Assembly (NCBI RefSeq): GCF_945890115.1
Contig: NZ_CAMDCK010000020.1
Span: 1-44,266, forward strand
Direction: 5' to 3'
Origin: Sphingorhabdus sp. EL138
GTDB lineage: Bacteria > Pseudomonadota > Alphaproteobacteria > Sphingomonadales > Sphingomonadaceae
DNA length: 44,266 nucleotides
Positions 1 through 44,266 of the stretch are shown here, one piece after another. A program made the translations under genes and the position numbers. Each line of letters opens with the position of its first letter. The stretch's first letter is position 1. A model generated the notes under the pieces. It did no database searches. It was not told where the DNA came from and saw only the letters and a list, made by a program, of their open reading frames with translations.

Positions 1-581
1 GGGTCAGCGCGCCGAAGAGCGGTGGCCGAACGCGGATCTGGACGAAAGCGCAAAAAGACAAGCGCTGGCGTACTCCATTTCGTCCAGTGATGACGCTGTT
101 CCGGACGCCGGACAAACCGTCTGAACCAGGCCATTGCGGGACCCGCAACGACATGGGGCTTATAGCCGGGTCTGGCGATAACTGCAATCGGCATCAACCG
201 CGCTATATCACGCCACCGCCGCCAATGGTGAAATTGCACCAAATTGTCTGCACCCATGATCCAGATGAACCGGGTTTTTGGGTAACGTGCCACCAGCTTT
301 TGCAAGCTTTCGGCGGTGTAAACGGTGCCAAGGTCGCGTTCAATGGCGGTCACCTTAATCGGGGTGCGGCGCGCTTGCGCCTTGGCCGATGCCATGCGTG
401 CGGGCAATGGGGCCATGTCGGATTTGGGCTTTAACGGGTTGCCCGGCGACACCATCCAATAATATGCATCAAGGCCAAGCGAATCCATCGCGAACAGGCT
501 GATCGCGCGATGCCCTTTGTGCGCAGGGTTGAACGATCCACCCATGAGGCCAACAGTTTTCAAGGGCGCAACACTTTTCAA
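1..581 (-). CDS. nadD: Nicotinate-nucleotide adenylyltransferase, 3' end cut by window edge
   Basis: Transfers AMP from ATP to nicotinate mononucleotide in NAD synthesis. The N-terminus has the nucleotidyltransferase signature G-G-S-F-N-P-A-H-K-G-H, followed by a conserved W-I-M-G-A-D-N-L stretch around residue 100. About 190 residues are visible, and the end (L-R-F-R-P-D-P-R-S-A-T-A-L-R) lies close to the usual C-terminus, so probably only a few residues are missing. The start is not an ATG: the first ATG (545) would delete the first beta strand, so a TTG at 563 (giving M-K-T-V-G-L-M-G-G) or at 581 is needed. TTG 581 overlaps the proA stop as TTGA. The two TTGs lie in an imperfect 18-base tandem duplication. 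Cotranscription with proA is inferred from the overlap. Confidence 0.88.
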   Translation of the reverse strand, partial: MKSVAPLKTVGLMGGSFNPAHKGHRAISLFAMDSLGLDAYYWMVSPGNPLKPKSDMAPLPARMASAKAQARRTPIKVTAIERDLGTVYTAESLQKLVARYPKTRFIWIMGADNLVQFHHWRRWRDIARLMPIAVIARPGYKPHVVAGPAMAWFRRFVRRPEQRHHWTKWSTPALVFLRFRPDPRSATALRRAD

Positions 582-1831
582 GGGCGAGTCTGGCCCTGCC
601 CGCGCACGATCCATTTATAGGTTGTCAGCCCCTCCAACGCGACCGGGCCACGCGCATGCAGACGGCCCGTCGCGATGCCAATCTCTGCACCTAAACCAAA
701 TTCGCCGCCATCGGCAAATTGGGTGGAAGCATTGTGCATGACAATTGCGCTATCGACCTCTGCCAAAAAACGTGCGGCGGCGGCCGCATTCTGCGTGATG
801 ATCGCGTCAGTATGGTGCGACCCATGGCAGGCAATATGGGCCATGGCTTCATCCTGACCGGACACGACGCAGGCCGAAATGACCGAGTCGAGATATTCGG
901 TATCCCAATCCTGCGCATCGGCAGAAACCGTCCGCGCATCCAGCTCCATCAGTACATCGTCCGCCCGCACTTCGCACCCTGCGTCCAGCAGCGCCGAGAT
1001 CAACGCGGCAGGCGCAGGATAATCCTGATCAATCAACAGCGTTTCGGTAGCGCCGCAAATGCCCGTGCGCCGCATCTTGGCATTGACGACAATCGCTTGC
1101 GCCATTTCGGGGTCCGCGTCCTTATGCACATAGCTGTGGCAGATGCCGTCAAGATGCGCGAGCACCGGCACGCGGGCTTCGTCCTGAACGCGCGCCACAA
1201 GCGATTTGCCGCCACGCGGGATGATCATGTCAATCGCCCCTTGCGCGCGCAACATGTCGCCGACCACCGCGCGATCCTGCGTCGGGACAAGCTGAATGAT
1301 ATCGGCTGGCAAGCCCGCTTGTGTGACGCCTTTCACCATCGCGGCATGAATTGCGTGGTTGCTGTGCACCGCCTCGCTGCCCCCGCGCAGGATAACGGCA
1401 TTACCCGACCGCAAACCCAAGGCCGCAGCATCGGCAGTAACATTAGGCCGGCTTTCGTAAATGATGCCCAATACGCCAACAGGCACACGGACGCGCTCCA
1501 TCACTAGGCCATTGGGCCGTTCGCGGCGGTCGATGATTTGCCCCACCGGGTCTTCCAGCGTTGCGACCACTTCGACCGCAGACACCATGGACGCAACGCG
1601 CGCGGCATCTAGCGTCAGCCGGTCCAGCATCGCGGACGAAATCCCGGCTGCTACCGCAGCATCGACATCTTTGGCATTGGCCGCGAGGATATCCGCCATG
1701 GCTTCGCGCAAAGCCTGCGCAGCGCCCTTTAGCGCCGCCGCCTTCGCCGCGTCATCAACGCCTGCCAAATGCCGCGCCGCGATACGCGCCTTGGCCGTGA
1801 GAATGTTCATCAAAATGTTGCTGTCTGTCAT
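578..1831 (-). CDS. proA: Gamma-glutamyl phosphate reductase
   Basis: NADPH-dependent reduction of gamma-glutamyl phosphate to glutamate semialdehyde, the second step of proline synthesis. The product is 417 residues, the usual ProA length. It shows the catalytic-cysteine region M-R-R-T-G-I-C-G-A-T-E (Cys near 259), the V-P-V-G-V-L-G-I-I-Y-E-S-R-P-N-V-T segment and a C-terminal G-L-T-T-Y-K-W. The ATG at 1831 is preferred over an upstream in-frame ATG (1897) because the family N-terminus begins here; another ATG seven codons in is possible. It is followed directly by nadD with overlapping stop/start, an order seen in other alphaproteobacteria. Confidence 0.95.
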   Translation of the reverse strand: MTDSNILMNILTAKARIAARHLAGVDDAAKAAALKGAAQALREAMADILAANAKDVDAAVAAGISSAMLDRLTLDAARVASMVSAVEVVATLEDPVGQIIDRRERPNGLVMERVRVPVGVLGIIYESRPNVTADAAALGLRSGNAVILRGGSEAVHSNHAIHAAMVKGVTQAGLPADIIQLVPTQDRAVVGDMLRAQGAIDMIIPRGGKSLVARVQDEARVPVLAHLDGICHSYVHKDADPEMAQAIVVNAKMRRTGICGATETLLIDQDYPAPAALISALLDAGCEVRADDVLMELDARTVSADAQDWDTEYLDSVISACVVSGQDEAMAHIACHGSHHTDAIITQNAAAAARFLAEVDSAIVMHNASTQFADGGEFGLGAEIGIATGRLHARGPVALEGLTTYKWIVRGQGQTRP

Positions 1832-1958
1832 TGCCTGATACTCGTAGAGAATTGGCTCCAAAAGGGAAAGCGATCGTCCCCATATCGGTTGTATCACCTA
1901 TGGAACAAATGCGAATCGATCGTATATTATTAAATTTAACAAATTTTACCCCTGAAAC

Positions 1959-1988
1959 TTGGACAATGAAGACAGATTCGGATATATT
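1959..1988 (+). promoter_or_regulatory. Candidate promoter for the M23-bactofilin pair, with operator-like palindrome
   Basis: In the 278-base divergent gap between proA and the M23 gene, TTGGAC (1959-1964) and TATATT (1983-1988) are separated by 18 bases. The -10 lies inside a 15-base inverted repeat, TCGGA-TATAT-TCCGA (1978-1992), a plausible repressor site. The gap is AT-rich around 1920-1950. This is seen by eye only. Confidence 0.35.
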
Positions 1989-2035
1989 CCGAGTATCATT
2001 GGAAAGGGTTTTCCACAGCTCATCGCACGACTCAA

Positions 2036-2054
2036 CCGACTCGTCACGAGTCGG
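2036..2054 (+). other. Perfect hairpin in the M23 5' leader
   Basis: CCGACTCG and CGAGTCGG form an 8-bp perfect stem with a 3-base loop, followed by CTTTCGG. It lies about 55 bases upstream of the M23 start and downstream of the candidate promoter, so it would be in the leader RNA. There is no T-run long enough for a clear terminator. Confidence 0.4.
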
Positions 2055-2109
2055 CTTTCGGTGATTCGCCGCGCGCCATTTCCTCTGCTAGCCGCTTGGA
2101 TCAATTATA

Positions 2110-3294
2110 ATGGGGTGGACCGTGTCGCTAAAAATCAGATTATCCGGTTGGAAAGACCGGATGGCTGGATGGTTTATTGACCGTGAATTTTTCATGCGGG
2201 CCAATGGCCAAGTCCGGTTTTTGAAAATATCGGCGCGATTGCAACGCCGCACCGCCGTGACCTTGGCGTCCGTTATCGGTGTTTGGTTGTTGGTCACTTT
2301 TGACATGGCCATAAATCAACTGACCGTCTCCGCGCAGCGTCTTGCGCTGACCGAGCAAAAGGCAAAGATTGAATCCGCCGAAGAACGCGTGGCCAGCTAT
2401 CGCGGCTCTATCGACGAAGTGACGAAGGATTTGGAGCGTCGGCAGGAAATGCTGGAAAGCTTGGGCGATCAATATCTGGGTGATTTACCGCAGGACGAAG
2501 CGCAAGCACCCGCCTCTGCCAACGCGCGTGAAGAAGATGAGACCGTGAAGACCATCAGCGCGATGATTCCCGAAGCCGCTGGCCTTGCCCGTCTTGAGGC
2601 GCGGCAAATTCGCTTCGCCGAAAAAATGACGAAGGTGGCGCGCGCCCGCACATCAAAGGCCGAGGCCGCCATTCGTCAATTCGGGCTCAACCCCGAAGTT
2701 TTGGCCCGCCAAGCGCGCAATGCGCAAGGTGGTCTGTTCGAACCATTTTCCGGCAAAGGGAAAGACGTACGCGACCCGCGTTTCTTAAATCTCGCTGCAG
2801 CGCTTGGCCGCATGGACGCGATGGAACGCGCCTTGGCCGCAATCCCCACCGCAATGCCCGCCGCGTCGATGATGATGTCGAGCGGCTTTGGCTATCGCAC
2901 GGATCCATTCACGGGCAGCGGCGCGATGCATGCCGGGCTCGATTTTATGGGCCCTGTTGGCACCCCTATCCTTGCCGCAGCCGAGGGCAGGGTCGTGTTT
3001 GCTGGTTTCAATGGCGGCTATGGCAACGCGATTGAAATTAGACATGCCAATGGTCTTGTCACACGCTATGCACATTTGTCGGGCTTAAATGTCAGACGGG
3101 GTCAGATGGTTGAACGCGCCGTTCAAATCGGACGGATGGGCAGCACGGGTCGGTCGACTGGCAGCCATCTGCATTTTGAGGTGCGCTTAAACGGTCAGGC
3201 GATTAACCCGCGTAAATTTTTGGAGGCAAATCCAGATGTTCTCAAGGTCCAAACAGTCGCCGGACACCGCGCAGATTCTGCCGCAAAGGAATAA
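2110..3294 (+). CDS. M23-family peptidoglycan endopeptidase with transmembrane anchor and coiled coil
   Basis: Predicted LytM-type zinc endopeptidase that cuts peptidoglycan cross-bridges. Length is 394 residues. A single membrane segment sits near residues 50-66 (V-I-G-V-W-L-L-V-T-F). A charged coiled coil follows (about 80-125). The C-terminal M23 domain (about 275-375) keeps all zinc and catalytic positions: M-H-A-G-L-D, R-Y-A-H-L-S and H-L-H-F-E-V. It is therefore probably active, unlike degenerate EnvC/NlpD types. The start at 2110 has no clear Shine-Dalgarno; ATG 2161 (M-A-G-W-F-I-D-R-E) is an alternative. The bactofilin gene starts inside its 3' end. M23 enzymes paired with bactofilins (LmdC with BacA, Csd1 with CcmA) shape the cell, and the same is inferred here. 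Confidence 0.9.
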   Translation: MGWTVSLKIRLSGWKDRMAGWFIDREFFMRANGQVRFLKISARLQRRTAVTLASVIGVWLLVTFDMAINQLTVSAQRLALTEQKAKIESAEERVASYRGSIDEVTKDLERRQEMLESLGDQYLGDLPQDEAQAPASANAREEDETVKTISAMIPEAAGLARLEARQIRFAEKMTKVARARTSKAEAAIRQFGLNPEVLARQARNAQGGLFEPFSGKGKDVRDPRFLNLAAALGRMDAMERALAAIPTAMPAASMMMSSGFGYRTDPFTGSGAMHAGLDFMGPVGTPILAAAEGRVVFAGFNGGYGNAIEIRHANGLVTRYAHLSGLNVRRGQMVERAVQIGRMGSTGRSTGSHLHFEVRLNGQAINPRKFLEANPDVLKVQTVAGHRADSAAKE

Positions 3295-3715
3295 CATAAG
3301 CATGCGCAACAATTCAGGTCATACATTCTCGATCATTGCATCCGACGTCGAAATCATCGGCAATGTGTCGGCGGGCGTTGACCTGCATATCGACGGCAAG
3401 GTGCAGGGTGACGTGACCTGCGCCAAGCTGGTGCAGGGCGAAGGCAGCATTATCACAGGCAAGGTCACGGCCGAATCAGCCAAGCTTTCGGGCCATGTCA
3501 AAGGTTCAATCGAAACAAATGAGCTCGTGGTCGAATCCTCTGCCCGTATCAAAGGCGACGTGATCTACGGCAACCTGACCATCGCACCTGGCGGACAAAT
3601 TGAAGGCAAGTTCAGCCCTAAGTCCAGGGCCAAGCCAAGCATTGCAACCGCGCCGGTGGAAGTCGGCAGGGATAGTGATCCCCTTATCCTAACAACGGCG
3701 TCGAAGGTCGCGTAA
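3236..3715 (+). CDS. bacA: Bactofilin
   Basis: Cytoskeletal beta-helix protein (DUF583) that polymerises on the inner membrane and recruits wall enzymes. Length is 159 residues. The central domain (about 32-125) has the repeated G-x-V/I pattern of bactofilins (V-D-L-H-I-D-G-K-V-Q-G-D-V and later turns), with a disordered C-terminus. The start at 3236 is chosen because GGAGG lies 9 bases upstream inside the M23 gene, and because the resulting N-terminus M-F-S-R-S-K matches the short hydrophobic membrane-binding start of alphaproteobacterial bactofilins. The next ATG (3302), just after the M23 stop, would remove it. The genes therefore overlap by 59 bases in different frames, implying coupled expression. 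Confidence 0.93.
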   Translation: MFSRSKQSPDTAQILPQRNNISMRNNSGHTFSIIASDVEIIGNVSAGVDLHIDGKVQGDVTCAKLVQGEGSIITGKVTAESAKLSGHVKGSIETNELVVESSARIKGDVIYGNLTIAPGGQIEGKFSPKSRAKPSIATAPVEVGRDSDPLILTTASKVA

Positions 3716-3808
3716 ACGGGGATGGCCCTGAGGTTCAAAGCGGGCGCGTAAGCAATAGAGGTGTCTCGTCTTCGCGCGACACGAACGGCTTTTATCCATG
3801 TGCATACC

Positions 3809-3854
3809 CTCTGCGTCCTCCGCGCCTCTGCGTGCAAAATAGACTCACGCAGAG
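3809..3854. repeat. Intergenic palindromic repeat, CTCTGCG family (copy 1, right arm shortened)
   Basis: The 26-base left arm (3809-3834) begins CTCTGCGTCCTCCGCGCC and ends CTCTGCGTG. The right arm is cut down to CACGCAGAG (3846-3854). The left arm differs by a single base from the left arm of the complete copy at 29871-29933. Confidence 0.75.
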
Positions 3855-4102
3855 GGGGAAGGTAAACAGTCCCCAACCTCGTCATCTTGGAGCCACCCAC
3901 AACGTCACCCTGAACTTGTTTTGGCTAACCCCATAATTTCCAACACGCGCAATAATATTTCCTACAAAAGCGGCGCGCGCATCTCCGCGTAGAAAAAAGG
4001 GACGGCCGACGCGGAAGCGCTGGTGCTGCTTCCGGCTGATGGTGTTCGTTGATTAAGGCTCGTTTGTTCCATCAGTCTAATTCTAGGAGCCGCCTTTATC
4101 TT

Positions 4103-4193
4103 GGCTGGGCTGCTTTCCTTGGGATGAAGGTTCCTAAAGCCCCCAAGGTCGTCCATGACGAACGGGGCGGTTTCCCGCCACACCCAGCCTTTT
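4103..4193 (+). other. Structured segment closed by a 7-bp stem and T-run
   Basis: GGCTGGG (4103-4109) pairs with CCCAGCC (4183-4189), which is followed by TTTT. Inside are CCTTGGG with CCCAAGG, and GGCGG-TTT-CCCGCC. The nested pairing suggests a folded RNA or a decayed repeat. No known RNA family was recognised, and a signal-recognition-particle RNA was considered and not supported. Confidence 0.25.
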
Positions 4194-4467
4194 GTGCGCT
4201 GTTCAGAGCTTGATGCAACAGGCCCTTTTAAAAGGCAGAAGCAAACACCCTATCGCGCCGGCCGTGCTAGCGCGTTTCCGCGCCAGCGTTCCCATCATCC
4301 CGACCCACGTTCTAGACCGCAGCCTGCATGACCCGAATCAGATAACCCATCTGGTTATTTGTAGGAAAGTGGTTTTTTGTGCGGCGGAGATTTTTGTGGC
4401 GGCACGCTGTCTTGTCTTCGTGCGACACAAACGGCACGATACCGGCCCACATCTGTTCGCACCGCAT

Positions 4468-4498
4468 AAAAAGGCCCGGACCATCGCGGGTCCGGGCC
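4468..4498 (-). terminator. Rho-independent terminator of glnK-amtB
   Basis: On the minus strand GGCCCGGACC and GGTCCGGGCC form a 10-bp GC-rich stem with a 6-base loop, directly followed by TTTTT. It lies about 150 bases after the amtB stop, leaving room for the two hairpins described as a candidate sRNA. Confidence 0.85.
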
Positions 4499-4579
4499 AT
4501 GAGTTGGATGTTCGCGGGAGGAACATCGGGAGGCGGCGGGGCGTAAATGGAGAGGAGAGAACGCCCCGCCGCCAAGCTT
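4468..4579 (-). ncRNA. Candidate small RNA with CU-rich hairpin loops downstream of amtB
   Basis: Read on the minus strand there are three consecutive perfect stem-loops. Stem 1 (4573-4532) is 12 bp with an 18-base loop containing CTCTCCTCTCC. Stem 2 (4527-4507) is 7 bp with loop CTCCCGC. Stem 3 (4498-4473) is a 10-bp stem followed by TTTTT. A TAAAAT box at 4591-4586 would place a start near 4579, giving about 112 nt; the -35 is weak. It could instead be cut from the 3' end of the glnK-amtB mRNA. Anti-Shine-Dalgarno loops plus a terminator are the architecture of the rhizobial alpha-r14 sRNA family. The resemblance is architectural; homology is not shown. Confidence 0.5.
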
Positions 4580-4649
4580 TGAAACATTTTATGTCGGTCG
4601 TGCGGACGAAGGGAAAAATCGGTTCCCACTTTTCCTGCTGCACGCCCGA

Positions 4650-6080
4650 TTAATAATTATACGCGCGCTCCCCATGCTCGGTGAGGTCGAGGCCTTCCCG
4701 CTCGGCGTCTTCGGTTGGACGAAGGCCAATGATCTTGTCGAGGATGAAGAAGAGGATCGCCGAACCGATACCCGACCAGAGCAGCGTCAGGACGACCGCT
4801 TTAATCTGGGTGACCATCTGGCCAGCCATGTCATATTCACCAGCAACAGCCGGGAAGACAGTGTAATCGAGCCAGCCCTGACCGCCAAGTGCCGGGTCGG
4901 CAACGATGGCAGTGGCGATGGCGCCGACAATCCCGCCGACGCAGTGCACGCCGAACACATCGAGCGTATCGTCATATTTCAGCTTGTTCTTCACATAAGC
5001 GACGAAGATATAGCAGATACCAGAAGCGGCAAAGCCAAGCAGGATCGATGTCATGGGCGATGCAAATCCGCTTGCCGGCGTAATCGCAACAAGGCCGGCA
5101 ACAGCACCCGTAACCGCACCCAGCAATGATGGTTTGCCATGGTGGAACTGTTCAATCAGGCACCATGCAACGGCGGCAGCCGCAGTCGCAACAAAGGTGT
5201 TAAGGAACGCAAGAGCGGCAAGGCCGTTCGCTTCAAGATTGGATCCGGCGTTAAAGCCAAACCAGCCCACCCACAGAAGCGAGGCACCGATCATCGTCAT
5301 GGTCAGCGAGTGTGGCGGCGTGGCTTCCTTGCCGTAACCAACGCGCTTGCCGATCATGATGCAGCCAACGAGGCCCGCAATGCCGGCGTTGATGTGCACC
5401 ACCGTGCCGCCAGCGAAGTCGAGTGCCCCCATGCCCCATAGATAGCCGGTGTCAGTCGGGGCATCGACGAGGAAGTCTGGACCAGCCCAGTACCAAACCA
5501 TATGCGCGATCGGGAAATAGACGATTGTCAGCCAGGCCACCACAAAGAGCATTAACGGCGTGAACTTGATCCGCTCCGCAAATGCCCCGACGATCAGCGC
5601 CGGGGTGATGCAGGCAAAGGTCATCTGGAACGCAACAAAAGCATATTCCGGAATATAGACATTGTTCGAGAAGGTCGCCGCAACTGTGGTTGCATCAACG
5701 CCTTGCAGAAACAATTTGGAGAAGCCGCCGATAAACGGCGTACCGCTGGTAAAAGCGAGCGAATAGCCCCAGCTAACCCAGACGAGGGCCGCGATCGACA
5801 CGATCATGAATACCTGCATCAACAGGCTGAGCATATTCTTTGTGCGGACAAGGCCGCCATAGAACAAAGCAAGTGCCGGGACCGACATCAGCAATACCAA
5901 GGCGGAGCTGATGAGCATCCACGTCGTATCACCTTTGTCGACCATGCCAGCCATTTGTTCAGCCGTTGGTGCCTTGATCGGCCCGTCGGCTGCTTTCTCC
6001 ACAGCCTCCTGCGCGAAGGCGGGCAAGGCAGCGAACATTGTCGTCCCTACCGCGCCTAAAAATTTCAGTGTCTTTGACAT
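4650..6080 (-). CDS. amtB: Ammonium transporter
   Basis: Inner-membrane trimeric ammonium channel/transporter of the Amt/MEP/Rh family. Length is 476 residues. It opens with a signal peptide ending A-L-P-A-F-A-Q, then about 11 hydrophobic segments. The pore histidines are in V-V-H-I-N-A-G (near 225) and F-G-V-H-C-V-G-G (near 375), and the D-F-A-G-G-T motif is intact. AGGGG lies 9 bases before the ATG. It sits 31 bases after glnK, the classic glnK-amtB arrangement in which GlnK plugs the channel when nitrogen is plentiful. Transcription is probably from the sigma-54 site upstream of glnK. Confidence 0.97.
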   Translation of the reverse strand: MSKTLKFLGAVGTTMFAALPAFAQEAVEKAADGPIKAPTAEQMAGMVDKGDTTWMLISSALVLLMSVPALALFYGGLVRTKNMLSLLMQVFMIVSIAALVWVSWGYSLAFTSGTPFIGGFSKLFLQGVDATTVAATFSNNVYIPEYAFVAFQMTFACITPALIVGAFAERIKFTPLMLFVVAWLTIVYFPIAHMVWYWAGPDFLVDAPTDTGYLWGMGALDFAGGTVVHINAGIAGLVGCIMIGKRVGYGKEATPPHSLTMTMIGASLLWVGWFGFNAGSNLEANGLAALAFLNTFVATAAAAVAWCLIEQFHHGKPSLLGAVTGAVAGLVAITPASGFASPMTSILLGFAASGICYIFVAYVKNKLKYDDTLDVFGVHCVGGIVGAIATAIVADPALGGQGWLDYTVFPAVAGEYDMAGQMVTQIKAVVLTLLWSGIGSAILFFILDKIIGLRPTEDAEREGLDLTEHGERAYNY

Positions 6081-6111
6081 TATCTTGTTCCCCTAGCTTG
6101 ATGTGATCGCG

Positions 6112-6450
6112 TCAAAGCGCGGTTTCGTTGGTGTCACCGGTGCGGATGCGTAACGCACCAGCGAGCTCAAATTCGAAAATTTTGCCATCGCCAATCGCTC
6201 CGGTCTCGGCGGCATGCTGAATGGCCTCAATGACCGCAGGGGCTTGATCGGATGCACATGCAACCTCGATTTTGACCTTAGGTACCATGTTGGTTGCATA
6301 TTCGGCACCACGGTAGATTTCGGTCTGCCCCTTTTGCCGGCCAAAGCCTTTGACCTCAGTCACAGTCATGCCCGACACGCCCAAAGCTGTCAGCGCCTCG
6401 CGCACCGGATCCAGCTTGTGCGGTTTAATAATGGCAATAATATATTTCAT
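6112..6450 (-). CDS. glnK: Nitrogen regulatory protein P-II
   Basis: Signal-integrating PII trimer that senses 2-oxoglutarate, ATP/ADP and glutamine status. Length is 112 residues, the family standard. The uridylylation site Tyr51 is present in the T-loop (Q-T-E-I-Y-R-G-A-E-Y). The C-terminal signature G-A-I-G-D-G-K-I-F is present. The start at 6450 follows a GGGGGG Shine-Dalgarno-like run and matches the family start M-K-Y-I-I-A-I-I-K-P; an in-frame extension to 6576 would run through the promoter and is rejected. Its partners in this window are AmtB (next gene) and GlnE, whose activity PII proteins control. Confidence 0.97.
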   Translation of the reverse strand: MKYIIAIIKPHKLDPVREALTALGVSGMTVTEVKGFGRQKGQTEIYRGAEYATNMVPKVKIEVACASDQAPAVIEAIQHAAETGAIGDGKIFEFELAGALRIRTGDTNETAL

Positions 6451-6497
6451 GCAGACCCCCCAATGGTTTTTCAGTGCAATGGTTGTGCAGTGCAATA

Positions 6498-6513
6498 TGC
6501 AAACGCCGTGCCA
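6498..6513 (-). promoter_or_regulatory. Sigma-54 (RpoN) promoter of glnK-amtB
   Basis: The minus strand reads TGGCACGGCGTTTGCA, an exact fit to the -24/-12 consensus TGGCAC-N5-TTGCA. It would start RNA near 6487, giving a leader of about 37 bases before the glnK ATG. This implies activation by NtrC under nitrogen limitation. Confidence 0.85.
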
Positions 6514-6562
6514 GAATGCAGAAAGCAGGCAAAAGCAGAGGTATCCGGATATTGGGGGCATG

Positions 6563-6576
6563 ATGTCGCGCGACAT
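6563..6576. promoter_or_regulatory. 14-bp perfect palindrome upstream of the sigma-54 site
   Basis: ATGTCGCGCGACAT is a perfect palindrome 50 bases upstream of the -24 element, the right place for an enhancer-type activator site. It does not match the usual NtrC half-site (TGCACC), so the protein that would bind is unknown. In addition CAGTGCAAT is repeated at 6472-6480 and 6488-6496, over the likely transcription start. Confidence 0.35.
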
Positions 6577-6635
6577 GGCGGCAACATATGCCTATTATTT
6601 AATCAGTCATTTTTAACTGCCTAATGTTTAGGCAA

Positions 6636-7340
6636 TTACCCAATCTGTAGGCTTGCCCATAAGGGCAGATGGTCCGACGCTTGCTTCGACAAAGCCGAAA
6701 TATGGCAATCGGCGGCGCGCACCGTCACCTCATGGCTGACGATGATGCGGTCAAGCCGGGCAACGGGGCGCGCGGTATGAAAGCTTTTGGGCGTTTGCAC
6801 CAACCGGTGATGGTGAAAGGCAAGCTCGCGCAGCGCGCCTTTGTCCGACCATTGGTTAAAGTCACCCATCATGATCGTAGGCATAAATCGGGGGCTGGCA
6901 TCAACGGCAGCGAGCAAGGCGCGGATCTGCTTGCGCCGCCATAGCCCCGACAGATCGAGATGGACGCCAATCACGCGCAAGCTATGCCCGTTGACAGACA
7001 GCTCCGCCATCACCGCGCCGCGCGGTTCAAGCGTGGGCATGTCAATCGGTTGGGCATGGCGGACCTCAATGCCCTTGCGCACCAAAATCGCATTTCCGTG
7101 CCAACCAATGGCGGCGGGGCGAAAGTTCAACGGCACGGGTATATAAGGCGAATCCGCCTCCAGCATCGCCAAGGGAATCGCGCTCACCCGCGCGCCAAAG
7201 CGGCGGTCCACCTCTTGCAACGCAACAATATCGGCGTCGATTTCATTAAGCACGGACAGTATGCGCGCCGGATCGCGGCGTCGATCAAGCCCCACCGCCT
7301 TGCGAATATTATAGGTCGCAACCTTAAGTGCGTGGCTCAT
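6636..7340 (-). CDS. Endonuclease/exonuclease/phosphatase-family protein
   Basis: A 234-residue member of the metal-dependent EEP superfamily. Visible motifs in order are A-T-Y-N-I-R near the start, A-L-Q-E-V-D (near 42) for metal binding, G-V-H-L-D, G-D-F-N-Q-W (near 158) and S-D-H-L-P (near 222) for catalysis. All active-site positions are kept. There is no signal peptide, so it is probably cytoplasmic. The substrate (DNA, sphingomyelin-like lipid or another phosphodiester) cannot be told from sequence. It sits 15 bases after the PPOX gene, so the two may be cotranscribed. Confidence 0.82.
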   Translation of the reverse strand: MSHALKVATYNIRKAVGLDRRRDPARILSVLNEIDADIVALQEVDRRFGARVSAIPLAMLEADSPYIPVPLNFRPAAIGWHGNAILVRKGIEVRHAQPIDMPTLEPRGAVMAELSVNGHSLRVIGVHLDLSGLWRRKQIRALLAAVDASPRFMPTIMMGDFNQWSDKGALRELAFHHHRLVQTPKSFHTARPVARLDRIIVSHEVTVRAADCHISALSKQASDHLPLWASLQIG

Positions 7341-7355
7341 GAAGATGTCACGCCG

Positions 7356-7916
7356 TTAATTCGCGGGGCCAAAGAACCGATCAGTGGCACGCGTCGGCAG
7401 ACCATCAATGCTTTGTGTTCTGGCCTTTGTCTTTTCGACCCATGTCGCAGGATCGGCCTGCGCATGATATTTGGTGAGCGTGTCGCGTTCACGTTCCAGC
7501 GTCATAAACGGCACGCCCCAGCCACAGCTGCCCTGAACACTTTCGACATCAATCAGGAAAATCTGACGCGTGCCGGGCAGAATCGTGAAATGCGCGGCAA
7601 GTGCTTCCCATTCGGCATCCTGCGGCAAAACCGGCCTGCCCTTGCCATAAATCCGCAAGATCAACGCCGGCCGGTCAAAGTCACAAAACATGATCGTGAT
7701 GCGCCCATCGGCAGCCAGATGGGCATGGGTTTCATTGCCTGACCCGCCCAAGTCCAGATAGGCAACGCATGAGGGCGAAAGCACCCGAAACGAATCATAC
7801 CCCTTTGGCGACAGGTTAATCCGGCCATCGGCGGCGGCAGTGGCGACGAAGAACACCGGCTGCTTGCCGATCATCTCAATCTGCTTGTCTGTGAGCGTAT
7901 CTGTAAAGTCAGCCAT
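7356..7916 (-). CDS. Pyridoxamine 5'-phosphate oxidase-family (FMN-binding split barrel) protein
   Basis: A 186-residue protein of the PPOX-like split-barrel superfamily, which binds FMN, F420 or heme. The N-terminal half shows the usual Q-P-V-F-F-V-A-T-A-A-A-D-G-R-I-N-L-S-P-K-G opening and a G-S-G-N-E-T-H-A-H-L cofactor region near 75. The C-terminal half is of the subgroup with a V-Q-G-S-C-G-W-G-V-P-F segment near 130. It is not pdxH itself. Substrate is unknown. The family is often involved in detoxifying reduction. Confidence 0.78.
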   Translation of the reverse strand: MADFTDTLTDKQIEMIGKQPVFFVATAAADGRINLSPKGYDSFRVLSPSCVAYLDLGGSGNETHAHLAADGRITIMFCDFDRPALILRIYGKGRPVLPQDAEWEALAAHFTILPGTRQIFLIDVESVQGSCGWGVPFMTLERERDTLTKYHAQADPATWVEKTKARTQSIDGLPTRATDRFFGPAN

Positions 7917-8012
7917 GCACAGGTTCTGACGGATTAGCGGCGTGAGCGCAACCTAACAGCGTCTGACTTTATTTGGCTCTGTTCGGCGAAGCGATGTCGT
8001 GACCGGTGGTTG

Positions 8013-9440
8013 TTACCCCGCCGTCCCGCCCACTGTAAGCGCGCTCACTAAAGTCGTGGGTTGCCCGACGCCTGCAGGCACGCTTTGCCCCGCCTTGCCG
8101 CAGACGCCAACGCCTTCATCCAGCGCCATGTCATTGCCAAGACCGATGATCTTGTTGAGCGCGGTTGGGCCATCGCCAATCAGGGTCGCGCCCTTGATCG
8201 GGTCGCCCAGCTTGCCGTTCTTGACCAAATAAGCTTCGGTGCAGCTAAACACGAATTTGCCCGACACGATGTCGACTTGGCCGCCGCCAAAGCTTTTGGC
8301 GAAAATGCCGTTTTTGACGCGGCTCAAAAGTTCAGCAGGGTCGTCGTTGCCGCTGCGCATGAAGGTGTTGGTCATGCGCGGCATCGGTGCATGAGCAAAG
8401 CTTTCGCGGCGGCCATTGCCGGTGGGCTCCACACCCATCAGGCGCGCGTTCATGCGGTCCTGCATATAGGCGCGCAATATGCCATCTTCGATCAGGACAT
8501 TTTCCTGAGTCGGCGTGCCTTCATCATCAATAGACAGCGACCCACGGCGGTTCTGCATCGTGCCATCATCGACCACAGTGACGCCGGGCGCAGCAACGCG
8601 CTGCCCAATCTTGCCGGAAAAGGCGCTGCTGCCCTTGCGGTTGAAATCGCCTTCCAAGCCATGGCCGACTGCCTCATGCAACAACACGCCGGGCCAGCCG
8701 GGACCAAGCAACACGGTCATTTCGCCGGCGGGCGCAGCGACCGAGCGCAAATTGGTCAGCGCCTGCGCCAGTGCGACGTCAATCGCATGTTCCCATTCAT
8801 GCTCTTCAAATAATTTGTCATATAGATAGCGCCCGCCAAACCCATAGCTTCCGGTTTCGCGGCGTTCACCATCTTGCGCGACGATCGCGACATTGAGACG
8901 CACCAAAGGCCGAACATCGGTGGCGACAAAACCATCGGCGCGGACGATTTCAACCACGCTCCAGCTACCCGACAGGCTGACGCTGACTTGGGCAACGCGC
9001 GGGTCACGGGCGCGGGCGGCGGCGTCGATTTGCTGACACAAAGCAACCTTTTGCGCAAAGGGCACCAGCTCCAACGGGTTGCCATCGGTGTATAAATGCC
9101 GGTTGTTCTGGCGTGGCGGTGGCGCGGGTTGATCCTTGGCTGGATCGAGCAGCTTCAGCGTTTCACCCGCGCGGCGAATCGCGGCCTCGCTCATGTCATT
9201 GGCATGGCTGAACCCCGTCATCTCACCCGAAACGCCGCGCAGGCCAAAGCCTGAACCTGTCGAATAATCGGCCATTTTCAGGCGGCCATCGTCAAAGCCA
9301 AAGCTCTCGGTCGCGCTATATTGCAAATATAACTCGCCATCATCGCACGCCTTCAGCGCGTCCCGCGTAATACGCTGCGCTGCGTCAGGGTCGAGCAGGC
9401 CGGGTTGATAGAGATAAGAGCGTGGGTCTGTATAAGTCAT
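8013..9440 (-). CDS. tldD: Metalloprotease TldD
   Basis: Zinc metalloprotease of the TldD/PmbA family; with TldE it degrades unfolded peptides and matures microcin-type peptides in characterised bacteria. Length is 475 residues with the start at 9440, the family norm. The H-E-A-V-G-H zinc motif (near 250), the G-S-G-F-G-L-R segment near 65 and the C-terminal G-K-A-G-Q-S are present. A longer in-frame extension upstream to 10079 runs antisense through tgt and the repeat region and is not real. The partner pmbA/tldE is not in this window. Confidence 0.95.
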   Translation of the reverse strand: MTYTDPRSYLYQPGLLDPDAAQRITRDALKACDDGELYLQYSATESFGFDDGRLKMADYSTGSGFGLRGVSGEMTGFSHANDMSEAAIRRAGETLKLLDPAKDQPAPPPRQNNRHLYTDGNPLELVPFAQKVALCQQIDAAARARDPRVAQVSVSLSGSWSVVEIVRADGFVATDVRPLVRLNVAIVAQDGERRETGSYGFGGRYLYDKLFEEHEWEHAIDVALAQALTNLRSVAAPAGEMTVLLGPGWPGVLLHEAVGHGLEGDFNRKGSSAFSGKIGQRVAAPGVTVVDDGTMQNRRGSLSIDDEGTPTQENVLIEDGILRAYMQDRMNARLMGVEPTGNGRRESFAHAPMPRMTNTFMRSGNDDPAELLSRVKNGIFAKSFGGGQVDIVSGKFVFSCTEAYLVKNGKLGDPIKGATLIGDGPTALNKIIGLGNDMALDEGVGVCGKAGQSVPAGVGQPTTLVSALTVGGTAG

Positions 9441-9491
9441 TTTGCGTATATGGGACGGCGCGGCGGCGGTTGAAAGGATAATTTGTATATT

Positions 9492-9636
9492 CCTCCCCAT
9501 CGACTTGCGATGGGGAGGTGGCAGTCGAAGCGTTGAGCTTCGAATGACGGAGGGGCCTCTTACCGTTGAAAGCCCCTCGGTCACGCTTTCACTGCGTTCC
9601 AGCGCGCCACCTCCCCATCGACTTGCGATGGGGAGG
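9492..9636. repeat. Paired intergenic palindromes, CCTCCCCATCG family
   Basis: Two identical 27-base hairpins (9492-9518 and 9610-9636) each have an 11-bp stem CCTCCCCATCG/CGATGGGGAGG and loop ACTTG. The DNA between them carries GGTGGCAG and GACGGAGGGG words that recur in the 41461-41590 element. They fill the divergent gap between tldD and tgt. Confidence 0.85.
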
Positions 9637-9698
9637 ATTATACGTCTTCCGCTCCTCCAAACGCAAAGTTGGTTTTCTCCAACGCAATACCCCCCTAG

Positions 9699-10835
<1,137 letters not shown>

Positions 10836-10853
10836 GCTTATGTGACCTGCATT

Positions 10854-11029
10854 GTCATTCCCGCGAAAGCGGGGGCAGCGGACTGCCGAAAAACAATCTG
10901 TGGCTTTGCCACACCAAGCCTCGTCATTCCCGCATAGGCGGGAATCCAACTCCTAACCTTTACATTCTAAAGCTCCGTCCGCAGAAACCGCCAACTCGGG
11001 AGTTGGATTCCCGCCTGCGCGGGAATGAC
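10854..11029. repeat. Three copies of the GTCATTCCCGC repeat, two as a long inverted pair
   Basis: Copy A (10854-10873) and copy B (from 10923) read GTCATTCCCGC followed by GCGGG. Copy C (10999-11029) is on the other strand. B and C form a 31-base inverted repeat with two mismatches and a 45-base loop. The RNA from tgt into glnE would fold here, giving a possible transcription brake or mRNA stabiliser. GGAGG of the glnE ribosome site follows at 11043. Confidence 0.85.
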
Positions 11030-11055
11030 GAAAGCTATTTAGTGGAGGTTCGGTT

Positions 11056-13740
11056 ATGAGCAACGTGGAAGACGCCATCGCCCGTGTGCAAGCCAACAGC
11101 CCGTTTCTGTCTGGCCTGATCGACCGCAACGCTGACCTTATGCCGATGATCGAGGCGGGCGACTTCGACGCGGCGCTTGCCCGCGCCCTTGCCCGCAGCG
11201 CAGGGTCGGTCGGCACGGCATTGCGCAAGCAGCGGCAAGGCGTTGCTTTGGTTACCGCTATTGCCGACCTATCGGGCATCTGGGACCTCACCCGCGTCAC
11301 GCACATCCTCTCCGACTTTGCGGACCATGCCTTAGATCAAGCCATTGCCGCCGCCATTGAGGAACGCGTGCCGGGTGCACCCAACCAAGGCTTTGCCGTC
11401 ATCGCTTTGGGCAAGCATGGCGGGCGGGAGTTGAATTATTCGTCGGATATTGACCCGATATTCCTGTTCGATCCCAAGACGCTGCCCCACCGCGAGCGCG
11501 ATGATGTGGCCGAAGCGGCGGTGCGTTATGGTAGGCGCGTCATTGAAATGCTCTCCGCACTTGACGGGGATGGCTATGTCTTTCGCGTCGACATGCGGTT
11601 GCGGCCATCGCCGGAGGTCAGCCCCATCGTTCTGCCAGTGGAGGCAGCTATCGGCTATTATGAATCGTCCGCTTTGGCGTGGGAGCAAGCGGCGTTCATC
11701 CGATCACGGGTGAGTTCCGGCGACCGCGCGCTGGGCGAGTATTTCCTGAATGCCATTCAGCCGTTCATCTGGCGCAAATCGCTCGATTTTGGGCAGTTGA
11801 AGAATATCACCGCGATGACCGCCCAAATCCGGGACCATTATGCCAAGGGGCAGACAATGGGGCTGGGGTTCGACCTGAAGCGTGGCCATGGCGGCATTCG
11901 CGAGTGCGAATTCTTCGCCCAAGCGCATCAGCTTATCCACGGCGGCCGCGACCCTTTGTTGCGCGTCGCCGACACACGCGCCGCCTTAACAGCGCTGGCG
12001 GCGGCTGGACCGATCAGCGCGCAAGAGGCGGAGACCTTGTCCTCGGCTTATACGCAGTTGCGGATGTTCGAACATCGCTTGCAAATGCACAGTGACCGGC
12101 AAACGCATGAGATACCCGCCAATCGCGACACCGCCGATGCTGTCGCGCGATTACATGGCCTTCATGATGCCGACGCATTGATTGCGGCGATTGCACCGAT
12201 CACGGCTTTGGTTGCCGCCATCTATGACCGCATGGTCGATGCAGGGGGCAGTGATGGGCCGCGTTTGGCGGACGAAGGTCTCCCGCTAGAGGAACAGCTC
12301 ACCGATCTCGGTTATGCTAACCCTGCTGCGGTGATGCAGCGATTGGCCCGCTGGCGCAGCGGCAAAATCCGCGCGATCCGCAGCCCATCGGCGCGTGATG
12401 CATTTGAGGCGGTGTTGCCCGCGATCATGGCGGCGCTTGCGCAAGCACCCGATTCGGACCGCGCCATCGCCCGTTTCGACAATATGATTGAGGGGATGCC
12501 CAGCGCGATCAACGTCTTCCGCTTGCTGGAAGCGCGTCCCGGCCTTGTGCAACTGGTTGCAGATATCTTGAGCTACGCGCCGACTTTGGCCGACGATTTG
12601 GGCCGGCAAAGCCGATATTTGGATGCGTTGATCGATACCAGCGCCATGCATTTGCCCGGCGACGTGTCGGCATTGCAGGACGCGATGCAGCGCCGGATTG
12701 GCAATGCTGATTATCAATCCACCCTCGACATTGTGCGCGATTATGTGGGCGAAAAACGCTTTGCGCTGGGCGTGCAGTTGATTGAGGGGCGCAGCGACGC
12801 GCTGGCGATTGCGCAAGCTTATGCGCATTTGGCAGAGGCGTCATTGGAGACGCTGACGACGGCAACGGTAAATGAATTTGAAAAGGCACATGGCAAGATT
12901 GTGGGCGGCGAGCTGATCATTCTCGCGCTCGGCAGGCTTGGGGGTGAGGCGTTGACCCACGCATCGGACTTGGACATCATCCTGCTGTTCACGGGCGACC
13001 ATCTGGCGGAGTCCGATGGACCGCGCGCGTTGGGCGCGACGCAATATTTTAACCGGCTGGCGCAACGGGTGATTGCCGCGATGTCCGTGGCGACGGCCTC
13101 GGGCGCTTTATATGAGATTGACACACGCCTTCGGCCATCGGGTGCCGATGGGCTGTTGTGCGCGTCGGTTAAAAGCTTCGACCAATATCAACGGGAAAAT
13201 GCATGGACCTGGGAGCATATGGCGCTCACCCGGGCGCGCGTGCTTTTTGGATCCGCAGGCGCGCGCGGCCAAGTCGCCGAAATCATCCGCGATGTTTTGC
13301 ATACGCAACGCGACGGCGATAAGCTGCGCCACGATATTGCGAAGATGCGCAAGGATATGGCCGCGCATAAACCCCCAAAGGGGGTATTGGATGTAAAGCT
13401 GCTGCCCGGCGGATTGGTGGATATGGAGTTCATCATTCACGCGCTGCAGTTGGAAACACATGACGGCATGCAGCCGCAGCTTGGCCCGGCGATTGACGCG
13501 TTGGCGGCGGCGGGGCACTTACAAGCTGACTTTGCCAAGGCATTTGCCTTGATGGCGCGGTTGTTGGTCATGGTGCGCCTGATCGCGCCCGATTGCGCTG
13601 CCCCGCCCGAAGCGGCGCAATATTTGATTGCGCACAGCTTAGGCTTTGACGATTGGGATGGGTTAACACGCGCGCTTAGGGATTATCGCGGGGTTGTCAT
13701 AAGCCAATGGCACAGCCTATTTGGACCCCGCGATTTTTGA
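11056..13740 (+). CDS. glnE: Bifunctional glutamine synthetase adenylyltransferase/adenylyl-removing enzyme
   Basis: Switches glutamine synthetase off by adenylylation and on by phosphorolytic removal, under PII control. Length is 894 residues, slightly shorter than the enterobacterial enzyme. Two nucleotidyltransferase domains are seen: G-K-H-G-G-R-E-L-N-Y-S-S-D-I-D near 119-133 (adenylyl removal) and G-R-L-G-G-E-A-L-T-H-A-S-D-L-D near 625-640 (adenylylation), each followed by its regulatory helical domain. GGAGG lies 8 bases before the ATG. The bcp gene follows by 14 bases. With glnK-amtB 5 kb away the window carries much of the nitrogen control circuit. Confidence 0.96.
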   Translation: MSNVEDAIARVQANSPFLSGLIDRNADLMPMIEAGDFDAALARALARSAGSVGTALRKQRQGVALVTAIADLSGIWDLTRVTHILSDFADHALDQAIAAAIEERVPGAPNQGFAVIALGKHGGRELNYSSDIDPIFLFDPKTLPHRERDDVAEAAVRYGRRVIEMLSALDGDGYVFRVDMRLRPSPEVSPIVLPVEAAIGYYESSALAWEQAAFIRSRVSSGDRALGEYFLNAIQPFIWRKSLDFGQLKNITAMTAQIRDHYAKGQTMGLGFDLKRGHGGIRECEFFAQAHQLIHGGRDPLLRVADTRAALTALAAAGPISAQEAETLSSAYTQLRMFEHRLQMHSDRQTHEIPANRDTADAVARLHGLHDADALIAAIAPITALVAAIYDRMVDAGGSDGPRLADEGLPLEEQLTDLGYANPAAVMQRLARWRSGKIRAIRSPSARDAFEAVLPAIMAALAQAPDSDRAIARFDNMIEGMPSAINVFRLLEARPGLVQLVADILSYAPTLADDLGRQSRYLDALIDTSAMHLPGDVSALQDAMQRRIGNADYQSTLDIVRDYVGEKRFALGVQLIEGRSDALAIAQAYAHLAEASLETLTTATVNEFEKAHGKIVGGELIILALGRLGGEALTHASDLDIILLFTGDHLAESDGPRALGATQYFNRLAQRVIAAMSVATASGALYEIDTRLRPSGADGLLCASVKSFDQYQRENAWTWEHMALTRARVLFGSAGARGQVAEIIRDVLHTQRDGDKLRHDIAKMRKDMAAHKPPKGVLDVKLLPGGLVDMEFIIHALQLETHDGMQPQLGPAIDALAAAGHLQADFAKAFALMARLLVMVRLIAPDCAAPPEAAQYLIAHSLGFDDWDGLTRALRDYRGVVISQWHSLFGPRDF

Positions 13741-13754
13741 AAAGGAATAAGAAG

Positions 13755-14213
13755 ATGACCGATATCAACGACACGCTGCCCCACGTGACCGTCGCGGATA
13801 GCGCAGGCAATCCAGTCAATCTGGCGGCGCTTCCCGGCCCGTTTGTGCTGTATTTCTACCCCAAAGCCGACACGCCCGGCTGCACCAATGAGGCGAAGGA
13901 TTTTACCGAATTAGCAGCCGAATTTGCAGCGCTAAATTGCCCCGTTTACGGCATGTCGAAGGACAAGCCCGCCAAGCTCGCCAAATTTGCAGCGAAATAT
14001 GAACTGGACGTCCATTTGCTATCGGACGAAGCCAGCGATGCCACCGAACAAATGGGCGCTTGGGTCGAAAAATCCATGTATGGCAAACTTTATATGGGCA
14101 TTGACCGGTCGACCTATCTGATCGGCAAGGACGGCAAAGTGGCGCAGGTCTGGCGCAAGGTGAAGGTTAAGGACCATGCGGCAGAAGTGTTGGCGGCGGC
14201 AAAGGCGTTATAG
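13755..14213 (+). CDS. bcp: Thioredoxin-dependent peroxiredoxin (BCP/PrxQ type)
   Basis: Reduces hydrogen and organic peroxides. Length is 152 residues. The peroxidatic cysteine is in D-T-P-G-C-T-N-E-A (near 46). The second cysteine five residues on, used by E. coli BCP, is an alanine here, so this is a one-Cys type or uses another resolving thiol (a Cys near 64 is present). The start at 13755 follows AAGGAATAAGAAG and gives M-T-D-I-N-D-T-L-P. An upstream ATG inside glnE is rejected. It is likely cotranscribed with glnE. Confidence 0.94.
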   Translation: MTDINDTLPHVTVADSAGNPVNLAALPGPFVLYFYPKADTPGCTNEAKDFTELAAEFAALNCPVYGMSKDKPAKLAKFAAKYELDVHLLSDEASDATEQMGAWVEKSMYGKLYMGIDRSTYLIGKDGKVAQVWRKVKVKDHAAEVLAAAKAL

Positions 14214-14537
14214 GCGTCTGCCGTTGAAAGGCACCGCGAACATGCGGCGGGCATAAGCCGAATCTCTTTCATCATGTGCAGTGCAGCCGGAACAAAGCCG
14301 CGCTGGCCGCGTTAAAAACATCGGTAAACCGTCATTTTGCCAGCCGCCACAGCCTTGATTCAACGACTCAACGTGTTTGAGCGGCGGCTTATCCCGCGAT
14401 TATTGCACAGATGTTGCAATCGTTTGAGCCATCGGACACCAGCCTTGTCATGAGAAGTGGGCAGATCATCTGCCTTGGTCCAATTTCGGGGCTGCGCCAA
14501 AATCGGTGCGGGTCGCAACAACAAGGTAACGAGACAC
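14214..14537. other. Gap before the second M23 gene with two operator-like inverted repeats
   Basis: ATTGCA-N7-TGCAAT lies at 14402-14420, and the 15-base GGCAGATCATCTGCC at 14460-14474. No promoter fits cleanly. No terminator with a T-run is seen after bcp. No small gene is evident. Confidence 0.4.
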
Positions 14538-15269
14538 ATGGTATCCAGCGCTTTGGCTTCGTGCCAATCCCTGATCCTGAAAGCTGCCTCCGCGATTGGC
14601 ATCTTGGTCGCTGTTGCAGCCGGAACGCCTGCTATGGCAAATTCGTCCGCCGCGTCCTCTGACACTTTCCGTATTTCACCCGAAGATTTGAAGGCCAACC
14701 AAACCGCTCTTGGCGTTTCGGACCCTGAATTTCGGGCATTGAACGATAATTGGGGCCGCATCAACGGCACCGTTCATAAAATTGAGGTTGCCGTTCCTTC
14801 GATCAACCCTGTTGAGACTATGAAATTCTCCAGTGGTTACGGATATCGCAATGCACCCACACGTGGCGCAAGCCGCAACCACAAGGGCATTGATATTCCC
14901 GGTCCTGTGGGCACGCCTATTTTTGCAACTGCGGACGGCACCATTGGCCGCGCCGAATGGGTTGGGGGCTATGGCAAATTTGTTGAAGTCAACCATGGCA
15001 ACGCGGTGCAAACCCGTTACGGCCATCTGTCGGCGATGAACGTGACGCCCGGCCAACGCATCCGCAAGGGCGATATTGTTGGCTATATGGGCTCAACTGG
15101 CCGCTCGACTGGAAGCCATCTGCATTATGAAGTGCGCATCGCTGGTGAGGCGATCAATCCGATTGCTTTCTTGGCCCCGCAGCAATCAGACCCGAGCGGC
15201 GCAAAATTCTTGCTTGCCGCGAAAACTGCTGATAGCAAAGCCATTGGCGGACCTGCTGAAGGCGAGTAA
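14538..15269 (+). CDS. Secreted M23-family peptidoglycan endopeptidase
   Basis: A 243-residue periplasmic LytM-type protein. It has a signal peptide (hydrophobic A-I-G-I-L-V-A-V-A-A-G, cut after T-P-A-M-A near residue 35). The M23 domain (about 95-220) keeps N-H-K-G-I-D, R-Y-G-H-L-S and H-L-H-Y-E-V, so zinc ligands and the catalytic histidine are intact. Its C-terminal domain closely resembles that of the M23 protein at 2110 (both contain G-S-T-G-R-S-T-G-S-H-L-H), suggesting ancient duplication. The start at 14538 is preferred because it places the signal peptide at the N-terminus; an in-frame ATG at 14457 adds 27 unlikely residues. Confidence 0.9.
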   Translation: MVSSALASCQSLILKAASAIGILVAVAAGTPAMANSSAASSDTFRISPEDLKANQTALGVSDPEFRALNDNWGRINGTVHKIEVAVPSINPVETMKFSSGYGYRNAPTRGASRNHKGIDIPGPVGTPIFATADGTIGRAEWVGGYGKFVEVNHGNAVQTRYGHLSAMNVTPGQRIRKGDIVGYMGSTGRSTGSHLHYEVRIAGEAINPIAFLAPQQSDPSGAKFLLAAKTADSKAIGGPAEGE

Positions 15270-15377
15270 GCGGACAGGCTAACGCATCACCTTTGGGAGA
15301 GGGTGTAATCTTGGGGGCTGGCATCGGAAACTTTGCCGCCCCTTTTCTTTATGTGTGGCATCGCCTACATGACATGT

Positions 15378-15728
15378 ATGACCGACACTGAAGTCATTTC
15401 CATGACCCCCATCTCCATGACACCAAACGCCGCGCGCCGCGTGGCCGAAATCGCGATCAAATTGGGCAAAGAGCCCGTGCTGCGCCTGTCCGTGGAAGGC
15501 GGCGGTTGTTCGGGCTTTCAATATCGCTTTGGCTTGGCCGAATCGATTGAGGCCGACGACATTAGGGCGCAGGGCGACGGCGCTTCGCTGGTTGTGGACC
15601 CCATAAGCCTTGATCTCGTACGCGGATCAGCGGTGGACTTCGTTGAATCGCTTGGCGGCAAAAGCTTCAAGGTGACAAACCCGCAAGCCCAAGCCGGTTG
15701 CGGCTGTGGATCCAGCTTTTCGGTTTAA
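15378..15728 (+). CDS. erpA: Iron-sulfur cluster insertion protein, ErpA/IscA (HesB) type
   Basis: A-type carrier that delivers Fe-S clusters to apoproteins. About 116 residues. The three ligating cysteines are in G-G-G-C-S-G-F-Q-Y and A-G-C-G-C-G-S-S-F-S-V at the C-terminus. D-P-I-S-L-D-L-V-R-G-S between them is typical of ErpA. The start is uncertain: ATGs at 15378, 15402 and 15417 are in frame and none has a clear Shine-Dalgarno; the protein core begins at M-T-P-N-A-A. The symbol is by similarity to ErpA; IscA cannot be excluded. Confidence 0.9.
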   Translation: MTDTEVISMTPISMTPNAARRVAEIAIKLGKEPVLRLSVEGGGCSGFQYRFGLAESIEADDIRAQGDGASLVVDPISLDLVRGSAVDFVESLGGKSFKVTNPQAQAGCGCGSSFSV

Positions 15729-15730
15729 TC

Positions 15731-16020
15731 GAGTCTTCTTATCTTCGTGTCTTCGTGCGAACCTTCAAAGTTGTTTGGTTCGCACAAAGACACCAAGAGG
15801 CGATTCAGTGCGACAGCGGTTCACCGACTCGTCACCCTGAACTCATTTCAGGGTCCATTTCGCCCTTCAAGCTAGGCCTTTGCGGCTCGATGGATGCTGA
15901 ACCAAGTTGTGCGCTGCACGCCTTCGGCTCCAGCATGACGGCTTTAATGGGATATTGGTATCTTCGTGTCTTCGTGCGCACCAGAAACCCTTGATAGTTC
16001 GCACGAAGACATGAAGGCAT
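15731..16020. repeat. Repeat block: TCTTCGTG palindromes flanking a CCCTGAACT element
   Basis: TCTTCGTGTCTTCGTGCG occurs at about 15741 and 15960. Each copy faces an inverted partner: GGTTCGCAC at about 15777 with AGACACCAAGAGG, and GTTCGCACGAAGACATGAAGG at about 15998. Between them GTCACCCTGAACTCATTTCAGGGTCC (from about 15832) and CAGCATGACG (about 15933) form another inverted element. The whole 365-base gap between erpA and xthA is repeat DNA. Confidence 0.75.
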
Positions 16021-16094
16021 AAAGAAGCCAGCCACGCACAGCAGCAGCCCGAAAAACAGGTTCGTTATTCGCGTTTTCCAGCTAAAGCCAAACC

Positions 16095-16868
16095 ATGCGT
16101 ATTGCGACTTACAATATTAACGGCGTCAAGGCGCGCCTGCCCCGATTGCTCGAATGGCTGGAGGAAACACAGCCCGACATTGCCTGTTTGCAAGAGGTGA
16201 AGTCGCAGGATGAGGGCTTTCCCGTCGCGGACTTTGAACGCGCTGGCTATGGCGCGATCTGGCATGGGCAGAAATCGTTCAACGGCGTCGCCATCCTTGC
16301 GAAGGGTGCGCAGCCGATTGAGGCGCAGCGCACTTTGCCCGGCGATCCGTCGGACGAACATGCGCGTTATTTGGAGGCCGATATTTTCGGTATCCGCGTC
16401 GCGAGTATCTACCTGCCCAATGGTAACCCGCAACCCGGCCCCAAATTTGATTATAAGCTGGCGTGGATGCAACGGCTCTATGCCCGCGCGGCAGAACTGC
16501 TGGCGGCCGAAATCCCTGCGGTGTTAGCAGGCGACTATAATGTTATCCCCCATGCCCATGATATTTGGGCCCCGGCGGCGATGTTGGATGACGCGCTGCG
16601 TCAGCCCGAAAGCATCGCTGCCTATCGCGCGCTGCTGGGTCAGGGCTGGACCGACGCGCTCGCCACGCATTATCCGCAAGGCGGGGTGTGGACCTTTTGG
16701 GATTTTCAAGCCGGTGCATGGCAACGCGACCATGGCTTTCGCATCGACCATCTGTTGTTAAGCCCGGTCGTCGCCGATCGCTTAACCAGCTGCGGCGTCG
16801 ACAAGGAACATAGGGGCCGCGAAAAAGCCAGCGACCATGCGCCGACTTGGGTTGAGCTGGCGGACTAA
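16095..16868 (+). CDS. xthA: Exodeoxyribonuclease III
   Basis: Mg-dependent 3'-5' exonuclease and AP endonuclease in base-excision repair. Length is 257 residues, as expected. EEP motifs in order are A-T-Y-N-I-N-G-V-K, C-L-Q-E-V-K (near 35), Y-L-P-N-G-N (near 113), A-G-D-Y-N-V (near 150), D-F-Q (near 207), R-I-D-H-L-L-L-S (near 218) and S-D-H-A-P-T-W (near 248). All catalytic residues are kept. There is no clear ribosome site before the ATG. Confidence 0.95.
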   Translation: MRIATYNINGVKARLPRLLEWLEETQPDIACLQEVKSQDEGFPVADFERAGYGAIWHGQKSFNGVAILAKGAQPIEAQRTLPGDPSDEHARYLEADIFGIRVASIYLPNGNPQPGPKFDYKLAWMQRLYARAAELLAAEIPAVLAGDYNVIPHAHDIWAPAAMLDDALRQPESIAAYRALLGQGWTDALATHYPQGGVWTFWDFQAGAWQRDHGFRIDHLLLSPVVADRLTSCGVDKEHRGREKASDHAPTWVELAD

Positions 16869-16876
16869 AACAATCA

Positions 16877-16904
16877 TTGTAGCACTCGCTACATTTTGTT
16901 ATGA
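16877..16904 (+). promoter_or_regulatory. Candidate promoter overlapped by a 16-bp operator palindrome
   Basis: TTGTAG (16877-16882) and TTATGA (16899-16904) are 16 bases apart. TGTAGC-ACTC-GCTACA (16878-16893) covers the -35 and spacer, a position for repression. The spacing and size suit a TetR-family dimer, and a TetR gene lies just downstream. The 6-bp stem followed by TTTT might instead end xthA transcription. Confidence 0.4.
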
Positions 16905-16931
16905 AAATGCTCCAGTTTCAGGAGCCGAACC

Positions 16932-17282
16932 ATGACCTTGTTCCGCATATTTCTCGTCACCATCATTGCCGTTATTGGCGTCTATACCGCCATTGTCATC
17001 GCGAACCATGGCATAGGGCTATATCCGATTTTTTTCGGCGACATTGCGGACATGACATGGCCTGGGCAGTTTAATCTCGACTTTTTGGGTTTCCTCATAT
17101 TGTCCGGCGTCTGGGTCGCGTGGCGACATGCCTTTTCGGTGGGCGGACTAATCTTGGGATTTGCGGCGTTCAACCTTGGCGCGCCGTTTCTGGCGGCCTA
17201 TCTGCTTGTCGAAAGCGTCCGGCATAAAGGCGACAGCGCCGCCATTTTATTGGGCGAAGCGCGGGCCGCAAACCGGCGTTAA
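16932..17282 (+). CDS. Small membrane protein of unknown function
   Basis: I do not recognise this family. The 116 residues hold three hydrophobic segments: about 5-24, 47-62 and 67-92, the last long enough to be bent or doubled. An acidic, aromatic loop (F-F-G-D-I-A-D-M-T-W-P-G-Q-F) lies between the first two, and the C-terminus is charged. AGGAG lies 8 bases before the ATG. It is convergent with the TetR gene and the two stops share the four bases TTAA. The operator-like palindrome in its promoter suggests control by that regulator. Confidence 0.75.
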   Translation: MTLFRIFLVTIIAVIGVYTAIVIANHGIGLYPIFFGDIADMTWPGQFNLDFLGFLILSGVWVAWRHAFSVGGLILGFAAFNLGAPFLAAYLLVESVRHKGDSAAILLGEARAANRR

Positions 17283-17809
17283 AGCGCCGTTGCGTTCACA
17301 TCATCAAGGCCAATGCTTTTGAGGAACAGCATGCCTTCCATGCTGACCAACAGGCGCGCGGCATCAATTTCCAACTGCGCCGCGCTGTCCGCCTTCAACT
17401 GCATTTTGCCCCAGTCCAAAAAACCACGGCCAATCTGTTCGCCGACCGCCCGATAAAATACATCCCCCATCGCCGCACGCGCCGCGACTTCAAGCCAGAT
17501 GCGCATATACGGCCATAAAGCGTCCTCAAACAGCACCCCGGCCAATTGCTGCCGCAGGGCATCCAACGGCAATGGTTCGGACGCGGTCCGTTCGGACATC
17601 AACCCCAATAACCGCGCCGCAATTTGCTCCAGCACCGCCGTGATAATCGCGCGCTTGTCGGTAAAATAATATAACAGCATCCGGTCGCTCGTCCCCGCCG
17701 CCTTGGCCAAAGGACGCAAGCTTGCGGCCGACAATCCCTCTATTAGGACATAATCGGTCAATCGCTGGATAATCTCCGCACGGCGGGTGTCATTCTTGCG
17801 CACGCACAT
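17279..17809 (-). CDS. TetR-family transcriptional regulator
   Basis: About 176 residues. The N-terminal helix-turn-helix (about 12-58) reads [24 protein letters not shown] then [14 protein letters not shown], the TetR signature. The C-terminal ligand domain is not diagnostic. The start at 17809 (M-C-V-R-K-N-D-T) is preferred over 17839 because the latter leaves ten odd residues. It is divergent from guaA and convergent with the small membrane protein, its likely target. Confidence 0.88.
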
Positions 17810-17875
17810 AGCATAGCGCGTCAAAGACAGAGGTGGCAACTGGACAGCGTGCGCCAGTATCTCTATCGGCGGACC

Positions 17876-19450
17876 ATGCCAGAATCTAAATCATCCCTTC
17901 AACCGTCCGACTCCATCCTTATCATCGATTTCGGTAGTCAGGTCACCCAGCTTATTGCCCGCCGCGTGCGTGAGGCGGGGGTCTATTCCGAAATCGCTCC
18001 GTTCAATAATGCCGAGGCGGCGTTTGCGCGGATGCAGCCAAAGGGCATCATCTTGTCGGGTGGTCCTGCATCGACGACGCACGCCGATTCCCCGCGCGCG
18101 CCGCAAATTGTGTTTGACAGCGGCCTACCCATCCTTGGCATTTGTTATGGTCAGCAAACGATGATGATGCAGTTGGGCGGCCATGTCAGCGAAGGCGAAG
18201 GCGGCGAATTTGGCCGTGCCTTTATCGAGGTGGAGAAGCCTTGCGCCTTGTTCGATGGCCTTTGGCAGACGGGCGAAAAGCATCAGGTATGGATGAGCCA
18301 TGGCGACAAGGTCACCAGCCTTGCCCCGGGCTTTGACGTTGTCGCCACCAGCGACGGCGCGCCTTATGCCTTCATCGCCGATGAAGCGCGGCAATATTAT
18401 GGCATCCAGTTTCACCCCGAAGTGGTGCACACCCCCGATGGCGCAAAGCTGATCTCCAACTTCGTGCATAAGGTCTGCGGCCTAGCCGGCGACTGGACGA
18501 TGGCCGAATTCCGCGCGACGAAAATCGCCGAAATCCGCGCGCAAGTCGGGTCCGGCCGCGTCATTTGCGGTCTGTCGGGCGGCGTGGACAGCTCGGTCGC
18601 GGCGATCCTGATTCACGAAGCCATTGGCGATCAACTCACCTGCGTGTTTGTCGACCATGGCTTGCTGCGTATGAATGAACGCGCACAGGTCGAAACCCTG
18701 TTCCGCGACCATTATAACATCCCGTTGGTCGTCGTCGATGCTGAGGAACGGTTCATGGCTGGGTTGGCAGGCGTTACGGACCCAGAAAAGAAGCGCAAAT
18801 TCATCGGCGCGGAATTCATCAACGTCTTTGAAGAAGAAGCGAAGAAAGTTGGCGGCGCGGATTTCCTTGCGCAAGGCACGCTCTACCCCGATGTGATCGA
18901 AAGCGTCAGCTTCACCGGCGGGCCATCGGTCACGATCAAAAGCCACCATAATGTCGGCGGCCTACCCGCGCGGATGAATATGCAATTGGTTGAGCCGTTG
19001 CGTGAATTGTTCAAGGATGAGGTCCGCGTTCTGGGCCGTGAGCTGGGCCTCAACGATCAATTTGTCGGTCGCCACCCCTTCCCCGGCCCCGGCCTTGCAA
19101 TCCGCATCCCGGGCGAAGTGACCAAGGAACGTTGCGACGTGTTGCGCAAGGCAGACGCGGTCTATCTCGAAGAGATCCGCAATGCCGGATTATACGACGC
19201 AATCTGGCAGGCGTTCGCCGTCCTCCTGCCCGTCCGCACCGTGGGCGTGATGGGCGATGGCCGCACCTATGACAATGTCTGCGCCTTGCGCGCGGTGACC
19301 TCCACCGATGGCATGACGGCGGACATCTACCCGTTCGAAAGCGCCTTCCTCAGCCGTGTGTCCACGCGCATCATCAATGAGGTGAAGGGCATTAACCGTG
19401 TGGTGTATGATTATACGTCAAAACCACCGGGGACGATCGAGTGGGAGTGA
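17876..19450 (+). CDS. guaA: GMP synthase, glutamine-hydrolysing
   Basis: Converts XMP to GMP using glutamine and ATP, the last step of guanine nucleotide synthesis. Length is 524 residues. The class I amidotransferase domain has G-I-C-Y-G-Q-Q (Cys near 90) and H-P-E-V-V-H (near 182). The ATP pyrophosphatase P-loop is L-S-G-G-V-D-S-S (near 233). The C-terminal dimerisation domain ends K-P-P-G-T-I-E-W-E, as usual. The ATG at 17876 is chosen over 17849; the ribosome site is weak (GGCGG). Confidence 0.97.
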
Positions 19451-19479
19451 CAAGAGGCCCCGTCGGCTTGGGCAGCAGC

Positions 19480-19509
19480 CTTGACCAACCCGCTTGGTCA
19501 AGCTAGACT
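19480..19509 (+). promoter_or_regulatory. Promoter and operator of the toxin-antitoxin operon
   Basis: CTTGACCAA-CCCGC-TTGGTCAAG (19480-19502) is a perfect 9-bp inverted repeat. It contains the -35 TTGACC (19481-19486), followed 17 bases later by TAGACT (19504-19509). The first antitoxin ATG is only 10 bases after the -10, so the mRNA would be almost leaderless. Autoregulation by the antitoxin is inferred, as usual for this class. Confidence 0.65.
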
Positions 19510-19519
19510 TCCCGCCATC

Positions 19520-19780
19520 ATGACCATTCACGTCAACATTGGCGAAGCCAAAACGCGTTTTTCCGAACTGTGCGCCGCGGCGCTGCGCGGCGAAGAGGTG
19601 ATTGTGCAAAATGCCGGCGTGCCAAAGCTGAAACTTGTCCCGCTGCAATTGGCCATGGACGTCGACCGCACAGAACGCCGCAAGCGCGTTGATGCCATTT
19701 TGACGCGGGTAGACGCCATGCCAATCAACAGGGATATGGCCGATCCGCTGTTATGGGATGAAAACGGCCTGCCCATATGA
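19520..19780 (+). CDS. Antitoxin of the Phd/YefM type
   Basis: An 86-residue DNA-binding antitoxin. The N-terminus V-N-I-G-E-A-K-T-R-F-S-E-L-C and the following E-E-V-I-V-Q-N-A-G-V-P-K-L-K-L-V-P are the Phd/YefM fold. The C-terminal third, ending D-P-L-L-W-D-E-N-G-L-P-I, is the toxin-binding tail common in this group. The start at 19520 fits the family; an in-frame ATG at 19481 lies inside the promoter palindrome. Its TGA overlaps the toxin ATG by four bases (ATGA). Confidence 0.9.
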   Translation: MTIHVNIGEAKTRFSELCAAALRGEEVIVQNAGVPKLKLVPLQLAMDVDRTERRKRVDAILTRVDAMPINRDMADPLLWDENGLPI

Positions 19781-20172
19781 TCGCAGTCGATTCGTCGGCA
19801 TTGATCGCGATCATGCTGAACGAGGCGGAGCGCGCTTCGTTTTTGGATATCCTTGATAATGCCCCTGCTATCGTCATGAGCGCGCCTTCATTGGTCGAAA
19901 CTCGATTGGTTGCCTGGGCGCGGGGACAAGAATTGCTTGTTGACCAAGTCAATGCGTTGGTGCTGGCCTATGGCAATGAAATCGCGCCGCCGGGGCTGCC
20001 CGAGGCAGACCATGCGCACGCCGCCAATGTGCGTTACGGCAAAGGCAGCGGTCATGCGGCGCAGCTCAATTTTGGCGATCTCTTCGCCTATGCGCTGGCC
20101 AAATCACGCGACATACCTTTGCTGTTCAAAGGGCATGATTTTGCGCATACCGATATCATGTCGGCGGTGTGA
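19777..20172 (+). CDS. vapC: PIN-domain toxin, VapC type
   Basis: Predicted Mg-dependent ribonuclease of 131 residues. PIN acidic residues are present: Asp5 in M-I-A-V-D-S-S-A-L, Glu near 41 (S-L-V-E-T), Asp near 100 (N-F-G-D-L-F-A-Y-A-L-A) and Asp near 119 (G-H-D-F). The active site therefore looks complete. It is translationally coupled to the antitoxin. DUF2805 begins one base after its stop. The RNA target cannot be read from sequence. Confidence 0.92.
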   Translation: MIAVDSSALIAIMLNEAERASFLDILDNAPAIVMSAPSLVETRLVAWARGQELLVDQVNALVLAYGNEIAPPGLPEADHAHAANVRYGKGSGHAAQLNFGDLFAYALAKSRDIPLLFKGHDFAHTDIMSAV

Positions 20173-20173
20173 C

Positions 20174-20383
20174 ATGACCACAACGCTATCGCCTGCGCAG
20201 ATTAGCGAGATCGTCGAAATGGCGCTGTCCGACCATATCAGCTTCACACAGATTTCGGCGCAGCATGGGGTCACGCCCGACGAAATCAAAGTCCTCATGC
20301 GCACGCAATTAAAGCCCGGAAGCTATCGCGCATGGCGCAAGCGTGTCCGCGATTTCGGGGACCGGCGCGCGCATTATAAATGA
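20174..20383 (+). CDS. DUF2805 / TIGR03643-type small protein
   Basis: A 69-residue basic protein beginning L-S-P-A-Q-I-S-E-I-V-E-M-A-L, with L-K-P-G-S-Y-R-A-W-R-K-R-V near the end, the pattern of the DUF2805 family. The first half looks like a helix-turn-helix (T-Q-I-S-A-Q-H-G-V-T-P-D-E-I-K), but function is unknown. Its ATG follows the toxin stop after one base, so it is translated with the toxin-antitoxin pair. It could be a passenger, a modulator or a chance neighbour. Confidence 0.85.
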   Translation: MTTTLSPAQISEIVEMALSDHISFTQISAQHGVTPDEIKVLMRTQLKPGSYRAWRKRVRDFGDRRAHYK

Positions 20384-20411
20384 TATTCATGACAGATAAC
20401 GGACCCAGCAT

Positions 20412-20759
20412 ATGACCTTAACCCTCTACGGCATCCCCAATTGCGACACGGTCAAGAAAGCGCGCAATTATCTTGATGGGCGCGGGCTTGGCTATCATTT
20501 CCATGATTATAAAAAGGCGGGCGTGACGGCGGCGGATTTGGAGCGGTGGAGCGAGGTTGTGGGTTGGGAAAGGTTGCTGAACAGGGCTGGTACCACGTTT
20601 AAGAAGCTGCCCGATGCCGACAAGGCCGATATAGACGCGGCCAAGGCGATTGCGTTGATGGTCGCCAACCCGTCCATGATTAAACGGCCAGTGGTTGAAG
20701 GCGGCAAGGCTTTGCTGGTGGGCTTTACCCCTGCGGTCTATGATGCCGAATTGTTGTAA
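20412..20759 (+). CDS. ArsC-family protein, YffB/Spx-like
   Basis: A 115-residue thioredoxin-fold protein. The family motif G-I-P-N-C-D-T-V-K-K-A (Cys near 10) and the R-P-V-V-E-G-G segment near 95 place it in the ArsC/Spx superfamily, nearest the YffB group, which binds glutathione in E. coli relatives. It has a single N-terminal cysteine and lacks the arsenate-binding C-x-x-C of Spx. It is probably a glutathione-dependent thiol reductase rather than a true arsenate reductase. Confidence 0.85.
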   Translation: MTLTLYGIPNCDTVKKARNYLDGRGLGYHFHDYKKAGVTAADLERWSEVVGWERLLNRAGTTFKKLPDADKADIDAAKAIALMVANPSMIKRPVVEGGKALLVGFTPAVYDAELL

Positions 20760-20774
20760 TATAAGGAAACGCTC

Positions 20775-21056
20775 ATGGTAACCGCTCGTTGGAATAATAT
20801 GGTCATCGCGCAATCGGATGACACTGTCGTGGTCGAGGGCAATCATTATTTTCCGCGCGATTGCGTCAATGCCGACTTTCTTCAAGATAGCGACAAGACT
20901 TCGGTGTGCGGATGGAAGGGTACAGCGCATTATCATTCGCTGATCGTCGATGGTAAAACCAACGCAGATGCGGCGTGGTATTATCCTGAGCCCAAGGACG
21001 CAGCGCGCGAGATCATCGACCGGATAGCCTTTTGGAAAGGCGTTGAGGTTAGCTAA
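20775..21056 (+). CDS. DUF427-family protein
   Basis: A 93-residue small beta-rich protein. The pattern V-V-E-G-N-H-Y-F-P, then C-G-W-K-G-T-A-H-Y-H-S-L and A-A-W-Y-Y-P-E-P-K, is the DUF427 signature. AAGGA precedes the ATG at good spacing. It lies 15 bases after the ArsC-like gene and is probably in the same transcript. Function in the family is not established. Confidence 0.9.
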   Translation: MVTARWNNMVIAQSDDTVVVEGNHYFPRDCVNADFLQDSDKTSVCGWKGTAHYHSLIVDGKTNADAAWYYPEPKDAAREIIDRIAFWKGVEVS

Positions 21057-21105
21057 CGTCCGCCGCTGTCATCGCGCTGACACAGTGCTGGGCGATGGCA
21101 CACAC

Positions 21106-22167
21106 ATGAAATATCATCTGATCCTCATCGCCGCGCTGCTGAGCGCTTGTTCGACCCCGGAAAGCCACGCCATGGAAAAACCGCTTGAAGGCCAAGTGAT
21201 CGTCATCGCCCATCGCGGCGCGAGTGGCGAGCGGCCCGAGCATACGCTGGCAAGCTACACCCTCGCGATTGAACAAGGCGCGGATTATATTGAGCCGGAC
21301 CTTGTGCTGACCAAGGATGGCATTTTGGTCGCGCGGCATGAGAATGAGATTTCGGAAACCACCAATGTTGCCGAGAAGCGCGAATTTGCCGACCGCAAAA
21401 CCAGCAAGACCATTGATGGCCAGAAAATGACGGGCTGGTTTACCGAGGATTTCACGCTCGCCGAGCTTAAAACCCTGCGCGCAAAGGAACGCCTGCCACA
21501 ATTACGTGGCGCCAATATGGCCTATGACGGGCAGTTTGAAATCCCGACCTTTGACGAAGTCTTGGCGCTGGCCAAGGCACAAAGCACGGCAACGGGGCGG
21601 ACGATTGGCGTCTATCCCGAAACCAAGCATCCCAGCTATTTCACCGCGATTGGCCTGCCGCATGCGGGGCCGTTGCTGGCGGCGCTCACCAAATATGGTC
21701 ATGTCGCAAAAAGCGCGCCGGTGTTCATTCAATCGTTCGAGGTCGAAAACCTGAAGGCCTTGCGGCCCAAGACGAAATTGCGCCTGATCCAGTTGATGGC
21801 GGAAATAGGTAGCCCGCCCGACCGCAGCGATTTGACTTATGCCGCGATGGCGACGGCAGAGGGCCTGAAAACCGTGGCGACCTATGCCGATGGTATTGGC
21901 CCCAATAAGGCGCTCGTCATTCCGCGCACTTTGCTGGGCAATCTCGGCACGCCCACCAGCCTTGTTGCCGACGCGCATAGGCTGGGTCTTGCGGTTCACC
22001 CGTGGACTTTCCGGCGGGAGAATTACTTCCTGCCGCTCGCGCAAAAATCCGGCATTGATCCGCGCGGGCATGGTGACTTGGAAACAGAGATAAAAGCCTT
22101 CTTGGCCACGGGCATTGACGGCATTTTCAGCGACAATGTGACAGAGGCGGTTGCGGCGCGCCAATAA
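21106..22167 (+). CDS. glpQ: Glycerophosphodiester phosphodiesterase, lipoprotein form
   Basis: Hydrolyses glycerophosphodiesters from phospholipid breakdown to glycerol 3-phosphate and an alcohol. Length is 353 residues, close to periplasmic GlpQ. The catalytic H-R-G-A-S-G-E-R-P-E-H-T (near 36), E-P-D-L-V-L-T-K-D-G and H-E-N motifs are present, and a second H at H-P-W-T-F-R near 303. The start at 21106 gives a lipoprotein signal with lipobox L-L-S-A-C (Cys near 15). The E. coli enzyme is soluble in the periplasm, so membrane anchoring is a difference. The frame also runs back through the DUF427 end; that longer start is rejected. Confidence 0.9.
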   Translation: MKYHLILIAALLSACSTPESHAMEKPLEGQVIVIAHRGASGERPEHTLASYTLAIEQGADYIEPDLVLTKDGILVARHENEISETTNVAEKREFADRKTSKTIDGQKMTGWFTEDFTLAELKTLRAKERLPQLRGANMAYDGQFEIPTFDEVLALAKAQSTATGRTIGVYPETKHPSYFTAIGLPHAGPLLAALTKYGHVAKSAPVFIQSFEVENLKALRPKTKLRLIQLMAEIGSPPDRSDLTYAAMATAEGLKTVATYADGIGPNKALVIPRTLLGNLGTPTSLVADAHRLGLAVHPWTFRRENYFLPLAQKSGIDPRGHGDLETEIKAFLATGIDGIFSDNVTEAVAARQ

Positions 22168-22222
22168 GGCGGGGATTCAATTTGCTTTTGCCCGCGGCGT
22201 TTAGCGGCTAAGCCCTTGCCTT

Positions 22223-23089
22223 ATGTCTACACATCCTAAAACGCTCACTTTCGATACATCCACCAGCCGCGCGAACCCGACGCCGTCGCCGATGAAGCGG
22301 CTAACCGTGCCGCGCATCCGTCAGCAGAAGGGCCAAGAGCCGCTTGTCATGCTCACCGCGTACACGGTACGCATGGCGCAGTTGATGGACCCGCATTGCG
22401 ATATGCTGCTGGTCGGTGATTCGCTGGGACAAGTGATTTACGGCCTGCCGCATACCGTGGCGGTGACGATGGAAATGATGGCGGCGCATGGCGCGGCGGT
22501 GGTGCGCGGCAGCTATCACGCCGCAGTGATCGTCGACATGCCCTTTGGATCGTACGAAGCCTCGCCTGAACAAGCATTTGTCAACGCATCCCGGTTGTTG
22601 AAAGAAACCGGCGCGGCGGCGGTGAAGCTGGAAGGCGGAAAGGTGCTCGCGCCCACGGTGGAATTCCTGACCTCACGCGGCATTCCGGTGATGGCGCATG
22701 TGGGATTGACCCCGCAGGCGGTGAACATCCTTGGCGGCTATGGCGTGCGCGGCAAAAGCCCGGAAGAAGCCAAGTCGATCGTCGATGATGCGATTGCGAT
22801 GTCCGACGCCGGGGCATTTGCCATGGTGATTGAAGGCGTGCTTGAACATATCGCCATCGAAATCACGCAGACAATCGCCTGCCCAACGATCGGCATTGGC
22901 GCGTCGGCGCAATGCGACGGCCAAGTTTTGGTCGCCGAAGACATGTTGGGCCTGTTCGACCGCGTACCGAAATTCGTTAAGAAATTCGGCAATATGGGCG
23001 TCAGCGTCGAAGATGCCGTGCGCGAATATGCCGCTGGCGTCCGTGACCGCAGCTTCCCCGGACCCGACCAGCTGTATCAGCCTGTATAA
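22223..23089 (+). CDS. panB: 3-methyl-2-oxobutanoate hydroxymethyltransferase
   Basis: First committed step of pantothenate synthesis: adds hydroxymethyl from methylene-tetrahydrofolate to 2-oxoisovalerate. Length is 288 residues. Visible family blocks are L-T-A-Y-T-V-R-M-A, L-V-G-D-S-L-G-Q-V-I-Y-G (metal Asp), D-M-P-F-G-S-Y-E-A-S, V-K-L-E-G-G and G-H-V-G-L-T-P-Q (as A-H-V-G-L-T-P-Q). No clear Shine-Dalgarno precedes the ATG; a start at the internal M-K-R-L-T-V-P would also be possible. panC is not in the window. Confidence 0.97.
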   Translation: MSTHPKTLTFDTSTSRANPTPSPMKRLTVPRIRQQKGQEPLVMLTAYTVRMAQLMDPHCDMLLVGDSLGQVIYGLPHTVAVTMEMMAAHGAAVVRGSYHAAVIVDMPFGSYEASPEQAFVNASRLLKETGAAAVKLEGGKVLAPTVEFLTSRGIPVMAHVGLTPQAVNILGGYGVRGKSPEEAKSIVDDAIAMSDAGAFAMVIEGVLEHIAIEITQTIACPTIGIGASAQCDGQVLVAEDMLGLFDRVPKFVKKFGNMGVSVEDAVREYAAGVRDRSFPGPDQLYQPV

Positions 23090-23166
23090 AGCAGGCTGGC
23101 CTATCGGGCCAAGTCGGGCTAAGGACGGCACTGACCAATTTTGACTAAACAAATTCGGAGGCCCTT

Positions 23167-23931
23167 TTGGCTTTGACACCGACTGAAAAGCCCGCGGATA
23201 AAGACCGGAGCGGTAGCGACGAGGCATTTTTGCGTGAGGTCGATGATGCCGTCCGCGCGAGTGATCTCAGCAGTTTTTGGACACGTTATGGCCGCTGGCT
23301 TTTGGCGACTGTGGTGGCCGGACTTTTGGCCTTTGCGGGCTGGATCATCTATAACAACCAGATGCAGGCCGCCGCAGACCTGCAAAGCGAAGAATTTGTA
23401 GACGCAATGGACAAGTTGCGCGCTGGGCAAGAAAAAGAGGCCCGCGCCAAATTGGCAACGCTCGCCAAGGCTGATCAACCCGGATATCGCGCCATGGCGC
23501 AATTGGTGGAGGCAAATCTGCTCGGCGAAGATGGTGAGACCAAGAAGGCGATTGCTATCTATGCAAAGGTTGCAGGCGACGACAGCCTGCCACAGACATT
23601 CCGCGATCTGGCCCTGATCCGCCAAGTGAGCGCCGAGTTTGACGCCATCCCGCCGCAGCAAGTGATTGACCGATTGAAACCATTGGCGACCGCTGGCCAC
23701 CCTTATTTCGGCAGCGCGGGCGAATTAACCGCCTTAGCCTATATGAAAATGGGTAAGGACAATTTGGCTGGCCCCATTTTTGCGCAGATTGCGAAACAAG
23801 AAGACGCGCCGCAGACTTTGCGCAGCCGTGCGCAGCAAATGGCAGGCGCGCTTGGTATTGATACCGTTCAGCTTGACGTAACCCGCAATGCGGCATCGAA
23901 GGCTGGCGATACCGCCGCCAAAGGAGAGTGA
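23167..23931 (+). CDS. yfgM: YfgM-like membrane-anchored TPR protein
   Basis: A 254-residue protein with a cytoplasmic N-terminus, one transmembrane helix (about 40-60, L-L-A-T-V-V-A-G-L-L-A-F-A-G-W) and a periplasmic TPR-like domain. In E. coli YfgM works with PpiD and SecYEG in envelope protein traffic, and yfgM-bamB-der is also the gene order there, supporting the call. It starts at TTG (23167), with GGAGG 6 bases upstream. bamB follows after two bases. Confidence 0.88.
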   Translation: MALTPTEKPADKDRSGSDEAFLREVDDAVRASDLSSFWTRYGRWLLATVVAGLLAFAGWIIYNNQMQAAADLQSEEFVDAMDKLRAGQEKEARAKLATLAKADQPGYRAMAQLVEANLLGEDGETKKAIAIYAKVAGDDSLPQTFRDLALIRQVSAEFDAIPPQQVIDRLKPLATAGHPYFGSAGELTALAYMKMGKDNLAGPIFAQIAKQEDAPQTLRSRAQQMAGALGIDTVQLDVTRNAASKAGDTAAKGE

Positions 23932-23933
23932 CT

Positions 23934-25277
23934 TTGAAGACCATATCCAAATTGCTTCTGGCGCTCGCCGTGACAACGTCGCTTGGTGGCTGCGCCGTCC
24001 TTGACGGGGTACGCGGCGATTCCGGTAAGAAGAATAACACGCCGACCGTCGGCGCGCGCGTCAGCATTTTGGGCACAGAGCGTGACACTGAGGTCGATGC
24101 GTCCTTGGCCGACGTCGCCGTCACCCTGCCGCCAGCGATGGTCAACGAAGCATGGGCACAGCCCGGCGGTAATGCATCGAAATCGCCCGGTCATGCGGCG
24201 CTTGGTCAAAATCTGACACGCATTTGGACCGCAGATGTGACCGGTGCCAACCCGCGTGCACGCTTGGCCGCGAGCCCAGTGATGAGCGATGGCCGCGTCT
24301 ATGTGGTGGACACCACCGCGCGCGTTACGGCATTTGATGCGAACACGGGCGCACAAATTTGGTCGAACGCGCTTGAGGTTGACAGCGACGGCAAGCCATC
24401 CCGTTATGGCGGCGGCGTCAGCGCAACCAGCAGCAATGTTTTTGCGACCAATGGTGTCGGCGATGTTGTCGCGCTGGCGGCGGACACTGGCACGCTTGTG
24501 TGGAAAAAGCGTCCAGCGGGCCCCTTGCGCGGTGCCCCGACATTGTCCAACGGCAACCTATATGTGATGACGCAGGACAACCAGATTTACGCGCTGCGCC
24601 AAAGCGATGGTGAGCCACAATGGAAAGAGGCCGGGCCAGTTGCGGCATCGGGCATATTTGGCGTTGGCGCGCCTGCAGCGGCGCAGGGCACCGTTATCGC
24701 TGGTTATTCCAGTGGTGAGCTTGCCGCCTATCGGTATGAAAATGGCCGCAGCCTGTGGAACGATACCTTGTCGCGCACCGCAATGTCGACATCGGTTTCG
24801 ACGTTGACCGATATTGATGCCGACCCTGTCATCGACCGTGGCCGCGTCTTTGCCTTGGGTAAGGGCGGGCGTATGGCCTCCTATGAACTGGTGACTGGCC
24901 AGCGCATTTGGGAAATCAATATTGCGGGCATTTCGACACCCGTGACGGCGGGTGAATGGGTGTTTGTCATGACCGACGAAGCTCGTTTATTGAGCGTTGC
25001 CCGTTCCAGCGGAAAAATCCGTTGGATTTCGACCCTGCAGCGGTACGACAATGCAAAAAAGAAAAAGGGCCCGATTAGCTGGTATGGCCCGATACTCGCG
25101 GGTGGTCGCTTGATAATTGCCAATTCGCGCGGTTCCATCTGGGCGGTTGCGCCAGAAGATGGCACAGCCACTGAAATTGCCGACGTGAAATCCGATGTGT
25201 CGCTTGCGCCGATTGTCGCAAACAACATCTTATACATTCTGGATGATTCCGGCCGCATTTCGGCGTTCCGCGGCTAG
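23934..25277 (+). CDS. bamB: Outer-membrane assembly lipoprotein BamB
   Basis: Eight-bladed beta-propeller lipoprotein of the BAM complex. About 447 residues. The lipoprotein signal has lipobox L-G-G-C (Cys near 20). Repeated PQQ-type blades are seen (V-Y-V-V-D-T-T-A-R-V-T-A-F-D-A-N-T-G near 120, and similar ones after). The start is TTG 23934, seven bases after AGGAG; a GTG at 23928 lies on top of the Shine-Dalgarno and is less likely. It is longer than the E. coli protein by about 55 residues, mostly in an N-terminal linker. Confidence 0.93.
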   Translation: MKTISKLLLALAVTTSLGGCAVLDGVRGDSGKKNNTPTVGARVSILGTERDTEVDASLADVAVTLPPAMVNEAWAQPGGNASKSPGHAALGQNLTRIWTADVTGANPRARLAASPVMSDGRVYVVDTTARVTAFDANTGAQIWSNALEVDSDGKPSRYGGGVSATSSNVFATNGVGDVVALAADTGTLVWKKRPAGPLRGAPTLSNGNLYVMTQDNQIYALRQSDGEPQWKEAGPVAASGIFGVGAPAAAQGTVIAGYSSGELAAYRYENGRSLWNDTLSRTAMSTSVSTLTDIDADPVIDRGRVFALGKGGRMASYELVTGQRIWEINIAGISTPVTAGEWVFVMTDEARLLSVARSSGKIRWISTLQRYDNAKKKKGPISWYGPILAGGRLIIANSRGSIWAVAPEDGTATEIADVKSDVSLAPIVANNILYILDDSGRISAFRG

Positions 25278-25300
25278 GCCAAACAAGGAGAAGTAGCGGC

Positions 25301-26704
25301 ATGTTGCCGACGGTAGCCATTATCGGTCGGCCCAATGTCGGCAAGTCCACTTTGTTCAACCGGCTGGTTGGCAAGAAGCTCGCGCTTGTCGACGACACGC
25401 CGGGCGTCACCCGTGACCGGCGTGAAGGCGAAGGCCGCTTGTTCGACTTGGAATTCACCATTGTCGACACGGCGGGTTATGAGGATGAAGATCCCGACAC
25501 CCTGCCCGGCAGAATGCGGATGCAAACTGAAGCCGCGATTGCTGGCGCACAAGTTGCCCTGTTCCTGATCGATGGCCGCGTGGGCGTGACCCCGCTTGAC
25601 GAAGAAATCGCCCGCTGGCTGCGCAGCAGTGCAACGCCGGTCGTGCTCGCGGTTAATAAGGCTGAAGGCAAGCAAGGCGATAATGGCATCCTGGAAAGCT
25701 ACGCGCTTGGCTTTGGCGACCCCATCGCCATTAGCGGCGAGCATGGCGAAGGCATGGCCGACCTGTTTCAATCTTTGCTGCCACATATTGACGGCGGCGC
25801 ATTTGAAGTGCCTGACCCCGAGGCGCCCGACGCGATATTGAAGCTGGCGATTGTCGGGCGGCCCAATGCTGGTAAATCAACGTTGATCAACAAATTATTA
25901 GGCGAGAACCGCCTGATTACCGGTCCTGAAGCCGGAATTACCCGCGACAGTATTTCGGTGGACTGGATCTGGACAGACCCAAATCCCAAAGAAGGCGAGC
26001 CTGATGAAGAAGGCAATATTCCGCCATTGCTGACCGAGCGCCGCGTGCGCTTGATTGACACCGCTGGCATGCGCAAGCGCGCCAAGGTGCAGGATAAGCT
26101 GGAAAAGCTGTCCGTGGCCGATGCGCGCCATGCGATCGATTTTGCCGAGGTTGTCGTGCTGCTGCTGGATGCGACCAAGGGGTTGGAAGTGCAGGACCTG
26201 AAAATTGCCGACCATGTGATCCAAGAGGGCCGCGCGCTCATCATCGCGATCAACAAATGGGATGTGGCGGTTGATGGCAGCGGTCTGTTCAAGGGCATTC
26301 GCGCTGCGCTCGATGAAGGCCTGTCGCAGTTAAAGGGCGTTCCGATGATCGCAGTGTCGGCATTGACTGGCAAGGGTCTGGACCAAATGATTTCCGCCGC
26401 GTTCGATGCGCGCGAAGCGTGGAACAAGCGCGTGCCAACGGGCATTCTCAACCGCTGGTTTGAAGCCGCGATTTCGGCAAACCCGCCACCTGCCCCTGGG
26501 GGCAAGCGAATAAAGCTGCGGTACATGACCCAAGCGCGGAACCGTCCGCCGACCTTTGTCATCTTTGGCAACCGAACAGACGAGTTGCCCGCCAGCTATG
26601 CGCGCTATTTGCTCAACGGTATCCGCCGCGATCTGGATTTTGGTGCTGTGCCTGTGCGGATTAACTTCCGGTCGTCAAAGAACCCGTTCGCCGACAATGG
26701 TTAA
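25301..26704 (+). CDS. der: Ribosome-assembly GTPase Der
   Basis: Double-GTPase needed for 50S subunit maturation. Length is 467 residues. First G domain: G-R-P-N-V-G-K-S-T (near 8), D-T-P-G-V-T-R-D, D-T-A-G-Y and N-K-A-E. Second: G-R-P-N-A-G-K-S-T (near 187), G-I-T-R-D, D-T-A-G-M-R and N-K-W-D. A KH-like C-terminal domain follows. It is the last gene of yfgM-bamB-der, with 23 bases from bamB and AAGGAG ahead of the ATG. Confidence 0.97.
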   Translation: MLPTVAIIGRPNVGKSTLFNRLVGKKLALVDDTPGVTRDRREGEGRLFDLEFTIVDTAGYEDEDPDTLPGRMRMQTEAAIAGAQVALFLIDGRVGVTPLDEEIARWLRSSATPVVLAVNKAEGKQGDNGILESYALGFGDPIAISGEHGEGMADLFQSLLPHIDGGAFEVPDPEAPDAILKLAIVGRPNAGKSTLINKLLGENRLITGPEAGITRDSISVDWIWTDPNPKEGEPDEEGNIPPLLTERRVRLIDTAGMRKRAKVQDKLEKLSVADARHAIDFAEVVVLLLDATKGLEVQDLKIADHVIQEGRALIIAINKWDVAVDGSGLFKGIRAALDEGLSQLKGVPMIAVSALTGKGLDQMISAAFDAREAWNKRVPTGILNRWFEAAISANPPPAPGGKRIKLRYMTQARNRPPTFVIFGNRTDELPASYARYLLNGIRRDLDFGAVPVRINFRSSKNPFADNG

Positions 26705-26735
26705 GGATTGCGGCTAAGGATTACCCAGCGCAATA

Positions 26736-27215
26736 TCAGTCCTCAATGGGTTTTGACTGTAGCTGGATGTAATTTTCTATGCCCATGCGCGCAATCAAGT
26801 CGAACTGTTTTTCCAGCATATCGACATGCTCTTCTTCGCTTTCCAATATGGATGCGAACAGGTCGCGGCTGACATAGTCGCGGACGCTTTCGCTATGCGC
26901 AATTGCATCCTTCAGCAAAGGCAGCGCTTCATATTCGAGCTCAAGATCGGCTTTCAGGATTTCCTCAACAGTCTCGCCAATGCGCAGGCGACCGAGCAAT
27001 TGGAAATTGGGTAGGCCATCCAGAAACAGGATACGCTCCGACAATTTGTCGGCATGCTTCATTTCGTCAATCGATTCATGCCGTTCAAAATGTGCAAGAC
27101 GCGAGACGCCCCAATTGTCGAGCATGCGATAATGCAGCCAATATTGATTGACCGCAGTCAGTTCATTTTTGAGTGCCTCGTTCAAAAATTCGATGACTTT
27201 TGCATCACCTTTCAT
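26736..27215 (-). CDS. bfr: Bacterioferritin
   Basis: Heme-containing 24-subunit iron store. Length is 159 residues from the ATG at 27215, matching the standard start M-K-G-D-A-K-V-I; an ATG two codons earlier sits too close to AAAGGA. Ferroxidase ligands are in N-E-L (near 18), H-E-S-I-D-E-M-K-H (Glu near 51, His near 54), L-E-L-E-Y-E (near 94) and E-S-E-E-E-H (near 127-130). The heme-axial Met of D-E-M-K-H is kept. It is downstream of bfd on the same strand. Confidence 0.96.
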   Translation of the reverse strand: MKGDAKVIEFLNEALKNELTAVNQYWLHYRMLDNWGVSRLAHFERHESIDEMKHADKLSERILFLDGLPNFQLLGRLRIGETVEEILKADLELEYEALPLLKDAIAHSESVRDYVSRDLFASILESEEEHVDMLEKQFDLIARMGIENYIQLQSKPIED

Positions 27216-27316
27216 CGCCATGTCCTTTAGGTTAGTTGCGCATATGCTAGCGCGTTAATGCATGATCGTGAAGGCGAAAAAATGGCGGAAAAGCTGATTT
27301 TTTTAACCCGCTATTG

Positions 27317-27487
27317 CTAAGCGGTTGCAGGTCCGGTGCTGATAATGTTTCGCGCGAACGATAGGCACTGGCCGCATTTTGGCTTACGCCCAAGGCGGGC
27401 ATATACGTCATTCGGACGTTCCGAGGCACAACGCACCGCAGCGCGCAGGTCTTTTTCCTTGATAGCATTACAGATGCAAACGACCAT
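27317..27487 (-). CDS. bfd: Bacterioferritin-associated ferredoxin
   Basis: A 56-residue [2Fe-2S] protein that reduces bacterioferritin to release iron. Four cysteines are at V-V-C-I-C-N near the start and K-P-K-C-G-Q-C near 40, the Bfd pattern, with V-Y-A-R-L-G-R between. AGGAG lies 7 bases before the ATG at 27487. It is shorter than common gene-finding cutoffs and could easily be missed. The stop is about 100 bases before bfr on the same strand, so the two form one iron unit. Confidence 0.93.
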   Translation of the reverse strand: MVVCICNAIKEKDLRAAVRCASERPNDVYARLGRKPKCGQCLSFARNIISTGPATA

Positions 27488-27518
27488 GGATCAACTCCTA
27501 TGGAATCGCCTTACCGTT

Positions 27519-27537
27519 AATGAGAACTGATTGCAAT
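27519..27537 (-). promoter_or_regulatory. Possible Fur/iron box before bfd-bfr
   Basis: AATGAGAACTGATTGCAAT, read on the plus strand, lies 32-50 bases upstream of the bfd ATG in a 54-base gap. By my count 11 of 19 positions match one register of the Fur consensus, and the AATGAGAA start is typical. Iron control of bfd-bfr is common; this assignment is by eye. Confidence 0.35.
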
Positions 27538-27541
27538 AGCA

Positions 27542-28771
27542 TTAGCGACGCATGGCTTGCATTTTTCCGCGCGCCAAGCTTCGCCACAGCCATTCCAACG
27601 GACCATATTGGAATGTCATCAGCCATGGCTTTGACCACAGCAGCATCACTGCCCACGCGCCCAGCACAAACAGCCATAATCCGGCGCGGCCAACATCGCC
27701 GTAAAAGCCAAAGCCATAACCATAAAAAATCGTCGTCATGATAACGCTTGTGCCCAGATAATTGCTGAACGCGGCGCGTCCAGCCGCAGCGATCCGCGCG
27801 AGCATCGGATGGTTGCGATAATGACCGATGAGCAGAATCAAGAGCGCCGCATAGCCAATCGTCAGCATTAGACGCGGAATTCCGCCCCAGACGTACAGAA
27901 CCGCAAGCGCGGTGATCCGGTCAAAGTCAACCGCGACCATCCAAACCGCCAGGGACAGGGTCAGCAGCAACCCAATCGGCACCAGCCGCAAGGACCAGCG
28001 CCGGTAATCGGCCAGTTCCCATGCACCTGTGATGAAACCGCTTTTTTGCATCGCCATGCCAATCATCATCAGCGGCAAAGTTTCGCTGATTGACTGCACC
28101 ACCAAGATCAGTGGCTCGGCCCACTCGCCGAGCTTATCCAATGTAATCGCGGCATAGCTGCCCCTGTGCAGCGCGAGTTCAGGTGCAATGTTAAAAGCAA
28201 GGTCGCCACTAGCCATCAGCTCGCGAAACTGGCGGGCCGTGTCGGCGTTGGCGTCGGGCTGGGTTGCGACATATTGAAAGACCTGCAGCCCGCCAAATTG
28301 TAGGCCCCAGAACGCCAGCCCAACCGCAAAAATGATTAAAGCGACCTTGATTAACCGCGCTGGCGCCCAATCGCGGAAGCCAAAAGCGATCATGCCGATC
28401 ATGGCATATAAAAACAGGATATCCCCGAACCAGATGAAGAAATAATGCGCGAGGCCAAATAGTGCGAGCCACGCCATGCGGCGATAATGAACCTGCGCGG
28501 CGCTTTCCCCCTTGGTCTCGGCGCGGTCGATGATGAGCATCATGCTCGCGCCGAACAAAAGCGAGAATAGCCCGCGCATTTTGCCGTCAATGAAGATGAA
28601 AGAAAATGCCCATGCAATTTGGTCGGCCAAGGTGTCGGTGCCATAAGCTGCAGGCGTAACATAAGCCCATTCGGGCATCGCAAAGCCGATGATGTTCATC
28701 GCCAAGATGCCCATCACAGCAAAGCCGCGCATCGCGTCCAAGCTGATGTGCCTCTGTTCAGTGTTCTGCAT
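27542..28771 (-). CDS. DUF418-family membrane protein
   Basis: A 409-residue integral membrane protein with about 8-10 hydrophobic segments. The N-terminal R-H-I-S-L-D-A-M-R-G-F-A-V-M-G-I-L-A-M-N (near 7-26) and the C-terminal Y-G-P-L-E-W-L-W-R-S (near 395) are the DUF418 hallmarks. The family is related to acyltransferase-3-like and HgsNAT-type proteins, but no reaction is established. It is divergent from coq4, and its stop lies 54 bases from the bfd start. Confidence 0.9.
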   Translation of the reverse strand: MQNTEQRHISLDAMRGFAVMGILAMNIIGFAMPEWAYVTPAAYGTDTLADQIAWAFSFIFIDGKMRGLFSLLFGASMMLIIDRAETKGESAAQVHYRRMAWLALFGLAHYFFIWFGDILFLYAMIGMIAFGFRDWAPARLIKVALIIFAVGLAFWGLQFGGLQVFQYVATQPDANADTARQFRELMASGDLAFNIAPELALHRGSYAAITLDKLGEWAEPLILVVQSISETLPLMMIGMAMQKSGFITGAWELADYRRWSLRLVPIGLLLTLSLAVWMVAVDFDRITALAVLYVWGGIPRLMLTIGYAALLILLIGHYRNHPMLARIAAAGRAAFSNYLGTSVIMTTIFYGYGFGFYGDVGRAGLWLFVLGAWAVMLLWSKPWLMTFQYGPLEWLWRSLARGKMQAMRR

Positions 28772-28842
28772 GCTTTGCCCTCTAAATAATCACATGAATA
28801 CAGCGCTCTTACCTGCGCGTCCAGTGCGTTCAATATTTCTTA

Positions 28843-28871
28843 TTGACACTCATGTAGGTAGTTTTTAACTA
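28843..28871 (+). promoter_or_regulatory. Sigma-70-type promoter of coq4
   Basis: A perfect -35 TTGACA (28843-28848) and TAACTA (28866-28871) are 17 bases apart. The coq4 ATG is 28 bases further. The 127-base gap also serves the divergent DUF418 gene, for which no clear boxes were seen. Confidence 0.6.
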
Positions 28872-28898
28872 TAGCTTAACAACATACTTGGATTCGTC

Positions 28899-29675
28899 AT
28901 GACTGAACTGTATTTTTCGCACCCTGACCGCCCCACCGCAAAAATGCAGCCGTTAAAGGCGTGGCGTCATTTTCGTAAGCTAATTGCCAACAAAGAAGAC
29001 ACAGAGCAGGTCTTTCACATCATTGCAGCCTTAAGTGGTAGCAAGTTTGGTAAGATGGCGCGGAAATTTTGGGAAACACCCAAGGGCAGAGCGTTGCTTG
29101 AAAGCAATGAGCGCCTGATTGACATGCTCGATGATCATGACAGCATCAAGAAGCTTCCAGAAGGTACGGTTGGCCGCTTTTATGTCGATTTCATGGAGCG
29201 CGAAGGCCTTAGCGCTGCGGGTCTTGAGGCGGAATATGCCCAATTCCAAACATCCTATCCCATGTTCGGCGATGTGGTTGAACGCTATGGCGACCGCTTG
29301 CGCGACACCCATGACATGCTGCATATTCTCACAGGCTATGGCCGCGATGCGCTGGGCGAACAATGCGTGCTTGGCTTTACCTATGCGCAAAATCACAATC
29401 TGGGCGTCGGCTTCATTGCTTATGCAGGCGGACTGGAACTGAAATATCGCGTGGCGAAATCGGCACCGATTATGAAAGCGGTGCACGAAGGCTATCGTAT
29501 CGGCAAAGCGGCGAAGAACATCGCGCAGGAAGATATCGCAGCCTTGTTGCGCGAGCCTTTGGTCGATGCCCGTAAGCGCTTGGGGATTGCCGAACCAGTG
29601 ACCTACAAAGCAGCCCATGCCGCGATGCGTTCCAGCGGCATTGATCCGTATAACTTGCTGGCACAGGCTGTTTAA
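28899..29675 (+). CDS. coq4: Ubiquinone biosynthesis protein Coq4
   Basis: Bacterial homologue of COQ4, which in eukaryotes acts at carbon 1 of the quinone ring and helps organise the CoQ complex. Length is 258 residues. The metal motif H-D-M-L-H followed eleven residues later by E (near 137-153) is intact, as are Y-V-D-F-M-E and P-I-M-K-A-V-H-E-G-Y. The ribosome site is weak. No other ubi gene is adjacent. Coq4 is found in alphaproteobacteria, some of which lack parts of the gamma-proteobacterial Ubi set. Confidence 0.93.
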   Translation: MTELYFSHPDRPTAKMQPLKAWRHFRKLIANKEDTEQVFHIIAALSGSKFGKMARKFWETPKGRALLESNERLIDMLDDHDSIKKLPEGTVGRFYVDFMEREGLSAAGLEAEYAQFQTSYPMFGDVVERYGDRLRDTHDMLHILTGYGRDALGEQCVLGFTYAQNHNLGVGFIAYAGGLELKYRVAKSAPIMKAVHEGYRIGKAAKNIAQEDIAALLREPLVDARKRLGIAEPVTYKAAHAAMRSSGIDPYNLLAQAV

Positions 29676-29802
29676 ACCTGAGACGCGCATTCCATGTGCC
29701 TCGACCGCGGTCAAGGGCCGGGACGACTGACACACATATCGACTATGTTCCACAAGAGCGGGGACGGGTGAAGTATACGCTTCGTCACGCTTATCCCCCC
29801 AC

Positions 29803-29935
29803 GTCACCCTGAACTTGTTTTGGGTGACAAATATGGGGTGGGTCGTACCGACATTATCCTTGTGTTTTAACTCTGCGTCCTCTGCGCCTCTGCGTGAATC
29901 CATTTTGCACGCAGAGGCGCAGAGGACGCGGAGAG
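29803..29935. repeat. CCCTGAACTTG element plus full CTCTGCG palindrome (copy 2)
   Basis: GTCACCCTGAACTTGTTTTGG at 29804-29824 equals the word at 3903. It is followed by a long inverted repeat: left arm 29871-29896 and right arm 29908-29933, 26 bases with one mismatch, loop 11 bases. Together with the non-repeat 29676-29800, this fills the convergent gap between coq4 and purL. Confidence 0.85.
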
Positions 29936-29982
29936 GCAAAATGGAAATCGGACGAATGCACGCCGCCGATCGGCGTTAAGCT

Positions 29983-32181
29983 TTAGCTTTCCATCCAATC
30001 CTTGAAGAAGCTGTCATGGGCATAACGCAATGTTGCGATGGGCACGTCAAACCCCGGCCCTGCGACCGATGTCCCGCCAACAGTGCCTATCCGCGTCATC
30101 GGAATGCCCGCAGCCTGAATTTGGTCAGCAGCGGCGCTGGTCACAACATAGCGCGCCTGATCCTCGCCAAAGGCCGTGAAGGCGTCGCCGATTTCTTCAA
30201 GCGCACATCCCTTATTACTGGCCAACGCCATTTCCGTCAAAGCGACGAGCAAACCGCCATCGGCAACATCATGCACGGCGTTCACCTTGCCGTCGTGAAT
30301 GAGTTGGCGCACAAATTCGGCATGCGCGCGTTCCTGCGCCAGATCGACAGGCGGCGGCGCGCCGTCTTCGCGGCCATGCAATTCGCGTAGCCATAAGGAC
30401 TGGCCAAGATGCCCGTTGCTATCGCCGATCACAAAAATGCCGTCGCCTTCGTTCTTGAAAGCAATCGTTGCCATCTTGCTGACATCTTCAAGCACGCCAA
30501 CACCGCCAATGGCGGGCGTCGGCAAGATCGCGCTGCCGCCGCCTGTGGCCTTGCTCTCATTATATAAGGACACATTGCCTGACACGATCGGGTAATCGAG
30601 CGCGCGGCAAGCATCGCCCATGCCTTCGAGGCACCCAACAATCTGCGCCATGATTTCGGGGCGCTGCGGGTTGGCAAAGTTCAGGCAGTTGGTAATCGCC
30701 AGCGGCGTTGCGCCAACGGCGCTTATATTGCGGTAGGTTTCGGCCACAGCCTGCTTGCCGCCTTCATATGGGTCGGCATAGCAATAACGCGGCGTGCAAT
30801 CCGTGCTCATTGCGAGAGCGCGGTTGGTGCCGTGAATGCGGACGACCGCGGCATCCCCCCCCGAAAGCTGCGCCGTGTCGCCGCCGACTTGGCTATCATA
30901 TTGTTGCCATATCCATGCGCGGCTTGCGAGGTCAGGGCTGGCCATCAGCTTCAACAAATCCGCGCCGATGTCATGGCTCGCAGGAACATCGCCCAAGGGC
31001 TGAACCTTGGCCCAAGCCTTATAGTCTTCCTTCGACGCAGCGGGACGATCGTACAAAGGCGCGTCTTCGGCGAGCGGGCCAAGCGGGATGTCGCAGACAA
31101 TTTCGCCCTTCCATGTCAGCACCATATGGCCGGTGTCCGTGACTTCGCCAATGACCGCGAAATCCAGTTCCCATTTGTCAAAAATCGCCTTGGCAAATTC
31201 TTCACGGCCAGGCTTCAGCACCATGAGCATACGCTCCTGGCTTTCCGACAGCATCATTTCATAGGGCGTCATGCCCTGCTCGCGGCACGGCACCTTGTCC
31301 ATGTCCAAGATAATGCCCGCCTTGCCATTGGTCGCCATTTCGACGCTGGAGCTGGTTAAACCCGCTGCGCCCATATCCTGAATCGCAACAATTGCATCCG
31401 ACGCCATCAGTTCAAGGCATGCCTCAATCAGCAGCTTTTCCGTGAACGGGTCGCCCACTTGAACCGTGGGGCGCTTCTCTTCGATATCGGCGCCGAAATC
31501 GGCAGACGCCATGGTCGCGCCATGAATGCCATCGCGGCCCGTCTTTGAACCGACATAGACGATGGGATTACCAAGGCCCGTTGCGGCGGAATAAAAAATC
31601 TTGTCTTGGTCCGCGACGCCAACGGTCATCGCGTTCACAAGGATATTGCCATCATAAGCCGGATGGAAATTGGTTTCGCCGCCCACGGTTGGCACGCCAA
31701 CGCAATTGCCATAGCCGCCAATGCCCGCAACAACGCCCTGCACCAGATGCTTCATCTTGGGATGGTCAGGCCGCCCGAAACGCAGCGCATTCATATTGGC
31801 CACGGGCCGCGCGCCCATGGTGAACACATCGCGCAATATGCCGCCCACGCCCGTTGCCGCGCCTTGATAGGGTTCGATATAAGATGGGTGATTATGCGAT
31901 TCCATCTTGAAGATTGCGGCAAGCTTGGTGCCATTTGGACCTTCGCCGATGTCGATAACGCCCGCATTTTCGCCGGGACCGCAAATGACCCAAGGGGCCT
32001 CAGTCGGCAATTTCTTCAGATGGATACGTGAGGATTTGTACGAGCAATGCTCCGACCACATCACCGAAAATATACCAAGCTCGACCATGTTGGGTTCGCG
32101 CCCCATGGCGTGCAAGATGCGCGCATATTCTTCTTCGTTTAGACCATGGTCGGCGACAATTTGGGGCGTGATTTCGGACAT
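29983..32181 (-). CDS. purL: Phosphoribosylformylglycinamidine synthase subunit PurL
   Basis: ATP-dependent amidation of FGAR in purine synthesis; works with PurS and PurQ, which are not in this window. Length is 732 residues, the small PurL type. Visible landmarks are [11 protein letters not shown] (near 45), G-E-N-A-G-V-I (near 71), K-M-E-S-H-N-H-P-S (near 90), [14 protein letters not shown] (near 112) and [11 protein letters not shown] near 270. The start at 32181 is typical. The ribosome site is weak. It stands alone after a long gap. Confidence 0.97.
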
Positions 32182-32209
32182 GAGAGGGCTTTAGCGAGAC
32201 CGCTTGCGT

Positions 32210-32374
32210 TTATCCAGCCTGTTTGATTTTGATTACGCGCGAATTGCCCAATCCCATGCGCCACGCGCGCAGCCGAGAGGCCGGAAAGGGGCCAGCACCT
32301 AATAAAATGGGCGCTGGCATCGCTACCAGCGCCCACTGCGTCTGACTTTCGAAGTCTATGACCACAAGGGCCAT
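32210..32374 (-). CDS. Unassigned 54-codon frame
   Basis: It starts at ATG 32374 with GAGG five bases upstream, and encodes a mildly hydrophobic basic peptide beginning M-A-L-V-V-I-D-F-E-S. It is not recognised. The terminator-like hairpin 32308-32335 lies inside it, which argues that either the frame or the terminator is not functional. It is listed only because the ribosome site is good. Confidence 0.15.
   Translation of the reverse strand: MALVVIDFESQTQWALVAMPAPILLGAGPFPASRLRAWRMGLGNSRVIKIKQAG
32302..32335 (-). terminator. Rho-independent terminator-like hairpin in the orphan gap
   Basis: On the minus strand TGGGCGCTGG and CCAGCGCCCA form a 10-bp perfect stem with an 8-base loop, followed by TTTTAT. 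It implies a transcript coming from the right (32336 or beyond) that ends before purL. Confidence 0.6.
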
Positions 32375-32748
32375 TTTTTCCTCAGTCTGACGTCCGGTTC
32401 CCCAATCCAGGTCAAAGACCTTTGTGGTTCGCCTCAGTACATTGGGTATCCTATCTGGCGTTGTGCCACTTGCGTGACCCCGCACTCGATATTCGTTTTC
32501 TTCGTACCCACCATCTTGGCTACATCTCCTGTCTTGCGACGGGCTGCCCTCCAATTTGGCGATCCTGCTTTCTGTCTCCTCCGCTCTACTTTCCCGTTTC
32601 CGGTCTGGTTTTACTTTGAAGCGTTTCTGCCTGATGAGTTGAAGTTCTCATGACTTTCGAGTCGCTCAAAGCTTAATTTTCTGAGTTATCCACAGAACGT
32701 GTACTTCGTGGTGGACAAAATGGAGGACAAGTTTGGAGCCCAAAACGA

Positions 32749-32825
32749 TACGGCCCCCATGCAGTGCATGGAGGCCGTAAAAATTGTCCGGGGGCGAGGG
32801 GGAGAGGAGGAGGGTGCCGACCGGT
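32749..32825 (-). ncRNA. Second CU-rich hairpin element (possible small RNA)
   Basis: On the minus strand a CU-rich tract beginning CACCCTCCTCCTCTCCCCC precedes a 15-bp hairpin (32779-32749). This hairpin is fully paired only as minus-strand RNA, where the odd pair becomes G-U; on the plus strand it is C-A. A weak TCGTTTTGG tail follows. The layout echoes the element after amtB. Promoter not seen. Confidence 0.3.
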
Positions 32826-32900
32826 CAATATGCGTTTCGACAAAGGCTTGCCGTTGCCAAGCAGGTACCGACTGGATGAAAATGCTGCAATTGCGAAAAC

Positions 32901-32937
32901 AATAGGACTAGTTGCGTGTTTTGCAACTAGCCCTATT
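32901..32937 (-). terminator. Likely terminator of the SDR gene
   Basis: Fifteen-base arms around the loop (32901-32915 and 32923-32937) pair completely as minus-strand RNA, counting one G-U. A GTTTTCG tail follows. It lies 50 bases after the stop of the SDR at 32988. Confidence 0.5.
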
Positions 32938-32987
32938 TCTGTCGAAATCGCGTAAATTTCGTTCCCAAATTATGCCAAATTGAGCCG

Positions 32988-33782
32988 TTAAGGCGCGATG
33001 CCATTGCCCGGAAGCGACGCATTTACGATACCGCCATCGCACGCAATGGTCTCACCCACGATATAATCGCCAGCGCGCGCCGCCAGGAAGATCGCCAGGC
33101 CAGCCATATCCTCCGGCGTTCCGATTCGTGGGAACGGGATATTCTTACCCACCGCTTCTGCATGGTCGCGCGCAGCCTTGTTCATGTCCGACTGGAATGC
33201 ACCCGGCGCAATGCCCGAAACCAAGATATTGTCTTTGACCAGTTCAGCCGCCAAGCGGCGAGTCAAATGGATCACGGCAGCTTTCGATGCCTGATAGCTG
33301 TAGGTCTGCCACGGGTTGATACGCAAGCCATCGATAGACGCAATGTTGATGACCTTGCCGGGGCGGTCAAAGGTTGCGGCTGCTTTCAACTGCGGGTGCA
33401 AGGCTTGCGTCAAAAAGAATAAGGATTTGACGTTCAGATCCATCACACGGTCCCATCCGCTTTCCGGAAACTGACCAAATTCCGCGCCCCATGCGGCCCC
33501 AGCATTATTGACCAAAATGTCCAACTTCTCCTCGCGCGCCGCGATTTGCTCGGCGAGTGAGAGACAACCGTCCACGGTCGAAAGGTCACAAGGCAGGCCG
33601 ATGACCTGATTGCCGAATTCGGCGACGGTTTCCTCAATCTGGTCGACCTTACGCGCGCTGACATACACGCGTGCTGCGCCAGCCTTGAGATAGCCTTCGA
33701 CGATCATCTTGCCGATGCCGCGCGATCCGCCAGTGACTAAGGCCACGCGGCCCTTGAGGTTGAATAATGTGTTGATGTCCAT
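32988..33782 (-). CDS. Short-chain dehydrogenase/reductase
   Basis: A 264-residue classical SDR, NAD(P)H-dependent. The cofactor motif T-G-G-S-R-G-I-G is near 17, N-N-A-G-A near 95, and the catalytic Ser with Y-Q-A-S-K near 165-169. The C-terminal G-E-T-I-A-C-D-G-G is typical. AGGAGAG lies 6 bases before the ATG at 33782; an in-frame extension runs into the repeat. It follows an acyl-CoA dehydrogenase on the same strand, so a hydroxyacyl-CoA or alcohol step in acid breakdown is likely. The exact substrate is unknown. Confidence 0.9.
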   Translation of the reverse strand: MDINTLFNLKGRVALVTGGSRGIGKMIVEGYLKAGAARVYVSARKVDQIEETVAEFGNQVIGLPCDLSTVDGCLSLAEQIAAREEKLDILVNNAGAAWGAEFGQFPESGWDRVMDLNVKSLFFLTQALHPQLKAAATFDRPGKVINIASIDGLRINPWQTYSYQASKAAVIHLTRRLAAELVKDNILVSGIAPGAFQSDMNKAARDHAEAVGKNIPFPRIGTPEDMAGLAIFLAARAGDYIVGETIACDGGIVNASLPGNGIAP

Positions 33783-33801
33783 GGGTCTCTCCTGACAGTT
33801 G

Positions 33802-33904
33802 CCCTCCCGCAGACGGGAGGGGTTAGGGGTGGGGCTCGCCACAGGCGAGCGGGCTAAGAAGCAGGCGACAACCCTCCCCCGGCCCCTCCCGCATGCGGGA
33901 GGGG
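33802..33904. repeat. CCCTCCCGC palindromes with internal GGCTCGCC hairpin
   Basis: CCCTCCCGC-AGA-CGGGAGGG (about 33803) and CCCCTCCCGC-AT-GCGGGAGGGG (33883-33904) flank GCTCGCC-ACA-GGCGAGC (33834-33850). The intervening GGGTTAGGGGTGGG word is common in such elements. It separates the acyl-CoA dehydrogenase stop from the SDR start. Confidence 0.8.
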
Positions 33905-33911
33905 AGAATGC

Positions 33912-35048
33912 TCAATAACCGCTCATCGTCGCCACGCGATCTGCGTGATAATAAGCGTCGCCGAAAAATTCGTTCAAGCTGCGGTCGCGCTTCATATATA
34001 GGCCGATGTCATATTCGTCAGTCATGCCGATACCGCCATGCATTTGCACGCCTTCTCGCACCGAAAGATTGCAGGCCAGCCCGGCCTTCGCTTTGGCTGC
34101 GGCGACATACAGTTCGGCCTTGGCATGGCCTTCGTCCATTAAAGATTGCGCCTTCAGCACGATCGAACGCGCGCCTTCCATTTCGCCATATAAATGCGCC
34201 GCGCGGTGTTGAAGCGCCTGAAATTCGCCAATGACGCGGTCGAATTGCTTGCGCGTCTTTAGATATTCAAAGGTCATGTCCATCGCGCCCGTGCCAACGC
34301 CCACCATTTCAGCAGCAGCACCCACGCGTCCAGCGTCGAGCATTTTGGAGAGCACGGCCCAGCCGCCATCGACTTCGCCGATGACGGCGTCGGCATCCAC
34401 CTGAACACCGTCAAGTTTTACATGCGCAGCAACAGCGGAATCAACAAGCCTTGCTGCCTCCATCGACAGGCCGGCGGCATCCTTGTCCACCGCGAACAAG
34501 GTCAAACCATCGGTTTCACCTGCCGCGCCAGCGGTGCGCGCCGCGACGATCAGCATGTCCGATGACGCGCCTTGCACGACAAATTGCTTTTGCCCCGTCA
34601 GCTTAAAGCCATTGCCGCTGCGTTCCGCAACGCAGGCGATTTTCTCCGGACGGTGCTTGACGCCTTCTTCAATCGCGATGCCGATCACGGTTTCGCCAGC
34701 CAATATGCCGGGGAACCAGCGGTCGCGCATCGCCTTGTCCGCCAACTTCAACGCCGCAACCGCCGCAACTGACGTGGTCAGGAAAGGCGAGGGTGACAGG
34801 TTGCGGCCAATTTCTTCAAGGACAATGCCAGCCTCAATCTGCCCCATGCCCATGCCGCCATCAGCCTCGGGGATGAGGATGCCCGTAAAGCCCATTTCGG
34901 CAAATTGCTTCCACAGGCCATGGCTAAAACCGTCCTTGCACCCCATGTCGCGGAACTTGCGGAAATGGGTAACGGGCGCTTCGCTAGCCATGAAATCCCG
35001 CGCGCTGTCGCGCAGCATATTCTGGTCGTCGTTTAAGGTCATTGCCAT
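33912..35048 (-). CDS. Acyl-CoA dehydrogenase family, probable non-catalytic partner subunit
   Basis: A 378-residue flavoenzyme of the FadE class. The N-terminal helical, middle beta and C-terminal helical domains are recognisable (G-F-T-G-I-L-I-P-E-A-D-G-G near 53; M-H-G-G-I-G-M-T-D-E-Y near 340). Where partners of this type carry a catalytic H-E-R, this protein reads D-A-G-R-V (near 240), and the E-G-G-T-S-E loop of the neighbour is absent. Together with the adjacent larger dehydrogenase this resembles heteromeric ChsE1/ChsE2-type enzymes. GGAGAGG lies 7 bases before the ATG. Confidence 0.85.
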   Translation of the reverse strand: MAMTLNDDQNMLRDSARDFMASEAPVTHFRKFRDMGCKDGFSHGLWKQFAEMGFTGILIPEADGGMGMGQIEAGIVLEEIGRNLSPSPFLTTSVAAVAALKLADKAMRDRWFPGILAGETVIGIAIEEGVKHRPEKIACVAERSGNGFKLTGQKQFVVQGASSDMLIVAARTAGAAGETDGLTLFAVDKDAAGLSMEAARLVDSAVAAHVKLDGVQVDADAVIGEVDGGWAVLSKMLDAGRVGAAAEMVGVGTGAMDMTFEYLKTRKQFDRVIGEFQALQHRAAHLYGEMEGARSIVLKAQSLMDEGHAKAELYVAAAKAKAGLACNLSVREGVQMHGGIGMTDEYDIGLYMKRDRSLNEFFGDAYYHADRVATMSGY

Positions 35049-35094
35049 GTTAAAGCCTCTCCAAATCTATCTCGTCATGCCGACGATTTATCCC

Positions 35095-35177
35095 GTCATT
35101 CCCGCGCAGGCGGGAAGCCAACCCCCGCGCCTTAAATTTAACCGGCACGAGTTGGCCCCCGCCTGCGCGGGGGTAAC
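35095..35177. repeat. GTCATTCCCGC repeat pair between the two dehydrogenases
   Basis: One copy at 35095-35125 and an inverted copy at 35151-35177 (GTTGGCCCCCGCCTGCGCGG) belong to the family seen before glnE. They would form a large stem in the mRNA joining the two dehydrogenases, and may tune their relative amounts. Confidence 0.8.
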
Positions 35178-35185
35178 GGTCGTGT

Positions 35186-36346
35186 TTAACCGCCCGGCAT
35201 CTCAAGGATGCGCTTCGACACGACGTTCAGCATCACTTCACTGGTGCCGCCCTCAATCGAGTTCGCCTTGGTCCGCAACCAATTACGCGCCTTCGACCCG
35301 CCATTGGCGCGCTCGCTTTCCCACTCAAGCGCTTGGCTGCCGCCAATCGACATCACCAACTCATTGCGTTTTTTGTTCAATTCGGTGCCGACATATTTCA
35401 TCAGGTTGGAATAAGCGGGGTGCGCCTTGCCCGTTTTCCATTCGTCCATGAAACGTTCGCCATGCGCACGGAAGGTCAGGTTATCGACATCGAACAAGGC
35501 CATTTGCGCGCGCAGCACAGGCTCTTCGGCCAAGGTCGCCTTCATCGCCGCGCCGATCGAGGTCACGCCGCCATCGCCGCCCATGCCCGAGATCATCTCG
35601 CGTTCATGGCCAAGTAGATATTTCGCCACATCCCAGCCGCGATTGATTTCGCCAACAATTTGATGCTTCGGCACAACAACATTGTCGAAAAATGTCTCAC
35701 AGAAAGGCGAATTGCCCGAAATCAGCTTGATGGGCTTGGTCGAAACACCGGGCGTTTCCATGTCGAACAACAGGAAGCTGATGCCGTGATATTTGTTGGT
35801 CTTGTCGGTGCGCACAAGGCAGAAAATCCAGTCCGCCTTGTCCGCATATGACGTCCAGATTTTCTGGCCATTGACGACCCAATGGTCGCCCTTATCCTCG
35901 CCAAAGGTCTGCATCGACACAAGATCGCTGCCTGAACCTGGCTCCGAATAGCCCTGACACCAACGGATTTCGCCGCGGGCGATTTGGCCCATATAATGTA
36001 TTTTTTGTTCTTCGGTGCCGAATTTCAGCAAGGCTGGCCCAAGCATCCAGATACCGAAGCTGTTGAGCGGCGAGCGACAGCCAAGCTTTGCCATTTCGTG
36101 ACGCAGTATTTTTGTTTCCTGCGCGGAAAGACCAGCGCCGCCATAAGCCTTGGGCCAATCAGGCACGGTGTAGCCCTTGGCGACGCAAGCTTCGAGCCAC
36201 AATTTTTGGGCTTCGGATTGGAACAGGAAATTGCGTCCACCCCAGCAGACGTCTTCGTCACCTTTGGCCGGTGTGCGCATTTCGGCGGGGCAGTTTTCCT
36301 CCAGCCAGGCGCGCGCCTCGGCACGGAATGTTTCAAGGTCGGACAT
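35186..36346 (-). CDS. Acyl-CoA dehydrogenase family, probable catalytic subunit
   Basis: A 386-residue acyl-CoA dehydrogenase. G-Y-S-E-P-G-S-G-S-D-L near 135 contacts FAD and substrate. L-L-G-H-E-R-E-M-I near 260 offers the catalytic Glu at the position used by isovaleryl- and long-chain enzymes. S-I-E-G-G-T-S-E-V near 365 is the FAD loop. The start at 36346 follows AGGAGAG; a longer frame to 36427 is rejected. It probably forms an alpha2beta2 enzyme with the next gene. It is divergent from the transporter operon. Confidence 0.92.
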   Translation of the reverse strand: MSDLETFRAEARAWLEENCPAEMRTPAKGDEDVCWGGRNFLFQSEAQKLWLEACVAKGYTVPDWPKAYGGAGLSAQETKILRHEMAKLGCRSPLNSFGIWMLGPALLKFGTEEQKIHYMGQIARGEIRWCQGYSEPGSGSDLVSMQTFGEDKGDHWVVNGQKIWTSYADKADWIFCLVRTDKTNKYHGISFLLFDMETPGVSTKPIKLISGNSPFCETFFDNVVVPKHQIVGEINRGWDVAKYLLGHEREMISGMGGDGGVTSIGAAMKATLAEEPVLRAQMALFDVDNLTFRAHGERFMDEWKTGKAHPAYSNLMKYVGTELNKKRNELVMSIGGSQALEWESERANGGSKARNWLRTKANSIEGGTSEVMLNVVSKRILEMPGG

Positions 36347-36451
36347 GAGGCTCTCCTGTTTAATTGCGTGATGAATTTTTGGGCGGTCACGCACCGAAAC
36401 GCAAGCCTTTATCGGTGAACGATGCATGCCGTAACGTCATTTGCATCTCGA

Positions 36452-36479
36452 TTGACAGACGAGGTCGCGGCCCTAGCAT
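36452..36479 (+). promoter_or_regulatory. Candidate promoter of the transporter-catabolic operon
   Basis: TTGACA (36452-36457), then TAGCAT (36474-36479) after 16 bases. It lies in the 211-base divergent gap and would yield a leader of about 20 bases before the small leader ORF. Confidence 0.45.
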
Positions 36480-36506
36480 AAGCGCGGGATATAGGAGAGA
36501 AACATC

Positions 36507-36551
36507 GTGCGATTCGCCGGAAAACATACCTTTTCGCGGTTTGTGATTTAA
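36507..36551 (+). CDS. 14-residue leader peptide ahead of the transporter
   Basis: GTG start with AGGAG 9 bases upstream; 14 codons ending TAA, then 6 bases to the transporter ATG in the same frame. The peptide reads M-R-F-A-G-K-H-T-F-S-R-F-V-I. The transporter itself has no Shine-Dalgarno, so its translation may depend on re-initiation after this ORF. It could also be a recently truncated N-terminus. Confidence 0.45.
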   Translation: MRFAGKHTFSRFVI

Positions 36552-36557
36552 TCCGAC

Positions 36558-37973
36558 ATGACATCAGTCGTCGCGCTTCCCCGATCGTTAAAAGTCATGC
36601 ACGGCCTCGGCTCAGTTGCTTATGGCGTCAAGGACAATGGCTTTTCAGTATTCTTGCTGATCTTCTATAATCAGGTGTTGGGAATCAATGCCGGTCTTGT
36701 TGGCACCGTCATCATGGCCGCGCTGATATTCGATGCCTTTGCCGACCCGATTATTGGCGAATTGTCCGACCGTACGCAAAGCAAATGGGGCAGGCGCCTG
36801 CCTTGGTTATATGCGGCGGCCATTCCGCTTGGCATCATCTGGCTGTTGCTGTGGCATCCCCCCGCAATGGGGCAGACGGGCACGATAATCTGGCTGTTCT
36901 GCACCGCCGTCTTGGCGCGCACATTCGTGGCAATGTGCGAGGTGCCGTCCATCGCCCTCGTGCCTGAACTTACCGGCGATTATGACGAACGCACACGGTT
37001 GATACGTTATCGGTTCCTATTTGGCTGGGCGGGCGGCTTGCTCATGCTCATTTTCGCTTATGGCATTTTCTTCACCGGCGAAAAGGGCGTGAGCGACCCT
37101 GCGGGATATGATGCTTATTCGGTCTGGGGCGCGCTAATGATGAGCGGCGCGGTGTTGATTTCCGCGCTTGGCCAGCATCGGCATGTGGCCAAGCAATCCC
37201 CCCCAGCGCCACGCGGTGCCGGCCTTGGCCATGCTTTTGCCGAGGTGAAAGCGACCTTATCGAACCGCGCCTTTCTATGGCTCGTGTCCGCCGCGCTGTT
37301 CGGGCTCATCAATCAAGGGATGACCTTTGCGCTCACCAATTATCAGCTCTCCTTTCTGTGGCAGCTGCAACAGATGGAAATGCTTTATTATGCGCTGACC
37401 CTATTCTCGACGGTCATCATTGCCTTCATCATCGTCCCATTTGTCTCCGCGCGACTGGGCAAGAAAAATGCGGCGATCCTGTTCGCGATTATCTCACTGA
37501 CCTTCACGGGCGTATTATACGGTAGCTGGCTGCTTGACCTTGTGCCCGGTGCGCCGTCGGACCCTTCGATCCTGTTCATGTTTGCGTTAATGACCATCGC
37601 CAATAGCGCGGCGGTAAGTATGATGATGCTGACATCCTCAATGATGGCCGATGTGGTTGAGGCATCGCAGCAGGAAACGGGCAGGCGTTCCGAAGGGCTG
37701 TTTTTCGCAGGCTATTTCTTCATGCAAAAATGCGCGGTTGGCATCGGCACCTTTGCCGCCGGAATGATCCTGAGCTTTGCCAATTTCCCGCAAGATGCGA
37801 AGCCGGGCGAAGTTGATGTCGCTGTCCTCGACGGGTTGGCGTTATATTATATGGGCGCAGTGGTGGGCTTTGGAATTATCGGCATTCTGATCCTGCGCCA
37901 TTTCCCGATTTCGCGCGAAAGTCACAATGAACGCTTGCGCGCCTTGAACACGGCGGCAGAGTCTGCCAGTTAA
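36558..37973 (+). CDS. MFS transporter, GPH (glycoside-pentoside-hexuronide) cation symporter type
   Basis: A 471-residue 12-helix inner-membrane transporter. The N-terminal G-L-G-S-V-A-Y-G-V-K-D-N-G-F-S-V-F and F-D-A-F-A-D-P-I-I-G-E-L-S-D-R-T are the GPH/MelB signature, with the cation-binding Asp region. Despite the family name, such proteins in sphingomonads often lie with acid or steroid catabolism genes, and the neighbours here are acyl-CoA enzymes, so an organic acid or terpenoid substrate is possible. It is the first full gene of the rightward operon. The next gene starts 32 bases on. Confidence 0.9.
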   Translation: MTSVVALPRSLKVMHGLGSVAYGVKDNGFSVFLLIFYNQVLGINAGLVGTVIMAALIFDAFADPIIGELSDRTQSKWGRRLPWLYAAAIPLGIIWLLLWHPPAMGQTGTIIWLFCTAVLARTFVAMCEVPSIALVPELTGDYDERTRLIRYRFLFGWAGGLLMLIFAYGIFFTGEKGVSDPAGYDAYSVWGALMMSGAVLISALGQHRHVAKQSPPAPRGAGLGHAFAEVKATLSNRAFLWLVSAALFGLINQGMTFALTNYQLSFLWQLQQMEMLYYALTLFSTVIIAFIIVPFVSARLGKKNAAILFAIISLTFTGVLYGSWLLDLVPGAPSDPSILFMFALMTIANSAAVSMMMLTSSMMADVVEASQQETGRRSEGLFFAGYFFMQKCAVGIGTFAAGMILSFANFPQDAKPGEVDVAVLDGLALYYMGAVVGFGIIGILILRHFPISRESHNERLRALNTAAESAS

Positions 37974-38005
37974 CCAGTCAATTAAATTTGAAAGAGGAAT
38001 GAGTC

Positions 38006-39289
38006 ATGGATTTCGATCTCAACGACAAGCAAACATACTGGCGGGACCGTATCCGCGACCATAATGAACGCTTCTTGCGTCCGCGCATCGCCGATTATTA
38101 TGCCGAACAGGCAGTGGGCGACCGTTGGAAAGTGCTTCAAGTCGTTGAAGAGGAAAAGGCGCGCGCGAAGGCCGCTGGCCTTTGGAACTTGTTCATGCCG
38201 CCAACGTCGGGCCGCGTGCATGTCGACGACAGCGTCCATTTTGATGGCCCCGGCCTCACCAACATGGAATATGCATTGTGCGCCGAAGAAATGGGCCGCA
38301 TCGGCTTTGCATCTGAAGTCTATAACTGTTCCGCACCCGACACCGGCAATATGGAAGTGTTCCTGCGTTACGGTACCGCAGAGCAAAAAGAAAAGTGGAT
38401 GATCCCGTTGATGAACGGCGAAATCCGTTCGGCATTCTTGATGACGGAGCCAGCCGTTGCGTCGTCGGATGCCACCAATATCGAAACTTCGATCCGCCGC
38501 GAAGGCGACGAATATGTCCTCAACGGCGTGAAATGGTGGTCATCAGGCGCAGGCGATCCGCGCTGCAAAATCGCGATTGTCATGGGCAAGACCGATTTCG
38601 AAGCCAAACGCCATGCGCAACAATCGATGGTGTTGATGGAACTTGATGCCCCCGGCGTTAACATTCTGCGTCACCTTCCCGTATTCGGATATGACGACGC
38701 GCCGCATGGTCATATGGAAATCGAATTGAAGGATGTCCGCATTCCGGCATCGAACATGTTGCTGGGCGAAGGTCGCGGGTTTGAGATCGCGCAAGGCCGC
38801 CTTGGACCAGGCCGCATCCACCATTGCATGCGCACCATTGGTACGGCGGAAGAGGCGCTGGAGAAAATGTGCAAGCGCCTGCAATCGCGCGTTGCCTTTG
38901 GCAAGACCGTTGCCGAACATAGCGTATGGGAAGAGCGCATTGCGCGTGCCCGTATCGACATTGAAATGACGCGTCTGCTGTGCCTGAAGGCTGCGGACAT
39001 GATGGACAAGGTCGGCAACAAGGCGGCGGCGGCAGAAATCGCGATGATCAAGGTGCAGGCCCCAAATATGGCGTTGAGCATCATCGACAATGCCATCCAA
39101 GCGCATGGCGGCGGCGGTGTGTCCGACGATTTCGGTCTCGCATCTGCTTGGGCGCATCAGCGCACCTTGCGTCTGGCCGATGGTCCCGACGAAGTGCACG
39201 CTCGCGCGATTGCCCGTATGGAGCTTGGCAAGCATGGAAGCCGCAGCAAAGACGGCCTGTCCAGCGGCGATATGGGGGCAACACGGTGA
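38006..39289 (+). CDS. Acyl-CoA dehydrogenase, ACAD10/ACAD11 (LvaC) type
   Basis: A 427-residue flavoenzyme. G-G (near 210) and [13 protein letters not shown] near 142 form the FAD/substrate region. The C-terminal [11 protein letters not shown] (near 390) is the mark of human ACAD10/ACAD11 and replaces the E-G-T-x-E/Q of ordinary members. In those proteins and in Pseudomonas LvaC, the enzyme acts on 4-phosphoacyl-CoA made by a kinase. The kinase gene lies two genes downstream. AGAGGAATGAG precedes the ATG. The stop overlaps the next start (GTGA). Confidence 0.92.
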
Positions 39290-40374
39290 AGGCTGCCGTT
39301 CTAATCGAAGCGGGCAAACCGCTTCAGATTGAGCAGATCAACATTGCCAATCCCGGGCCGCATGAGGTGCTGATCCGCACCGCGGCCTGCGGGCTATGCC
39401 ATAGCGACCTGCACTTCATCGAAGGTACCTATCCGCATCCACTGCCCGCTATCCCAGGGCATGAGGCGGCGGGCATTGTTGAGGCTGTGGGCAGCGAAGT
39501 GCGCACCGTGAAGGTGGGTGACGCCGTTGTCACTTGTCTTTCGGCGTTTTGTGGCCATTGCGAATATTGCGTCACTGGACGCATGTCCTTGTGCCTTGGC
39601 GGCGACACACGGCGTAAAGCAGGTGAGGCTCCGCGTCTGACGCGGCCAGATGGCAGCATTGTCAACCAGATGCTGAACCTGTCGGCTTATGCCGAAATGA
39701 TGCTGGTGCACGAACATGCGTGCGTCGCAATCCATCCCGACATGCCTTTACCGCAAGCGTCCGTTATCGGCTGCGCCGTGACGACAGGGGCCGGCACGAT
39801 ATTCAACGCGTGCAAAGTAACGCCGGGCGAAACCGTGGCCGTGATCGGCTGCGGCGGTGTTGGTCTTGCGACTATCAATGCCGCGAAAATTGCTGGCGCT
39901 GGCCGCATCATTGCTGCTGACCCTATGCCGGAAAAACGTGCACTTGCAATGAAGCTGGGTGCGACCGATGTCATCGATCCCATGGATGCCGATGCAGCCA
40001 AGCAAATTCAGGAATTGACCAAGGGCGGCGTCGATCATGCGATTGAGGCTGTAGGTCGTCCTGCATCGGGCGAACTTGCGGTCAAGTCGCTGAAGCGCGG
40101 CGGAACGGCTACCATCTTGGGCATGATGCCGTTGCAGCATTCGGTTGGCCTATCCGCGATGGACCTATTGTCGGGCAAGAAACTGCAAGGCGCGATCATG
40201 GGCGGCAACCGCTTTCCGGTTGATATTCCGCGTCTGGTGGATTTTTATATGCGCGGGATGCTCGACCTCGACACCATCATTTCGGAAACCATTCCGTTGG
40301 AACGGATTAACGAAGGCTTTGACCAGATGAAGCGCGGTGACTCCGCCCGTTCGGTCATCGTTTTTGACCAATGA
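39286..40374 (+). CDS. Zinc-dependent alcohol dehydrogenase
   Basis: A 362-residue medium-chain dehydrogenase. Catalytic zinc ligands are C-G-L-C-H-S-D near 36 and G-H-E near 61. The structural zinc loop reads [15 protein letters not shown] near 86-100. The NAD Rossmann motif G-C-G-G-V-G-L is near 190. The GTG start at 39286 overlaps the ACAD stop by four bases; longer frames upstream lie inside ACAD. It ends with ATGA overlap to the kinase. It could oxidise an alcohol feeding the pathway or reduce an aldehyde product; the direction is unknown. Confidence 0.92.
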
Positions 40375-41453
40375 GCGCATCCCCAACCCCGATTGATGCG
40401 CAGACGGCCTTTACCGGCACCGTTGCGCCGACCGGAGCCGACATCCTCGACGCCGATAAATTGGCGGCATGGATGTCGGATAATGTCGAAGGCTTTAAAG
40501 GCCCGGTCGAGATTCTGAAATTTGCAGGTGGGCAGTCAAACCCGACCTACCGGTTGAACGCGAAAAGCGGTTCCTACGTCCTACGCCGCAAGCCTTTTGG
40601 CGTGCTATTGCCTAGCGCGCATGCCGTTGACCGTGAATATAAAGTTATTGCTGGCCTCTATCCCACGGGCTTTCCGGTCGCCAAGCCCTTTGGCCTGTGC
40701 ACCGATGACAGTATCGCTGGGTCCATGTTTTACATCATGGACATGGTTGAGGGTCGCACTATTTGGGACGGCGCTATGCCGGGGTCAAACCCGCCTGAGC
40801 GCCGCGCCACTTATGAGGCGATGATTGATACCCTCGCGGCCTTGCACAATGTGGATGTCGAAAGCGCTGGCCTGTCCGATTTTGGTAAGCCCGGAAACTA
40901 TTTCGGACGGCAGGTCGAACGCTGGACGAAGCAATATCGCCTCGCCGAAACCGAAACCATGCCCGAAATGGAGCGGCTGATCGAATGGCTGCCCAAGACT
41001 TTGCCCGAACAAACGCGCACCAGTGTGGTGCATGGTGATTATCGCATCGACAATATGATCTTCGATGCAAAAGAGGCTAAGGTCATCGCGGTTCTGGATT
41101 GGGAATTGTCGACGCTGGGCGACCCACTGGCGGATTTCACCTATGCCGCAATGGCTTGGGTTACCCAAAATGAGGGCCGGTCGGGCATTATGGATTTGGA
41201 CCGCGCGAGCTTAGGTATTCCCGAACTTGACGCGATGGTGGAACGTTACTGCGCGGCAACGAACCGCGACGGCGTGCCAGACATGAACTGGTACTTTGCC
41301 TATAATTTTTTCCGGTTAGCCGGGATTATTCAGGGCATCAAGAAACGCGTCATCGACGGCACCGCAAGTTCATCCCATGCGCAAGCCATGGCCGAACGCG
41401 TGTTCCCGCTGGCCGAATCCGCCTGGAAATTCGCCGAAAAAGCCGGGGCGTAG
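40371..41453 (+). CDS. APH-fold phosphotransferase, ACAD11 N-terminal (LvaA) type
   Basis: A 360-residue kinase. F-A-G-G-Q-S-N-P-T-Y (near 47) is the glycine-rich loop. V-L-R-R-K-P-F-G (near 67) holds the ATP lysine. V-V-H-G-D-Y-R-I-D-N (near 220) is the catalytic loop, and V-L-D-W-E-L-S-T-L-G-D-P (near 242) the metal-binding Asp. The order and wording match the N-terminal half of human ACAD11. In LvaA and ACAD10/11 this domain phosphorylates the 4-hydroxyl of 4-hydroxyacyl-CoA. It is coupled to the alcohol dehydrogenase by a 4-base overlap. Confidence 0.92.
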   Translation: MSASPTPIDAQTAFTGTVAPTGADILDADKLAAWMSDNVEGFKGPVEILKFAGGQSNPTYRLNAKSGSYVLRRKPFGVLLPSAHAVDREYKVIAGLYPTGFPVAKPFGLCTDDSIAGSMFYIMDMVEGRTIWDGAMPGSNPPERRATYEAMIDTLAALHNVDVESAGLSDFGKPGNYFGRQVERWTKQYRLAETETMPEMERLIEWLPKTLPEQTRTSVVHGDYRIDNMIFDAKEAKVIAVLDWELSTLGDPLADFTYAAMAWVTQNEGRSGIMDLDRASLGIPELDAMVERYCAATNRDGVPDMNWYFAYNFFRLAGIIQGIKKRVIDGTASSSHAQAMAERVFPLAESAWKFAEKAGA

Positions 41454-41460
41454 AAATAAG

Positions 41461-41590
41461 TTCCTCTCCACTCGTGGGGAGGTGGCAGACCGCAGGGCTG
41501 ACGGAGGGGGTTCTCCGTTAGCATGATGTTAGAGTGGAGAGCCCCCTCCCCCATCCTACGGATGGTCCCCCTCCCCGCAAGCGGGGAGGA
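41461..41590. repeat. CTCCCC-family repeat block splitting the operon
   Basis: Words TGGGGAGGTGGCAG and CTGACGGAGGGGG near 41475, an inverted CCCCCTCC near 41543, and a final CTCCCCGCAAGCGGGGAG hairpin. The same words occur at 9492-9636. It fills the gap between the kinase and the first SDR and may attenuate transcription into the downstream genes. Confidence 0.8.
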
Positions 41591-41606
41591 ACTTGGAGTG
41601 AGAGAA

Positions 41607-42368
41607 ATGTCATTATTCGATATGACCGGTAAGGTCGCCATCATCACCGGTTCGTCACGCGGCATCGGGCAAGCGATTGCCCAAGAAATGGCCGGGCAAG
41701 GCGCAAAGGTTGCGATTTCCAGTCGGAATATCGAGGATTGCGAAGCAGTGGCTGCTGGCATCAATGCCAAGCATTCAGGCGCTGCGATTGCCGTGGCCTC
41801 AAGCCTCTCCTCCAAAGAGTCCTTGCAAAACCTAGTCGACGAAACCCGCAAGGCGTTTGGCAAAGTCGACGTTCTGGTCTGCAATGCGGCATCGAACCCG
41901 CATTATGGCCCGATGGCGACCATCACCGACGAGCAACTGCGCAAAACACTCGATCACAATATCGTCTCGCAGCATTGGCTGATCCAAATGGTCGTACCCG
42001 AAATGATCGAGCGGAAATCGGGATCCATCGTGATTGTGTCGTCCATCGGCGGCCTGCGCGGCTCACCGATCTTGGGCGCGTATGCAATCACCAAGGCGGC
42101 GGATATCCAGATGACCAAAAACCTCGCCCGGGAATATGGGCCGTATAATGTGCGCATCAACTCGATCGCACCGGGGCTAGTGAAAACCGATTTTGCCAAG
42201 GCATTGTGGGAGAATCCCGAAAATCTGAAAGCGTCCACCTCTGGCGCGGCATTGGGCCGCATCGGCGAGCCGCGCGAGATCGCTGGCGCTGCGGTGTATT
42301 TGGCATCCGACGCATCAAGCTTTATGACAGGGCAGACAATTGTCGTTGATGGGGGCGTCGTCGTATGA
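41607..42368 (+). CDS. Short-chain dehydrogenase, DHRS4-like
   Basis: A 253-residue classical [11 protein letters not shown] is near 15, C-N-A-A-S-N in place of N-N-A-G near 89, and Y-A-I-T-K near 157. The stretch I-V-I-V-S-S-I-G-G and the end [11 protein letters not shown] resemble human DHRS4, a carbonyl/retinal reductase. The start at 41607 is chosen because the frame upstream lies in the repeat. It is coupled by ATGA to the next SDR. LvaD of the levulinate pathway is also an SDR, so a 3- or 4-hydroxyacyl step is plausible. Confidence 0.92.
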
Positions 42369-43162
42369 GTGGAGCATTAGAGGGCAAAGTCGCCATCATC
42401 ACGGGCGCGGGTTCCGGCATTGGCCGCGCATCCGCCATCCGTTTCGCAGCCGAGGGTGCGAAGGTCGTTTTGGGCGATATGGCGGCCTCCGTCCACGACA
42501 CCTCTGCGATGATCGGCGATGCCGCCACCGCCGTGCAAATGGACGCAGGCGATGAGGCGGATGTCACAGCTTTGGTCGCCAAGGCCATCGCGCTCCACGG
42601 CCATCTCGACATCGCCTTTGCCAATGCAGGCATTTCCGGGGGCATGGAGGGGATTTTCGACAATACGGTCGAAAATTTCACCAGCGTTCTGCGCGTCAAC
42701 CTGATTGGCCCGTGGCTGATGGTTAAACATGCCGGAAAGGTCATGGCCGATGCAGGCAATGGCGGGTCGATCATCTTGACAGCAAGCGTCGCGGGCATTC
42801 GTTCGGGCGCAGGCGGGCCACCTTATTCGGCGTCAAAGGCCGGCGTTATCAATTTGGCGCAGGTCAGCGCGCAGCAATTGTCAGGCACCAATGTACGCTG
42901 CAACGCGATTTGCCCGGGTCTCACCGAAACCGGCATGACGAAGCCGACTTTCGATTATGCCCGCGAAAAGGGCGTGACCGAAAAAATCGGCCGCCTAAAC
43001 CCATTGCGCCGAGGTGCGCAGCCAGAGGAGCTCGCTAATGTTGCCTTGTTCCTTGCCAGCGACCAAGCCTCTTATGTCAACGGCCAAGCCATTGCCGTGG
43101 ACGGCGGGCTTTCCAGCTCGCACCCCGTTACCCGCCAATTGACAGGACAAACCGCCGTATGA
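42365..43162 (+). CDS. Short-chain dehydrogenase/reductase
   Basis: A 265-residue classical [11 protein letters not shown] is near 14, A-N-A-G-I-S near 88, and Y-S-A-S-K-A-G near 156. The C-terminal [11 protein letters not shown] is standard. It differs clearly from the preceding SDR, so the two are not a tandem duplicate. It overlaps both neighbours by four bases (ATGA), so it is translated in line with the SDR before and the hydrolase after. The substrate is unknown. Confidence 0.92.
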
Positions 43163-44266
43163 ACGCCGAAGATTTAGGTTTCGTGCCCGACCGCCTCGCG
43201 CGGATTCCCGCATTTATTCAGGCCAATTATCTCGACAATGGCAAATTGCCTTTTGCGTCCGTGCTGGTTGGGCGCGGTGACGATATCGCGTTGCAATGGA
43301 GCTCGGGCGTGGCCGAAGATGCCATTTTCCGCATCGCATCGATGACCAAGCCAATCACTTCGGTCGCGTTCATGCAGTTGGTGGAACAGGGCAAGGTCGC
43401 GCTGACCGATCCGGTCATCAAATATATCCCCGAATTTGCAAAATTGGGCGTGTTTGTGGGCGGTGGCGGCAATGTGCCATTTATGACGCGCGCGCCATCC
43501 ACGCTCATGCGGGTGGTTGACTTGCTGCGGCATACGGCCGGATTCACCTATAGCTTTCAGGAACAAGGCAATGTCGACGCGGCCTATCGCAAGACCGATG
43601 TTGAAAGCTGGACCAAAAACACATCGCAAAGCGTGATTGATACACTTGCGCAAATCCCGCTGGAATTCGACCCCGGCACGCAGTGGAATTATTCGGTTGC
43701 CACCGACATCGTCGGCATATTGGTTGAACGGATCAGCGGGCTATCCCTGCCTGAATATTTCCAAACGCATATTTTTGCGCCTTTGGGCATGACCGATACA
43801 TTTTTTCAAGTGCCCGCCGATAAGGCAGCGCGTATCCCCGAAGGCTTTGGCTTTGACCCCGAAGCGAAAATGAAGCTGATCGACAAAGCGGGAGCCGAAA
43901 GCATGTGGGCCAAAGGCTGGTCATTTAACTCCGGCGGTGGGGGCCTAGCGTCGAGCGTTGCGGATTATCATCGGTTCTGCCGGATGCTGCTGAACGGGGG
44001 TGCGCTTGACGGCGTACAAATCTTGAGCCCCAAGACAATAGAATTGATGACCGCCAATCATATTCCCGGCGGTCAAGACCTGACGCAAATGTCGAAATCC
44101 TTGTTCAGTGAGGCCGAAATGGCCGGCATTGGCTTTGGTCTTGGCTTTGCCACAACCATCGACAGCGCCGCGACACTTGCGCCTTGTTCCAACGGCGATT
44201 TTTATTGGGGTGGCATGTATTCCACCGCCTTTTTCGTCGACCCGGTTGAGGACATCATCATGATTT
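43159..44266 (+). CDS. Serine hydrolase, beta-lactamase/esterase (class C) family, cut by window edge
   Basis: About 369 residues are visible; the C-terminus is missing. The S-x-x-K nucleophile motif is I-A-S-M-T-K-P (near 61), the Y-x-x motif is N-Y-S-V-A-T-D near 178, and a [12 protein letters not shown] segment near 258 is family-typical. There is no signal peptide, so it is probably cytoplasmic and an esterase or lactonase rather than an antibiotic-degrading enzyme. It overlaps the SDR by ATGA. Within this operon it might open a lactone or ester to give the hydroxy acid; that is inference. Confidence 0.88.

Follow-up and report, generated by a model that had tools for sequence, protein, structure and literature searches.

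Known Kinase-Dehydrogenase Systems

In animals, ACAD11 fuses a kinase and an acyl-CoA dehydrogenase and feeds 4-hydroxy fatty acids into energy metabolism. In Pseudomonas putida, separate kinase and acyl-CoA dehydrogenase genes encode LvaA and LvaC, which are reported to carry out the same two reactions (PMC11342911, PMC12440821, PMC6692424). The P. putida lva operon is described as needing lvaB and as carrying lvaD and lvaE; the same report includes growth of P. putida on levulinate without lvaE, and a Pseudomonas citronellolis lva cluster without lvaB (PMC6692424). In Burkholderia, the kinase Q63VL0 and the acyl-CoA dehydrogenase Q63VL1 are also separate proteins, each of which reportedly replaced one half of ACAD10 in vitro (PMC11342911); LvaB is not mentioned in the main text of that paper. 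Going by this published description, the Burkholderia proteins resemble those described below in being separate bacterial polypeptides.

Organization of the Locus

The window, a stretch of 44,266 nucleotides from Sphingorhabdus sp. EL138, carries on its forward strand an ACAD11/LvaC-type acyl-CoA dehydrogenase gene (A11, 38006..39289, 427 aa), a zinc medium-chain alcohol dehydrogenase gene (ADH, 39286..40374; PF00107/PF08240) and a gene for an ACAD10/11-type kinase with an APH fold (KIN, 40371..41453, 360 aa; PF01636, 187.5 bits). The structure match, residues and tree presented below make A11 a predicted 4-phosphoacyl-CoA phosphate eliminase, and KIN is a predicted 4-hydroxyacyl-CoA kinase. 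Both open reading frames lie where the first-pass annotation had placed them and contain the motifs reported there, an 11-residue motif in A11, and GGQSNPT and HGDYRIDN in KIN. That annotation had also described kinase and dehydrogenase as forming a tightly overlapping operon. The description is accurate for three genes, because ADH, which had gone unmentioned, lies between A11 and KIN, sharing 4 nt with each; the kinase and dehydrogenase genes themselves are not neighbours. The locus thus differs from animal ACAD11, a single fused polypeptide, in having two genes with ADH between them. The start of ADH is taken as the ATG at 39286, the mechanical list of open reading frames giving a GTG at 38980. 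Its best NCBIfam model, TIGR03989, reaches 305.9 of 440 bits, and ADH remains under the cut-off of the models listed; its matches among solved structures are class I/III alcohol dehydrogenases (E 4.5e-78 and weaker).

Downstream of KIN, the intergenic region holds a palindromic dispersed repeat (41454..41606; RNA fold -92.2 kcal/mol, z -6.6), of which six further partial copies occur elsewhere in the genome. Because this repeat separates KIN from the next gene, the genes 3' of it may be co-expressed with KIN more weakly. These are two short-chain dehydrogenase genes, SDRa (41607..42368, forward strand; PF13561, 212.8 bits for the open reading frame from 41523) and SDRb (42365..43162, forward strand; PF13561, 191.3 bits), and HYD (43159..44265, forward strand), which encodes a serine hydrolase of beta-lactamase/esterase fold (PF00144, 182.7 bits; esterase 7pp3, E 2e-96) and is cut by the window end. 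The start of SDRa was set at 41607, the listed start at 41523 falling within the repeat.

On the other side of A11 lie an MFS_2/GPH-type transporter gene (36558..37973, forward strand; PF13347, 361.1 bits) and, on the reverse strand, three further genes. ACADa (35186..36427) and ACADb (33912..35048) are divergently oriented and encode the large-type and small-type partners of a likely two-subunit acyl-CoA dehydrogenase, with a pimC-like score of 258.6 bits (below the cut-off of 623.85) and a pimD-like score of 234 bits (below the cut-off of 652.7), respectively. SDRc (32988..33842; PF00106, 163.7 bits) encodes another short-chain dehydrogenase.

Compared with the P. putida lva operon, the part of the cluster seen here has no LvaB-like or LvaE-like gene. 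The absence of LvaB, as claimed at first pass, holds: the layout of the open reading frames leaves no space for a small LvaB-like gene between A11, ADH and KIN, and the whole genome gave no match to DUF6285, which we take to be the LvaB family. For the LvaE-type ligase the result covers the part of the cluster seen. None of the genome's 13 matches to AMP-binding ligases is on the window's contig; the contig stops at the window end, inside HYD, so that a further operon gene beyond it is possible. The missing ligase does not amount to a gap in the pathway, since those 13 ligases are encoded elsewhere in the genome.

The Dehydrogenase and the Kinase

Mammalian ACAD11 aligns with both proteins, over residues 26-411 of 427 in A11 and 26-355 of 360 in KIN, and its active-site residues are common to them; the direct comparison was made with mouse ACAD11. 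That the two proteins correspond to the two halves of ACAD11, as first proposed from motifs, is borne out by solved structures. For A11 the matches are the ACAD11 chains 8v3u, 8v3v and 2wbi (E 6.9e-131 to 3.5e-130; best 8v3u); for KIN they are 3dxp (E 4.3e-115) and the kinase half of ACAD11 in 8v3v (E 6.5e-76). A chance match of motifs was rejected, the best values for both proteins being far beyond chance.

A11 residues R265, R270, H273, R276 and D392 correspond to mouse ACAD11 R626, R631, H634, R637 and D753. According to a published study of ACAD11, changes at R626, H634 or R637 disrupt the acyl-CoA dehydrogenase step (R637K only partially), D753 is the catalytic base, and the phosphate-binding residues are found in ACAD10/11 and LvaC and are absent from conventional acyl-CoA dehydrogenases (PMC12440821). 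Among 182 open reading frames labelled as A11, all five residues are kept in each of the 174 with an identity of at least 45%, and 173 of these 174 have His at the position of mouse H597. The eight frames below 45%, counted separately, are more distant acyl-CoA dehydrogenases: seven of eight differ at R626, at H634, at R637 and at D753, and Glu occupies the position of the catalytic Asp in 7/8. These counts, and those for KIN below, include duplicates because the loci overlap. Nine of the 18 other acyl-CoA dehydrogenases found in the same genome served as controls; two of these nine (L009 and L011) are partial stretches unreadable at some columns.

In KIN, R180, D223 and N228 correspond to mouse R176, D220 and N225 and are kept in 195/195 homologous open reading frames, as is the helix-C Arg-Glu pair (R88-E89). 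Mouse D220 and N225 are catalytic, and R176 is a CoA-contacting residue in ACAD10/11-type kinases. For the CoA-contacting R86, the printed mouse chain has Phe at position 86, and the Arg beside the helix-C Glu is residue 84 in the numbering that fits R176, D220 and N225. Of the 195 homologues, 190 have the Gln of GQSN and 191 have the HGD Gly.

Phylogeny likewise agrees with the first-pass assignment in grouping both proteins with mouse ACAD11, in quick trees with long branches that contain no named LvaA or LvaC sequences and in which mouse ACAD11 itself sits on a long branch, leaving finer placement unsure. A11 falls in a 46-row clade with mouse ACAD11 (SH-aLRT 99), outside which lie nine other acyl-CoA dehydrogenases of the same genome, L006 being sister (SH-aLRT 85). 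KIN falls in a 60-row clade with the mouse ACAD11 kinase and 3dxp, at an SH-aLRT of 89, below 95. Kinases encoded beside DUF6285 genes were considered as a way to LvaA and LvaC and set aside, being only 24-26% identical to KIN; all 12 that were included in the tree group together in a clade of their own (SH-aLRT 100).

This last result bears on whether the cluster could be a levulinate pathway, that is, an lva operon whose genes stand in a different order and in which ADH or an SDR serves as LvaD. The two core enzymes are the same and the cluster contains SDRs; however, all 12 DUF6285-adjacent kinases branch apart from KIN, the genome lacks a DUF6285 match (DUF6285 being, again, presumably LvaB), the cluster part seen has no ligase, and there are three acyl-CoA dehydrogenases rather than one. 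We consider a levulinate pathway unlikely.

Occurrence of the Pair

Among 249 Pseudomonadota genomes sampled, 67 contain A11, all 67 of which also contain KIN, and KIN occurs alone in two. In the host family (n=149 genomes), KIN accompanies A11 in 111/111 genomes and is found alone in seven. These presence-absence tests ignore shared ancestry, and the E-value limits differ between the two proteins. The ACAD10/11-type pair is thus a common, paired trait in the Pseudomonadota sampled. The two genes are within 5 kb of each other in 45 of the 67 genomes and farther apart in 22; in those 45, no paired KIN open frame exceeds 508 codons, which is not long enough to encode a KIN-A11 fusion. A11 occurs with no adjacent kinase match in three genomes from a single family (G205, G209 and G333).

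The complete, one-way co-occurrence in both samples argues against an accidental neighbourhood of an ordinary acyl-CoA dehydrogenase (A11) and a resistance kinase of the aminoglycoside type (KIN). KIN does have the APH fold, but it scores just 34.5 bits with the APH(3') family model, whose cut-off is 205, and A11 carries the phosphate-binding residues reported to be absent from conventional acyl-CoA dehydrogenases (PMC12440821). We regard this explanation as extremely improbable, and an antibiotic-resistance role for KIN as ruled out as far as sequence allows.

In the Pseudomonadota sampled, KIN and A11 are normally encoded separately, as are LvaA and LvaC in the published lva accounts (PMC11342911, PMC12440821, PMC6692424). 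The split into separate genes, which the first-pass annotation had taken as distinctive, is accordingly no novelty, and the view that the lack of LvaB and LvaE marks a distinct variant is not supported, given the reported P. citronellolis cluster and the growth of P. putida without lvaE (PMC6692424). Because separate genes are usual, LvaB-less systems and LvaE-less growth are already published and ligases are encoded elsewhere, the A11/KIN pair belongs to an already known kind of system; the more unusual feature is the surrounding cluster.

Predicted Pathway

Homology to enzymes with tested biochemistry, together with the conserved active-site residues, leads us to infer, with a probability of roughly 0.85, that KIN phosphorylates 4-hydroxyacyl-CoA and that A11 eliminates the phosphate to give 2-enoyl-CoA. 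Activation of the acid would fall to one of the AMP-binding ligases encoded elsewhere. KIN would then use ATP to phosphorylate the acyl-CoA at its 4-hydroxyl, and A11, an FAD enzyme, would take the C2 proton and pass a hydride to FAD and back as the phosphate is expelled; the resulting 2-enoyl-CoA would enter ordinary beta-oxidation. The remaining genes can be given putative roles from family and position. ADH and the SDRs would most likely interconvert 4-hydroxy and 4-oxo groups (the job of LvaD) and oxidize downstream hydroxyls; ACADa and ACADb may together serve a further round as a two-subunit acyl-CoA dehydrogenase, HYD may be an esterase or lactonase, and the MFS_2 protein may be an importer.

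A Conserved Cluster in Sphingomonads

The gene content around the A11/KIN pair is a real, conserved sphingomonad peculiarity. Among 49 named loci with full flanks, A11, ADH and KIN stand in this order in 48, with ADH between the other two, and ACADa and ACADb are each present in 48. SDRa and SDRb each occur in 41/49, SDRc in 31/49, the MFS_2 transporter in 29/49 and HYD in 25/49, and the ACAD pair sits at different places in Sphingorhabdus and Sphingomonas loci. Of the 80 named ADH-centred loci, 67 keep the A11-ADH-KIN order; 12 of the other 13 are under 12 kb, and the last (L218) is full length with no A11 at the identity limit. In 60 family loci, a chosen subset of the places listed that favours best matches, A11 occurs in 41, ADH in 36 and the three genes in order in only 34, so the cluster is often missing around more distant kinases. 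No description of a sphingomonad cluster of such make-up was found in searches of the open-licence literature.

The cluster may represent a dedicated pathway in which C4 phosphorylation and elimination are combined with a zinc alcohol dehydrogenase and a heteromeric acyl-CoA dehydrogenase to degrade substrates of a class distinct from both levulinate and simple 4-hydroxy fatty acids; we advance this tentatively, at somewhat under even odds. Such a pathway, encoded by A11-ADH-KIN, two SDRs and a two-subunit acyl-CoA dehydrogenase pair, often with a hydrolase and a transporter, would be common among sphingomonads.

A more specific proposal is that the pair, its chemistry being the same, acts on a specialised hydroxy acid (cyclic, branched or steroid-like) rather than on simple 4-hydroxy fatty acids, the two-subunit acyl-CoA dehydrogenase and ADH being the substrate-specific part. 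The constancy of ACADa, ACADb and the A11-ADH-KIN order is consistent with this, as is the nearest solved relative of ACADa, Tcur3483, presumably a steroid acyl-CoA dehydrogenase. Yet the match to Tcur3483 is a weak one (E 1.6e-41) that reveals little about substrate, and no link was found from the cluster to any such substrate; we judge this proposal possible but rather doubtful. The cluster is present in culture-collection strains of Sphingomonas, Sphingopyxis, Novosphingobium and Sphingorhabdus; simple deletions in it offer a way to seek the natural substrate of this version.

A plasmid-borne cluster in Novosphingobium capsulatum (NZ_CP140001) likewise has A11, KIN and two SDRs, followed by a set of fatty-acid degradation genes that includes acyl-CoA dehydrogenases. 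It differs in that A11 and KIN have no ADH between them, and in encoding a long-chain-fatty-acid-CoA ligase and a 3-hydroxyacyl-CoA dehydrogenase of its own.

Gene organization of the locus

The gene at 38006-39289 (+) encodes A11, an ACAD11/LvaC-type acyl-CoA dehydrogenase of 427 aa, and that at 40371-41453 (+) encodes KIN, an ACAD10/11-type kinase of APH fold (360 aa). Every motif quoted in the first-pass annotation was found in these sequences, and both genes of the kinase and dehydrogenase pair it described are present; left unmentioned was the zinc alcohol dehydrogenase gene between them (ADH, 39286-40374, +). An MFS_2 transporter gene (36558-37973, +) precedes A11. Downstream of KIN lie genes for two short-chain dehydrogenases, SDRa (41607-42368, +) and SDRb (42365-43162, +), and a serine hydrolase (HYD) that starts at 43159 (+) and runs past the end of the window, the entire contig C20 of a 2.31-Mb genome in 37 contigs. 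Divergent from these are ACADa (35186-36427, -) and ACADb (33912-35048, -), likely the subunits of one acyl-CoA dehydrogenase, and a third short-chain dehydrogenase, SDRc (32988-33842, -). The 153 nt between KIN and SDRa (41454-41606) form a palindrome (RNA fold -92.2 kcal/mol, z -6.6), a dispersed repeat of which six more partial copies occur elsewhere in the genome. The start listed for SDRa (41523) falls within it.

Family assignment and active sites

Among solved structures, A11 matched mouse ACAD11 (8v3u, 8v3v) and 2wbi at E ~1e-130 and the putative acyl-CoA dehydrogenase 4hr3 at 2.5e-125, the following match reaching only 7.7e-38; KIN matched 3dxp (E 4.3e-115), the kinase half of 8v3v (6.5e-76), and 9o56 (2.7e-60). 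A quick maximum-likelihood tree built from 63 acyl-CoA dehydrogenase (ACAD) rows placed A11 in one clade with mouse ACAD11 and 44 rows from bacteria, duplicates among them (SH-aLRT 99), and in a 78-row kinase tree KIN shared one 60-row clade with 3dxp and mouse ACAD11 (SH-aLRT 89). The first-pass family assignment of both proteins is upheld, with mouse ACAD11 as the named reference in both trees. Because of long branches, the finer order of either tree should not be over-read. In the first, an ACAD11-like protein from contig C16 of the same genome (L006) is sister to the A11/mouse ACAD11 clade (SH-aLRT 85), with the genome's other ACADs outside; in the second, the 60-row clade excludes 9o56, the kinase from C16 and four others with identities of 32-34%, and 12 kinases linked to DUF6285, which we take to be LvaB, form a separate branch (SH-aLRT 100).

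According to PMC12440821, modelling and substitutions indicate that R626, H634 and R637 of ACAD11 hold the 4-phosphate; D753 is the catalytic base, and R631 is common to ACADs generally. The A11 equivalents are R265, H273, R276, D392 and R270, respectively, and all five are invariant in the 174 fetched ORFs whose identity is 45% or higher. As controls we used nine of the 18 further ACADs found in the genome, two of them inside the window; the complete set occurred in just one, L006, and two were not readable at every column. For the kinase site, the same source names D220, N225, R86 and R176 by modelling. The first, second and fourth correspond to D223, N228 and R180 of KIN and are invariant in 195/195 fetched ORFs. 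At position 86 in this scheme the mouse chain has Phe, and other sequences have Tyr, Phe, His or Ala; an Arg adjoining the helix-C Glu is invariant among the kinase ORFs compared. We infer that A11 and KIN very likely (roughly 0.85) phosphorylate 4-hydroxyacyl-CoAs and eliminate the phosphate as a pair.

Separate genes and known systems

Of 249 Pseudomonadota genomes, 67 carried A11 (E <= 1e-100) and 69 carried KIN (E <= 1e-30), under unequal thresholds and without correction for shared ancestry; both occurred in 67, A11 never without KIN, and KIN without A11 twice (G160, G368). Of the 67 genomes with both, 45 have the two genes no more than 5 kb apart, and 35 have them on the same strand at a distance of up to 2 kb. 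No KIN open frame among the 45 exceeds 508 codons; therefore, none of them is a fused KIN-A11 gene. The window's own family was sampled with 149 genomes (KIN E <= 1e-60; kinship likewise uncorrected): A11 was found in 111 and KIN in 118, with A11 alone in none and KIN alone in seven. Co-occurrence, linkage and frame lengths together make separate, often linked genes the rule in Pseudomonadota.

DUF6285 had no match in the window's genome and was present in 18/249 Pseudomonadota genomes; AMP-binding matches numbered 13 in the window's genome, none on its contig. The first-pass annotation had regarded the locus as a distinct variant, being split and lacking LvaB and the LvaE ligase. This view does not hold: beside published systems (PMC11342911, PMC6692424), separate genes lacking LvaB or LvaE are no novelty of their own. 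ACAD10/11 phosphorylate 4-hydroxyacyl-CoAs and then eliminate phosphate, and either half can be replaced in vitro by separate Burkholderia proteins (PMC11342911, whose main text does not mention LvaB). Levulinate use in Pseudomonas putida requires lvaA, lvaB and lvaC, but not lvaE, and one P. citronellolis cluster lacks lvaB; lvaABCD homologues are known from Alpha-, Beta- and Gammaproteobacteria (PMC6692424, the last point citing Rand et al.).

A conserved sphingomonad cluster

With ADH alone as query on named genomes, the best 80 of 398 relatives were taken; these are near relatives of the query, so conservation was measured within sphingomonads only. The closest were Sphingorhabdus loci, up to 99% identical. 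The order A11-ADH-KIN on the same strand, with gaps under 400 nt, was found at 67 of these 80 loci, and at 48 of the 49 with full flanks. At identity limits of 35-60%, set by gene, these 49 also held ACADa and ACADb (48 each), SDRa and SDRb (41 each), SDRc (31), the MFS transporter (29) and HYD (25). The ACAD pair lies downstream in the Sphingomonas loci inspected, whereas it is upstream and divergent in the Sphingorhabdus ones; gene content therefore survives rearrangement. In a kinase-centred set of 60 family loci, which favours best matches, the order was found in 34, and the most distant kinases of the family mostly lacked the cluster. ADH (E <= 1e-110) occurred in 16/249 Pseudomonadota genomes, sitting between A11 and KIN in all seven of the same family and in none of the other nine; the triad thus looks like a sphingomonad arrangement.

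A Croceicoccus marinus plasmid (L123) carries a wide cluster with KIN, A11, a zinc alcohol dehydrogenase, short-chain dehydrogenases, four other acyl-CoA dehydrogenases, two thiolases, an adenylate-forming enzyme, a TonB receptor and hydrolases; here A11 and ADH are divergent, and A11 and KIN are ~10.5 kb apart. In two sphingomonad relatives (L118 in G042, L119 in G041), the DUF6285 match lies inside an open frame of 455-487 codons near a match to a divergent kinase, an arrangement suggestive of a fusion between kinase and DUF6285. On contig C16 (L282:2924-10314), the second, divergent ACAD11-like gene retains R626/R631/H634/R637/D753 and is adjoined by genes for a TonB receptor, a short-chain dehydrogenase, an APH kinase (~30% identical to KIN) and an AMP-binding ligase, possibly forming another 4-hydroxyacyl-CoA system that includes a dedicated ligase.
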